From the NCBI GenBank assembly GCA_913045895.1, contig CAJWSQ010000003.1:1-43305 (forward strand): 43,305 bases of DNA. The letters run 5' to 3'. Shown here piece by piece: positions 1 to 43,305 of the stretch. The position numbers were made by a program, and so were the translations under genes. Positions within the stretch are counted from its first letter, which is position 1. Every line of letters starts with the position of its first letter. Origin of the DNA: an uncultured Flavobacteriales bacterium. GTDB lineage: Bacteria > Bacteroidota > Bacteroidia > Flavobacteriales_G > Salibacteraceae. A model generated the notes under the pieces. The model was not told the origin of the DNA and did not search any database. It saw only the letters and a list, made by a program, of their open reading frames with translations.

Positions 1-255
1 TCGAGTAAAGTAGTTGGAATAAAACAGTTTGGGTAATGAAGCCGGACTGTTACTAAAAGACCGAATCAACTGATCTTTATTTCCCCACTGCAATACATGA
101 GCCGTTAAATTAATGAACAACATTTGAGCAATAAACTCACCCCAAAAGGCCTTTCCGTAACCATCAACTACTAAAAAAGAAACAACGAAAAGCGAAGCAG
201 GTATCACAAATGTTCGCAAACCATTGATAGCTATTTTTAGGAGTTTATTTTTCAA
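1..255 (-). CDS. Partial membrane protein, probable oligosaccharide flippase (5' end)
   Basis: An open minus-strand frame runs from the window edge to position 255, where a TTG is the only plausible start; an in-frame stop lies six codons upstream of it. The 85 visible codons begin KNKLLKIAING, then a hydrophobic span (TFVIPASLFVVSFLVV) and later AQMLFINLTAHVLQWGNKD. The pattern of a short basic N-terminus, a membrane helix, then a second helix with QWGNKD resembles the start of polysaccharide flippase (Wzx/MATE-like) proteins in Flavobacteriales, which move lipid-linked sugars across the inner membrane. The rest of the gene is outside the window, so the family is a resemblance only. It is divergent from the gene at 382. 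Confidence 0.45.
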   Translation of the reverse strand, partial: MKNKLLKIAINGLRTFVIPASLFVVSFLVVDGYGKAFWGEFIAQMLFINLTAHVLQWGNKDQLIRSFSNSPASLPKLFYSNYFTR

Positions 256-381
256 GCTGTGTGATTTTCAAGCTTTTCACATCCAGTTGATCCAGCAGAC
301 CGAACTTACAATAATTCGCGATGAGATATATCATAGATTTTACTTTTAAATCTGCTATTTCATAGCTAAATTGGCGTTGTA

Positions 382-2148
382 ATGAAAAGATTCATTTTAA
401 CCATACTTCTTATAGGTTCTACAGCTTTCACACTTCTCTCCCAACAAACAATTAGAAGACAGTACGAATTTAGCCCCGTAGTGTCTGTAAACCTGTATTT
501 ATTAAAATCCGATACAACTGTTCCTCATGGTAAGTTTACCCAATTTTTTAGAGGTAAACGTTGGGTTGAGGGCGAATATAGCTATGGTGAAAAAACTGGT
601 AAATGGAAGAGGTTCTATCAATCTGGAAGAACCATGGTTGAGGGAGAGTTTGCCAACGGAAAACCTCACGGTAAATGGACTCGATACAACGGAACAGGTG
701 AAGTGTTAGCTGAAATTGAATATGAAAATGGCTTTCCAACTGGAGTTTGGAAAGGATATTACAACAACAAAAAACACCGAAAACAAGCAGAGTTCCTATT
801 CGCTGATTCCATGTTAACACAAGGTATTCTTTACGATGAAAAGGAACGTGTACGATACAATATCAATCAAAAGAGAGTTGACGGCAACAACCTGCAATTC
901 ATCTCTTTATATTACAAAAACAAAAAGATATTCACCTATGACGAGCTAATCAACGGATACCGTGAAGGATCTTCAATCCTATACCACGACAATGGAACGA
1001 GGTGGGAAGAAATGATCTATAAAAATGGACTTCTGTGGGATGTTGTTCAACTTAGAACACATAACGGACAGCCTCGAGTAACTGGTGGTTTTGATGATGG
1101 AAATGGGATGCTTCGCAGATATTATCCAAACGGAATTTTGTACCACACACAGACTTATAAAAACGGCTTTAGACACGGTAAAGGAACCTATTATTTTACT
1201 ACAGGAAAAGTTAGATCAAAAGAAGAATATAAGAACGGGTTTCGCAGTGGACATTGGGAGGAATACAACAAGTATTACCATCTCCAAACAGAAACGGAAT
1301 ACGACTCAATTAACCTTGGAAATAAAAAAACAACGCTTCACAAAACGGGTGGAAACATAGAATACGAAACCTATTACCAAGATGATGGAACCATCATCAG
1401 CAAAGAAAAACACTACAATCAGTACGGAGAGGTTATTGGCGAAGCCGAGTATAATGAGCAAACAAACGAAGGATCTCACAAAACATATTCAACCATTTCT
1501 GGAAAGCTTACTTCAAAAGGAAAAATCACAAACTCGGATAGCACATTAAAAATTAGTCGATTTAACCAACTTGGTCAGGAACTTGAAACCGAAAAAATGA
1601 GGGTTCCCACAGAAAAACACGCTCGAATAGTTGATCAATCTCCTTTAGAAGGTTGGTACACCATACATAATAACGGGTTTAGAAATGGATGGAGAATCTA
1701 CAATTCTAGCGGAGAATTCATCATGGGGTCTAGAAACATTACATTCTACACTCCACCACTCCCAGGAATGGAACTGCCTGCACACCGAGCTTTACACGAA
1801 GACAAGATGCGTCAATATAATGAGCTTGGTTTTGATTATTACCCCAAACTGCGCTGGCCTATTTTTCCTTACGAAAGAGGGGATGAAAAATTCTACTTTG
1901 ATACTTATGGTTATCTAATATCCAAGGCTAAAAGTCTAAATGAGAAAGGTGTAATAATTATTCAATTCTCAGTTAATGAACTAGGAATGCTTGGTGACTT
2001 TGAAATCATCAGCGGAATGAGTCCTGCAATGAATGAAGAAGTACTTCAAGTCATGAAAAAGATGCCTGCGTGGACACCACCTACATATTGTGATATTCCA
2101 ATCACCATGTACGTTGTAAAAAGCTTCGACTTAACTTATGATGATTAA
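382..2148 (+). CDS. Exported MORN/YwqK-repeat protein with TonB C-terminal domain
   Basis: 588 aa. A signal peptide is visible at residues 1-20 (KRFILTILLIGSTAFTLLS). Residues about 50-310 hold many repeats of the form GxWxxYxxxG...E.xYxNGxxxG, typical of MORN-like/YwqK repeats. A middle section (320-480) is more diverged. The last 65 residues (from GVIIIQFSVNELG) match the TonB C-terminal fold: a strand-helix-strand ending in MKKMPAWTPPTYCDIPITMYV. In Bacteroidota such proteins are predicted periplasmic or surface proteins in which the TonB-like domain contacts outer-membrane partners; the substrate is unknown. There is no N-terminal TonB membrane anchor of ExbD-interacting type, so classical energy transduction is doubtful. 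The stop overlaps the convergent hydroxylase gene by 4 nt. Confidence 0.75.
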   Translation: MKRFILTILLIGSTAFTLLSQQTIRRQYEFSPVVSVNLYLLKSDTTVPHGKFTQFFRGKRWVEGEYSYGEKTGKWKRFYQSGRTMVEGEFANGKPHGKWTRYNGTGEVLAEIEYENGFPTGVWKGYYNNKKHRKQAEFLFADSMLTQGILYDEKERVRYNINQKRVDGNNLQFISLYYKNKKIFTYDELINGYREGSSILYHDNGTRWEEMIYKNGLLWDVVQLRTHNGQPRVTGGFDDGNGMLRRYYPNGILYHTQTYKNGFRHGKGTYYFTTGKVRSKEEYKNGFRSGHWEEYNKYYHLQTETEYDSINLGNKKTTLHKTGGNIEYETYYQDDGTIISKEKHYNQYGEVIGEAEYNEQTNEGSHKTYSTISGKLTSKGKITNSDSTLKISRFNQLGQELETEKMRVPTEKHARIVDQSPLEGWYTIHNNGFRNGWRIYNSSGEFIMGSRNITFYTPPLPGMELPAHRALHEDKMRQYNELGFDYYPKLRWPIFPYERGDEKFYFDTYGYLISKAKSLNEKGVIIIQFSVNELGMLGDFEIISGMSPAMNEEVLQVMKKMPAWTPPTYCDIPITMYVVKSFDLTYDD

Positions 2149-2906
2149 ATATCTCTAGCCACCTCTGCTTTCTGAACAGCTTTTTTAAGTCTTGGAGATT
2201 CTACTCTTTTCTTGAATACGTAGCGGTTCAAAGGCTTAAAGAAATTGGGTAAATCCTCACGGAATACATCGCAGAAAAGGACTACACGTGTTTCATTGGT
2301 TTTATTCCAAACTTGGTGGTTAAATGTATCGTCAAATAAAACGTCTTCTCCTTCTTTCCAACTGTACTTTTGTCCACCATTTAAGATATAACACTCACCA
2401 TCTTCAGGTATTACCAAACCTAAATGGTAACGCCAAACACCTTTGTAAAACCCACGATGTGGAGGTATATGTTTGTTTGGTCCTAGGATGGAGAACATAG
2501 CGGTTGTAATTCCCGGTATTTGCTTTAAAAGCGCTGCCGTTTTTGGTGCTTGCTCACAGTTAGCTTCCATCCAATTATCATACGCCTGAAAAATGAAAGT
2601 TCGCCAGGGAACATCATCATTTGCCGAAATCATGGTTTGAATTTTATCCACTTCATGAAATTTCGGGATGTTATTTTGATGCTTTAAAATTTCAGCCAAT
2701 TCCTCTTGAATAACCTTCCAGTTATCTTTCAATAATTTATGCTCAGGAAAATATTTATCGACATCAACAAAAGGTTTGTTTTTGAAAAACATCGACATAA
2801 AGAAAGAGAAAGGAATAGCTAATAAACTGGGCTCAACGATATAGATTAGGAGAATTAATGCTGCGATGGAAATGACCACCCACATTAATATTTGCAATAC
2901 AATCAT
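2145..2906 (-). CDS. Aspartyl/asparaginyl beta-hydroxylase family protein (LpxO-like)
   Basis: 253 aa. An N-terminal membrane helix (residues 3-27, VLQILMWVVISIAALILLIYIV) is followed by a double-stranded beta-helix oxygenase domain. Visible motifs are GPNKHIPPHRG (first His cluster near residue 146), WRYHLGLVIPE, and FDDTFNHQVWN (second His near 195), which give the Fe(II) ligands of 2-oxoglutarate-dependent Asp/Asn hydroxylases. Membrane-anchored bacterial members include LpxO, which hydroxylates lipid A acyl chains; the substrate here could be lipid A or another membrane molecule and cannot be decided from sequence. It is the third gene of a possible minus-strand operon after the aminotransferase and the ClC channel (83 nt gap). 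Confidence 0.8.
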   Translation of the reverse strand: MIVLQILMWVVISIAALILLIYIVEPSLLAIPFSFFMSMFFKNKPFVDVDKYFPEHKLLKDNWKVIQEELAEILKHQNNIPKFHEVDKIQTMISANDDVPWRTFIFQAYDNWMEANCEQAPKTAALLKQIPGITTAMFSILGPNKHIPPHRGFYKGVWRYHLGLVIPEDGECYILNGGQKYSWKEGEDVLFDDTFNHQVWNKTNETRVVLFCDVFREDLPNFFKPLNRYVFKKRVESPRLKKAVQKAEVARDI

Positions 2907-2989
2907 GACAGGATTTTTTCGGTACTCAAAGTTAAAAGAAATACGATTTTAGAAACGTTAAACAGCCGTGAAGGTTTTGTTTAAAAACA

Positions 2990-4786
2990 CTATTCTTCGT
3001 AAAAATCTTTGAGCCTTTTTCGGTATGCACTGAATAACTTAGACTTAGATACAAAGCCTATATACTTTCCTTCAGAATCAATTACAGGTAAGTTCCACGC
3101 ACCACAATGATCAAACTTGCGCATTACTTCCTCCATGCTATTTTCTCTGTATATAAACTCAGGAGCAGAAGTCATTAGTTCATGTACTTTAATCTTATCA
3201 TGTTTTTCATGATCAAACATCACTTTACGTGCGTCATTTAAAGTAACAACCCCTAAGAATAAGTCATCATCATCAATTACGGGAAATAGGTTACGATCAG
3301 ATTTAGCAATAGCCTTTACTAGATCACCCAAGGTTTGATAGGGCTTTACACGAATGAAATTTGTTTCAACTTCATTCTTCAAATTCATTAAGGTTAAAAC
3401 AGCTCGGTCTTTGTGATGTGTTAGTAGCTCTCCCCTCTTAGCCAATTGGCGCGTATAAATGGAGTATGGTGTTGAATATTTAACCGTGATAAAAGCGATT
3501 GAACTGGTTATCATTAGCGGTAAAAACAAATCATAACCACCGGTTAATTCGGCTATCAAGAAGATACCTGTAAGCGGAGCTTGTAATACTCCAGCCATTA
3601 AACCACCCATGGCAACTAACGTAAAATTGCTTGATGATAGATATGTACCTGTAACAACATTTACCAACTTACTGAACGTATAACCCGTTCCAGCTCCTAG
3701 GAATAGTGCAGGTGCAAAAATACCTCCAACACCTCCACTTTTAAGTGTTAAAACAGTAGCTAAAGTTTTGAATACGATAATCGCGAACAACACCAACATC
3801 ACTACCCAAAATTCATCCAAGTTAGGGATGAAATGAATGTTGTCTAGCATTAAGTCTTCATCTCCCTGAATCAATTGATTAACAGTAGAGTAACCCTCAC
3901 CAAAAAGAGGAGGGAAAATGTAAATTAGTGCCCCTACTATAGATCCACCAATCAGCGCCTTTACATAGCCATTTTTGATGCGCTCCATCCAAGTGCCAAT
4001 GTAGAAATATGAACGAGTGAAGTAAACAGAAACCAACCCTGAAACCATACCCAGCAAGACATAAAACACTGTTTTGGACGCATCAAAATCTTCCATCAAT
4101 TCAAAATGGAATAACACTTCTTCACCTAAAAATAAACGAGATGTAAGATTGGCTGCAATGGTGCTTAAAAGCAGTGGGATTAATGACACTGCTGATAAAT
4201 CAATCATTATTACTTCTAACGAGAAAATGATTGCAGCAATAGGTGCTTTGAACAATGAAGCAATAGCTCCAGACGAAGCACAAGCCATGAGTAACACCTT
4301 TGTTTTATAGTTCAATTTGAGCAGCTGACCCAAATTAGATCCAATACTTGCCGTTGTTCCAACCGATGGACCTTCAAGTCCAACCGATCCACCAAAACCA
4401 ACAGTTAAAACTGAGGTTAATGCAGAAGCATACATCCCCTTTTTACTCATATTGGCATTTCCCTTAGAAATTGCGTACAACACATTGGGAATACCGTGAC
4501 CAATATTGGCTTTGATCAACGTTTTGGTAACAAAAACAGCTAAGAAGATTCCTATTAATGGAGTAAAGAAAAGTGTTAGATCAGATACATCTTCTAAATC
4601 AGTGCTTATCAGCAACAACTCAACCCAATGCGCTAAGTTTTTGAGGATTACAGCCGCCAATCCAGACAACAATCCAATGACAACACTCAAGATGTAAATG
4701 AATTGCTTGTGTTTCAGGTGCTTAACTCGCCATATCAGAAATACTTTGAGCCACTGATCGATCTTATGCTTACCATCTTCGAGCAT
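2990..4786 (-). CDS. ClC-family chloride channel/transporter with two CBS domains
   Basis: 598 aa. The N-terminal about 430 residues form the ClC membrane fold. GFGGSVGLEGPSVG carries the gating glutamate (E138), and GGVGGIFAPALFLGAG is the GxFxP selectivity motif. After the membrane part, about residues 455-590 contain two CBS domains (FPVIDDDDLFLGVVTLND and NLPVIDSEGKYIGFVSKS), which bind nucleotides and modulate gating in this family. The protein moves chloride, often in exchange for protons, across the inner membrane. The start is 12 nt after the stop of the aminotransferase gene, so the two are probably co-transcribed. Length and motifs are complete. Channel versus antiporter cannot be told with confidence. 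Confidence 0.92.
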   Translation of the reverse strand: MLEDGKHKIDQWLKVFLIWRVKHLKHKQFIYILSVVIGLLSGLAAVILKNLAHWVELLLISTDLEDVSDLTLFFTPLIGIFLAVFVTKTLIKANIGHGIPNVLYAISKGNANMSKKGMYASALTSVLTVGFGGSVGLEGPSVGTTASIGSNLGQLLKLNYKTKVLLMACASSGAIASLFKAPIAAIIFSLEVIMIDLSAVSLIPLLLSTIAANLTSRLFLGEEVLFHFELMEDFDASKTVFYVLLGMVSGLVSVYFTRSYFYIGTWMERIKNGYVKALIGGSIVGALIYIFPPLFGEGYSTVNQLIQGDEDLMLDNIHFIPNLDEFWVVMLVLFAIIVFKTLATVLTLKSGGVGGIFAPALFLGAGTGYTFSKLVNVVTGTYLSSSNFTLVAMGGLMAGVLQAPLTGIFLIAELTGGYDLFLPLMITSSIAFITVKYSTPYSIYTRQLAKRGELLTHHKDRAVLTLMNLKNEVETNFIRVKPYQTLGDLVKAIAKSDRNLFPVIDDDDLFLGVVTLNDARKVMFDHEKHDKIKVHELMTSAPEFIYRENSMEEVMRKFDHCGAWNLPVIDSEGKYIGFVSKSKLFSAYRKRLKDFYEE

Positions 4787-4798
4787 GAGGCTGCGAAG

Positions 4799-5953
4799 TT
4801 ATAGCTTAGCCAGAATTTGAGCAGCTTTTTCTAGAGTTTCATTCTCTTTAGCGAAGCAAAAACGTAAAATTTGATCTTGTGTAGGATTATGATAGAAAAC
4901 AGATACAGGAATTGAAGCCACTTTATGCTTTTTGGTGAGCATTTCGGCAAATTCAGTATCTTTTTCATCACTGATTTCACTGTAGTCTAACAGCTGAAAA
5001 TAAGTACCTGAAGTTGGAATCACTTTGAATTTAGAACCTTCCAATTTACTCAAGAAAAAATCACGTTTCTCTTGATACATATTGGAAATGTGCATGTAAT
5101 TCTCAGAGTTCTTCATAAATTCAGCTAAAGCCAATTGAACTGACGTATTCACTGTAAATACGTTGTATTGGTGCACTTTACGAAATTCGCGCATCAAGTT
5201 TTCGGGAGCTAAAATGTAACCTACTTTCCAGCCTGTTGCGTGAAATGTTTTTCCAAAAGAACCAACTACAAAACTGCGTTCAGCTAAAGCTGGATATCTA
5301 GAAACACTTTCGTGTTTTTGTTCATCAAAAATGATGTGTTCGTAAACCTCATCACTTAAAATAATGATATCGTTTCCGCTAGTGATACGCTCCAACTGCT
5401 CCATGTCGTCTTCAGACAAAATAGTTCCTGTTGGATTATGAGGCGTATTGATTAGTATCATTCGCGTTCTGCGATTCACCAACTTCTTAACCTCATCCCA
5501 ATCAATTTGGAACTCAGGGCTACGCAGTGGCACATTTACCACTTTACCTCCTGCTAACTCAATAGCAGGTGTGTAACAATCGTAAGCGGGAGTAAATATG
5601 ATGACTTCGTCTTCTTCTCGAATTACAGCTTGAATAGCTGTGTAGATGGCTTGAGTAGCGCCAGCAGTAACTGTAACTTCAGTATCTGGGTTATACTCAA
5701 CACCATGAAGCAACTGAGCTTTATGAGCAATTTGGTTGCGCAAAGGAGCCACACCTGCCATTGGTGCATATTGGTTATTTCCGGCCATCATTTCGCGATG
5801 AACCAAGTTGATTAGTTCTTCAGAAACCGGAAAATCAGGAAAACCTTGAGATAAATTAATCGCATCAAATTCCTGAGCCATCTTACTCATTACTGAGAAA
5901 ATGCTAGATCCTACTTTGGGCAGCTTTGAACCGATTGAGTTTGGATATTCCAC
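4799..5953 (-). CDS. PLP-dependent aminotransferase, methionine aminotransferase type (YbdL/MtnE-like)
   Basis: A class I/II aminotransferase. Motifs: INLSQGFPDFP near the N-terminus, TAGATQAIYTA, NTPHNPTG, ILSDEVYEHI and the PLP-lysine site GSFGKTFHATGWKVGY. QGFPDF and the NTPHNPTG spacing are typical of the kynurenine/methionine aminotransferase group (E. coli YbdL), which transaminates methionine or 2-oxo-4-methylthiobutanoate. The open frame extends to 6040, but a perfect -7 box (TACTTTTG, minus strand 5998-5991) lies inside that extension. I therefore choose the GTG at 5953, giving 384 aa; YbdL has 386 and begins with a similar SQLPKVG stretch (here SKLPKVG). It is first in a likely operon with the ClC gene. 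Confidence 0.85.
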   Translation of the reverse strand: MEYPNSIGSKLPKVGSSIFSVMSKMAQEFDAINLSQGFPDFPVSEELINLVHREMMAGNNQYAPMAGVAPLRNQIAHKAQLLHGVEYNPDTEVTVTAGATQAIYTAIQAVIREEDEVIIFTPAYDCYTPAIELAGGKVVNVPLRSPEFQIDWDEVKKLVNRRTRMILINTPHNPTGTILSEDDMEQLERITSGNDIIILSDEVYEHIIFDEQKHESVSRYPALAERSFVVGSFGKTFHATGWKVGYILAPENLMREFRKVHQYNVFTVNTSVQLALAEFMKNSENYMHISNMYQEKRDFFLSKLEGSKFKVIPTSGTYFQLLDYSEISDEKDTEFAEMLTKKHKVASIPVSVFYHNPTQDQILRFCFAKENETLEKAAQILAKL

Positions 5954-5990
5954 GTTTTTATAATGCTTATCTCTTTGTTCTAAAGGGCGA

Positions 5991-5998
5991 CAAAAGTA
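5991..5998 (-). promoter_or_regulatory. -7 promoter box of the aminotransferase gene
   Basis: TACTTTTG on the minus strand fits the Bacteroidota -7 consensus TAnnTTTG exactly. It is 38 nt upstream of the GTG at 5953, which decides the start. I see no clear TTTG at -33. Confidence 0.6.
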
Positions 5999-6144
5999 GC
6001 TAAATTTACTTCCTATTGACCCTATCTTTAAAGTTTTCAAATATCCATTGAAAACCTGAGTGTTAACCCAATAGATGTATAATTTTCAAATTAATTAACA
6101 CCGTTTGCCATTTGTAAAACATCCTAAAATGAAATTGAAGGGTG

Positions 6145-6152
6145 TACATTTG
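6145..6152 (+). promoter_or_regulatory. -7 promoter box of the MATE gene
   Basis: TACATTTG, an exact TAnnTTTG, 20 nt before the ATG at 6172. It excludes the upstream in-frame start at 6142. Confidence 0.6.
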
Positions 6153-6171
6153 CACGCTTTTCTTTACAGCT

Positions 6172-7518
6172 ATGAAAATCAGAAAAAAGTGGCATTACAT
6201 TAAAACATGGAAATTGGCTTACCCTGTTATGTTGAGTCAATTTGGCCAGGTAATGGTTGGGCAAGCCGACAGCATTATGGTTGGGCAGCTCGGCACTATT
6301 CCGTTGGCTGCTGCTACTTTGGCCAACAGTATTTTTGTGGTGGTAATGATATTTGGGATCGGTGCTAACTTTTCCATCAGTCCGCTTATTGCTAATGCCG
6401 TTGGCGAAAAAAACGAGCATCGTATTGCTGCTATATTAAAACATGCATTGATTCTCAGCGGTGTTTTAGGCTTTATTTTGATGGCCATTGTGCAGGTGTT
6501 TCTCATGAACATCAACAACATGGGGCAAGATCCTCGTGTTGCCGAAGCAGCTTCTGAGTATTTATTCACCCTCAATTTGGGTATGGTTCCGATGATGTTG
6601 TTCTTCAGTATTCGTCAGTTTACAGAGGGACTTTCAATTACCAAACCCGCCATGATCATGACTTTGATCGGAAATACCATAAATATTGGATTCAACTACT
6701 TATTGATTTATGGTAAATGGGGGTTTCCTGAAATGGGCCTAGTTGGTGCTGGATGGGCAACCTTTATCTCTCGCTGGGTTATGTTTATTCCATTCTTGAT
6801 TTATGTGATGAAACAAGAACCTTTTGCTCATCATTGGAGAAATATTGTTTGGAAAGGATGGGATAAACTACTGAGTAGTCGCTTGATAAAAATTGGAATT
6901 CCTACTGGTTTGCAAATGATTTTTGAAGTTGGAGCATTTGCATTTGCATCAATGATGACTGGCTGGATATCTCCAGAAGCACAGGCTGCACACAACATTG
7001 CTATTAGTTTGGCAAGTATCAGCTATATGATTGCTTCAGGCTTAGCTGCTGCTACAACGGTAAGAGTAGGAAATCAATTGGGAAGGAAAGACTTTCACAA
7101 CTTAAAAGTCGCCTCAGTAACTTCCTATAAGATTGCCACAGTTGTGATGGTGTTATTTGGTGTGATCTTCTTGGTTTTTAAAGATGCACTTCCGCTACTC
7201 TACATTCAAAATTCAGAGGTAACAACCATTGCTTCTCAACTCTTGTTGATTGCCGTTATGTTTCAATTGAGTGATGGATTTCAGGCTATTGCTTTGGCGG
7301 CATTGAGGGGCTTAACTGACGTTAAAACCCCAACCATTATAACTTTTATAGCCTATTGGATTATCGCCTTACCCTTGGGTTACGTGTTTGGGATTGTCTT
7401 ACATAAAGGGGCAATGGGCGTGTGGTATGGGTTGGCTGTTGGTTTAACTGTGTCAGCGATTCTACTGTCGAAGCGATTCTTTTCGCAAGTTTCGAAATTG
7501 CATCAAAAATGGTCATAA
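6172..7518 (+). CDS. MATE family multidrug/cation exporter
   Basis: 448 aa from the ATG at 6172, chosen because the -7 box TACATTTG lies at 6145-6152, within the longer frame. The protein shows twelve hydrophobic segments and the MATE signature near the N-terminus (YPVMLSQFGQVMVGQADSIMVGQLG), repeated in the second half (IKIGIPTGLQMIFEVGAFAFASMMTGWI). The family exports cationic drugs or metabolites from the cytoplasm using Na+ or H+. It resembles the NorM branch. It is a single-gene unit, convergent with amt (10 nt between stops), and no regulator is adjacent. Confidence 0.92.
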   Translation: MKIRKKWHYIKTWKLAYPVMLSQFGQVMVGQADSIMVGQLGTIPLAAATLANSIFVVVMIFGIGANFSISPLIANAVGEKNEHRIAAILKHALILSGVLGFILMAIVQVFLMNINNMGQDPRVAEAASEYLFTLNLGMVPMMLFFSIRQFTEGLSITKPAMIMTLIGNTINIGFNYLLIYGKWGFPEMGLVGAGWATFISRWVMFIPFLIYVMKQEPFAHHWRNIVWKGWDKLLSSRLIKIGIPTGLQMIFEVGAFAFASMMTGWISPEAQAAHNIAISLASISYMIASGLAAATTVRVGNQLGRKDFHNLKVASVTSYKIATVVMVLFGVIFLVFKDALPLLYIQNSEVTTIASQLLLIAVMFQLSDGFQAIALAALRGLTDVKTPTIITFIAYWIIALPLGYVFGIVLHKGAMGVWYGLAVGLTVSAILLSKRFFSQVSKLHQKWS

Positions 7519-7528
7519 GGCCTAAAAT

Positions 7529-8851
7529 TTAGATGTTTAAATAATGTTCGTTGTGCTGTGTTAAATCCAAACCAAGTTCTTCTTGTTCTGGTGTAACTCG
7601 CATCGGAATTATCGCATTTACCACATAATAAAGCAGGTACGATCCTCCGAATGTAAATACACTTACGATAACTAGCGCTAAAAGATGCTTTAAAAATAAA
7701 TCTGTTTCTCCGGTAATCAATCCACCATCGGTTGCAAACACTCCTGTTAAAAGCATTCCAACCATTCCACCGATACCGTGACACGGGAACACATCTAACG
7801 TGTCGTCTAAAGCAGATTTAGATTTAATGTGTACAGCAATGTTGGATACCATGCTGGCAATAACACCAATAGCAACACTAGCTCCGTAATCTACAAATCC
7901 AGCGGCTGGTGTAATGGCTACCAAACCAACAACAGCACCAATTGAACCGCCCAAAGCAGAAGGTTTACGGCCTTGAACAGAGTCATATAGTAACCAAGTT
8001 ATCATCGCTGCAGCCGAGGCTAAATTAGTATTCACAAAGGAGGTTACCGCGAGGGAGTCTGCGGCTAATGCTGATCCGGCATTAAATCCAAACCAACCAA
8101 ACCACAATAACCCGGTTCCTAACATGACATATGGTATGTTTACAGGTGTCTCTTGCCCACCATTTTCAACATGTACTTTTCTTCTTCCTAAAAACAAGGC
8201 TCCTGCCAACGCAGCCATTCCCGCAGAAATGTGGACTACCGTTCCACCTGCAAAATCAAGCACTCCCCATTGATATAAAAATCCCTCTGGATGCCAAGTC
8301 CAGTGAGCTAGCGGAGTGTAAATCAATAAACTAAAAAGAACCATAAAAAGCATGTATCCCCAAAAGCGAACACGCTCTGCAAAAGCTCCTGTGATGAGTG
8401 CTGGAGTAATAATGGCAAACTTCAATTGAAAAGCAGCAAACAAAACAAAAGGTATGGAAGAGCCAATACTCGGATGTGAGGCCGTTCCAACACCATCAAA
8501 CAGGAAAAAAGTGGCTGGATTTCCTATAAATCCACCAATGCTATCTCCGAAACTCAAACTGAATCCTACAACGTACCAGATCAAACTGATTACTCCCAAC
8601 GCCACAAAACTTTGAAGCATAGTAGAAATCACATTTTTTGAAGAAACCATTCCTCCATAGAAATAAGAAAGACCCGGAGTCATCAACAACACCAATCCAG
8701 CTGCGGTTATCAACCAGGCTATATCTCCATGATTAAACATGTCGCCAGTTGCATCTGGATGCTCCGCAGGATAAAGAGCAGCAAGAATGCTGATTAATAC
8801 AACAAAGGTTAGACTGATTTTCGCATAGAATGAACGAAGTTGTTTTGACAT
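7529..8851 (-). CDS. amt: Ammonium transporter (Amt)
   Basis: 440 aa. An N-terminal hydrophobic segment (signal-like, residues 10-28) precedes the eleven-helix Amt channel. Motifs: FYGGMVSSKNVISTMLQS, the first pore histidine in FAGGTVVHISAGMAALAG, and the second in DVFPCHGIGGMVGMLLTG; FGWFGFNAGSALA is also typical. It conducts ammonium/ammonia into the cell. No glnK/PII gene is adjacent, which is unusual compared with many proteobacterial loci, so PII control, if any, comes from elsewhere. The C-terminal tail (RVTPEQEELGLDLTQHNEHY) is the usual cytoplasmic tail. A GC-rich hairpin lies in the upstream region at 8893-8917. Confidence 0.95.
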   Translation of the reverse strand: MSKQLRSFYAKISLTFVVLISILAALYPAEHPDATGDMFNHGDIAWLITAAGLVLLMTPGLSYFYGGMVSSKNVISTMLQSFVALGVISLIWYVVGFSLSFGDSIGGFIGNPATFFLFDGVGTASHPSIGSSIPFVLFAAFQLKFAIITPALITGAFAERVRFWGYMLFMVLFSLLIYTPLAHWTWHPEGFLYQWGVLDFAGGTVVHISAGMAALAGALFLGRRKVHVENGGQETPVNIPYVMLGTGLLWFGWFGFNAGSALAADSLAVTSFVNTNLASAAAMITWLLYDSVQGRKPSALGGSIGAVVGLVAITPAAGFVDYGASVAIGVIASMVSNIAVHIKSKSALDDTLDVFPCHGIGGMVGMLLTGVFATDGGLITGETDLFLKHLLALVIVSVFTFGGSYLLYYVVNAIIPMRVTPEQEELGLDLTQHNEHYLNI

Positions 8852-8892
8852 AGTCGCGATACTTTGAGCTTGATTTTATTTATACACGGTTA

Positions 8893-8917
8893 CAACCCTG
8901 TTCCCCAACAGGGGTTG
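8893..8917 (-). promoter_or_regulatory. Hairpin upstream of amt
   Basis: CAACCCTGTT and AACAGGGGTTG, separated by CCCC, form a 10-bp stem with one bulged G. It sits 42-66 nt upstream of the amt ATG. It could be a leader hairpin or a protein-binding palindrome. No T-run follows it in the amt direction, so it is not a classical terminator. Confidence 0.4.
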
Positions 8918-9084
8918 ATGCACTCAAAAATATATTTTTTTAAATCATAGCCTATATTTTTAGGGGGTATGTTCTGATATTTTTAGTTTTTACTTTCGAA
9001 TCAACCAAAAATTAACGCACTACAATCCTGATACACGTATTTTTTAATTCGTGTTCATAAACCCAACTGTAAGATTCGGGGGAG

Positions 9085-9681
9085 TTATTTTGTTACTCCG
9101 TGCAAGAACACGTGAGTCATAAACTGAGCGAGGTAATTGATGTCGACTTCAATCTCTGATTGTCTGATGTGAAGAAAAACCTCTGAAGCACCTGAAACCA
9201 TCATTACCGTGAGTAATTGAAAATCTAAATCTTGTTTGAGCTTAATTTCAGGTTGTTTTTTAAGCTCCTCAACTAAAATTTCAATCAACAACTTCATACT
9301 GTTACTGGAATACGAAACTGTGCGAATATGACTTTGGTTGTTGTGATTGAAAGCTGCTAACTCTGGCGTTGATACCATTTCGAAAAAGGCCTGAAACGAT
9401 TTTAAAGTAAAGTCTTCTAAACTAGAATTCTCTTTTCGAATGGATTTTACCAAATCAATAATTCGGTTGTTGATTTGTTGAATCAACTCCTCTAAAATGG
9501 TTTGCGTATCGGTGTAGTAATTGTAAAATGTACCTCTGGCCATTCCGCACGCCTCAACAATATCTGCAATGGTGGTATTGTCAAACCCCTTCTCGGCAAA
9601 CAATTGCATAGACTCTGTTAAAATCTGCTCTTTACGGTCTTTCTTCTTTTGCTCTCTTAGGGTTAATACCTTTGGTTTCAT
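9085..9681 (-). CDS. TetR-family transcriptional repressor
   Basis: 198 aa from the ATG at 9681; the frame stays open to 9738. The N-terminal helix-turn-helix is clear: QILTESMQLFAEKGFDNTTI, then ADIVEACGMARGTFYNYY, the TetR_N signature. The C-terminal ligand-binding domain is not recognisable. It is divergent from the deacylase gene at 9804. A perfect 14-nt palindrome between them (9748-9761) is the natural operator, suggesting autoregulation and control of the deacylase. The shorter start is preferred because a -7-like TATCTTTA (minus strand 9723-9716) and the operator lie within or just beside the longer frame. The ligand is unknown. Confidence 0.88.
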   Translation of the reverse strand: MKPKVLTLREQKKKDRKEQILTESMQLFAEKGFDNTTIADIVEACGMARGTFYNYYTDTQTILEELIQQINNRIIDLVKSIRKENSSLEDFTLKSFQAFFEMVSTPELAAFNHNNQSHIRTVSYSSNSMKLLIEILVEELKKQPEIKLKQDLDFQLLTVMMVSGASEVFLHIRQSEIEVDINYLAQFMTHVFLHGVTK

Positions 9682-9747
9682 CTGGAGTTTTTTGGGGACG
9701 TTTTGATTGATTTTGTAAAGATACTTTTTCATCCCCAACTAAATTAT

Positions 9748-9761
9748 TGACACTTGTGTCA
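9748..9761. promoter_or_regulatory. Perfect palindromic operator, probably for TetR
   Basis: TGACACTTGTGTCA is a perfect 14-nt palindrome in the divergent intergenic region between tetR and the deacylase, 43 nt from the deacylase ATG. Size and symmetry suit a TetR dimer. A TTG overlapping its left end may be the -33 element of the deacylase promoter. Confidence 0.7.
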
Positions 9762-9803
9762 TTTTTATTTGTAACTTCCCACAAACTTCCTAATCAATCA
9801 ATT

Positions 9804-11549
9804 ATGAACGCGTACATAATTGCCAATGGATTGGTGTTCGATGGTACACCAAATCCTGCTCGGCAAGCCAACATCCTTGTGGAGGATGGTATTATTTCCA
9901 AAATTTCAGAGCAACCTATTAATCATCCAACGGCTAAAGTGATAGATGCAACAGGAAAATGGGTAACTCCAGGTTTTATAGATAATCACACACATTATGA
10001 TGGTGAAATGCTGGTTAAACCCGGACTTGGCGAATCGGTGAGACACGGTGTTTCTACCGTAGTTGTGGGTGGCTGCTCTCTTTCATTCGTTTATGCCGAT
10101 GTGGAAGATTGCTGCGACATGTTTACGCGTGTTGAAGCGTTTCCGCGTGAGGTATTAAATCCCATTCTAGTCAAACAAAAAAGCTGGAACAATGCCAAAG
10201 GCTGGGTAGATCACATCAACCGCTTACCGCTTGGACCAAATGTTGCTTCGTTCTTGGGCCATTCAGATATCAGAGCTGCAGTAATGGGAATTGATCGCTC
10301 ATTAAACGAGAAGGAAAAACCAACGAAAGCAGAAATTGATAAAATGAAGCAATATCTAGAAGACGCTTTAGATGAAGGCTTCATTGGTATTTCTATGCAG
10401 CACAATCCGTGGGATAAAATGGATGGCAGACACTGGTCAAAATTACTTCCAGCGGCATATTCTAAAATGAGCGAAAGGCATGCGCTAACCAAAATTGTAC
10501 GCAGAAGAGAGGCTCATTTACAAGGTGTACCCAATTTGGTTAATCGAGTTGCTGCACTTTGGTACATGACTCAAAGTAGCGCATTCTTCTGGCGCAAAAA
10601 GTTGAAGACTTCTATGGTTGCTATGATGGATTTAAAGGGCGATCCTTACATCCGAAGTTTAATCAGTGGTCTATCTTCTTTCTTTAACAAACTGATGGGA
10701 GCCGACTTCAGAATGCAAGCCTTTCCTGTTCCGTTTAGAGTGCTCGCTCAGGGAATGGAATTAGTGATTTTCGAAGAATTTCCAGCAGGAGAGTTAGCCA
10801 TTCACCTATCTAAAGATCCCAACAAACGCGATATGACGTTATCTGATCCTGAGTATCGCAAAAAATTCAAGAAAAACTACGGAAACAAGTTAGCACCAAA
10901 AGTTTGGCAAAAAGATTTTGGCGATGCCTACGTTCGAAATGCTCCCGAGCCTTATAAATCATGGATTGGAAAATCATTCATGGACATTGCCAATGAACGT
11001 AACCAACATCCAGTGGATACATTCTTGGATTTGGTGATTGAAATGGACAAGCAAATTGAATGGGAAACAACCATTGGAAATCAAGATCCAACACGATATA
11101 AACCGTTATATAACGACCTCAACGGAATTATCGGATTTGCCGATTCTGGTGCTCACATCAACAACATGGCTTTTTACAACTTCCCGTTGCGAGTTATCAA
11201 ATACGTAAAAGATTCGCATGAGCGTGGTGAGCCGATAATGAGTTATGAAAAAACGGTATGGCGTTTAACCAAAGAAATTGGCGATTTCTTCAACCTAGAT
11301 GCTGGTCATTTAGCAGAAGGAAAACGTGCTGATATTAATATCATAGATTTTGACAATCTGACTGATGAAGTTCACGAATACCATGAAGCCGAATTTTTAC
11401 ACGGTTGCAACCGATTGGTAAACCGAAACGACAAAGCTGTAAGCATGACCATGATTAATGGAAAAATCGCCTGGCAAAATGGTGATTTCTCACCAGAATT
11501 TGGCACAGAAACGTATGGCCAATTCCTAAAAGCTGATCACATCTATTAA
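9804..11549 (+). CDS. N-acyl-D-amino-acid deacylase-like amidohydrolase
   Basis: 581 aa from the ATG at 9804. The longer frame from 9747 starts inside the operator and is rejected. It is an amidohydrolase-superfamily enzyme: GKWVTPGFIDNHTHYDGE gives the metal-binding HxH (H62, H64); GHSDIRAAVMG, FADSGAHINNMAFYNFP and AGHLAEGKRADINIIDF are typical of D-aminoacylase/N-acyl-D-amino-acid deacylases. These hydrolyse the acyl group from N-acylated D-amino acids and act in the cytoplasm. The sequence from about 210 to 330 is longer than the D-aminoacylase core, and some distant homologues have other amide substrates, so the substrate is an inference. Control by the divergent TetR is likely. A strong terminator follows at 11590. 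Confidence 0.8.
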   Translation: MNAYIIANGLVFDGTPNPARQANILVEDGIISKISEQPINHPTAKVIDATGKWVTPGFIDNHTHYDGEMLVKPGLGESVRHGVSTVVVGGCSLSFVYADVEDCCDMFTRVEAFPREVLNPILVKQKSWNNAKGWVDHINRLPLGPNVASFLGHSDIRAAVMGIDRSLNEKEKPTKAEIDKMKQYLEDALDEGFIGISMQHNPWDKMDGRHWSKLLPAAYSKMSERHALTKIVRRREAHLQGVPNLVNRVAALWYMTQSSAFFWRKKLKTSMVAMMDLKGDPYIRSLISGLSSFFNKLMGADFRMQAFPVPFRVLAQGMELVIFEEFPAGELAIHLSKDPNKRDMTLSDPEYRKKFKKNYGNKLAPKVWQKDFGDAYVRNAPEPYKSWIGKSFMDIANERNQHPVDTFLDLVIEMDKQIEWETTIGNQDPTRYKPLYNDLNGIIGFADSGAHINNMAFYNFPLRVIKYVKDSHERGEPIMSYEKTVWRLTKEIGDFFNLDAGHLAEGKRADINIIDFDNLTDEVHEYHEAEFLHGCNRLVNRNDKAVSMTMINGKIAWQNGDFSPEFGTETYGQFLKADHIY

Positions 11550-11589
11550 CTACAGGACTCCCCCCATCCTGAGTAATAACACCCTAAAT

Positions 11590-11622
11590 CCCGACTGATA
11601 TCTAATGTGAGTCGGGTTTTTT
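11590..11622 (+). terminator. Intrinsic terminator after the deacylase gene
   Basis: CCCGACT and AGTCGGG form a stem around a 13-nt loop, followed by TTTTTT. It also excludes the GTG at 11607 as the start of the next gene, because that codon lies in the loop. Confidence 0.85.
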
Positions 11623-11636
11623 ATTTCTTTGAATTT

Positions 11637-12626
11637 ATGAACAGATTGATCAACCTACTACTTCTTTTTCTACCCATGTCAGCATCTGCTCAATTGGTAG
11701 AATTCCAACTGAAAACACCCTTTAAACAATTCGGTTTATCTGGGTTTGAAATCTATGTGGATGGTGAAAAACTAGGCCTAACCAATAAATCAGGAATCTG
11801 TGTTTTTCAAACTAACGTAAAAGACTCATTCCGATTGGTAAAGACGCCTGTATTAGACACCATTCTCCCAATTGATAGTTCATTCATCTCGTTTTACTGG
11901 GAAAATCCTGTTGTAGTATTAGGCTCATTTTCATTTGAGGTTGGAGTTGATCACACAAAACTACTGGCCAATCTATTGAACACAGCACAAGCCAAAATAT
12001 ATACTGCTGACACCCTTCAGAATTTTGAATTACATGTTGAAATCAAAGACTCCAACAGCATAGAAAAATTGGATGGAATCTATCGACAAAAAGAATATGC
12101 TTGGGGAACTGAAAAATATGCTCTAGGACAGTACACCGATTTAAAATACAGTTCTCAAAATGTGAAATATGAAAAGTTCAAAAGGAACATTAATAATCGA
12201 TTTTTTAAATTATACCACCTGATAGCGCATCCATTTCTCGTTCAAATTTCTACTCCAGAAAAATGGCTCAAGAACAAAACCGTTGAGAAAATAACAACCG
12301 CAGATAGCACTATCCAATATAAAGTAACAGAGCACAAAAAAAGAAACAAAACCTACTTATTTACATTCGATTCAGACACCAACTACGTACGTTATGAAAG
12401 AAGTAGCGAAAATTCAGAGCAAGAAATAAACTCTGTAATTATTGAATTTGAAAATGGCTTGATCTCCACATTTTATGATTTCGGTTTCTATCCCAAGTCT
12501 GATAATATTTACTTGATTCATGCTAAAACAATGATGTTAATTCATCCTGAAACCAAAAAATGGTTAAATGCTGAAGGCGGTGGTAGCTTTTTGAAAGAGA
12601 TCTATGAAGAATATAAAAAACTATAA
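11637..12626 (+). CDS. Exported protein of unknown function
   Basis: 329 aa from the ATG at 11637; the longer frame begins inside the terminator. A signal peptide is clear (NRLINLLLLFLPMSASAQ, cleavage near residue 19). The first 80 residues after it (VEFQLKTPF...GFEIYVDGEKLGLTNKSGICVF) have the look of a small beta-sandwich such as the carboxypeptidase-regulatory-like folds found at the start of many Bacteroidota envelope proteins. The rest is polar, with no membrane helix, no cysteine motif and no T9SS tail. I do not recognise a family. It stands alone between a terminator and the efflux operon (93 nt gap). Confidence 0.6.
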   Translation: MNRLINLLLLFLPMSASAQLVEFQLKTPFKQFGLSGFEIYVDGEKLGLTNKSGICVFQTNVKDSFRLVKTPVLDTILPIDSSFISFYWENPVVVLGSFSFEVGVDHTKLLANLLNTAQAKIYTADTLQNFELHVEIKDSNSIEKLDGIYRQKEYAWGTEKYALGQYTDLKYSSQNVKYEKFKRNINNRFFKLYHLIAHPFLVQISTPEKWLKNKTVEKITTADSTIQYKVTEHKKRNKTYLFTFDSDTNYVRYERSSENSEQEINSVIIEFENGLISTFYDFGFYPKSDNIYLIHAKTMMLIHPETKKWLNAEGGGSFLKEIYEEYKKL

Positions 12627-12719
12627 TTCCTTTACCTTAAAATAATCCGCAACCTGTATTAAATCAGTTTTTTACACTCAAAAATTCATTAGGTTTGGTA
12701 TAACAAAAACCTAACTTGA

Positions 12720-13868
12720 ATGAATCGCTATTTAACTATCCTATTCACTGGGATAATTGCTTTTTCTTGTCAAAGCAAACAAGAAGCTCCTCAGCAAAAA
12801 CCAGTGGATATTCCTGTCGTAAAAACTACTGTGCAGGATGTTGATCTCAAAAAAGAATTTGTGGGTAACGTATACGGAATGGTTGACATTCCCATTCGTG
12901 CTCGTGTTGAAGGATTCCTTGAAGGAATTCACTTTAACGAAGGTAGAAGAGTTAAAAAAGGGCAGTTGCTTTACACCATAGATGCGCAACCTTTTCAAGC
13001 ATCCGTAGCCGAATCTCAAAGTAAACTAGCCGAGGCTCAAGTTGCTTTAGTTAAAGCAGAAAACGACCTGAAAAGAATCCAACCGTTGGCAGATATCAAT
13101 GCCGTAAGTAAGGCCGATTTAGATGCTGCCATTGCACAGCGAGATGCCGCTGAAGCCAACGTACAAGCAGCAAAAGCAGGCGTTCAGATCAGCAACATCA
13201 ACTTGGGGTATACCGAAATCAAATCTCCCATTGATGGCCTGATCGGAAAAACCGTTGCAAAGGTTGGTGAGTTTGTTGGTAGAAGTCCAAATCCAGTAAT
13301 TCTGAATACCGTTTCGCAAATCGATACCATTCGAGTTGATTTTTACATTACCGAAAACGATTACCTCATTTTAGCCAAAGGTCTTCTAAACCTCAGCGAT
13401 TCTGGTAGAGAAGCGCAAAGAGACGCCAATAGAGATTTGGAATTAATTCTTGGCGATGGCTCTGTGTACAATCATCACGGAAAAGTTGATTTTATCGATC
13501 GCGGTGTTGATGAATCAACAGGAGCAATCATTATTCAAAGCTCATTCCCAAATCCAGATCAATTGATTCGCCCTGGTCAGTTTGGCCGAGTACGAGCTAC
13601 CATGAGCCACATTCCAAATGCGCTACTCATTCCACAAAGAAGTGTATTTGAATTTCAAGGAAATTTCTTTGTTTGGGCAGTAAATGATAGTAATCAAGTT
13701 GCTCAAACTCCCATTCAAATTCAAGGTGAATACAAGGATTATTACATCGTAAATAGCGGAATTAACAAAGAATCAAAAATTGTTTTTGAAGGATTACAAT
13801 TGATGAAGCAAGGCTTAACCATTGCTCCGTTTGATACTGTTTTTCAATCTAAATACGCTGAAAAATGA
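12720..13868 (+). CDS. RND efflux periplasmic adaptor (membrane fusion protein), lipoprotein
   Basis: 382 aa. The N-terminus (NRYLTILFTGIIAFSCQS) is a lipoprotein signal with the lipid-modified Cys in FSC. The body has the AcrA order: beta-barrel/lipoyl half-motif (VEGFLEGIHFNEGRRVKKGQ), alpha-helical hairpin (SVAESQSKLAEAQVALVKAE to AAEANVQAAKAG), second lipoyl half (YTEIKSPIDGLIGKTVAKVG), and a barrel domain with RPGQFGRVRA. It links the inner-membrane pump to the outer-membrane channel. Its stop overlaps the pump start as ATGA (13865-13868), showing translational coupling in a three-gene operon. No dedicated regulator is adjacent. Confidence 0.93.
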   Translation: MNRYLTILFTGIIAFSCQSKQEAPQQKPVDIPVVKTTVQDVDLKKEFVGNVYGMVDIPIRARVEGFLEGIHFNEGRRVKKGQLLYTIDAQPFQASVAESQSKLAEAQVALVKAENDLKRIQPLADINAVSKADLDAAIAQRDAAEANVQAAKAGVQISNINLGYTEIKSPIDGLIGKTVAKVGEFVGRSPNPVILNTVSQIDTIRVDFYITENDYLILAKGLLNLSDSGREAQRDANRDLELILGDGSVYNHHGKVDFIDRGVDESTGAIIIQSSFPNPDQLIRPGQFGRVRATMSHIPNALLIPQRSVFEFQGNFFVWAVNDSNQVAQTPIQIQGEYKDYYIVNSGINKESKIVFEGLQLMKQGLTIAPFDTVFQSKYAEK

Positions 13869-16800
13869 GTAATCAACCTGATCACATTTTCTTTGTAAAA
13901 AGACCCATTGTGGCAATTGTTATTGCCATTTTTATGGTAGTTGTTGGAGGGGTATCCATCCTCGGACTTCCTTTCGAACAATATCCCAACATTACACCTC
14001 CAGTTGTACGTGTAAGCACTGCATTTACGGGTGCAAACGCCATTAATGTTGAGCAATCTGTAGCATCGCCACTCGAGCAAGAAATCAACGGGGTAGAGAA
14101 CATGATTTACATGAAATCTACCAATGCCAATGACGGAACGATGGCCATCGACATCACTTTTGATGTGGGTACCGATCCAGATATGAACACGGTTTATACA
14201 CAAACACGTGCCGCAGCAGCAACGCCAAAACTACCTGAAGATGTAAAGCGTATCGGTGTAAAAACCCAAAAATCGATGCCGAATATCCTCATGCTAATTA
14301 CGCTTTCGGCAGATGATGATTTCTACGATCAAAACTTCTTAGGGAATTACGCTATCATCAATATCAAAGATCAATTGGCACGTATTAAAGGTGTTGGTCG
14401 TGTTGATGTTTTAGGCGCCAGTGATTACAGTATGCGTATTTGGGTAAAACCAGATGTGCTTTCAAAATTGGGAATTACCATTCCAGAAATCACATCGGCC
14501 ATTCAGAAGCAAAACGTTATTGTTCCGGGCGGAAAGTTTGGAGCCGAGCCTGCTCCTGCCGGAACCGAGTATACCTATTCGGTTAGAATGCCTGAGCGTT
14601 TGATTAGCGAAGAGGAATTTGGAAACGTAGTTGTTAGAACATCTGCTGATGGGAGTCAGGTTAGGATTAGAGACATTGCCCGTGTTGAATTGGGTGTTGA
14701 AACGTACAATACTTTCACTCGATTGAATGGTAAAGATTGCGCCATTATATCTGTTTATCAGTCTCCCGGATCTAACGCGGTTGATTTAGCTGATCAGCTA
14801 AAAACTGAAATGGACGATCTATCAACTGGTTTCCCAAGTGGAATCAAATACGATGTATCGTTAGATGCCACCAAACCCATTACCGAAGGAATTAACGAGA
14901 TTATTGAAACACTCATTATTGCCCTTTTACTGGTGATTTTTGTGGTGTACATCTTCATCCAAGATTGGCGAGCTACGCTCATTCCAACCTTAGCAATTCC
15001 TGTTTCATTGGTTGCAGCATTTATGCTTTTCCCATTACTCGGATTCACCATCAACACGCTTTCGTTACTTGGATTAGTATTGGCAATTGGTATTGTGGTT
15101 GATGATGCCATCGTGGTAGTTGAAGCCGTTCAAGTGAACATGGAGAAAGGTATGGATGTGAAAACAGCAACCTCACAAGCCATGCGCGAGGTGAGCGCTC
15201 CAGTTGTTGCCACTACATTGGTTTTGGTTGGTGTGTTTATCCCTGTTGTTGCCATGAGCGGAATTACGGGTAGCTTGTACCAACAATTTGCCATTACCAT
15301 TGCGGTTTCAGTTGTTTTCTCAAGTATCAACGCACTTTCGTTAAGTCCTGCATTGTGTTCGGTTTTGTTGAAACCCAAAAGAGAAGTAAAAGGTCCGTTA
15401 GGAAAATTCTTCCATGGATTTAATCGCGTTTTCGATCGATCAACGGAAGGTTATACCGGATACACCACTGCTATCACAGGTAAATTCAAAAGAGGACTCG
15501 TTTATGTAGGTGCTTTTTTAGTGGCTGCACTCATTTTGGGAAGCCGTGTTCCAGGTGGATTCATTCCAGAAGAAGATCAAGGATACTTTTTTGTGAACGT
15601 ACAATTGCCAAATGCTTCTTCTTTGCAACGCACCGATGAAATTGCTAAACGTGTTGAATCACTCATTTTAGAAAGAGAAGATGTAGAATACGTAACCAAT
15701 GCTTCTGGTTTTAGTATGCTTTCTAGTGCGATGATTCCGAACAGCGGTTTCATGTTTGTAACCCTGAAAGACTGGGGCGAAAGAGGTCAAACAGCTGATG
15801 AAATCATGCAGGAAATCAACATCCAATTGAATCAACAAATTAAAGGAGCAAAAGCCTTTTGTTTTGGTCCACCAGCAATACCTGGTTTGGGGAATGGTTC
15901 AGGTTTCAGCATCATGATTCAAGATAAAAGCGGGAAAGACCCCAGCTATCTAGCTGAGCACACTTACGCATTTGTGAAAGCCATTAACGAAAGACCTGAA
16001 ATCAGCAATGGATTTACCATGTACCAAGCCACTGTTCCACAGCGATACATGGATTTGAATATTGATAAAATACTGAAATCTGGTGTTGATTTAAGTGAAG
16101 TATACACTACATTCAGCGCCTTTTTAGGAGGTGCATATGTCAACGATTTCAATCGTTTTGGACGATTGTACAAAGCCTACATTCAGGCTGAAAATGAATA
16201 CCGACAAAATGACAAAGGATTGGAATTGTTTTACGTGAAAAACAAAGAAGGAAAATCCATTCCACTCTCTACGTTTGTGACGGTAAAAGAAGTTTATGGT
16301 CCAGATTATACCAATCGATTTAACCTATTTAGATCTGCAGAAGTTACGGGTGTTCCAAAGGCTGGTTACTCTTCAGCACAGGCTTTAGATGCACTGGAAG
16401 AAGTAGCTAAGGAAGTGCTTCCTTCTGATATGACTTACAGTTGGAATGCAATGAGTTATCAAGAGAAGAAAGCATCTGGTCAGGTAGCAATCATTTTCGC
16501 CTTTTCATTGCTCTTCGTATTCTTGATTTTAGCTGCACAATACGAAAGTTGGAGCATGCCTTTAAGCATCTTGCTCGGAACACCTTTTGCCGTATTTGGA
16601 GCGTTCTTGTTTTTATGGGTGGCTCGTATGTTTAGCGAGAGTTTTGAGTTTAACATTTTTGCTCAGATTTCCATGGTAATGCTCATCGCGATGGCAGCCA
16701 AAAATGCGATTCTGATTGTAGAATTTGCCAAAGAAAACTTCGACAAAGGCATGACCCTATTCGATTCTGCCGTTAGTGCGGCCAAGCTGCGGTTTAGGCC

Positions 16801-17032
16801 TATCCTGATGACAGCCTTCTCCTTTATATTAGGTGTTTTACCGTTGATTACTGCCAGCGGTTCTGGAGCTGAATCAAGAAAAGTTATGGGAATGGCTTTG
16901 CTGGGAGGAATGGGAATTGCTACACTTCTTGGAGTATTTCTCTACCCGATGTTGTTTGTATTGATTGGTCATATAGCGGGCTATGAAGAAAAAAGAGATG
17001 CTCAAAAACCTTTAAATCAGCCTGAATCATGA
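13865..17032 (+). CDS. RND multidrug efflux pump, AcrB/HAE1 family
   Basis: 1055 aa, the usual length for AcrB-like pumps. Twelve membrane helices and two large periplasmic loops are evident. Proton-relay residues are present: the paired Asp in GIVVDDAIVVVE (D413, D414) and the Lys in MAAKNAILIVEF (K946). The N-terminus NQPDHIFFVKRPIVAIVIAI and EQYPNITPP are typical HAE1 motifs. It exports hydrophobic or amphiphilic compounds from the periplasm/inner membrane using the proton gradient. It overlaps both neighbours by ATGA. The range of substrates cannot be read from sequence. Confidence 0.95.
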   Translation: MSNQPDHIFFVKRPIVAIVIAIFMVVVGGVSILGLPFEQYPNITPPVVRVSTAFTGANAINVEQSVASPLEQEINGVENMIYMKSTNANDGTMAIDITFDVGTDPDMNTVYTQTRAAAATPKLPEDVKRIGVKTQKSMPNILMLITLSADDDFYDQNFLGNYAIINIKDQLARIKGVGRVDVLGASDYSMRIWVKPDVLSKLGITIPEITSAIQKQNVIVPGGKFGAEPAPAGTEYTYSVRMPERLISEEEFGNVVVRTSADGSQVRIRDIARVELGVETYNTFTRLNGKDCAIISVYQSPGSNAVDLADQLKTEMDDLSTGFPSGIKYDVSLDATKPITEGINEIIETLIIALLLVIFVVYIFIQDWRATLIPTLAIPVSLVAAFMLFPLLGFTINTLSLLGLVLAIGIVVDDAIVVVEAVQVNMEKGMDVKTATSQAMREVSAPVVATTLVLVGVFIPVVAMSGITGSLYQQFAITIAVSVVFSSINALSLSPALCSVLLKPKREVKGPLGKFFHGFNRVFDRSTEGYTGYTTAITGKFKRGLVYVGAFLVAALILGSRVPGGFIPEEDQGYFFVNVQLPNASSLQRTDEIAKRVESLILEREDVEYVTNASGFSMLSSAMIPNSGFMFVTLKDWGERGQTADEIMQEINIQLNQQIKGAKAFCFGPPAIPGLGNGSGFSIMIQDKSGKDPSYLAEHTYAFVKAINERPEISNGFTMYQATVPQRYMDLNIDKILKSGVDLSEVYTTFSAFLGGAYVNDFNRFGRLYKAYIQAENEYRQNDKGLELFYVKNKEGKSIPLSTFVTVKEVYGPDYTNRFNLFRSAEVTGVPKAGYSSAQALDALEEVAKEVLPSDMTYSWNAMSYQEKKASGQVAIIFAFSLLFVFLILAAQYESWSMPLSILLGTPFAVFGAFLFLWVARMFSESFEFNIFAQISMVMLIAMAAKNAILIVEFAKENFDKGMTLFDSAVSAAKLRFRPILMTAFSFILGVLPLITASGSGAESRKVMGMALLGGMGIATLLGVFLYPMLFVLIGHIAGYEEKRDAQKPLNQPES

Positions 17033-18432
17033 AAAAGTTTGTAGTAATAGCTTCTATACTTCTTCTTGCCGGCTGTAAAATGGGTAAGAACTATAAAGGA
17101 ACGGAAGTACAAGTTCCTACTGATTTCCGCAATGGTGATTCGACTTTTGTGGTAGAATCAAATACACTCAATATCGATAGCTTAAAAGTAGATTCAAGCG
17201 GATTAGACTGGTATGGAATATTTCAAGATCCTGTGTTAGATTCGTTGATTAAACAAGGATTAGAACACAATCAAAATCTTGAAGTTGCTGCACAAAACAT
17301 ATTGATAGCCCAATACAATTTAGGCATCCAGCGAGCTGAATTACTTCCAAAAATTGGAGCTCAAGCAGGAGCCGGAAGAGGTAATTTTCAAGGTGTACTA
17401 TTAACCGATGAGATCAGCACTTTTTATGGTTTAGGAACCTTAAATTGGGAACTCGACTTTTGGGGTAAATACAGACGATTAAACGAATCTGCCAGAGCAC
17501 AACTTTTAGCAACAACATCGGGATATCGAGCCACTCAGATCTCATTAGTTTCAAATATTGCAACCACTTATTTCAGCTTGCTGGAACAGAAAGAGCGATT
17601 GAGAATTTCTGAAAATACGTTAGCGCTTCGCGATAGTATGTTGTACATCATTGAAGCGCGTTTTGATAAAGGAATTATTGCGGAAATTGATTTGTATCAG
17701 GCTCAAATACAACAAGCAATTGCGGCTAGCAATGTTCCTATCTCGCAAAGAGCCGTTGCGCAACTTGAACATCAACTGCACACGTTAACAGGTACAAATC
17801 CAAATGGCATTGATGTTCAAACTACTATTTTGAAATACGATACAGCTTTTGAAATTCCAGTAGGATTACCAAGTAATTTATTGGCCCGCAGACCCGACAT
17901 CTTAGCAGCAGAGCAGCAACTTATTGCACAAAACGCTATGATTGGTGCAGCACAAGCCAACCGTTTACCGAGCATTAGTTTAACAGGTTTACTAGGAGTT
18001 GCCAGCAACGAACTTAGTGAACTCACAAGTGGTGATTTAGCCTGGAATTTATCGGGATCATTACTGAGTCCGATATTCTACTGGGGGCAAAACAAACGCA
18101 GAGTTGATGTTGAAAGAGCTAAAACCGAACAAGCTGTGAAAAGCTATGAAGCAACTGTAATTGGTGCTTTTCAAGAAGTGGAAGATATTTTAGTGGAAAT
18201 CAAAACACTGAAGGTTGAATTAGAAGCTCGAAACAATCACGTAAAAGCAGCGCTTGGAGCTCAAAATTTGTCTCAAAGAAGATATGATGATGGCGTAACC
18301 AGTTATTTGGAGTTCTTAGAGTCTCAACGCCAGGCATTCGAAGCCCAATTGGCTTATGTTACCGCCAAACAGAGTTTACTCTCTGCTTATGCCAAACTCT
18401 ACAAAGCATTAGGCGGTGGGTGGAATTTGTAA
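17029..18432 (+). CDS. Outer-membrane efflux factor, NodT/TolC family lipoprotein
   Basis: 467 aa. A lipoprotein signal with lipobox LLAGC is visible at residues 12-16 (KKFVVIASILLLAGCKMG). Two OEP repeats follow: GLEHNQNLEVAAQNILIAQY through LGTLNWELDFWGKYR, and LARRPDILAAEQQLIAQNAM through FYWGQNKRRVDVERAK. NWELDFWGKYRR and LLARRPD are signatures of the NodT branch. It forms the trimeric channel through the outer membrane for the pump encoded just upstream (4-nt overlap). No clear terminator follows directly. Confidence 0.94.
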   Translation: MKKFVVIASILLLAGCKMGKNYKGTEVQVPTDFRNGDSTFVVESNTLNIDSLKVDSSGLDWYGIFQDPVLDSLIKQGLEHNQNLEVAAQNILIAQYNLGIQRAELLPKIGAQAGAGRGNFQGVLLTDEISTFYGLGTLNWELDFWGKYRRLNESARAQLLATTSGYRATQISLVSNIATTYFSLLEQKERLRISENTLALRDSMLYIIEARFDKGIIAEIDLYQAQIQQAIAASNVPISQRAVAQLEHQLHTLTGTNPNGIDVQTTILKYDTAFEIPVGLPSNLLARRPDILAAEQQLIAQNAMIGAAQANRLPSISLTGLLGVASNELSELTSGDLAWNLSGSLLSPIFYWGQNKRRVDVERAKTEQAVKSYEATVIGAFQEVEDILVEIKTLKVELEARNNHVKAALGAQNLSQRRYDDGVTSYLEFLESQRQAFEAQLAYVTAKQSLLSAYAKLYKALGGGWNL

Positions 18433-18467
18433 TTAACCTCGCAGGATCTTATTTATAAAAACGTTCA

Positions 18468-18495
18468 TTGAAATAACCTTGGTATAGGTACATTG
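18468..18495 (+). promoter_or_regulatory. Possible promoter of the + strand ncRNA candidate
   Basis: TTG at 18468-18470, an 18-nt spacer, then TACATTG at 18489-18495, close to the Bacteroidota TTTG/TAnnTTTG pair. The stretch TTGGTATAGGTACATTG closely resembles the 3' half of the CRISPR repeat (TTGTATTGTACATTG). Confidence 0.35.
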
Positions 18496-18499
18496 TGCA

Positions 18500-18670
18500 T
18501 ATAAAGTACAACAGGGTCTAAGGATACTGTCCCTGTTATTTCAAATCATATACCATAGCAAACTTGTTTATTGACTGTGAATAAAAGGTGTTTGGCCCGG
18601 GTAATAACTGCTCAAGGCATAGCAAAGCGGTGAATACCCCTTCATGGGCGGGTCAAACACCTCTTTTTTT
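18500..18670 (+). ncRNA. Candidate structured small RNA (6S-like size), + strand
   Basis: No open frame of note. Three hairpins can be drawn. The first is AACAGGG (18510-18516) with CCCTGTT (18531-18537). The second is a short TTTATT/AATAAA stem. The third is long: AGGTGTTTGGCCC (18586-18598) with GGGTCAAACACCT (18650-18662), enclosing further stems (GGGTA/TACCC and ACTGC/GCGGT), directly followed by seven Ts. A promoter-like TTG-N18-TACATTG precedes it. Length about 170 nt and a long imperfect hairpin with internal loops suit a 6S-type RNA, but I cannot recall the Flavobacteria 6S consensus well enough to assign it. Confidence 0.5.
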
Positions 18671-18675
18671 GAATA

Positions 18676-18797
18676 AAAAAAGGCTGTCACATCTCACAGC
18701 CCAAGAGGTTGATCCTTGCACGTATACTCGGACCTATAGTTGACACATCTCTCAACTAAAAAAGAGGTTGAGCTTAGCACGTGTGCGCAGCTCGGAA
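18676..18797 (-). ncRNA. Candidate small RNA with two tandem structured units, minus strand
   Basis: Two similar units lie in tandem. Each has a hairpin with loop CACATCTC (read on +): stems GGCTGT/ACAGCC at 18682-18701 and AGTTGA/TCAACT at 18738-18757. Each is followed by AAGAGGTTGA (18703-18712, 18762-18771), GCACGT (18718, 18777) and CTCGGA (18727, 18791). Loops are identical while the stems differ and keep pairing, which points to conserved RNA structure. On the minus strand a perfect -7 box TATTTTTG (18808-18801) lies just before the first unit, and the last hairpin is followed by seven Ts, a good terminator. No known family recognised. Confidence 0.55.
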
Positions 18798-18800
18798 GTA

Positions 18801-18808
18801 CAAAAATA
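18801..18808 (-). promoter_or_regulatory. -7 promoter box of the tandem-unit RNA
   Basis: TATTTTTG on the minus strand, an exact TAnnTTTG. The predicted start falls at about 18795, at the first base of the upstream unit (TCCGAG). Confidence 0.45.
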
Positions 18809-18831
18809 TTCATTTCAAATAAGGAAACACT

Positions 18832-18930
18832 TAAATTTGATATTGGTCAGCGGCTAAGGTCAACGACCCACCTCTTAGATATAGGTTAATATCTAAAACT
18901 AGACAGGTATTCTAAGCCTGTCTGGTTTTT
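18832..18930 (+). ncRNA. Weak candidate short RNA between the tandem RNA and the CRISPR array
   Basis: TAAATTTG at 18832-18839 is an exact TAnnTTTG box. Downstream lie the inverted repeat TTAGATAT/ATATCTAA (18875-18896) and a terminator-like palindrome (18896-18930). No coding frame fits. It could be an independent RNA of about 85 nt, a CRISPR-side leader, or only flanking debris. Confidence 0.25.
18896..18930 (+). repeat. GACAGG-type palindrome, terminator-like, left flank of the CRISPR-cas locus
   Basis: AAAACTAGACAGG and CCTGTCTGGTTTT pair across a 9-nt loop with one mismatch, followed by TTTTT-like sequence. It shares the core AGACAGG...CCTGTCT with the palindrome at 21617-21649, just after cas9. 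It could terminate transcription rightward before the array. Confidence 0.65.
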
Positions 18931-18988
18931 AATTGACTCATTACGAAATGCAGAGCTAAGTTAGGATGCTTATTAACCTCACTAATAA

Positions 18989-19216
18989 ATTGTATTGTAC
19001 ATTGGTCAAACACAACACAGGGACATTAGTACCTTATGTCTCAACTGTTGTGAATTGCTTTCAACCCCGAAGGGCTCATGAGTTCATCTGGAATTATACA
19101 ACCCACGAATAAATTGTATTGTACATTGGTCAAACACAACAGAAGGTTTGATGGGAAGTGTAAGTCTTGTGTTATGAATTGCTTTCAGATTGTATTGTAC
19201 ATTGGTCAAACACAAC
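18989..19216 (+). CRISPR. Degenerate type II-C CRISPR array, two 30-nt spacers, split repeats
   Basis: The only complete repeat is 19171-19216 (46 nt; starts GTTATGAATTGCTTTCAG, ends TACATTGGTCAAACACAAC). Repeat 1 keeps only the 28-nt 3' half (18989-19016). Repeat 2 is split: its 5' half GTTGTGAATTGCTTTCA is at 19047-19063 and its 3' half at 19113-19140, with 49 nt between. Spacers are 19017-19046 and 19141-19170, each exactly 30 nt, as in II-C systems. Transcription is rightward, because the tracrRNA anti-repeat complements the repeat 5' half, which follows each spacer in that direction. Both spacers are still flanked by a 3' half before and a 5' half after. Spacer targets are unknown. Confidence 0.85.
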
Positions 19217-19236
19217 ATACCGTGTTTGACCTTTTT
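19204..19236 (+). terminator. Intrinsic terminator formed by the last CRISPR repeat
   Basis: GGTCAAACAC (19204-19213, the 3' end of the last repeat) pairs perfectly with GTGTTTGACC (19222-19231) over an 8-nt loop and is followed by TTTTT. It would end array transcription before cas2, which runs the other way. Confidence 0.75.
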
Positions 19237-19281
19237 CATTTTCAGGCAGTTACGCTAAATATTAGAATAAAAAAATGAAAG

Positions 19282-19675
<394 letters not shown>

Positions 19676-19682
19676 GATTTCA

Positions 19683-20588
19683 TTAAATAATCGGATATGC
19701 AATCTTGCGTTTCTCCCCTTCAAAACACTGCATCAAACTTGCTGTAGTGCGTTGCATGCCCACCATCAACGGGCTTTTACTTTCTTCAATGACTACATCA
19801 ATGGTTGGAATAATCAGCAATTCTCTTTTCAATTCGGGTGTCAAATCATCTAAGTCCACATCTTGATATTCTTCTATGATATCCAGTACGATCAGATCAA
19901 CATAAGGTCTGTAAGGTTCCATCACATCATCAGCCAGGCAAAATGCATTGTATTTGTTACGGTGATGAATTCCTAAAGCAGGCAACATACCACTGGCTAC
20001 AATACTTCGGGCAACCACTGCTCGCAAAATAGCATACCCGTAATTCAACAGATTATTGGGTGGCTCACCATACCGAACTCTTCTGAAACCGCTTTCAGGC
20101 CCCAATAACTTAGCCCAATAATTGGCCGCAGCTCTTCCTTCGTAATTGTCAGGATCTCCGCTGCGTACTTTCGAAGACCAATACAACATGTTTTCAACAT
20201 CAATTCCCAATCGCTCTAAAACACGTGCTTGATTATCTATTTTACACTTTACCGTTTGTTGCCATAGATTTTTACGAAGAGGTTCGGATGCATCTAGCTG
20301 ATACCTCAGCTTTTCAGTATAAGTATGGTTGGCTGTCATGGGCATAAACAAACCCGATGGCATGTGGCGCGTATCGCAATTCAAGATAGCTGCATTGTTA
20401 TCGAGTAAGGCTGTTAGCAATGCTTGTGTAATGGTTACGCGTGGATGATCTAAGATAACCATGCCCACATCTTCAATGGGCACTGTTTTGCTCGGTTGAG
20501 CTAGCTCTTCGGGATATTCAACTTTGAGTTGTTGTCTTTCTTTTTTCAGGTAGGCTGGGTTTCCGAAATAGAGTGTTTTTTTGATCAT
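19683..20588 (-). CDS. cas1: CRISPR-associated integrase Cas1 (type II-C)
   Basis: 301 aa from the ATG at 20588 (MIKKTLYFGNPAYLKKER); the open frame runs further upstream to 20651, but the Cas1 fold starts here. Catalytic metal ligands are present: E150 in NYEGRAAANYW, H208 in LGIHHRNKYNAF, and E224 in LADDVMEPYRP (with D220/D221). It is the integrase of the Cas1-Cas2 complex. No csn2 or cas4 is present, which places the locus in subtype II-C. The gene is intact, so the small decayed array is not explained by loss of the integrase. A RAYT gene separates it from cas9. Confidence 0.96.
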   Translation of the reverse strand: MIKKTLYFGNPAYLKKERQQLKVEYPEELAQPSKTVPIEDVGMVILDHPRVTITQALLTALLDNNAAILNCDTRHMPSGLFMPMTANHTYTEKLRYQLDASEPLRKNLWQQTVKCKIDNQARVLERLGIDVENMLYWSSKVRSGDPDNYEGRAAANYWAKLLGPESGFRRVRYGEPPNNLLNYGYAILRAVVARSIVASGMLPALGIHHRNKYNAFCLADDVMEPYRPYVDLIVLDIIEEYQDVDLDDLTPELKRELLIIPTIDVVIEESKSPLMVGMQRTTASLMQCFEGEKRKIAYPII

Positions 20589-20693
20589 GTAGGTTGTTTT
20601 TGTTTTCCATCTGAGATTGAAAAAACAATGCCAAACTGGAAAAATCGACAACTAAAAGATACAACTACTTAATTACGTGCGTGTTAACAAAGT

Positions 20694-20710
20694 AATCTCG
20701 ACTCGAGATT
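20694..20710. repeat. 17-nt perfect palindrome between RAYT and cas1
   Basis: AATCTCGACTCGAGATT is symmetric about one base and followed on + by TTT. It sits 4 nt before a 33-nt palindrome copy. Possible operator or recombination scar; function unknown. Confidence 0.5.
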
Positions 20711-20713
20711 TTT

Positions 20714-20746
20714 AGCTTTTCCAAAGTTTGAAACTTTGGAAAAGCT
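20714..20746. repeat. 33-nt palindrome copy 2 (RAYT-cas1 gap)
   Basis: Perfect palindrome: the common core with arms AGCTTT/AAAGCT. It lies 20 nt downstream of the transposase stop codon. Confidence 0.9.
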
Positions 20747-20765
20747 ACTTGGATAAAACTGTAGC

Positions 20766-21527
20766 TTATTCAATCCCCGTAATTTGAGGTGGGTTTCGAT
20801 GAACAAATTGAAAGTTTGAAGTGCCATCAAAAAGCTCCAACACTTCATCTCGTTGTATAAAAGTGGGGTTATCTGTAATTAAAGTGCTGTATGAACTGTG
20901 CGCCCAGTCTTGTGGGTTTGAAACTAAACTTGCTTCCACCGGATTGTGATGGATGTAGTGGATGAGTTTGATTAGGTATTTGGAGTCTGTAACAGCCTTT
21001 CTTTTGAAGTTCTTCATGAAAAGGCTTCCTTTTCGGTTGTTCACTTTATTAAAACTCTGTGTGTAAGAACTAAAGAGTTTTGAAAACTGCTTAGATATTT
21101 CTTTTGAGAAGTTTTGCTCTTCTAGATTTTCCAAAGTTTGAAACTTTGGAAAATCTCTATTTTGCTTATTGAAGGCTTTAGAATAAGCATTAAAAAAATT
21201 GCTGAATTGTTTAGATAATAGACCTGACAGGTTTGGATTTATTTTCAAAATCTGGAATTTTGATTTTGCTTCTAGCTCTTCCAAAGTTTGGAACTTTGGA
21301 AGAGCTTTTAATAATTCCTTTTCACTTTTGATCTTCACCAAAAAATGAAAATGATTCGGCATAATACAATAGCAATAGGTTTGAGCTATTGGTGAAATAT
21401 AAAGCTGATACTTTTCTAAAAAGAAGCGGTAATTCTCTGCATCCAAAAAAAGCCTCTCGTTCCCATTAGCTCGATTGTATATGTGATACATTCTATCTGG
21501 CTCAAGTTGTGCTTGTTTATTGTGCAT
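20766..21527 (-). CDS. REP-associated tyrosine transposase (RAYT, Y1/HUH family)
   Basis: 253 aa. HUH motif YCIMPNHFHFLVKI (H59, H61) and the catalytic-Tyr region LIKLIHYIHHNPVEASLV (Y191) are intact; RMYHIYNRANGNERLF is the usual RAYT N-terminus. Such single-strand transposases act on palindromic REP hairpins. The centre is unusual. Two 33-nt palindromes are translated in frame (PKFQTLEELE about residues 77-86, PKFQTLENLE about 127-136), and the segment SKQFSNFFNAYSKAFNK (105-121) recurs as SKQFSKLFSSYTQSFNK (145-161), so the core is internally duplicated and the protein longer than usual. It lies between cas9 and cas1 in the same direction, probably an insertion in the cas operon. Catalytic residues suggest it may be active. 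Confidence 0.9.
   Translation of the reverse strand: MHNKQAQLEPDRMYHIYNRANGNERLFLDAENYRFFLEKYQLYISPIAQTYCYCIMPNHFHFLVKIKSEKELLKALPKFQTLEELEAKSKFQILKINPNLSGLLSKQFSNFFNAYSKAFNKQNRDFPKFQTLENLEEQNFSKEISKQFSKLFSSYTQSFNKVNNRKGSLFMKNFKRKAVTDSKYLIKLIHYIHHNPVEASLVSNPQDWAHSSYSTLITDNPTFIQRDEVLELFDGTSNFQFVHRNPPQITGIE
21124..21156. repeat. 33-nt palindrome copy 3, inside the transposase gene
   Basis: Perfect palindrome with arms AGATTT/AAATCT, translated on the minus strand as DFPKFQTLENL. Confidence 0.9.
21222..21264. repeat. Two further small palindromes inside the transposase gene
   Basis: ACCTGACAGGT (21222-21232) and TCAAAATCTGGAATTTTGA (21246-21264, a 7-bp stem). The second reads KFQILK, resembling the KFQTLE peptide of the 33-nt copies, and may be a decayed relative. 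Confidence 0.45.
21274..21306. repeat. 33-nt palindrome copy 4, inside the transposase gene
   Basis: Arms AGCTCT/AGAGCT and the common core with one central change (GTTTGGAAC). Translated as LPKFQTLEELE. Confidence 0.85.
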
Positions 21528-21550
21528 GGTTGAAAATTGAATGCTATTGA

Positions 21551-21583
21551 ACCACCTCCAAAGTTTGAAACTTTGCAGGTGGT
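21551..21583. repeat. 33-nt palindrome copy 5 (cas9-RAYT gap)
   Basis: Arms ACCACC/GGTGGT around the common core, one mismatch in the stem. It is 24 nt upstream of the RAYT start codon. Confidence 0.85.
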
Positions 21584-21616
21584 TTTTGATTGTATTTTAC
21601 TTAACCCGAAGAGATA

Positions 21617-21649
21617 AAACCAGACAGGTTTCAGAAACCTGTCTGGTTT
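21617..21649 (-). repeat. GACAGG-type palindrome directly after cas9
   Basis: AAACCAGACAGGTTT and AAACCTGTCTGGTTT pair perfectly around CAG. It begins 2 nt after the cas9 stop and is followed on the minus strand by TTTTAT, so it may terminate cas9 transcription. It is the partner of the palindrome at 18896-18930. Confidence 0.8.
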
Positions 21650-21651
21650 AA

Positions 21652-24600
21652 TTACGCTCTAGAAATGTTCCCTAGTCGATCTACTTTTAATTTGATGCAA
21701 CAATCTTTTATCATCTGGTCATCCATACTTCTCTCCATCTTATTTAATGAAGAGAATTCCTCTTTATTAACAATAGAAATCGCGACATCATTTCTAATAA
21801 AGAAAGATTGTGCCTTTGAAAAGCTTACAACTTTGTAAATTCTATTAACTTTTTCGCTACTCAGATTTCTAAAATCGATGTTAGAAATATCTTCTACTTC
21901 ATCTTTAGTCGGTACATACACAATGTCATTTGGTGATAAATGAAATAATAATCTATTTCCTTTTTCATCCTTATCAGGCACACTACTAAGCCCTTGTTTC
22001 TGCCTTTCAATTACAATATTCAATGGTATGGTTTCGTATATCCTTTTTTTAGTCTTGTTATCAAAATAAATAGCAAAAAACAAGTTAGTACCCTTAGCAG
22101 CTTCGACATACTTGGTCTTTTTATTCCCCTCATAGCCTACGGGATACTTAGTTCCAACCTCAAAAATACGAACCTTTAATATTGGCTTATGCGGTTTTCC
22201 ATCGTTAAAAAAATGAATACTTCTATTCATGTCTTCTATTCCCTCTGGAGAAAAAGCCAAGTCTGGTTTTCCACCTTTACTGAGTAGGTAATTTTTTAAA
22301 ATCTTTTGTATCCCAGTATCTGTTATAGAATCAATAACTTTTTGATTAAAAGAGGTGTCTAAATTCTTGCGTGTAGCTGTCAATATCTTCCCCTTTGGAA
22401 CTTTTATTCTAGGTAGTTCAACAAAACCCGAAACTGTTTCTTTATGCATTGGCTTTCTAATAGCCCAATTCACACCTTTTTGCTCAACTTTAACTTTTTT
22501 ACCATTTTCTATTTTCTCATAATAATTTGTGGCTTTGTTTATTACCCTAAGGTTCTGCTTAAAGCTAACAACAATTCCTTCTAGTTCATTTTTGACATCT
22601 ACTGTAAAGCCAGACCATGGTTTATTAAAAATCCATTTGTAATTACCATCTTTATCTGGCTTTGTTTTGAAACACAAGCTGTTTTTTAATTGAGTCCTAA
22701 GTTCTATTTGCTTTTTCTTTCTTGCCTCACTTTTTAAATCTTCAACTTTTGCAGAGGTGTTATTCAAGTAGTTCACATGACTCCTAGTTGCACATGCTAT
22801 AACCAATGCATCCATTGCATGATGGCGATGATCAATACGCTTCTTTTGAAATCCTTTAGAAAGTTCTAATGGCACCGTAGGTAAATACTTTTGATACTTA
22901 TCGTTCCAAGAAGTAAAATCATTGCTCTCTGTCAGCTCATTCATTCGCTGAAACCTAGGTAAGATTAAATCATTCCAAACACCATTTATACCCCAATCCT
23001 GTTTTAACTTACTGGTAATTTTACCATTAATAGATATAATGTTATTGGAGTTTACACCATCGTCATTTTTATCAGACCTTACAATATTTGACAAGAGATT
23101 TGTAACGAATTTGCTTATATATCGTGTATCGTTCAATTGGCGCTCAATCATTTTATCAGGAATATCTTCCAACAGCAGCTTACTTCTCTTTGATCTATTT
23201 TTATGGAAATGGTTATTGACAAATTCGGTATATACTTCTTCATTTAAAATCTCAACCACTCCAAAAACAGTTGAAACCTTTTGACCGTGATGATTTTTTA
23301 TAAACTCTAAACCTAACTGCCTATCCTTTAAGCTATTTACTTCAGACTCACAAATCACCTTATTACTTATACTATCATCAAAATATCTACTTTGAGGAAT
23401 AACGTGTTCAATTTCGTATGCAGAAGTAAAAAGCTTATTTAATGGAATAGGCCTACCTGTATATGGCGACTTGTATTTTTGTTCTAACCAAAGTTTGTAA
23501 CGTTGAATTTCAGATTTTGAAGGCTCAGCTTTATGACTGATTCTTTCTATCTCATCAGGAACATCAATTCCTGAATTAAGTACTCCTTCTTCATATATTT
23601 TTAAAGCTTCTTGCTGCATTGGAGAGTAAGGACGTACATTTTCTACTGATTTATCATTTAACAACTCTGATAATATTGACTTGATACGTAAATTGGTATT
23701 CTCATTTTCAGCAATCGTATTTGATATTCGCTTACGTTTGTCTGATGGGTTTTTTAAATCGCGCCCAAGCTCGATATGGATCTCATCAAAGAAATCTTTT
23801 TCTCCTTTTCCAAACTGATTCCAAATATCTTTTACAACCCTCAATGTTTCTGTAACAACCTGTTCTACAATAGGATTACGCAATGAATGCTGTTTAAATT
23901 CACGTAAATAATCATCTAGATCAGCAACCGAACTCCATTTTCCAGCATCACTAGCCTCAGAGTGACGATCGTATACAATGTATTGAGCCAACCATAACTG
24001 TAGCCCTTGGAAATGTACATGCTCAGTTAAATTTATTGCCTTTTCACGGACTCTATTTTGAATCTCCTCATCAAATTCACCTGAAATTAATTTATCAATA
24101 CGAGATTTAATTTTAGAATCAATATTATCCCATTCCCAATATTTGCCCGTTCTCATCAGTGGCAAAAGCTTCTTAATTGCTTTTTCAGAATACCTACCAT
24201 ATTCACTCACATAAGGTTTATGATTTTTAAAACTCTCTTTAAATGAATTTATGTCAATGCTATTTCTATCTGCAAAGGTCTTTAAAGCCTTTTCAAATTC
24301 GTTTTTATCTGTTACGGAATAAATAATATGCCACAGTTGCTGCTCAATTTTTCTTGTAAAAAAATCAACTGGTACATTTTCTACCTTTTCTAATCTCCTG
24401 CCAATTTCATAGCCCGTTTCATTCATGGGATATTTTTTAGACTTTTCATCTTCTTTATCCTTTGAATCATCAAATACATAGTTCCAACGATATTTAGCAA
24501 TTTCTTTTGCTAACTCCGTTTTTAAAGCTTTTGGTTTCGCATTTGGGAATTTTGCATTTACTAAAGGTTCAAGGAAATAATTCAAAATGTCTATATGATT

Positions 24601-26043
24601 AACTTCTTTTTTGGACATCAGAAAACCGAACAACTTTTCTTGATCTTCAGTGCTTTTAATGAATTTTGATGTTAAATCGGCATCATCTTTTTTAGAATAA
24701 ATTTTTAGGTTATACATCCATTGCCATACCCTAAATTCTTGGTAGTAAGGATTAGATTTTGGAATACCCTTAAGAAATTGAGTTTGCTCTAGTCCGTCTT
24801 TAATCTTGTATGTTTTATACTCCAAAGAGCAATTTCCAATTGATGTCTTTTGACTTTTCAAGGGGCGTTGGTAAAAAATAATGTCATTTAAAAACAAGTG
24901 AACAAAATCATTCTTGCTTTTTAACTGAAGCCGGTGCCCTTCATTACTTCTGTACAATTCTCTTATGCAGCCATTGTATAAATCGGTTGTAAATAATTCT
25001 GGCTGTAATTCAATTTGTTTTTTCAGAATAGCTTTTAATTCTTTCTTATAAAACTTCCTTTCAATAGTGCGAACTAACTTACCTCTTATTTTCTGAGACG
25101 GATTTTGTAATAAAGCTTCGTAAATATACGCTCCCACTGTTTTATCTGAATTTATAATTTCTTGTTCCGTTTTCTTTTTAAGTAAAGTCCAATCATCTTC
25201 CTTAGGAGCTCGAAAACTTCTTTTCGGCTCACCCTCTTTATTGGTCTTTATAGATCCATCATCATTAACATCAGTAGTTACAATGAAGTCTTTGACTTTT
25301 CCCTTCCAATCAGATAAATCAGTTTTGCTTGAACGTCTATATACCCATCCATTTTCAAGAACTAATGAATACCAAGTTTCTCCCTTTTTATTGAGCTCTT
25401 CATCTGATTGGATGTCAACAATCTTAAGAGAGTGAAATTCTACAAGTTTATTTGGGTTCTCTTCTTCTTCTTCCCCTCGCAACTGATAATAGCCTCGTTT
25501 CTGATTAAAATTGAGAATTATCCATGCTAATTCTTCTTTTTTAATTTTTTGAGTTATGGCTTTCTTACGTAAATAATAAATTGTCCAATCATACGGAATC
25601 TTCGAATCATGGCCATTTGCAACAAAAGCTTCAACCATTTCATCAAACGACTCTTGAAAAATAAATTCAAAATTGCCCTTCTCATTTTTATTCCATGCCA
25701 GCTTAGGTTCTAGATTTTCTCTGAATTGCCCTAATCTTTTTTCAAAATCTATTTGCAGAGCATAATGTTTTGGAAGAAATCCAAGAACGTTTAGAACTCT
25801 ATGTAATCTTTCCCTTCGAAGTAAGTGTCTTTCACGTAACCTTCTAACTCCACGATAACTCGTTCTTTCAGCTGTTTGAGAAATTGTATTCCCTTTTCCG
25901 AAATCACCGATTAAATCTTGGCTCATTGGAATTATTCGACTTCCGATCCCTAGTATTTTACCTTGCTTTTTCTTAAAATCTTGTTCAATCAAAGCCCATC
26001 CAATGGAGTTAGTTCCCAAGTCCAATCCTAAAATTCTTTTCAT
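21652..26043 (-). CDS. cas9: CRISPR-associated endonuclease Cas9 (type II-C)
   Basis: 1463 aa, full length for the long II-C Cas9 of Bacteroidota. In order: RuvC-I RILGLDLGTNSIGWAL (D8), arginine-rich bridge helix RGVRRLRERHLLRRERLHR (residues 64-82), recognition lobe, RuvC-II DEIHIELGRDL (E758), HNH with YEIEHVIPQSRYFDDSISNK (H880), RuvC-III IDHRHHAMDALV (H1074/H1075, D1078), then a C-terminal PAM-interacting region. All nuclease residues are present, so it should cut both target strands under crRNA:tracrRNA guidance. The tracrRNA is divergent, just upstream. RAYT, cas1 and cas2 follow downstream in the same direction. No frameshift or stop is seen. The PAM cannot be read from sequence. Confidence 0.97.
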   Translation of the reverse strand: MKRILGLDLGTNSIGWALIEQDFKKKQGKILGIGSRIIPMSQDLIGDFGKGNTISQTAERTSYRGVRRLRERHLLRRERLHRVLNVLGFLPKHYALQIDFEKRLGQFRENLEPKLAWNKNEKGNFEFIFQESFDEMVEAFVANGHDSKIPYDWTIYYLRKKAITQKIKKEELAWIILNFNQKRGYYQLRGEEEEENPNKLVEFHSLKIVDIQSDEELNKKGETWYSLVLENGWVYRRSSKTDLSDWKGKVKDFIVTTDVNDDGSIKTNKEGEPKRSFRAPKEDDWTLLKKKTEQEIINSDKTVGAYIYEALLQNPSQKIRGKLVRTIERKFYKKELKAILKKQIELQPELFTTDLYNGCIRELYRSNEGHRLQLKSKNDFVHLFLNDIIFYQRPLKSQKTSIGNCSLEYKTYKIKDGLEQTQFLKGIPKSNPYYQEFRVWQWMYNLKIYSKKDDADLTSKFIKSTEDQEKLFGFLMSKKEVNHIDILNYFLEPLVNAKFPNAKPKALKTELAKEIAKYRWNYVFDDSKDKEDEKSKKYPMNETGYEIGRRLEKVENVPVDFFTRKIEQQLWHIIYSVTDKNEFEKALKTFADRNSIDINSFKESFKNHKPYVSEYGRYSEKAIKKLLPLMRTGKYWEWDNIDSKIKSRIDKLISGEFDEEIQNRVREKAINLTEHVHFQGLQLWLAQYIVYDRHSEASDAGKWSSVADLDDYLREFKQHSLRNPIVEQVVTETLRVVKDIWNQFGKGEKDFFDEIHIELGRDLKNPSDKRKRISNTIAENENTNLRIKSILSELLNDKSVENVRPYSPMQQEALKIYEEGVLNSGIDVPDEIERISHKAEPSKSEIQRYKLWLEQKYKSPYTGRPIPLNKLFTSAYEIEHVIPQSRYFDDSISNKVICESEVNSLKDRQLGLEFIKNHHGQKVSTVFGVVEILNEEVYTEFVNNHFHKNRSKRSKLLLEDIPDKMIERQLNDTRYISKFVTNLLSNIVRSDKNDDGVNSNNIISINGKITSKLKQDWGINGVWNDLILPRFQRMNELTESNDFTSWNDKYQKYLPTVPLELSKGFQKKRIDHRHHAMDALVIACATRSHVNYLNNTSAKVEDLKSEARKKKQIELRTQLKNSLCFKTKPDKDGNYKWIFNKPWSGFTVDVKNELEGIVVSFKQNLRVINKATNYYEKIENGKKVKVEQKGVNWAIRKPMHKETVSGFVELPRIKVPKGKILTATRKNLDTSFNQKVIDSITDTGIQKILKNYLLSKGGKPDLAFSPEGIEDMNRSIHFFNDGKPHKPILKVRIFEVGTKYPVGYEGNKKTKYVEAAKGTNLFFAIYFDNKTKKRIYETIPLNIVIERQKQGLSSVPDKDEKGNRLLFHLSPNDIVYVPTKDEVEDISNIDFRNLSSEKVNRIYKVVSFSKAQSFFIRNDVAISIVNKEEFSSLNKMERSMDDQMIKDCCIKLKVDRLGNISRA

Positions 26044-26059
26044 TATATAGAGGTTATTT

Positions 26060-26070
26060 TATTATACTTG
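26060..26070. promoter_or_regulatory. Overlapping divergent promoter elements for cas9 and tracrRNA
   Basis: On +, TATACTTG (26063-26070) is one base from TAnnTTTG and puts a start at about 26075, the first base of the anti-repeat. On -, GTATAATA (26067-26060) resembles a -10 box for cas9. Both fit in 11 nt. Confidence 0.4.
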
Positions 26071-26074
26071 TATT

Positions 26075-26155
26075 ACAATTTGAAAGCAATTCACAATAAG
26101 GATTATTCCGTTGTGAAAACATTTAGTGCCTCGGCTATCTCCGGGGCTTTTTCTT
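26075..26155 (+). ncRNA. tracrRNA
   Basis: Positions 26075-26096 contain TTTGAAAGCAATTCACAA, complementary to the 5' half of the CRISPR repeat (TTGTGAATTGCTTTCA plus flank), i.e. the anti-repeat. It is followed by a nexus-like hairpin: CACAA (26092-26096) can pair with TTGTG (26111-26115), with AATAA/TTATT inside. A terminator hairpin comes last: GCCTCGG (26128-26134) with CCGGGGC (26141-26147), then TTTTTCTTTT. About 80 nt, divergent from cas9. This order (anti-repeat, nexus, GC-rich terminator) is normal for II-C tracrRNA. It pairs with pre-crRNA so that RNase III can process it and loads Cas9. Confidence 0.9.
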
Positions 26156-26287
26156 TTCTATTACTTTCCTTTGAAATTCGGTGGTGCAGATTTGAAGTCA
26201 TTTCACTGGTTTTTGGTTTTAGAGTATTCTAAAATAAGAAGTTTTATTTCAATAAATAAGCCAATTGTTCTCATTCTGGTAAATTAG

Positions 26288-26312
26288 AATCATTACACAC
26301 TAGTTAATGATT
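26288..26312. promoter_or_regulatory. Inverted repeat upstream of the OsmC-metZ pair
   Basis: AATCATTA and TAATGATT, separated by 9 nt, about 70 nt before the OsmC start. Possible operator. The rest of 26156-26381 shows nothing else I can support. Confidence 0.35.
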
Positions 26313-26381
26313 TGGTAAATGGCTTAAACTTTAAGGGCGGTGAAGCGTTTTTGATAACTTCGAATCTACATTCCTTGAATT

Positions 26382-26810
26382 ATGGAAATAGAAGTAGCCA
26401 GAATAAATGATAAATTCCACTTTAAAGCTGGAAATGGATTAGCTGAAATTCCTATTGGAGCGGCAGCATCTATGGGTGATACAGAACATGGTTTTCGCCC
26501 GATGCAATTGATGTTAACCGCTTTGGCTAGCTGTATGTCTATTGATGTTTTGAACATATTATACAAGAAAAGACAAACAGTTGATGACTACCGAGTTAAA
26601 GTAGCAGCAACCCGCACAGAAGGTGTTCCATCAATATTCAAAACCATAACGGTTGAAATACATGTGAAAGGCGAGGTGAAAGCATCTGACTTTACTAAAG
26701 CCATTGAATTAAGTAGAGATACTTACTGCTCTGTCTACAAAATTTTAAAAGAAACTGCCACAATCGAAATCAAACCCATTTTAAATGAAGAAGAACAGCA
26801 AACACTTTGA
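26382..26810 (+). CDS. OsmC/Ohr family protein
   Basis: 142 aa. OsmC fold with the two redox cysteines: one in MLTALASCMSIDVLNIL and one in RDTYCSVYKILK near the C-terminus; RPMQLMLTALASC is the family signature. OsmC proteins are thiol peroxidases that reduce organic hydroperoxides, though several branches have other or unknown roles. Its last 26 nt overlap the start of the sulfhydrylase gene, so translation is coupled. Pairing with sulfur assimilation suggests a thiol or sulfide-related role, which is inference. Confidence 0.85.
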   Translation: MEIEVARINDKFHFKAGNGLAEIPIGAAASMGDTEHGFRPMQLMLTALASCMSIDVLNILYKKRQTVDDYRVKVAATRTEGVPSIFKTITVEIHVKGEVKASDFTKAIELSRDTYCSVYKILKETATIEIKPILNEEEQQTL

Positions 26811-27966
26811 AACGCTGGCCATACGAACACAAATGGAGCGCACCCATCAGAAAGAACATTCGGCTCCTTTGTACCTAACTTCTAGTTACTGGTTTGAGTC
26901 GGCTGAAGAAGCAAAAAGTCTCTTTGCTGGTGAACAAGAGGGTAATATTTATTCGAGATATACCAACCCGAATAACAGCGAACTTGCAGAAAAACTCTGC
27001 CTACTTGAAGGTACCGAAACTGGATTTACTACTGCAACGGGTATGGCCGCTGTTTATGGTACATTTAGCGCTTTGCTCAAACAGGGTGACCACATAGTTT
27101 CATCAAGTGCCATCTTTGGAAATTCATTTAGTGTAATAACTGAAATTTTACCCAAACAAGGGGTTGATTTCTCTTTGGTTCCTGTTGATGAGAACGAGGC
27201 ATGGGAAAAGGCAATTACTCCTAAAACGAAGATGTTGTTTGTGGAGTCACCTTCAAACCCAACTTTAAAGATTGCTGATTTAGCATTCTTAGGAGAATTA
27301 GCCAAAAAACATGAACTGATTTTGGTTGTAGACAACTGCTTTGCTACTCCATATCTGCAACAACCAACGAAATTCGGAGCTGATCTAGTTTTACATTCAG
27401 CAACAAAATACATCGATGGGCAAGGCCGTGTTTTGGGTGGTGCCATTTTGGGCAAGAAACAATACGTTGATGCTTGCTTTGACTTTGTAAAGAAAACGGG
27501 AGCTGCTCTCTCGCCATTCAATGCTTGGGTACTTTCTAAGAGTTTAGAAACCTTGGCTGTTCGAATGGACAGACATTGCGATAATGCCGAAAAAGTAGTT
27601 GATTTCTTAGATCAAAGCGATGATGTTGAAGCAGTGCTTTATCCGTTTCATCATTCCAATCCAAGAGTTGAAATTGCCAAAGCACAAATGAAAAAAGGCG
27701 GTGGACTTGTGGGTTGTTTAGTAAAAGGTGGATTAGACAGAGGTAGAAAATTCTTGAATGCTTTGGAGATGATTTCGCTTTCAGCAAATTTGGGAGATAC
27801 GCGAACTATTGCAACGCATCCGGCATCAACAACACATTCAAAAATGACTGAAGAAGAACGATTAGCTGTTGGAATTGAAGCTGGTTTTGTTCGTTTTTCT
27901 ATTGGGTTAGAAAATGCTGATGACATCATAACTGATATCGCGCAAGCTTTAAAAGCTTCCAGATAA
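26785..27966 (+). CDS. metZ: O-succinylhomoserine sulfhydrylase (MetZ-like), PLP enzyme
   Basis: 393 aa, Cys/Met-metabolism PLP family. IYSRYTNPNNSELAEKL, TATGMAAVYGTF, ESPSNPTLKIADL, VVDNCFATPYLQQP and the PLP-lysine site LHSATKYIDGQGRVLGG (K208) are visible; GQGRVLGG is characteristic of O-succinylhomoserine sulfhydrylases. These make homocysteine from O-succinylhomoserine and sulfide in methionine synthesis. O-acetylhomoserine sulfhydrylase or cystathionine gamma-synthase activity is less likely but not excluded. The ATG lies within the OsmC gene (26-nt overlap). A bidirectional terminator at 27986-28018 follows. Confidence 0.88.
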   Translation: MKKNSKHFETLAIRTQMERTHQKEHSAPLYLTSSYWFESAEEAKSLFAGEQEGNIYSRYTNPNNSELAEKLCLLEGTETGFTTATGMAAVYGTFSALLKQGDHIVSSSAIFGNSFSVITEILPKQGVDFSLVPVDENEAWEKAITPKTKMLFVESPSNPTLKIADLAFLGELAKKHELILVVDNCFATPYLQQPTKFGADLVLHSATKYIDGQGRVLGGAILGKKQYVDACFDFVKKTGAALSPFNAWVLSKSLETLAVRMDRHCDNAEKVVDFLDQSDDVEAVLYPFHHSNPRVEIAKAQMKKGGGLVGCLVKGGLDRGRKFLNALEMISLSANLGDTRTIATHPASTTHSKMTEEERLAVGIEAGFVRFSIGLENADDIITDIAQALKASR

Positions 27967-27985
27967 ATTAAACCGGTATAAAGTA

Positions 27986-28018
27986 AAAAGCATCACTTCA
28001 ATTGGAGGTGATGCTTTT
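27986..28018. terminator. Bidirectional terminator between metZ and the histidine kinase gene
   Basis: AAAAGCATCACTTC and GAGGTGATGCTTTT form a 14-bp stem (one G-T pair) around a 5-nt loop, with A/T runs on both sides, serving two convergent genes. Confidence 0.85.
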
Positions 28019-28023
28019 CTGTT

Positions 28024-29067
28024 TTATGCACTTAAGAACACTGTAAACTGTGCTCCTTTGTTTTCGCCTTCGCTGTGAGCTTCAATTTTCCCGCCTTGTT
28101 TTTCGGCAAGTAACCGAGAGAGGTATAAGCCTAATCCACTTGATGATTCACCCATCGTACCTTGTTTACCGTACTTCGTAAACTTATTGAAAATGTGCTC
28201 TTTCACTTCAGGATCAAAACCCAAACCTTGATCAATTACAGATAAAATATACTGCCCATCTTCTTGTCGACCTTTAATACGAATCAAGCCTCCTTTGTGT
28301 GAAAATTTAATGGCATTTGTAACCAAATTATCAATGATGTGCTGCAAAAATTCGGGCTGACATCTTATTTCATCACTTGGAGAAACAAGTAACTCAACTC
28401 TTAAATCTTTTTGCTCAATATTAGGTTGGTGTACCTTTAATTCGGAATTTATGAACTGATGGATTAAAATAGGAGAAAGTGATTTTTCACTTATTCCAAT
28501 GCTATCCGTTTTTAGCAATAAGAGCGTATCTCTTAAAATATTAAGTGTTTTGTTTCCTAACTTTTGAAGCTCGTGAGCCTCCATTTTAATGGTTTCATCT
28601 TTGGCGTCTAGTTCCATAACCTCACTGAGATTAATCATTGTACCTATAGAACTTCTGATATCGTGAGAGATTAAACCAATAATGTCTTCTTTCTCACGAA
28701 TTACCCGATCAGTTACTTTAATGGTAGCTCTTAAGTCTTTTAAAAGCTGACCCATTTCATCATTGTACGAAGTTGGAATGGTAATAATCTCCTTCGATTC
28801 TCTGTATTTTTTCAAAGCTTCAGATGCTAGGGATACTGGCTTGATCAATTGATTCAAAACCCAAAGTGTAATTCCTGTAGCAACCAACGTTAGCGCCAAT
28901 ACAATTCCAATAATTTCTCCATTTGTAAAAGAGCCATTCGTACTGAAAAGAATAAACAGTATCACTCCAATTAAAGGAATGTGTATACCTAAAAAAGTGA
29001 TGATTAAAAATTTGTGAGCGTATGATTTAAGCCAACTGATTTGGTTTAAAAAAGAATATATTTTCAT
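28024..29067 (-). CDS. Membrane sensor histidine kinase, orphan
   Basis: 347 aa. Two membrane helices (about 20-42 and 52-71) are joined by a loop of only about 9 residues, so there is no extracellular sensor domain. A HAMP-like linker (QLIKPVSLASEALKKY) follows, then HisKA with the phospho-acceptor H135 in GLISHDIRSSIGTMINL, and HATPase_c boxes NLVTNAIKFSH (N), DQGLGFDPE (G1) and GESSSGLGLYLSRLLAEKQGG (G2). It probably senses a membrane or cytoplasmic signal. No response regulator is adjacent, so its partner is unknown. It is convergent with metZ. Confidence 0.9.
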   Translation of the reverse strand: MKIYSFLNQISWLKSYAHKFLIITFLGIHIPLIGVILFILFSTNGSFTNGEIIGIVLALTLVATGITLWVLNQLIKPVSLASEALKKYRESKEIITIPTSYNDEMGQLLKDLRATIKVTDRVIREKEDIIGLISHDIRSSIGTMINLSEVMELDAKDETIKMEAHELQKLGNKTLNILRDTLLLLKTDSIGISEKSLSPILIHQFINSELKVHQPNIEQKDLRVELLVSPSDEIRCQPEFLQHIIDNLVTNAIKFSHKGGLIRIKGRQEDGQYILSVIDQGLGFDPEVKEHIFNKFTKYGKQGTMGESSSGLGLYLSRLLAEKQGGKIEAHSEGENKGAQFTVFLSA

Positions 29068-29221
29068 AACTAAGAGGAGCTGATTGATTGAGAACTGTAA
29101 AAATAACCCGCTACCTATTAACTGTAGAGATTTAACACAACTGATTGATAATCAACAAAAATTAAATTTCAAAACAGATAATAATTCTGAATTTACAATA
29201 AAAGCATAGCTTTAATTCTAC

Positions 29222-32200
29222 TTAAAGAGCCACTTTTCGAGTTTCTGTTAAACCATTCTGCAAATGAACTTGAACAATGTACACTCCGTGATTATCAACT
29301 CGGAAGAAATAATTAGATTGATTGACTTTGGCACTATGAATTAATCTGCCTGAAAGGTCATACACAGAACACGATTTAATGGATGCATCACTAATGAGTT
29401 CAGCAGCTTTGTTTTTTGGTATAATTACCACTTGATTAGAAGCTACCGATTCAATTCCAGTAAAGTTTGAATCTGGCGGAGCTAAAAGATCTTCACACTC
29501 ATCAGGAGTTCTTTCTAAAACCCTCTGAATCAACAATTCGAAACGATTTTTATAGGTGTTTGCGTTGAGGTTTATAGCCGATAAATCAGAAACCAATTGC
29601 AACGTCTGATTTTCTTTATCACGCAACAACAGCTTTAGATTATCCCAATCACCTTTTGTTGAGTCTAAAACCAAGGTGTAAGCTCCATCAGCTGGAATCT
29701 CAAAACCTAACAGAATACGCTTAGATTGGTTAAAATTTATGGGTTCAATACTTTGGAATACGAAATCACGATCATCAATGCTTGTGTAAGCGTTAAAACC
29801 ATTCCAATTGTACATTTTGCTGATGTCGTAAACATAATCTACACCATCAGATGCATTGGCATCAATATAAACTCGAAATGCATCAGAAAGTCCGTTTCCT
29901 TCTAAATGGAAATAAGCCACCTGATGATTATTTGACGAACTTCTGAAAGTTGTGTTATCTCCATCGCGCATGGCATTGGTAAAGCTGACAGTTCCATCGT
30001 TTAATGCTTCAACAAAAAATCCTTGAGCAGAGCCAATGTAAATGTTATCACCAGATGTATATGTCTCGTATTGACCACTGGTTAATGATCCTCCAGAGCG
30101 CACATAAAAGTAAACAGCATTGGTAATATCACCCGTTCCACCATTGTAATTCGTAGAAAGAAAATCGTCTAAAGAAATAGCACTCGGATAAGGATTTCCG
30201 ATCAAATTCCAATCGTTACCACCTGATGAAGGGTCAGTAACAGAATCGGTTTCTACAACACTGTAAGTATAAGTTCCGTTGTTGATTTCTCCGGTAAAAG
30301 AACGCGTGGTATTTGTAGGAGAACCGGGCATTAAATATCCTCTGGAAATATCCATAATTCCATCTGCTCCATTCGTTGCCAAATTAGATGCTGACCAAGT
30401 TCCCGTATTTCCCAAACAACTCCATGAATTACCCAACTGAAAATCGTATCTCCAATCTTGAATCACTTCATCAAAAACGAACATATCGCAGTGATTACTA
30501 CCCGTAAAAACGCTAGTTAAAGTTGCCGATGAAATGGGAGAACTCCACAAATTGTAATCTGTTGAATCATTTAGTCCAGCCCTTTCAATGATATAGCTTC
30601 CAGAGCAAGCTGCATTTAAATCTGCAACGCTAGTTTGAATGATTGAAGCACCGTCTTTCACCGTAATTTCGCCATTGTTATGGAAATAACCATTTACCGT
30701 AAGGTCAGTTCCGCTAGTTAACTCAACCGATCCGTGTGGCACTTTAAAATTTTCAACCTCTGCATCTGCTGTAATTTGAGCTCCATCATCTAAAATCAGT
30801 ACATCTAGTGTTCCTGTTGAACTGTTGGGTTGATTTGGAGTCCATGCATTTTCAGAAAAAACGAGTCCATTGTGCTGACCTCTCAAATACAAATTGTCAA
30901 CCGCTATATCTTCACCTCCAGCATTTATGCTCATGGTTAAACGTATGTCCATTGCAGAACCCGTGCTGGAAATTGAAGTGTAAAATGTTTGAAATTTACT
31001 GTACAGCAAAGCTCCAGTTCCAGTGCCGTTGAAGTCATGATCTCGAAGGAAGTACGTGTTGACTCCTGTTCCTTCGTTATTGAATGCCATAAGATTTGTC
31101 CACGAACCTCCATCAATGCGATACTCAATTAAGAAGGCATCAGAAGCGTCCATAAAACCAGCTCCATCAGAAGCAATGTCAACTGAAAAAACCAAATCGG
31201 TTAGGTCTTCAATGTAGATATCTGTCCAAGTTAACTGACTTGGAGAAGCGCTTCCTGCCCAGCCTCCATCATCAACATCTTGACCAGCTATGAAATCACC
31301 CGAAATTTCTGAGTAGTCTTTATCGATATTAGATCCATCTGTGATTTGAAAATAATCAGCCGAACCATCATTTCCCATTCCACCTGCGGTTACTGAGAAT
31401 TGCGTGTTATTATCAAACGGTTCATCCCATATACCAACATATTGCCCGGGAGTTACGTCAACAGAAACACCCGAAGACCAATCGGAACCTAACCTGGTAA
31501 ACACTTTAAAATGATAGGTAGAATTGTTGGTTAAACCTTGAATATCTAACGCTGAACCATTCCCGAAATAAACAATGTATTCACCAGCACTCAACTGAGT
31601 ACCATTGCTAAAAATAGAACTTGCCTGATATGATGTTCCATTTCCAGTAGGGGATACAGATACTGCTGAGCTCTCACGCGCAACAACCAAAACCTGATCA
31701 AAACAGGTGCTGTTATCCCAAAAGATATGTGCCTCGTTATCGCTAGAAACAGCACTTAAAAATGACACATCTCCTGCAGAACCACATGTGTTTACACTGA
31801 AATAAGTGGTATCGAATGCGATTGGAGTACTGCTAGTATTCCAGTTATATCCGAGGAATAGAAACTCCAAAAAACTACTCTTGGTAAATCCCGTTCTAGT
31901 ACCATTATAAACGGCATTGTTCGCACCCGTTAAAGCAGCATAAATTCCGTTGGATAATCCAGTATTGGCAAATGTTCCAGCGTAGGAACTATCTCTTCCC
32001 ATGAAGCTTAAAAAAGTAGGATCTCCTGTAGAAGAATTGTTGTCTGTTTGATACAGAAAAACACCATCACCGCTAGACGCGATGTTGAATGATCCGCTAA
32101 TTTGAGAGACGGTTCCTCCAACAGAAGCACCAGAAGCCGATAATGCGATAACTGTTCCTGGATTGACTTGTGGTGTTAACCAACTCTTGGTTCCTTCAGA

Positions 32201-32440
32201 TGAAATAAAGGCTGATCCGTTCCACTGTTTATCGGTGAAAAAGACCGTTTCACCACTTGGTATGGTATCTAAAGCTACTACCAAAAGAGTATCTGAATCG
32301 GCATTCCAACCGATGAGCGACAAATTACCTTGAACCAAGGATTGCGCTTTAGATTCTTGGGGAATGAAGGCCGTTATGAAAAACGTTATTGCAAAAAGGA
32401 ATGTAGAAAATTGATCAGGTAAGGTTTTCTGACCGAACAT
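29222..32440 (-). CDS. Large secreted protein with T9SS sorting domain (paralogue A)
   Basis: 1072 aa. Signal peptide at residues 1-33 (hydrophobic FSTFLFAITFFITAFI, ending ESKAQ). The N-terminal region (LSLIGWNADSDTLLVVALDT... GETVFFTDKQWNG) is repeated in the neighbouring paralogue and is of unknown fold, perhaps lamin-tail-like. A fibronectin III-like segment follows (NSTYHFKVFTRLGSDWSSG), then long beta-rich stretches, and a T9SS type A C-terminal domain (SVYDLSGRLIHSAKV... GVYIVQVHLQNGLTETRKVAL) that directs export across the outer membrane. No catalytic motif is seen. Function unknown; adhesion or matrix roles are plausible. Lies 184 nt downstream of paralogue B. Confidence 0.85.
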   Translation of the reverse strand: MFGQKTLPDQFSTFLFAITFFITAFIPQESKAQSLVQGNLSLIGWNADSDTLLVVALDTIPSGETVFFTDKQWNGSAFISSEGTKSWLTPQVNPGTVIALSASGASVGGTVSQISGSFNIASSGDGVFLYQTDNNSSTGDPTFLSFMGRDSSYAGTFANTGLSNGIYAALTGANNAVYNGTRTGFTKSSFLEFLFLGYNWNTSSTPIAFDTTYFSVNTCGSAGDVSFLSAVSSDNEAHIFWDNSTCFDQVLVVARESSAVSVSPTGNGTSYQASSIFSNGTQLSAGEYIVYFGNGSALDIQGLTNNSTYHFKVFTRLGSDWSSGVSVDVTPGQYVGIWDEPFDNNTQFSVTAGGMGNDGSADYFQITDGSNIDKDYSEISGDFIAGQDVDDGGWAGSASPSQLTWTDIYIEDLTDLVFSVDIASDGAGFMDASDAFLIEYRIDGGSWTNLMAFNNEGTGVNTYFLRDHDFNGTGTGALLYSKFQTFYTSISSTGSAMDIRLTMSINAGGEDIAVDNLYLRGQHNGLVFSENAWTPNQPNSSTGTLDVLILDDGAQITADAEVENFKVPHGSVELTSGTDLTVNGYFHNNGEITVKDGASIIQTSVADLNAACSGSYIIERAGLNDSTDYNLWSSPISSATLTSVFTGSNHCDMFVFDEVIQDWRYDFQLGNSWSCLGNTGTWSASNLATNGADGIMDISRGYLMPGSPTNTTRSFTGEINNGTYTYSVVETDSVTDPSSGGNDWNLIGNPYPSAISLDDFLSTNYNGGTGDITNAVYFYVRSGGSLTSGQYETYTSGDNIYIGSAQGFFVEALNDGTVSFTNAMRDGDNTTFRSSSNNHQVAYFHLEGNGLSDAFRVYIDANASDGVDYVYDISKMYNWNGFNAYTSIDDRDFVFQSIEPINFNQSKRILLGFEIPADGAYTLVLDSTKGDWDNLKLLLRDKENQTLQLVSDLSAINLNANTYKNRFELLIQRVLERTPDECEDLLAPPDSNFTGIESVASNQVVIIPKNKAAELISDASIKSCSVYDLSGRLIHSAKVNQSNYFFRVDNHGVYIVQVHLQNGLTETRKVAL

Positions 32441-32567
32441 AAGCTTTGGGTATTTAACAGGTGTTGCGATTGATACTCAAATATAAGCATTTGATTTACA
32501 ATAGGTTTTCCAATACCCTAACCCAACTTTACCATTAAGTTATGAAACAGGTTTTAGATTCAACAAA

Positions 32568-32597
32568 AAGGCGCAGTCAAAAATTTGACTGCGCCTT
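32568..32597 (-). terminator. Terminator of paralogue B
   Basis: AAGGCGCAGTCAAA and TTTGACTGCGCCTT form a long GC-rich stem 28 nt after the stop. A T-rich tail follows on the minus strand (TTTTTGTTG). Confidence 0.8.
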
Positions 32598-32624
32598 CTA
32601 ATATTGTAATCTATTTCTAGACTC

Positions 32625-35600
32625 TTATAAAACCATTTTTCGCGTCACAACTGAGTTGTCTTGCATTTTAACGCGAATGATGTATGCTCCATTATTTTGA
32701 ACATTCACATGAGCTGAATGATCATTTACTTGTTTGTTTTCAATCATTCTACCCGAAAGATCGAAAAGTGAATACGATTGAATATTTGCATCACTAACTA
32801 ATTCAGCGGCTTTGTCATTCATAATAATCACTAGCTGATTTTCTGATACTTCTTCTATACCTGTTGCATCTGAATTTGGTGGAGTTGAAACTAGAGATCC
32901 CGTTTCAGGATTTTCAGAAAATACACGTTGAATAAACAATTCAAATCTGTTTTTATATGTATCTGATGTCAAGTTAATTGCAGATAAATCCGAAACCAAT
33001 TTCAGTGTTTGCTCTTGTTTGTCACGCAACATCAATTGGATGTTATTCCAATCTCCTCTGGTTGAATCTAACACCAAAGTATAATCACCATCAGTTGGAA
33101 TTTCAAAACCTAAGGGAATACTCTTAGATTCATTAAAGTTTATTGGTTCAATGCTTTGGAACACAAAATCACGATCATCAATGCTTGTATAAGCGTTGAA
33201 TCCACTCCAATTGTACATTTTACTGATGTCGTAAACATAATCAACACCATTAGAAGCATTGGCATCAATGTAAACACGAAAAGCATCAGATAGTCCGTTT
33301 CCTTCTAAATGGAAATAGGCCACTTTAGGATTACTTGATGAACTTCTAAAAGTGCTGTTATCACCGCCTCGCATGGCATTGGTAAAGCTTATTGTTCCAT
33401 CGTTGATTGCTTCAACAAAAAATCCTTGTCCAGATCCAATGTAAGCATTGTCGCCAGTTGTATATGTTTCATACATTCCACTGGTTAGCGAACCGCCAGA
33501 TCTAACATAGAAATATACTGCATTGGTAATATCACCAGCGCCACTGTTGTAATTTGTAGCTAAGAAATTGTCAACCAATACTGCTCCTGGATAAGGATTT
33601 CCTACCAAGTTCCAGTCGTTTCCTCCAAAAGAAGGATCGGTAACCGAATCTGTTTCTTGCACATTAAACGTATACGTTCCGTTGTTGATTTCTCCTGTGA
33701 ATGTTTTTGTTGTATTTGATGGAGATCCAGGCATTAAATAACCTCTAGCTACATCCATGATACCATCAGCTCCATTGGTCATTAATACCGATGAAGGCCA
33801 TGTTCCGGTGTTACCCAAACAATTGTATGTTGAGCCAGCTAAGAAATCGTATCTCCATTCTTGCTCTACTTCATCATAAGCATACATATCGCAGTTGTTA
33901 CTTCCTGTAAATACAGTAGTTAAAGCTGCAGAAGAAACAGGAGAACTCCACAAATTATAATCCGTTGAATCGTTGTAACCTTCACGAACAACTACATACG
34001 ATCCTGTACCTGAATTACCATCAGAAGAGGCCGTTTGTGAAATAGAAGCTCCTGAATTCACAGTGATTGTACCGTTGTTTTCGATATCACCATTAACAAT
34101 GATATCAGCGCCATTGGTAATGGTTAAAGCAAATCCGGCAGGAACTCGAACATTATTTACTTCTCCATTTGAAGTTACGGTTCCAGAAGTTTGAATAACT
34201 AACGCATCTGATCCACCTGTTGAACCTGAAGGAGATTCAGGATACCAAGTGCCATCAAAGAATACTAAGCCATCATAATTTCCTTCAAGTGAAAATTCAT
34301 CAAAGGCAATGTCTGCTCCGCTATCATTTAAATACAGTGTTAATCTGATATCTAAAGATGAACCTGTTTGTGCAATAATTGCTGCAAAAGATTGAAAGCT
34401 AGAAGTCAGTTGAGTTCCTTCTCCAATGCCGTTGTAATCGTTGTCGCGCAAGAAATTGGTGTTTGAACCACCATCATTAGCAAATGCTAAGAATTTTGTC
34501 CAAGAACCACCATCAACTCGATATTCAAAGTACAGAGAATCGTCAGCATCAATGCCACCAGTTGATGCGAAAGAGCCATCAAAAGTTAATGATGAAAATC
34601 CTTCTATGAAGATATTACTCCATGTAATTTGACTTGGAGATGCACTTCCTGACCATCCACCGTTATCAATATCCTGGGCTGCGAAATAATCTCCAGTTGT
34701 GTTTGAATACGATACATTGATGTTTGAACCGTCAGTTATTTGAAAATATGCTCCAGTTCCGTTGTTTCCTTCTCCGCCTTGTGTAACCGTATACTGACTG
34801 TTGTCGTCAAACGGCTCATACCAATATGTTCTTGGAGCAAATGGCTCTGCACTAGTTGTTACACCGCTACTCCAATTTGAGTCGTTTGTTGTAAAAACTT
34901 CGAAGTGGTAGGTTGTTCCGTTGGTTAAACCAGAAATAGTAACCGTGCTATCAGTTCCTTTGTAAACCACATACTCGCTAGAACCCAAATTGGTTCCGCT
35001 TCCAAAAGTTGCGTTGGCTGTATATGAACTTCCATCACCTGAAGGAGTAGCCGTTACAGCAGAATTAGCCTTAGCAACTACTAAAACATCTGAAAAACAT
35101 GCACTGTTTGTCCAATTAAGTGTTACCTCTGCATCATCTACTTCTGTAGATAAGTTAGTTACATCAACTGGAGTACAACCAGCGAAAGAAAATGGGGTGT
35201 AAATAAGATTATTAGAACTACCACCTACAGTCCAGTTTGTTACATCATACAACAGTGCTAAATAACCAGATTTATCTAGGCCTGATCTTGTTCCTGCATA
35301 GGCACCGTTTTTAGACCCCAACAAGATTGCATAATTTCCATCTGATATTCCTGTACCAGAAAAGCTTCCTGCCTGCCCCGTCCCATTACCAACGAAGCCC
35401 AAAAAGACTGGTGTTCCGTTATAAAGCCCATTGCTTGTTTGATAAATATAAACGCCATCAGAATTGTTGTTGAGTTCCATTGCCCCCTGAACAGACGTCA
35501 TCGTTCCTCCAGCAGATGAGCTTAGATTAGTAACATCTAGTTCAGTAATATCTCCCGCAGTCATACTTGGAGCAACCCAACGAATAAATCCTTCGCTGCT

Positions 35601-35861
35601 GTTGGCTGGAACAAATGAAGTTCCATTCCACGAATTATCTGTAATAAAAAATGTTTCTCCAGCAGTAATGTCTTCTAGCACAACCAATTGAGCTTCATCT
35701 GCTTGAACATCTAAACCTGTAAATGCTAAATCACCCAATGAACGGGTTACTTGACCTTGAGATTCAACTATAGAAAACGCAAGTAAACCTAGTGAGAGAA
35801 TTACAGAATTACCAAAAAGAAGAGTACGACCAGGTTTAAGGATTTGATCGATAAATCTCAT
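32625..35861 (-). CDS. Large secreted protein with T9SS sorting domain (paralogue B)
   Basis: 1078 aa from the ATG at 35861. The frame is open to 35891, but that start overlaps a -7-like TACTTTTA (minus strand 35898-35891), so the inner ATG is chosen. Signal peptide: RTLLFGNSVILSLGLLAFSI, cleavage near ESQGQ. It has the same architecture as paralogue A: N-terminal region with GETFFITDNSWNG, fibronectin III-like part (TTYHFEVFTTNDSNWSSG), beta-rich middle, and T9SS type A domain (YSLFDLSGRMIENKQV... NGAYIIRVKMQDNSVVTRKMVL). The C-terminal third is nearly identical to paralogue A while the N-terminal half is diverged. Function unknown. Confidence 0.85.
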   Translation of the reverse strand: MRFIDQILKPGRTLLFGNSVILSLGLLAFSIVESQGQVTRSLGDLAFTGLDVQADEAQLVVLEDITAGETFFITDNSWNGTSFVPANSSEGFIRWVAPSMTAGDITELDVTNLSSSAGGTMTSVQGAMELNNNSDGVYIYQTSNGLYNGTPVFLGFVGNGTGQAGSFSGTGISDGNYAILLGSKNGAYAGTRSGLDKSGYLALLYDVTNWTVGGSSNNLIYTPFSFAGCTPVDVTNLSTEVDDAEVTLNWTNSACFSDVLVVAKANSAVTATPSGDGSSYTANATFGSGTNLGSSEYVVYKGTDSTVTISGLTNGTTYHFEVFTTNDSNWSSGVTTSAEPFAPRTYWYEPFDDNSQYTVTQGGEGNNGTGAYFQITDGSNINVSYSNTTGDYFAAQDIDNGGWSGSASPSQITWSNIFIEGFSSLTFDGSFASTGGIDADDSLYFEYRVDGGSWTKFLAFANDGGSNTNFLRDNDYNGIGEGTQLTSSFQSFAAIIAQTGSSLDIRLTLYLNDSGADIAFDEFSLEGNYDGLVFFDGTWYPESPSGSTGGSDALVIQTSGTVTSNGEVNNVRVPAGFALTITNGADIIVNGDIENNGTITVNSGASISQTASSDGNSGTGSYVVVREGYNDSTDYNLWSSPVSSAALTTVFTGSNNCDMYAYDEVEQEWRYDFLAGSTYNCLGNTGTWPSSVLMTNGADGIMDVARGYLMPGSPSNTTKTFTGEINNGTYTFNVQETDSVTDPSFGGNDWNLVGNPYPGAVLVDNFLATNYNSGAGDITNAVYFYVRSGGSLTSGMYETYTTGDNAYIGSGQGFFVEAINDGTISFTNAMRGGDNSTFRSSSSNPKVAYFHLEGNGLSDAFRVYIDANASNGVDYVYDISKMYNWSGFNAYTSIDDRDFVFQSIEPINFNESKSIPLGFEIPTDGDYTLVLDSTRGDWNNIQLMLRDKQEQTLKLVSDLSAINLTSDTYKNRFELFIQRVFSENPETGSLVSTPPNSDATGIEEVSENQLVIIMNDKAAELVSDANIQSYSLFDLSGRMIENKQVNDHSAHVNVQNNGAYIIRVKMQDNSVVTRKMVL

Positions 35862-35976
35862 ATAAATAGAATAAATTTTGGTTAATGACATAAAAGTAAA
35901 ATATACTGAGCTAAATTAAAACATGTGATTTATTTGATAGTATCAATTGTATGTATAAACTAATAAATTTTGGTTA

Positions 35977-37167
35977 TTAATTTCCAGCTGCTACTTTGAG
36001 CTTAGGAGCTATAATTAAACTAGTTAATGAAATTGCAACTGATATTATTCCAACATAACTGAAGTTTAAAAGTTCACCACTTTCTGCCTGCACTACAATA
36101 AAACCAGAAACTAATGAAGCAGTTCCAGCAGATAATTGCTGAAAAGACGATTTTACACTCATAAAACTTCCTCTAGTTTGGGGGCTAACTGCTGCTGTAG
36201 TCATCGTTTGCATTGGTACCATCCGCGCATTTGCAAGCACAAAGAATAAAGTAGTTACAATTAGCGCAATATATAGTGCCACATGTGGGAGGTTGGTAAA
36301 AATAAGTATCGGAATTGCTGAACTTATTAATGCTATTGTAAAAACCTTATTGGCTCCAAAACGGTCAGTTAATCTTCCAGCCCATGGACCAGTAAACATA
36401 ACCGCTCCGCCACCGAACATATAGAGAAGCGCAATGTTATCGCTTGTAAATCCTACGTTGCTAATCATGTAAGGTGCAAAAAAGGGAACGATCATGAATT
36501 GACCCATAATCAATACAAATCCCATAAAGAGCGCCAACACCTGATTTGTATCGCTAAATATATTTTTCAAAACCTGAAGTGGATTTACAGCAGAAGATTC
36601 TCCAATATGACCTTTCATGGTTGGCATTATGAAAAACGCTGCAATTGAAATTAACAGCCCCAAACTCCCTAAAAACAAAAATGGTGTATGCCACTCAAAG
36701 TGACTTGCTAGATACAAACCAATTGGAACACCCAAAACAGAAGCCATTGCAAAAGCAGCCATCACAATCCCCATGGCTTTTCCACGCTCTTTAAACGTAT
36801 ATAAGTCGCTTACAATAGAAAGAACTAGTGCACCAATTACACCGCCAAAAAATCCAGTTAAAATGCGTGCTAAAACCAACATTTCATATGAATTTGCCAA
36901 AACCACACTCAATGTTCCAAGTGTAAAGCCAACGTATGTTGTAAGAAGCGCTTTTTTACGATCGAAGCGATCAATTAAAAATGCTGAAAAGAAACCCGAA
37001 ACACCAGCACTAAACGTGTAAGCTGATACAATAACTGTGAATTGCTGTGGAGTTATTCCGAAAATTTTCATCAGCTGATCGCCTAAGGGCATCATAATCA
37101 TGAAGTCTACCAAATGGGTAAAATTCATGGTAGCCAACATGTAAAGCAAAATAGATTTTTTAGGCAC
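35977..37167 (-). CDS. MFS transporter
   Basis: 396 aa, twelve membrane helices. The major facilitator motif between helices 2 and 3 is visible as FLIDRFDRKKALL, and the helix-4/5 region (ARILTGFFGGVIGALVLSIVSDL) resembles the AraJ/Bcr drug-exporter branch; GRLTDRFGANKVF is the second-half equivalent. It moves a small solute or drug by proton exchange across the inner membrane; substrate unknown. It is a single-gene unit between terminators, with no regulator nearby. Confidence 0.9.
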   Translation of the reverse strand: MPKKSILLYMLATMNFTHLVDFMIMMPLGDQLMKIFGITPQQFTVIVSAYTFSAGVSGFFSAFLIDRFDRKKALLTTYVGFTLGTLSVVLANSYEMLVLARILTGFFGGVIGALVLSIVSDLYTFKERGKAMGIVMAAFAMASVLGVPIGLYLASHFEWHTPFLFLGSLGLLISIAAFFIMPTMKGHIGESSAVNPLQVLKNIFSDTNQVLALFMGFVLIMGQFMIVPFFAPYMISNVGFTSDNIALLYMFGGGAVMFTGPWAGRLTDRFGANKVFTIALISSAIPILIFTNLPHVALYIALIVTTLFFVLANARMVPMQTMTTAAVSPQTRGSFMSVKSSFQQLSAGTASLVSGFIVVQAESGELLNFSYVGIISVAISLTSLIIAPKLKVAAGN

Positions 37168-37241
37168 AAGCTTGATTTATACGGAATGGAAAGAACTATA
37201 AACAACAGATTTTCAAAAAGGTTACATAATATCATAAAAAA

Positions 37242-37269
37242 AGCCCCCGATCAGGATTGATCGAGGGCT
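37242..37269 (-). terminator. Terminator of the sdhCAB operon
   Basis: On the minus strand AGCCCTCGATCA pairs with TGATCGGGGGCT around ATCC (one mismatch) and is followed by TTTTTTT. It lies 26 nt after the sdhB stop. Confidence 0.85.
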
Positions 37270-37294
37270 ATACCAAAAGATAATTGGAATATAA

Positions 37295-38044
37295 TTATTC
37301 GCCTGCTAATGCACTTACAAAGAACTCACGGTTCATGCGAGCGATGTTTGAAAGAGAAATTCCTTTCGGACATTCAATTTCACATGCTCCGGTGTTGGTA
37401 CAGTTACCAAAACCTTCTAAATCCATTTGGTGAACCATGTTTTTAACACGCTCAACAGCTTCAACTTTACCTTGTGGTAAAAGGGCGTATTGAGAAACCT
37501 TAGCTCCAACAAACAACATTGCTGAAGAGTTTTTACAAGTTGCTACACATGCTCCACAACCAATACAAGTTGCAGCATCAAATGCTTTATCTGCATCAGC
37601 TTTAGGAACTGGTAATGAGTTAGCGTCTTGTGTGTTACCTGATGTATTTACTGAAACGTAACCACCAGCATGTTGAATACGATCGAATGAAGAACGATCA
37701 ACAATTAAATCTTTAATTACAGGGAATGCTTTTGCTCTAAATGGCTCGATGTAAATCGTATCGCCATCGTTGAACATACGCATGTGTAACTGACAAGTAG
37801 TAACCCCTCTATCCGGACCGTGTGCTTCACCATTGATGAACATAGAACACATTCCGCAAATACCTTCTCTACAATCGTGATCGAATGCTACCGGATCGTC
37901 TCCTTTAGCAACCAATTCTTCATTTAGAACATCCATCATTTCTAAGAATGACATGTGTTCTGAAATGTCGCTTACTTTATATTCAACCATACGACCTGCA
38001 TCGTTTGGTCCGTTTTGTCTCCAGATTTGTAGCGTTAAATTCAT
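37295..38044 (-). CDS. sdhB: Succinate dehydrogenase/fumarate reductase iron-sulfur subunit
   Basis: 249 aa. The [2Fe-2S] ligands are in CREGICGMC plus the Cys of GVTTCQLH, the [4Fe-4S] ligands in [13 protein letters not shown], and the [3Fe-4S] set in [14 protein letters not shown]. It carries electrons from the flavoprotein SdhA to the membrane cytochrome SdhC. This belongs to the non-classical (Bacteroidota/Epsilonproteobacteria) type of the complex, as the single large SdhC shows. Last gene of sdhCAB, 62 nt after sdhA; the gap holds an inverted repeat. Confidence 0.95.
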
Positions 38045-38059
38045 CTTCTTAGATATTTT

Positions 38060-38100
38060 GTATTGAGTATTGAGTAATTAGAATCCTAACACCTCAATAC
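38060..38100 (-). repeat. Inverted repeat in the sdhA-sdhB gap
   Basis: Two tandem GTATTGA units (38060-38073) and an inverted CTCAATAC (38093-38100) can form an 8-bp stem. It might tune mRNA stability between sdhA and sdhB. Confidence 0.45.
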
Positions 38101-38106
38101 ATGCAT

Positions 38107-40122
38107 CTATTTATAACTTCTTTGTTTTAATTCAATGTCTTTGAACTCTAGGTTCTCTTTGTGAAGAACAGCATCAGCTGGCTCGCCTTTGTATTCCCAA
38201 GCAGCAACAAATGCAAAATCTGTATCATTACGCTTAGCTTCACCTTTTTGCTCACCATCTAGTTCAACAGACTCTTCTCTAAAGTGACCACCACATGATT
38301 CTTCACGTTGTAAGGCATCTCTAGCGAATAGTTCACCCAATTCTAAGAAATCAGCTACACGTCCTGCTTTTTCAAGCTCTGGATTTAATTCGTCAGCTTT
38401 TCCTGGAACTTTAACATCTTTCCAGAACTCTTCACGAATAGCTTTAATTTCTGCCATGGCTTCATTTAAGCCTTGGGCGTTACGAGCCATACCAACCTTA
38501 TCCCACATTACTTTACCCAAGCGTTTGTGGAAATGGTCTACGGTCTTCGTACCATTATTATTGATAAAGAAGTTAATTCGATCTTTTACAGCTTTTTCAG
38601 CTTCATCAAACTCAGGCGTATTCGTTGGGATAGCTCCTGTACGAATATCGTGAGATAGATAATCACCAATAGTATATGGCAATACGAAATAACCATCAGC
38701 TAAACCTTGCATCAATGCAGAAGCACCTAAGCGGTTAGCACCGTGATCTGAGAAGTTTGCCTCACCAATTGCGTAACAACCAGGAATGGTTGTCATCAAG
38801 TTGTAATCTACCCAGATACCACCCATTGTGTAGTGTGTTGCTGGATAAATTTTCATTGGTGTTTTGTATGGGTTCTCATCCACGATTTTTTCATACATCT
38901 GGAATAAGTTACCATATTTATTTTCAACCACTTTCTCACCCATTTCAAGAATTTGCTCTTTGCTTGGATTTGAAATACCGTGGATTTGAGCTTGCTCTTT
39001 ACCGTAACGCTCAATAGCAGATTTAAAATCTAGATAAACCGCTTCGCCTGTTTCGTTAACACCGTAACCGGCATCGCAACGCTCTTTGGCAGCTCTTGAT
39101 GCCACATCACGCGGAACCAAGTTACCAAATGCAGGGTAACGTCTTTCTAGGTAATAATCTCTTTCTTCTTCAGAAAGGTCAGTTGGTTTTTTACGTCCTT
39201 CGCGAATGGCAAGAACATCATCCATGTTTTTAGGAACCCAAATACGACCATCGTTACGCAACGATTCTGACATCAAAGTCAATTTCGATTGATAATCACC
39301 TGAACGTGGAATACATGTTGGGTGAATTTGCGTGTAACAAGGATTTGCGAAGTATGCTCCTTTTTTGTGGATTTTCCATGCTGCTGAAGCATTTGAACCC
39401 ATTGCGTTTGTTGAAAGGAAGTAAACGTTTCCGTAACCACCTGAAGCAATAACTACTGCGTGTGCACTGTGTCTTTCAATTTCACCAGTAACCAAATTAC
39501 GAGCGATAATACCACGTGCTTTTCCATCAACTACAACAACGTCTAACATTTCGTGACGGTTGTACATTTTGATTTTACCACGAGCAATTTGACGGTTCAT
39601 TGCTGAGTAAGCACCCAACAACAATTGCTGACCCGTTTGTCCTTTAGCGTAGAAGGTTCTTGAAACCAATACCCCACCGAAAGAACGGTTATCTAACAAA
39701 CCACCGTAATCACGTGCGAAAGGAACACCTTGAGCAACACATTGATCGATAATGTTTGCAGATACTTCAGCCAAACGGTAAACGTTAGCCTCACGAGAGC
39801 GGTAATCACCACCTTTTACAGTATCGTAGAATAAGCGATAGGTTGAATCACCATCACCTTGATAATTTTTTGCAGCATTGATACCACCTTGAGCAGCAAT
39901 AGAGTGCGCTCTACGTGGCGAATCTTGGTAAGCAAATGCCTTAACGTTGTAGCCAAGCTCTGCTAAAGTAGCAGCAGCTGAACCACCAGCTAAACCAGTA
40001 CCTACAACAATAACATCGATTAAACGCTTGTTAGCAGGGTTTACCAGATTAATCTTGTTTTTGTGGTTTGTCCACTTTTTATCTATCGGCCCTTCTGGGA
40101 TTTTTGCATCTAATGTTGACAT
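38107..40122 (-). CDS. sdhA: Succinate dehydrogenase/fumarate reductase flavoprotein subunit
   Basis: 671 aa. FAD-binding [20 protein letters not shown], the covalent-flavin His region [15 protein letters not shown], active-site [10 protein letters not shown] and the substrate-binding [21 protein letters not shown] are clear. It oxidises succinate to fumarate (or the reverse) at the cytoplasmic face. It is longer than the E. coli SdhA (588), as usual in Bacteroidota. It lies 23 nt after sdhC and is co-transcribed. Confidence 0.96.
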
Positions 40123-40145
40123 ATCAAACAGCGTTTTTCAAATTC

Positions 40146-40805
40146 TTAAAGTGATTGAACAAAGTGCCAAACAGCAACTAAAGCAAATCCGGCAGGCACC
40201 AAAATTGAATACCAGGTTCCAAACCCTTTTACAAAAGGCGTGTACTGTGGGTGATTTGCACCCAAAGACTGAAACGCTGATTGAAAACCATGACTCAAGT
40301 GAATTCCCAACAATACAAATGCAGCTACATAAATAACTGTGTAAAGTGGAGAACTGAACAATCCAACTACTAAATCGTAGTCTGAACTGTAAGGAGTCAT
40401 ATCACCGAATTTCAACACCCAGAAATAATCTTTCAAGTGCAAAACGATAAATACCAACACCAACAGGCCAGTAACGATCATACTACGCGATGCAAAACCA
40501 GAGTTTGCAGCTGCGTTGTTTTTCACGTACTTAACCGGACGTGCATCAGAATTTTGTTTTGTTAGCTTGATTCCCATGATGATGTGAATCAAAAATCCAG
40601 CAGCCAATACATACTGCATGACTTGGATCAATGGGTTTGTAGCCATGAAATGCGAAGCCTCGTTAAATGCTTCAGGATCTGACGATAAGGTTAATAAATT
40701 GATTGAAAGGTGGGTTAATAGAAACACGATAAGGAAGAAGCCTGTAAAGGCCATCACGAACTTTCGCGCGATTGAAGTTTTGACAATTCCAGTTGGAGCA
40801 CTCAT
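40146..40805 (-). CDS. sdhC: Succinate dehydrogenase cytochrome b558 subunit
   Basis: 219 aa from the ATG at 40805 (SAPTGIVKTSIARKFVMAFT). The longer frame to 40847 passes through the promoter and is rejected. Five membrane helices with haem-ligand candidates His in LLTHLSINLLT, GFLIHIIMG, LVFIVLHLKDYF and LLGIHLSHGFQSAF identify the di-haem b558 type found in Bacteroidota and Bacillus, which anchors SdhA/B and reduces menaquinone. First gene of the operon. Confidence 0.93.
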   Translation of the reverse strand: MSAPTGIVKTSIARKFVMAFTGFFLIVFLLTHLSINLLTLSSDPEAFNEASHFMATNPLIQVMQYVLAAGFLIHIIMGIKLTKQNSDARPVKYVKNNAAANSGFASRSMIVTGLLVLVFIVLHLKDYFWVLKFGDMTPYSSDYDLVVGLFSSPLYTVIYVAAFVLLGIHLSHGFQSAFQSLGANHPQYTPFVKGFGTWYSILVPAGFALVAVWHFVQSL

Positions 40806-40828
40806 ATTTTCAATGATTTTTACTGAAA

Positions 40829-40836
40829 CAAATGTA
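40829..40836 (-). promoter_or_regulatory. -7 promoter box of the sdhCAB operon
   Basis: TACATTTG on the minus strand, an exact TAnnTTTG, 23 nt before the sdhC ATG. Confidence 0.65.
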
Positions 40837-40983
40837 ATTATCCACACTTTTTCTTGAAGCCCTTTTTGTTATTCAGATTAATTCTACATAACAAAAGGTT
40901 TTCGAAGTTTCTGTGACTCAGGTAACAACTCAATATCAAAAAAGTTTAGACCCCACATTTCTATGCCAGTACGCTATTCCTCA

Positions 40984-40991
40984 TACCTTTG
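40984..40991 (+). promoter_or_regulatory. -7 promoter box of the aminopeptidase P gene
   Basis: TACCTTTG, an exact TAnnTTTG, 17 nt before the ATG at 41009. It excludes the GTG at 40913 as start. Confidence 0.65.
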
Positions 40992-41008
40992 ACCAAAATT
41001 TAAGCTTT

Positions 41009-42298
41009 ATGAAATACTCCAGAATAGACAGCAACTTGTTTGTGAAGAATCGCAAGAAGCTGGCAGACAAAATGGATAACAAATCGCTTGCCGTATTCAA
41101 TTCTAACGATATTTACCCTACTAGTTCAGACGGAACGCTTCCTTTCAAACAACATAGCGACATCTTTTATTTAAGTGGTGTAGATCAAGAAGAAAGTATC
41201 TTGGTGGTATTTCCTGATTGTCATGATCCTGCACTTCGTGAAGTTTTGTTTTTACGCGAAACCAACGAGCATATCGCTGTTTGGGAAGGTGCCAAATTAG
41301 ATAAAGACGCTGCTTTTGAAACCTCAGGAATCAAAACGGTTTATTGGTTAGATCAATTCGAAACCATTTTTACCAAAATGATGGCCGAAGCAGAGAACGT
41401 TTACATCAACCTTAACGAACATTTACGTGCTGGAACGGAAGTTGAAACACGCGAAGATCGCTTCATCAAGAAATTGAGAAACAAGTATCCAGCGCATACC
41501 TATAAAAGATCAGCTCCAATTTTACACTACATCCGTTCTATCAAAGAACCAGAAGAAATTGAGTTGATGCAACACGCTTGCAACATTACCGAAAAAGGTA
41601 TTCGCAGGTTGTTGAAATTCATCAAACCAGGTGTTTGGGAACACGAGATTGAAGCTGAATTGTATCACGAGTTCATCCGAAACAGAGCTAGTGGATTTGC
41701 TTACCAGCCGATTATTGCATCAGGCGGAAGCGCTTGTGTGTTACACTACATCGAAAACAACAAAGAGTGTAAAGATGGCGATTTGATCTTGTTGGATGTA
41801 GGTGCTGAGTATGCCAACTACGATTCTGATTTGACACGTACTTTGCCTGCAAACGGAAAATTCTCTCCGCGTCAACGCGAAGTTTACGATGCAGTAATGC
41901 GCGTGAAAAACGAGTGTTTCAACATGTTAAAACCGGGTGTTACACTTCCTGAATATCACAAAGAGGTTGGAAAATTGATGACCAGCGAATTGATTGGTTT
42001 GAAATTGTTGGATCAAACGGATGTGAAAAACGAAAATCCGGCTTGGCCAGCTTACAAAAAGTATTTTCCACACGGAACATCGCACTACATTGGTTTAGAT
42101 ACACACGATGTGGGTAGTTGGGTTGAACCAATGGAAGAAAACATGGTGTTTACCATTGAGCCCGGAATCTACATTCCTGAAGAAAACATTGGTATTCGTA
42201 TTGAAGATGATATTGTTATTCGCTCGGGTGGAAACTTCAATTTAATGGGTAACATTCCTATTGAAGCAGACGAGATTGAAACCTTAATGAACGAATAA
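41009..42298 (+). CDS. pepP: Aminopeptidase P family metallopeptidase (Xaa-Pro aminopeptidase)
   Basis: 429 aa from the ATG at 41009, decided by the promoter at 40984. N-terminal AMP_N domain with LPFKQHSDIFYLSGVDQEES, then the pita-bread M24 domain: metal-binding Asp in LLDVGAEYANYDSDLTRTL, His in FPHGTSHYIGLDTHDVG, Glu in FTIEPGIYIPEEN and the last Glu in GIRIEDDI. It removes N-terminal residues next to proline from peptides in the cytoplasm, using two Mn2+-type metals. It is followed after 8 nt by the hydrolase gene, probably one operon. Confidence 0.93.
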   Translation: MKYSRIDSNLFVKNRKKLADKMDNKSLAVFNSNDIYPTSSDGTLPFKQHSDIFYLSGVDQEESILVVFPDCHDPALREVLFLRETNEHIAVWEGAKLDKDAAFETSGIKTVYWLDQFETIFTKMMAEAENVYINLNEHLRAGTEVETREDRFIKKLRNKYPAHTYKRSAPILHYIRSIKEPEEIELMQHACNITEKGIRRLLKFIKPGVWEHEIEAELYHEFIRNRASGFAYQPIIASGGSACVLHYIENNKECKDGDLILLDVGAEYANYDSDLTRTLPANGKFSPRQREVYDAVMRVKNECFNMLKPGVTLPEYHKEVGKLMTSELIGLKLLDQTDVKNENPAWPAYKKYFPHGTSHYIGLDTHDVGSWVEPMEENMVFTIEPGIYIPEENIGIRIEDDIVIRSGGNFNLMGNIPIEADEIETLMNE

Positions 42299-42306
42299 AA
42301 CCAAAC

Positions 42307-43101
42307 ATGCCTGTTGCTCCTTTTAAACATGGATCTATTCACTACCGTGAAGAAGGTACCGGGCGTGTGGTTATTTTATTGCACGGATTTTTAGAAAGCT
42401 CATTGATGTGGCAAGATTTGCTACCCGAGCTTTCTAAATCTAAGCGTGTTATTGCTATTGATTTACCCGGACATGGCGAAAGCGAGTGCTTTGGTTATGT
42501 GCACAGCATGGAATTGATGGCCGAGGCGGTGAAAGCCGTAATGGATCATTTATCGGTTCGCAAGGCAGTTTTGGTTGGCCATTCTATGGGAGGCTATGTG
42601 GCTTTGGCTTTTGCAGAGCAACACCCCGATTGGGTAAAAGGAATGTGTTTGTATTTCTCAACTACACATGCCGATTCTGATGAACGCAAACGCGGCCGCA
42701 ATTTGTCTATCAATTTGGTAAAAAGAGACCATAAATCGTTTATCAGAAAATCTGTTCCGTTGCTGTTTAGACCCAAAAACCGAGCAACTTACCGCGAACA
42801 AATAAACCGACTGAAAAAGCAAGCCCTTAAAACTCCTAAACAAGGAATTATTGCGGCTTTGGAGGGAATGAAAAACCGCATTGATCGCGAGATGATTATT
42901 CAATTCTCACCTTATCCGGTGCATTTTGTTATTGGTAGATACGATCCTGTTTTGCCTTACCAAAAACTGATTGACCAAGCCGAAAACAGCGAGCAAGCTT
43001 CATATACCCTCTTTCCTGATTGCGGACACATGGGCTTTATTGAAGAACAAGAAGCCAGCATAAAAGTGCTGCGCAGCTTTGCGAATAAGTGTTACGGATA
43101 A
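42307..43101 (+). CDS. Alpha/beta hydrolase
   Basis: 264 aa. Oxyanion-hole HGFLESSLMW, nucleophile elbow GHSMGGY (S93), acid GRYDPVLP and catalytic His in DCGHMGF form a complete triad. The lid region (about 125-200) is basic (KRGRNLSINLVKRDHKSFIRK). No substrate can be assigned; esterase/lipase or haloperoxidase-like relatives are common. Translation may be coupled to pepP (8-nt gap). The stop is 1 nt from that of the convergent gene. Confidence 0.9.
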   Translation: MPVAPFKHGSIHYREEGTGRVVILLHGFLESSLMWQDLLPELSKSKRVIAIDLPGHGESECFGYVHSMELMAEAVKAVMDHLSVRKAVLVGHSMGGYVALAFAEQHPDWVKGMCLYFSTTHADSDERKRGRNLSINLVKRDHKSFIRKSVPLLFRPKNRATYREQINRLKKQALKTPKQGIIAALEGMKNRIDREMIIQFSPYPVHFVIGRYDPVLPYQKLIDQAENSEQASYTLFPDCGHMGFIEEQEASIKVLRSFANKCYG

Positions 43102-43102
43102 G

Positions 43103-43305
43103 CTAATCTGCAACAACAATTTTTTGAGTTTCCACGCCTTTTGAGGTAAACACTTGTACCAAGTAAACTCCCTGTTTTTCTAGTTGAAAAACCTGTGATG
43201 TTGGGTTATTAATCTGTAAAACAACTCTACCCGAAAGGTCATAAACTTCTACTTTTTCAATAGCTGTTTCTGATTCTATTTGAATGGAGCCAGTTGTTGG
43301 ATTGG
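43103..43305 (-). CDS. Partial T9SS-secreted protein (C-terminal sorting domain)
   Basis: The open minus-strand frame enters from the right edge and stops at 43103 (TAG). The visible 66 residues read NPTTGSIQIESETAIEKVEV, then YDLSGRVVLQI, NPTSQVFQLEKQGVYLVQVF and TSKGVETQKIVVAD. This is a complete T9SS type A sorting domain, with DLSGRVV and GVYLVQV as hallmarks. The passenger part is beyond the window, so function is unknown. Confidence 0.85.
   Translation of the reverse strand, partial: NPTTGSIQIESETAIEKVEVYDLSGRVVLQINNPTSQVFQLEKQGVYLVQVFTSKGVETQKIVVAD

What the first reader, a model, noticed from the sequence alone, without database searches (positions are those of the whole stretch)
18989..19216. 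CRISPR array made of split repeats that keep exactly the parts each spacer needs
Only the last repeat is whole (46 nt). Repeat 1 is a 28-nt 3' half. Repeat 2 is a 17-nt 5' half and a 28-nt 3' half held 49 nt apart. Yet each 30-nt spacer is still preceded by a 3' half and followed by the 17-nt 5' half that pairs with tracrRNA. Repeats 1 and 2 also share about 14 nt upstream of their 3' halves (AACC.CAC.AATAA), giving a 124-nt cassette period. This looks like two stand-alone crRNA units rather than random decay. If each 3' half acts as a promoter, the split would cost nothing. The alternative is ordinary degeneration or an assembly artefact.
Basis: partly seen in the sequence, partly recalled or inferred. 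Interest (0 to 1): 0.75.

Follow-up and report, generated by a model that had tools for sequence, protein, structure and literature searches.

The report
Old CRISPR repeats split by inserts
The oldest repeats of this small bacterial CRISPR array carry an extra piece of about 50 letters exactly between their two working halves, and the same kind of split, at the same spot but mostly with unrelated inserts, turns up at the old end of CRISPR arrays in other bacteria, so it is a real recurring oddity and not an error or simple rot.

Summary
It lies in a type II-C locus (cas9, cas1, cas2, tracrRNA), at the leader-distal, oldest end of a two-spacer array. Repeat 2 carries a 48-49-nt insert between its tracrRNA-pairing 5' half and its 3' half; repeat 1 is probably an eroded repeat of the same kind. 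It is not an assembly fault: another genus of the family (G008) has a homologous insert, twice, at the same end of its array. Nor is it simple random decay: among 61 arrays, inserts in repeats sit at one place (position 15-19), mostly with unrelated sequences, in ten arrays, always at the trailer end. Designed stand-alone crRNA units are not supported: the split separates the probable -33 TTG from the -7 box, and no guide function was found. Best reading: short DNA entered a permissive or preferred junction of trailer-end repeats, and the long repeats then spread to neighbours by recombination or by copying during spacer acquisition. How the DNA enters is unknown. Indels in old repeats are known; I found no report of this recurring junction insertion in eight searches of one open-access library.

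The parts
18989..19016 (+). 3' half of repeat 1 (28 nt), trailer-end repeat
   Evidence: exact copy of R2/R3 3' half
18925..18988 (+). possible eroded 5' half (about 18925-18940) and eroded insert of repeat 1
   Evidence: alignment to R2 5' half plus insert; 2 of 2000 shuffles as good, but weak without the last 14 nt
19017..19046 (+). spacer 1 (30 nt)
   Evidence: lies between the 3' half of R1 and the 5' half of R2
19047..19063 (+). 5' half of repeat 2 (17 nt), pairs with the tracrRNA anti-repeat
   Evidence: duplex -23.6 kcal/mol
19064..19112 (+). insert inside repeat 2 (48-49 nt)
   Evidence: homologous insert in G008 (0 of 2000 shuffles as good by global score, 8 of 2000 by local); breakpoints
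19113..19140 (+). 3' half of repeat 2 (28 nt)
19141..19170 (+). spacer 2 (30 nt)
19171..19216 (+). repeat 3, whole (46 nt), leader-proximal
   Evidence: 5' half with one mismatch to the anti-repeat complement
19217..19240 (+). leader start; with the end of R3 it forms an inverted repeat followed by a T run (GGTCAAACAC..GTGTTTGACC TTTTT)
   Evidence: sequence; the same arrangement after the last repeat in G008
19282..19623 (-). cas2
   Evidence: TIGR01573, 73.1 bits
19683..20651 (-). cas1
   Evidence: TIGR03639 type II cas1, 285.3 bits
20766..21527 (-). REP-associated tyrosine transposase-like gene between cas1 and cas9
   Evidence: NF047646, 65.8 bits, below the cut-off of 80
21652..26043 (-). 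cas9, 1463 aa, catalytic D and H present
   Evidence: TIGR01865 434 bits; closest solved CbCas9, 1901.8 bits
26082..26150 (+). tracrRNA: anti-repeat 26082-26097, nexus stem, terminator-like stem

Best explanation
This is an ordinary type II-C CRISPR-Cas9 locus whose array now has two spacers. Its trailer-end (oldest) repeats are 'long repeats': normal repeats carrying a short DNA insert exactly between the 5' half that pairs with tracrRNA and the 3' half that carries the -7 box and the spacer-joining end. Shown: the structure, its homologue in another genus, its recurrence at one repeat position with mostly unrelated inserts, the trailer-end bias, and near-absence of the inserts elsewhere in the genomes checked. 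Inferred: short DNA enters the junction of a trailer-end repeat, because the site is preferred or because only there both neighbouring spacers stay usable; the trailer repeat is never renewed, so the insert persists for long; the long repeat then appears in neighbouring repeats by recombination between repeats or by being copied at spacer acquisition. The two crRNAs may still be made, probably more weakly, because the -33 element is cut off from the -7 box. How the DNA enters is not known.
For: Homologous insert in G008, two copies 120 nt apart at the trailer end of its 29-copy array (0 of 2000 shuffles as good for the insert by global score). Same-position splits with other inserts in G005 (four copies), Natronoflexus L054, L053, L094 (two), L096 (three), L134 (two), L042 (two), L105. 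In 61 arrays and 1566 repeat units no insert over 8 nt was found inside either half; long 'spacers' were masked N runs (L034, L103), one 49-nt spacer (L093) or hits outside the array. 20 long repeats in 10 arrays lie at mean relative position 0.10 from the trailer end (0 of 20000 permutations as low; ranks typed by hand, R1 of the window counted). L042's two long repeats share a 3'-half base that its normal repeats lack, so the whole repeat was copied. L094 and L096 have normal repeats between long ones with the same insert, which acquisition copying alone does not explain. Literature: type II-C arrays run toward the leader from repeat promoters (PMC8092290, passages); type II-A Cas1-Cas2 sets the second site from an element near the leader-distal repeat end, so small extra length on the leader side is copied (PMC6895254, passages); repeat indels gather at leader-distal ends (PMC4869251, passages).
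Against: The clean common breakpoint and the 2-nt overlap in several lineages look more precise than tolerance alone needs. Inserts in G008 and G005 are eroded and were recognised partly by eye. R1 as a long repeat rests mainly on a 14-nt piece. L042 is not a clean insertion (7 repeat bases lost) and sits at a contig edge. L124 is doubtful and was left out of the count. No expression data. Deletion from an ancestral longer repeat was not formally excluded.
Confidence: 0.68

Rival explanations
1. Two purpose-built stand-alone crRNA units: the split is selected because each unit is an independent crRNA gene with its own promoter.
For: Each spacer keeps a 3' half before it and a 5' half after it; homologous split in G008.
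Against: No TTG at -33 spacing in 5 of 6 split repeats examined; spacers next to homologous inserts differ between G000 and G008; the inserts of other genomes are mostly unrelated, so no common element is conserved.
Confidence: 0.08
2. Ordinary random decay of the oldest repeats: the terminal repeat needs only its 3' half, so its front end is lost or interrupted anywhere.
For: Terminal repeats are often degraded in front: 26 of 47 usable trailer ends have a breakpoint at position 5-17; leader-distal degeneration is known (PMC4869251).
Against: Split repeats keep a recognisable 5' half and are all cut at position 15-19; none of the trailer ends broken at positions 5-11 shows the missing front piece upstream (5 of the 8 could be tested, low power for short pieces); non-terminal long repeats exist.
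Confidence: 0.17
3. Assembly artefact or chimera.
For: The window is one contig of a draft assembly of 371 contigs, 83% complete.
Against: The same structure in independent assemblies, with homologous insert in G008 and a same-position insert in a named isolate, L054.
Confidence: 0.03
4. A CRISPR-derived regulatory RNA (scaRNA-like) whose guide represses cas9 or another host gene.
For: Split trailer unit with homologous insert in another genus and an intact tracr-pairing half.
Against: No match of the 9 or more 3'-terminal bases of S1 or S2 elsewhere in the window, cas9 upstream included; same for the 30-mers upstream of the split repeats of L053 and L054 down to 8 nt in their loci; spacers not conserved between G000 and G008.
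Confidence: 0.04

Closest known systems
Degenerate or indel-bearing leader-distal repeats (CRISPRDetect, PMC4869251; passages read)
   Same: Changes gather at the old end; the paper states that insertions can occur in repeats and be copied, and in a passage on mid-repeat insertions names a Carboxydothermus array that another program splits in two
   Different: Here inserts of about 17-105 nt recur at one repeat position across families of one class and occur in several repeats of the same array
Type II-C arrays of Flavobacterium (PMC8092290, PMC10309648; passages read)
   Same: Repeats beginning GTTGT, repeat-borne promoter, transcription toward the leader, cas9-cas1-cas2
   Different: No split repeats are described in the passages I saw; F. 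psychrophilum CN46 has a whole IS256 in its array
CbCas9 (PDB 8iyq; sequence match only)
   Same: Closest solved relative of this Cas9, 1901.8 bits over nearly full length
   Different: A protein relative; nothing about its array was tested here
Type II repeat-length ruler (PMC6895254; passages read)
   Same: Predicts that extra length on the leader side of the leader-distal element is copied into new repeats
   Different: Shown there for single-nucleotide changes on that side in a type II-A system, not for about 50 nt in II-C

Membership tests
Type II-C CRISPR-Cas | cas9, cas1, cas2 and no csn2 or cas4 | tested here: met
   The four main ORFs between 18433 and 26381 were scanned: cas2, cas1, cas9 and one transposase-like gene; the only other ORF of 80 aa or more there (23039-23284 +, inside cas9) was not scanned
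Type II-C CRISPR-Cas | tracrRNA with anti-repeat | tested here: met
   26082-26097 matches the 5' half with one mismatch; fold
Type II-C CRISPR-Cas | active-site residues of Cas9 present | tested here: met
   query has D and H where the inactivated CbCas9 has A (alignment)
Type II-C CRISPR-Cas | crRNAs started inside repeats, running toward the leader | not testable with these tools
   needs RNA data; reported for relatives (PMC8092290)
REP/MITE-type mobile element (as identity of the insert) | dispersed copies in the genome | tested here: not met
   all matches lie in or beside the array in G000 (1), G008 (3), G005 (4), G220 (3), G189 (2); Natronoflexus 1 of 2
REP/MITE-type mobile element (as identity of the insert) | stable hairpin | tested here: not met
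   13 inserts folded: only L042, L105, L053 below shuffles (z -3.9, -1.8, -2.3); the other 10 at z 0.08 to 2.3
scaRNA / CRISPR-derived regulatory RNA | guide with partial match near the cas promoter (feature recalled, not from a call) | tested here: not met
   no 9-nt or longer 3'-end match outside the array in the window
Site-specific insertion element | constant target and constant end structure | tested here: inconclusive
   near-constant position and a 2-nt overlap in several lineages, not in L096, L053, L105, L042; ends of the inserts are not alike

The most novel reading that the evidence does not exclude
A dedicated, precise process inserts short DNA at the GCTTT^CAA junction of type II-C repeats, leaving a 2-nt duplication, and the resulting repeats of about 95 nt can still serve as templates for spacer acquisition, so the II-C integrase finds the far repeat end by sequence rather than by fixed length.
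Probability: 0.2. Interest if true: 0.75.

Novelty: new variant of a known kind. Interest (0 to 1): 0.5.

Why it matters
It suggests that a II-C repeat behaves as two separable modules and gives natural length mutants of the repeat. These make a direct test possible of how type II-C Cas1-Cas2 sets repeat length and whether a repeat of about 95 nt can be copied. It also means array finders may cut off the oldest spacers: the simple finder I wrote missed the window's array and began the L094 and L096 arrays at a split repeat.

Tried and rejected
Rfam found nothing in the window at gathering score, nor a credible hit at E up to 1 in 18400-19700. The insert as palindromic element: rejected by folding. 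The insert as dispersed element: rejected by genome searches. The unit as regulator of cas9: no seed match. S1 and S2 as copies of one tandem-duplicated unit: they look unrelated (by eye). Viral targets: 20-mers of both spacers, 0 exact matches each in viral contigs; inexact targets were not searched. Insert lengths as multiples of three: 7 of 11 by eye, not pursued. Eight answered paper searches in the PMC library (listings seen) gave no report of recurrent junction inserts in II-C repeats; one search was for CbCas9.

Full report
OBSERVATION. The finding is exact. From the + strand: 28-nt 3' half (18989-19016), 30-nt spacer, 17-nt 5' half (19047-19063), 49-nt insert, identical 28-nt 3' half (19113-19140), 30-nt spacer, whole 46-nt repeat (19171-19216). 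None of 100 shuffles of the window holds three such 28-mers.

SETTING. The window is one whole contig of a draft genome (G000, 371 contigs, 83% complete). Beside the array on the - strand lie cas2, cas1, a transposase-like gene and cas9. A tracrRNA starts at 26082 on the + strand with a 16-nt anti-repeat. Cas9 is full length, keeps the two catalytic residues and is closest among solved structures to CbCas9. The leader is on the cas2 side: the sequence after the last repeat is alike in G000 and G008 and forms an inverted repeat with the repeat end, followed by T's, and in Flavobacterium II-C arrays transcription runs toward the variable (leader) end (PMC8092290, passages seen). So the split repeats are the oldest ones.

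A HOMOLOGUE. In G008, of the same family but another genus, the trailer end of a 29-copy, 76-nt-period array reads GCTTTCAA-TCCC..AGGGATCATGA..AACC..GAATAAATTG, which matches R2's 5' half tail, insert and 3' half start. The motif occurs three times in G008, all there; two contigs overlap by 94 nt, so it stands twice, 120 nt apart. Insert against insert: none of 2000 shuffles scores as high in global alignment, 8 of 2000 in local. Identity over the insert was 32 of 54 aligned columns with gaps. I saw no likeness between the spacers beside the inserts. Of the 100 genomes searched with the motif (G000 among them) 97 had no match; the three with one were G000, G008 and G030, the last with two mismatches and, I take it, by chance.

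RECURRENCE. I looked for type II cas1 in 396 genomes of the class (94 with a match), fetched 60 cas2-side regions and added earlier loci. 22 were dropped because they had no array or only a short spurious hit. Among 1566 units, inserts over 8 nt within a repeat were found in L042, L053, L054, L094, L096 (two), L134 (two) and the window. By eye I added the terminal copy in L094, a further L096 copy, a further L042 copy at the contig edge, four in G005, two in G008 and one in L105. L124 is doubtful. Exact edges: left side kept to position 15 and right side from 14 (a 2-nt TT overlap) in G005, L054, L094 and L134; 18 and 17 (AA overlap) in one G008 copy and in the window if its normal repeat is taken to read CAA as in G008 (against R3, which reads CAG, the edges are 17 and 19); 16 and 17 in the inner L096 copy; 15 and 17 in L053; 19 and 20 in L105; 15 and 23 in L042; the second G008 copy has too eroded a 3' half to place its right edge. 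The inserts of G005 and L054 share a 21-22-nt stretch; other inserts look unrelated. L096 has a second, 54-nt insert placed exactly between GCTTT and the first insert; a deletion in the other copy would look the same.

WHERE. Twenty long repeats in ten arrays (the window's R1 counted) lie at mean relative position 0.10 from the trailer end; none of 20000 permutations was as low. In all ten the trailer-end repeat is among them; L042's first copy is at a contig edge. Of 59 arrays, 12 were cut by a contig edge; of the 47 others, 21 had a whole or nearly whole terminal repeat (breakpoint 0-3), 8 a breakpoint at 5-11 and 18 at 13-17. The window's terminal repeat R1 is one of the 18, but its upstream 5' half was not recognised by that test (10 of 16, p 0.34), and the same test also failed for G005, G008 and the terminal copy of L094, which I call split by eye.

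WHAT IT IS NOT. The inserts are not dispersed elements and mostly not hairpins. No regulatory seed match was found. An assembly fault cannot explain independent assemblies.

HOW IT WORKS. The split leaves the tracr-pairing 5' half intact: R2's 5' half forms a stronger duplex than R3's. It leaves the -7-like box and the spacer-joining end in the 3' half. But of 19 normal repeats tested 16 have a TTG 18-19 nt before the -7 box, inside the 5' half, while 5 of 6 split repeats have none at 15-23 nt. The published statement that II-C repeats of F. columnare carry a TTG 33 bp before each spacer fits this (PMC8092290).

ORIGIN. Copying of a long repeat during acquisition is plausible: in a type II-A system the second integration site is set from an element near the leader-distal repeat end, and 1-nt insertions on the leader side shifted that site by as much (PMC6895254). 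L042's long repeats share a linked base, as copying predicts. In L094 and L096 normal repeats stand between long ones with the same insert, which needs recombination or renewed insertion as well. The trailer repeat is never renewed, so an insert there lasts; this can explain why the insert is conserved between G000 and G008 while spacers are not. This paragraph is inference.

VERDICT. A real and recurring oddity of old II-C repeats. The kind of change (indels in leader-distal repeats) is known (PMC4869251); the single position, the length, the copies in several repeats and the spread over the class were not found in print in the searches named under Tried and rejected.

Noticed in passing
window 18586-18672 (+); G008:C26 near 71086 (L083) and G008:C15 near 38950-39004 reversed (L062): A compact RNA-like element with a branched fold, a conserved core (TCAAGG..GC..AGCG.TGAATACC) and an outer stem whose sequence differs between copies while pairing is kept (-36.1, -29.3, -24.5 kcal/mol), with a T run after it in two copies; no Rfam match at gathering score in the window. 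The same sequence as the G008 C26 copy also appears in a viral contig (L158) beside phage-like genes.
   Followed up: partly
window 20766-21527, and palindromes near 19643, 20720, 21130, 21280 and 21557: A REP-associated tyrosine transposase-like gene sits between cas1 and cas9, and palindromes with the core CCAAAGTTTGAAACTTTGG (or close to it) lie around the cas genes.
   Followed up: no
window about 18895-18930 and 21615-21649: A second palindrome (AGACAGGT..CCTGTCT) stands just upstream of the array and again next to the end of cas9; also in G008:C6 near 4782.
   Followed up: no
L090 (G005:C7) 2767-5112: Four long repeats of G005; the first three are separated by about 0.7 and 1.2 kb that hold ORFs, as if genes sat where spacers should be.
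   Followed up: partly
G008:C6:2737-3645 (L065): cas1 of G008 has two in-frame stops in the match, so its spacer acquisition may be dead.
   Followed up: no
window 18703-18723 and 18762-18782: A 21-nt direct repeat (AAGAGGTTGATCCTTGCACGT) with a related copy near the G008 array in the other orientation.
   Followed up: no

What the first reader, a model, noticed from the sequence alone, without database searches (positions are those of the whole stretch)
21033..21306. RAYT with its own palindromes translated in frame and an internal duplication
Two 33-nt palindromes (11 codons each) lie in frame inside the transposase and encode nearly the same peptide PKFQTLE(E/N)LE. Each precedes a copy of the same segment, SKQFSNFFNAYSKAFNK and SKQFSKLFSSYTQSFNK. 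So the centre is a duplicated module with a palindrome at each start, possibly from recombination between palindromes. The enzyme would then carry its substrate hairpin in its own mRNA and gene, allowing self-recognition or autoregulation.
Basis: partly seen in the sequence, partly recalled or inferred. Interest (0 to 1): 0.75.

Follow-up and report, generated by a model that had tools for sequence, protein, structure and literature searches.

The report
Transposase gene carrying its own palindromes
A small transposase-like gene lodged inside a bacterial CRISPR-Cas9 operon carries, within its own protein-coding sequence, copies of the DNA hairpin that also surrounds it, and comparison with about 110 relatives shows that this is a recurrent habit of its family rather than an accident of this one gene.

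Summary
Observation confirmed; interpretation partly right. The 253-aa RAYT (20766-21527, minus strand) holds two perfect 33-nt palindromes in frame (21274-21306, 21124-21156). They belong to a palindrome family whose only other close copies in the 3.06-Mb genome lie at the gene borders of the surrounding type II-C cas operon.
The palindrome is a family habit: 57 of 114 Bacteroidota RAYT ORFs have one between the HUH strand and helix alphaC, about 139 times denser than in neighbouring ORFs. Its sequence differs between lineages but matches the palindromes outside the same gene, and the same palindrome occurs in different reading frames. So the DNA symmetry is kept, not the peptide.
The 'internal duplication' is not a recent one. 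Both segments are alphaC helices (not the catalytic Tyr) and are only 30/51 nt identical. One resembles another RAYT lineage and follows a decayed palindrome of a second family. The gene is best read as a chimera: a ~150-nt piece bracketed by palindromes. It is the only one in 114.
In-frame REPs inside RAYT genes were reported for another subclass (Quentin 2018). New here: this clade, the frame-independence, the chimera, and repeated residence of such RAYTs inside II-C and I-B cas operons. Autoregulation is untested.

The parts
20766..21527 (-). RAYT (REP-associated tyrosine transposase), 253 aa
   Evidence: ORF; NCBIfam NF047646 E 3.8e-18 but below its cut-off; AF2 pLDDT 88, best PDB match 4er8
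21345..21353 (-). HUH motif HFH (H59, H61)
   Evidence: first His invariant in 114 homologs; N58, H59 and H61 invariant in A2
20955..20957 (-). Y191 of the Y motif YIHHNP, catalytic Tyr by homology
   Evidence: invariant in A2; Y motif as defined in PMC6006769 Table 1
21274..21306 (.). in-frame palindrome 1 (family 1), encodes ALPKFQTLEEL
   Evidence: perfect 15-nt arms; same place and core in relative L007
21220..21257 (.). decayed family-2 palindrome (right arm AGACCTGACAGGTTT at 21220-21234), encodes ..NPNLSGL
   Evidence: sequence; intact family-2 palindromes in L034, L042, L074 have the same NLSGL-x-S..FSN context
21165..21215 (-). module 1, SKQFSNFFNAYSKAFNK (extra alphaC-like helix)
   Evidence: closest to L021/L055 (43/51 nt), 30/51 to module 2; predicted region pLDDT 54-73
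21124..21156 (.). in-frame palindrome 2 (family 1), encodes RDFPKFQTLENL
   Evidence: perfect 16-nt arms
21124..21273 (-). about 150-nt insert relative to G005/L007 (linker + module 1 + palindrome 2), in frame
   Evidence: pairwise DNA alignment
21045..21095 (-). module 2, SKQFSKLFSSYTQSFNK = the genuine alphaC helix
   Evidence: 48/51 nt identical to L007; helix 132-163 at pLDDT ~95
21547..21583 (.). family-1 palindrome between cas9 and RAYT (one broken pair)
21617..21649 (.). family-2 palindrome just after the cas9 stop
   Evidence: conserved in G005 (L020:4783-4815)
20713..20747 (.). family-1 palindrome between RAYT and cas1
19643..19675 (.). family-1 palindrome between cas1 and cas2
21652..26043 (-). 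cas9 (1463 aa, type II)
   Evidence: ORF; tblastn to Cas9 of many loci
19683..20588 (-). cas1
19282..19623 (-). cas2

Best explanation
The gene is a HUH/Y1 RAYT whose cognate palindromes (REP-like elements) sit around it and inside it. In this Bacteroidota clade the linker between the HUH strand (beta3) and helix alphaC is the preferred seat for the RAYT's own palindrome. SHOWN: position, in-frame state, sequence match between inside and outside, change of palindrome sequence and of reading frame between lineages, concentration in this linker. INFERRED: the RAYT nicks and rejoins single-stranded DNA at these hairpins and moves them mostly locally; insertions in the surface linker that keep the frame survive; the in-gene copy is renewed by re-insertion or conversion from the outer copies, so gene and cognate hairpin stay physically linked. 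In the window this produced a chimera: a ~150-nt piece of another RAYT lineage (decayed family-2 palindrome plus alphaC helix), bracketed by family-1 palindromes, was added in frame. The original alphaC (module 2) still makes the core and module 1 is an appended helix. The RAYT and its palindromes live inside a type II-C cas operon, a residence seen repeatedly in this clade.
For: 57/114 homologs have a strong palindrome between HUH and alphaC, with a clear score gap. Density 42 in 16.9 kb of linker against 11 in 614 kb of other ORFs and 4 in 53 kb of the rest of RAYT. Inside/outside match 10.38 of 12 against 8.20 (sd 0.26, max 9.08 of 1000 permutations) over 26 loci. 13 of 15 stem positions change on both sides among 26 perfect examples. 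Same palindrome read in different frames: L113 TFPKFETLEKL, L099 NNFSKVEKNFGKVV. Chimera: module identities, alignment to L007, pLDDT pattern. Palindromes also at cas gene borders and in frame inside cas9 (L051), cas1 (L053, part of a 15-aa insert) and cas3 (L161).
Against: Movement by the RAYT is not shown. Copy numbers are low: 5 here, 7 in G005, and in G130 and G252 the only exact family-2 copy is the in-gene one. Half of the homologs lack the palindrome. The permutation test does not correct for shared ancestry. The window genome is a fragmented assembly (371 contigs), so a misassembly at palindromes is not excluded, although the frame stays open.
Confidence: 0.68

Rival explanations
1. 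The in-gene hairpin is an autoregulatory site: RAYT binds the hairpin in its own mRNA or in single-stranded DNA at its gene and limits its own expression.
For: Perfect hairpins, -21.4 and -16.7 kcal/mol as RNA, z -6.4 and -5.6. Retained across distant lineages with changed sequence. In two genomes the gene's own copy is the only exact copy.
Against: Half of the homologs have none. Gained or lost many times: at least 21 changes on the tree. Isolated broken pairs are not mainly G-U, as RNA selection would favour. An internal position far from the start codon is unusual for repression.
Confidence: 0.2
2. Pure tolerance: palindromes land at random near RAYT genes and survive only where the protein has a flexible loop; perfect arms are kept by hairpin-templated (quasi-palindrome) correction. 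No function.
For: Linker is low-confidence in the model and varies in length. In-frame palindromes also occur in nearby cas9, cas1 and cas3.
Against: Linker density about 33-fold above the rest of RAYT and 139-fold above neighbouring ORFs. Correction alone does not explain the match in sequence with outer copies.
Confidence: 0.3
3. The peptide (PKFQTLE, LxGFxNLxxL) is what is selected and the DNA symmetry is secondary.
For: 48 of 57 palindromes are in one frame with centre on the first base of the same codon, and an F-x-x-L pattern recurs.
Against: Nine are in other frames with unrelated peptides, including the same palindrome in two frames. Arms of 15-18 perfect pairs go far beyond what a peptide needs.
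Confidence: 0.04
4. The window gene arose by a simple tandem duplication of palindrome plus alphaC inside one RAYT.
For: Two palindromes and two alphaC segments in the same order.
Against: Modules 30/51 nt identical while palindromes are nearly identical. Module 2 is 48/51 to L007 and module 1 43/51 to L021/L055. A family-2 remnant precedes module 1 only.
Confidence: 0.12
5. Assembly artefact joining two RAYT genes at a palindrome.
For: Genome is in 371 contigs; palindromes are hard for short reads.
Against: ORF open through the junctions with a 150-nt (3n) insert. Only one RAYT of this type found in the genome.
Confidence: 0.08

Closest known systems
REP insertions inside tnpAREP genes of subclass 2.4 (Quentin et al. 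2018, PMC6006769; RAYT group 4)
   Same: Cognate REPs inserted in frame in the RAYT gene, between HuH and Y motifs (between beta3 and alphaC).
   Different: The paper calls this unique to subclass 2.4 (WQ, YIxNNP, no tail, GT[AG]G-footed REPs). The present clade has GSLF in place of WQ, YIHxNP, an SS tail, and palindromes without a GTAG foot. Frame variation and chimeras are not described in the passages read.
E. coli RAYT/TnpAREP (PDB 4er8)
   Same: HUH/Y1 fold, best structural match (E 4e-6); flanked by palindromes.
   Different: 10% identity in the structural alignment. GTAG-tagged REPs in hundreds of copies (own knowledge) against 5 untagged copies here; no in-gene REP known to me.
Intragenic REPs and Rickettsia palindromic elements (RPE)
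   Same: Palindromes translated in frame inside unrelated genes (REPs: PMC3733652; RPE from own knowledge).
   Different: Here concentrated in one linker of the cognate transposase gene, plus a few in adjacent cas genes.
Type II-C CRISPR-Cas loci
   Same: cas9-cas1-cas2-array layout and order.
   Different: A RAYT gene lies between cas9 and cas1 with palindromes at each gene border; no such gene was found in the papers searched.

Membership tests
RAYT / TnpAREP | HUH motif | tested here: met
   NHFH 58-61; first His invariant in 114/114
RAYT / TnpAREP | Single catalytic Tyr in Y motif (YIHxNP) | tested here: met
   Y191 in YIHHNP, invariant in A2; catalysis itself not tested
RAYT / TnpAREP | Fold of the family | tested here: met
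   AF2 model best PDB match 4er8, TM 0.73 by target length
RAYT / TnpAREP | NCBIfam NF047646 above curated cut-off | tested here: not met
   65.8 bits against cut-off 80, E 3.8e-18; the match comes in two stretches. A database threshold, not a biological defining feature
RAYT / TnpAREP | Flanked by palindromes of its own family; low copy, not an expanded IS | tested here: met
Canonical REP | GT[AG]G foot next to the hairpin | tested here: not met
   no GTAG/GTGG beside the window palindromes (read)
Canonical REP | High genomic copy number, dispersed | tested here: not met
   5 copies, all within 2 kb
Quentin subclass 2.4 | WQ and YIxNNP motifs, no tail domain | tested here: not met
   GSLF-type in place of WQ; YIHxNP; SS tail in most of 114 against Table 1; no reference sequences aligned
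Quentin subclass 2.4 | REP inserted in frame between HuH and Y | tested here: met
Quentin subclass 2.1 (second motif set) | NH[YF]H, FQ, Y[IV]HLNP, SS tail; no REPs | tested here: inconclusive
   motifs fit better than 2.4, but palindromes are present
Type II-C CRISPR-Cas | cas9, cas1, cas2 and array, with no further cas gene | tested here: met
   short array at 18970-19222; neighbouring ORFs other than RAYT not searched for csn2/cas4 by profile

The most novel reading that the evidence does not exclude
This RAYT clade is a working, recurrently recruited part of CRISPR-Cas operons in Bacteroidota (II-C and I-B): its HUH nuclease and palindromes help shuffle cas modules or handle single-stranded DNA during adaptation, and the in-gene palindrome ties enzyme and site together.
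Probability: 0.14. Interest if true: 0.88.

Novelty: new variant of a known kind. Interest (0 to 1): 0.6.

Why it matters
It makes the question 'what do RAYTs recognise, and why do they persist as single-copy genes?' testable: in this clade each gene carries its predicted site, so gene and site can be paired lineage by lineage and swapped. It extends in-frame REPs to a second RAYT group and shows that the DNA symmetry, not the peptide, is kept. It also reveals that such RAYTs sit inside cas operons far more often than chance. If functional, that would add a nuclease to CRISPR biology; if not, it shows cas operons as habitual hosts of REP systems and palindromes as likely breakpoints of cas module exchange.

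Tried and rejected
1) I first took the Tyr of the duplicated segment for the catalytic one (an apparent Y1-to-Y2 change). Rejected: the Y motif is YIHxNP (PMC6006769 Table 1), so only a structural helix is doubled. 2) Dispersed genome-wide REP family in this genome: rejected, copies are confined to the cas operon. 3) RNA-level selection by G-U excess: no clear excess. 4) Cas1 of L051 as an in-frame case: rejected, that palindrome lies before its start codon. 5) Rfam search of the locus: nothing above threshold. 6) Literature searches for RAYT with CRISPR: no relevant paper in the library. 8) Supplementary Figure S10 of PMC6006769, which shows the known in-gene REPs, could not be read.

Full report
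OBSERVATION. The ORF at 20766-21527 (minus strand, 253 aa) contains two perfect 33-nt palindromes in frame, at 21274-21306 and 21124-21156, as described. The core CCAAAGTTNNNAACTTTGG is found 6 times in the window with up to 2 mismatches against 0.06 expected. In the whole genome (3.06 Mb, 371 contigs, 83% complete) the exact core occurs only 4 times, with one further copy at one mismatch. All five are at 19650-21576: between cas2 and cas1, between cas1 and RAYT, twice inside RAYT, and between RAYT and cas9. The gene therefore sits in a type II-C CRISPR operon (cas9-RAYT-cas1-cas2-array), and its palindromes mark the gene borders of that operon.

WHAT THE PROTEIN IS. The HUH motif is at residues 58-61 and the Y motif YIHHNP at Y191. 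NCBIfam's RAYT model matches at E 3.8e-18 but below its cut-off. An AlphaFold2 model from 50 window and locus sequences has mean pLDDT 88, and its best PDB match is the E. coli RAYT bound to a REP hairpin, 4er8, E 4.4e-6. The duplicated segment is helix alphaC; the catalytic Tyr by the published motif definition is in YIHxNP, not here. In the model, alphaC comes from module 2 (helix 132-163, pLDDT ~95), while the linker with both palindromes and module 1 (about 80-140) is at 54-73.

RELATIVES. Homologs were collected from a phylum sample and from named genomes, giving 114 RAYT ORFs. 57 have a strong palindrome between the HUH strand and alphaC, with a gap between scores of 9 and above and those of 8 and below. 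The centre lies 17, 20 or 21 codons before the conserved alphaC Tyr most often. Palindromes with arms of 12 or more occur 42 times in 16.9 kb of this linker, 4 times in 53 kb of the rest of the RAYT genes, and 11 times in 614 kb of other ORFs at the same loci. Sequences differ: CCAAAGTTTCAAACTTTGG, CCTGACAGGTTTTGAAAACCTGTCAGG, CCTCCAAGGGTTTCAAACCCTTGGAGG, CCCTGCGGGTTT.., TTTCCGAAAGTT.., and others. Among 26 perfect phase-0 examples, 13 of 15 stem positions change on both sides and none on one side only; these examples were chosen for perfect arms, so this shows variety, not strength of selection. Isolated broken pairs in the wider set are not mainly G-U.

INSIDE EQUALS OUTSIDE. For 26 loci with an internal palindrome and at least one within 1.5 kb outside, the best half-arm match is 10.38 of 12, against 8.20 (sd 0.26, maximum 9.08) when internal palindromes are permuted among loci. 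Rare types are especially telling: L081, L084, L111, L125 and L078 each have their own unusual palindrome inside and outside. The test is not corrected for ancestry. In the phylum sample an exact family-2 31-mer occurs in 6 of 41 RAYT-bearing genomes and 5 of 354 others. In G130 and G252 the only copy lies within the RAYT gene.

DNA, NOT PEPTIDE. 48 of 57 are in one frame; nine are in others. The same palindrome CTTTTCCAAAGTT..AACTTTGGAAAAG reads TFPKFETLEKL in L113 and NNFSKVEKNFGKVV in L099. Presence changes at least 21 times on a tree built without the linker. So palindromes are gained, lost and replaced at this seat.

THE 'DUPLICATION'. Only the window has two alphaC segments (1 of 114). 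The two share 30 of 51 nt. Module 2 is 48/51 identical to L007 (genome G005, another genus of the same family), while module 1 is nearest to L021/L055 (43/51). Aligned with L007, the window gene is collinear except for about 150 nt after palindrome 1: linker, module 1 and palindrome 2. Just before module 1 stands the decayed family-2 palindrome (AGACCTGACAGGTTT, 21220-21234), in the same relation to NLSGL-x-SKQFSN as in true family-2 RAYTs (L034, L042). The best reading is a chimera bracketed by family-1 palindromes. G005 itself has a tandem, truncated RAYT copy ending at a palindrome, which shows that rearrangement at palindromes happens in this locus.

CRISPR OPERONS. Of 80 named loci, 22 have the RAYT in a type II-C operon and 3 in or beside a I-B locus (L068, L073, L080). 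The 80 were ranked by similarity to a CRISPR-linked query, so this share is biased. In the evenly drawn phylum sample, 6 of 40 other RAYT-bearing genomes have a RAYT within about 1.2 kb of cas1: G169, G227, G361 (II-C), G323, G149, G133 (I-B). G079 has one 2.5 kb away. From the 18 cas1 hits and about 51 RAYTs in those genomes I estimate about 0.02 expected by chance (own arithmetic). Conversely only 3 of the 29 other best cas1 loci contain a RAYT, so it is an occasional passenger, not a core gene. RAYT has the same strand as the cas genes in all 26 II-C loci, usually with gaps near zero. In CRISPR-linked loci 26 of 30 RAYTs have both neighbours on the same strand, against 28 of 68 elsewhere. 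Positions vary: cas9-RAYT-cas1 mostly; cas1-RAYT-cas2 in L052, L053; after cas1 in L107; after cas2 in L062. RAYT distances correlate with those of cas1 and cas2 (r 0.46 and 0.51) less than cas1 with cas2 (0.70), which suggests partial co-inheritance with repeated gains. In G079 a cas9-cas1-cas2-array island of about 6.7 kb lies between RAYT and secA, which are about 54 nt apart in L065. There the CRISPR system apparently came to the RAYT.

MECHANISM. Shown: anatomy, seat, match, turnover, chimera, location. Inferred from RAYT/IS200-type biology: single-strand nicking and joining at hairpins, mostly local movement, survival in a surface linker, renewal from outer copies. Function beyond this (autoregulation, CRISPR role) is open.

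KNOWN OR NEW. Quentin et al. 2018 (PMC6006769) report REPs in frame inside tnpAREP genes, between HuH and Y, as unique to subclass 2.4. The present clade differs in W motif, tail and palindrome type, so it is a second group with the same habit: a new variant of a known kind. No paper linking RAYTs with CRISPR operons was found in the library searched; that library lacks many subscription papers.

Noticed in passing
L051-L130, L025, L033, L037, L161, L162: RAYTs of this clade are embedded in cas operons (II-C and I-B), same strand as the cas genes and often overlapping or abutting cas1; far above chance.
   Followed up: yes
L051:7670, L053:7396, L161:11194-11226: Palindromes in frame inside cas9 (TTFPKFQTLEKW), inside cas1 (part of a 15-aa insert absent from the other cas1 compared) and inside cas3 (DLSGLENLTGL).
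   Followed up: partly
window:21652-26043 against L020:4822-10269: Window and G005 share RAYT, cas1 (75%) and cas2 (91%) but have very different Cas9s (about 30%); DNA homology stops about 60 nt inside the cas9 3' end, so cas9 was probably exchanged beside the palindromes.
   Followed up: partly
L163:4636-11319 against L065:8639-8693: A cas9-cas1-cas2-array island of about 6.7 kb sits between RAYT and secA, which are about 54 nt apart in a relative without CRISPR there.
   Followed up: partly
L089:7690-10400: Dozens of tandem AACCTCCAAGGTTT palindromes with a constant spacer (TTAAAATAAACAACACAGCA) flank an Ekhidna RAYT.
   Followed up: no
L162:11560-11960: The G149 RAYT is split near its HUH motif by an ORF that looks like a GIY-YIG endonuclease.
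   Followed up: no
L020:4493-4762: Truncated tandem copy of the RAYT 5' part (96% over 140 nt) ending at a palindrome in the opposite orientation.
   Followed up: partly
L133, L136, L147, L158: Small ORFs or unexplained gaps between cas1 and cas2 in some II-C loci without RAYT; other inserts may use the same gaps.
   Followed up: no
window:18970-19222: Very short CRISPR array (about three recognisable repeats) next to cas2; G005 has about 29.
   Followed up: no
L087, L096, L101, L106 linkers: Palindrome arms separated by in-frame inserts of tens of nt, or single arms only: likely decay stages of the in-gene palindrome.
   Followed up: partly
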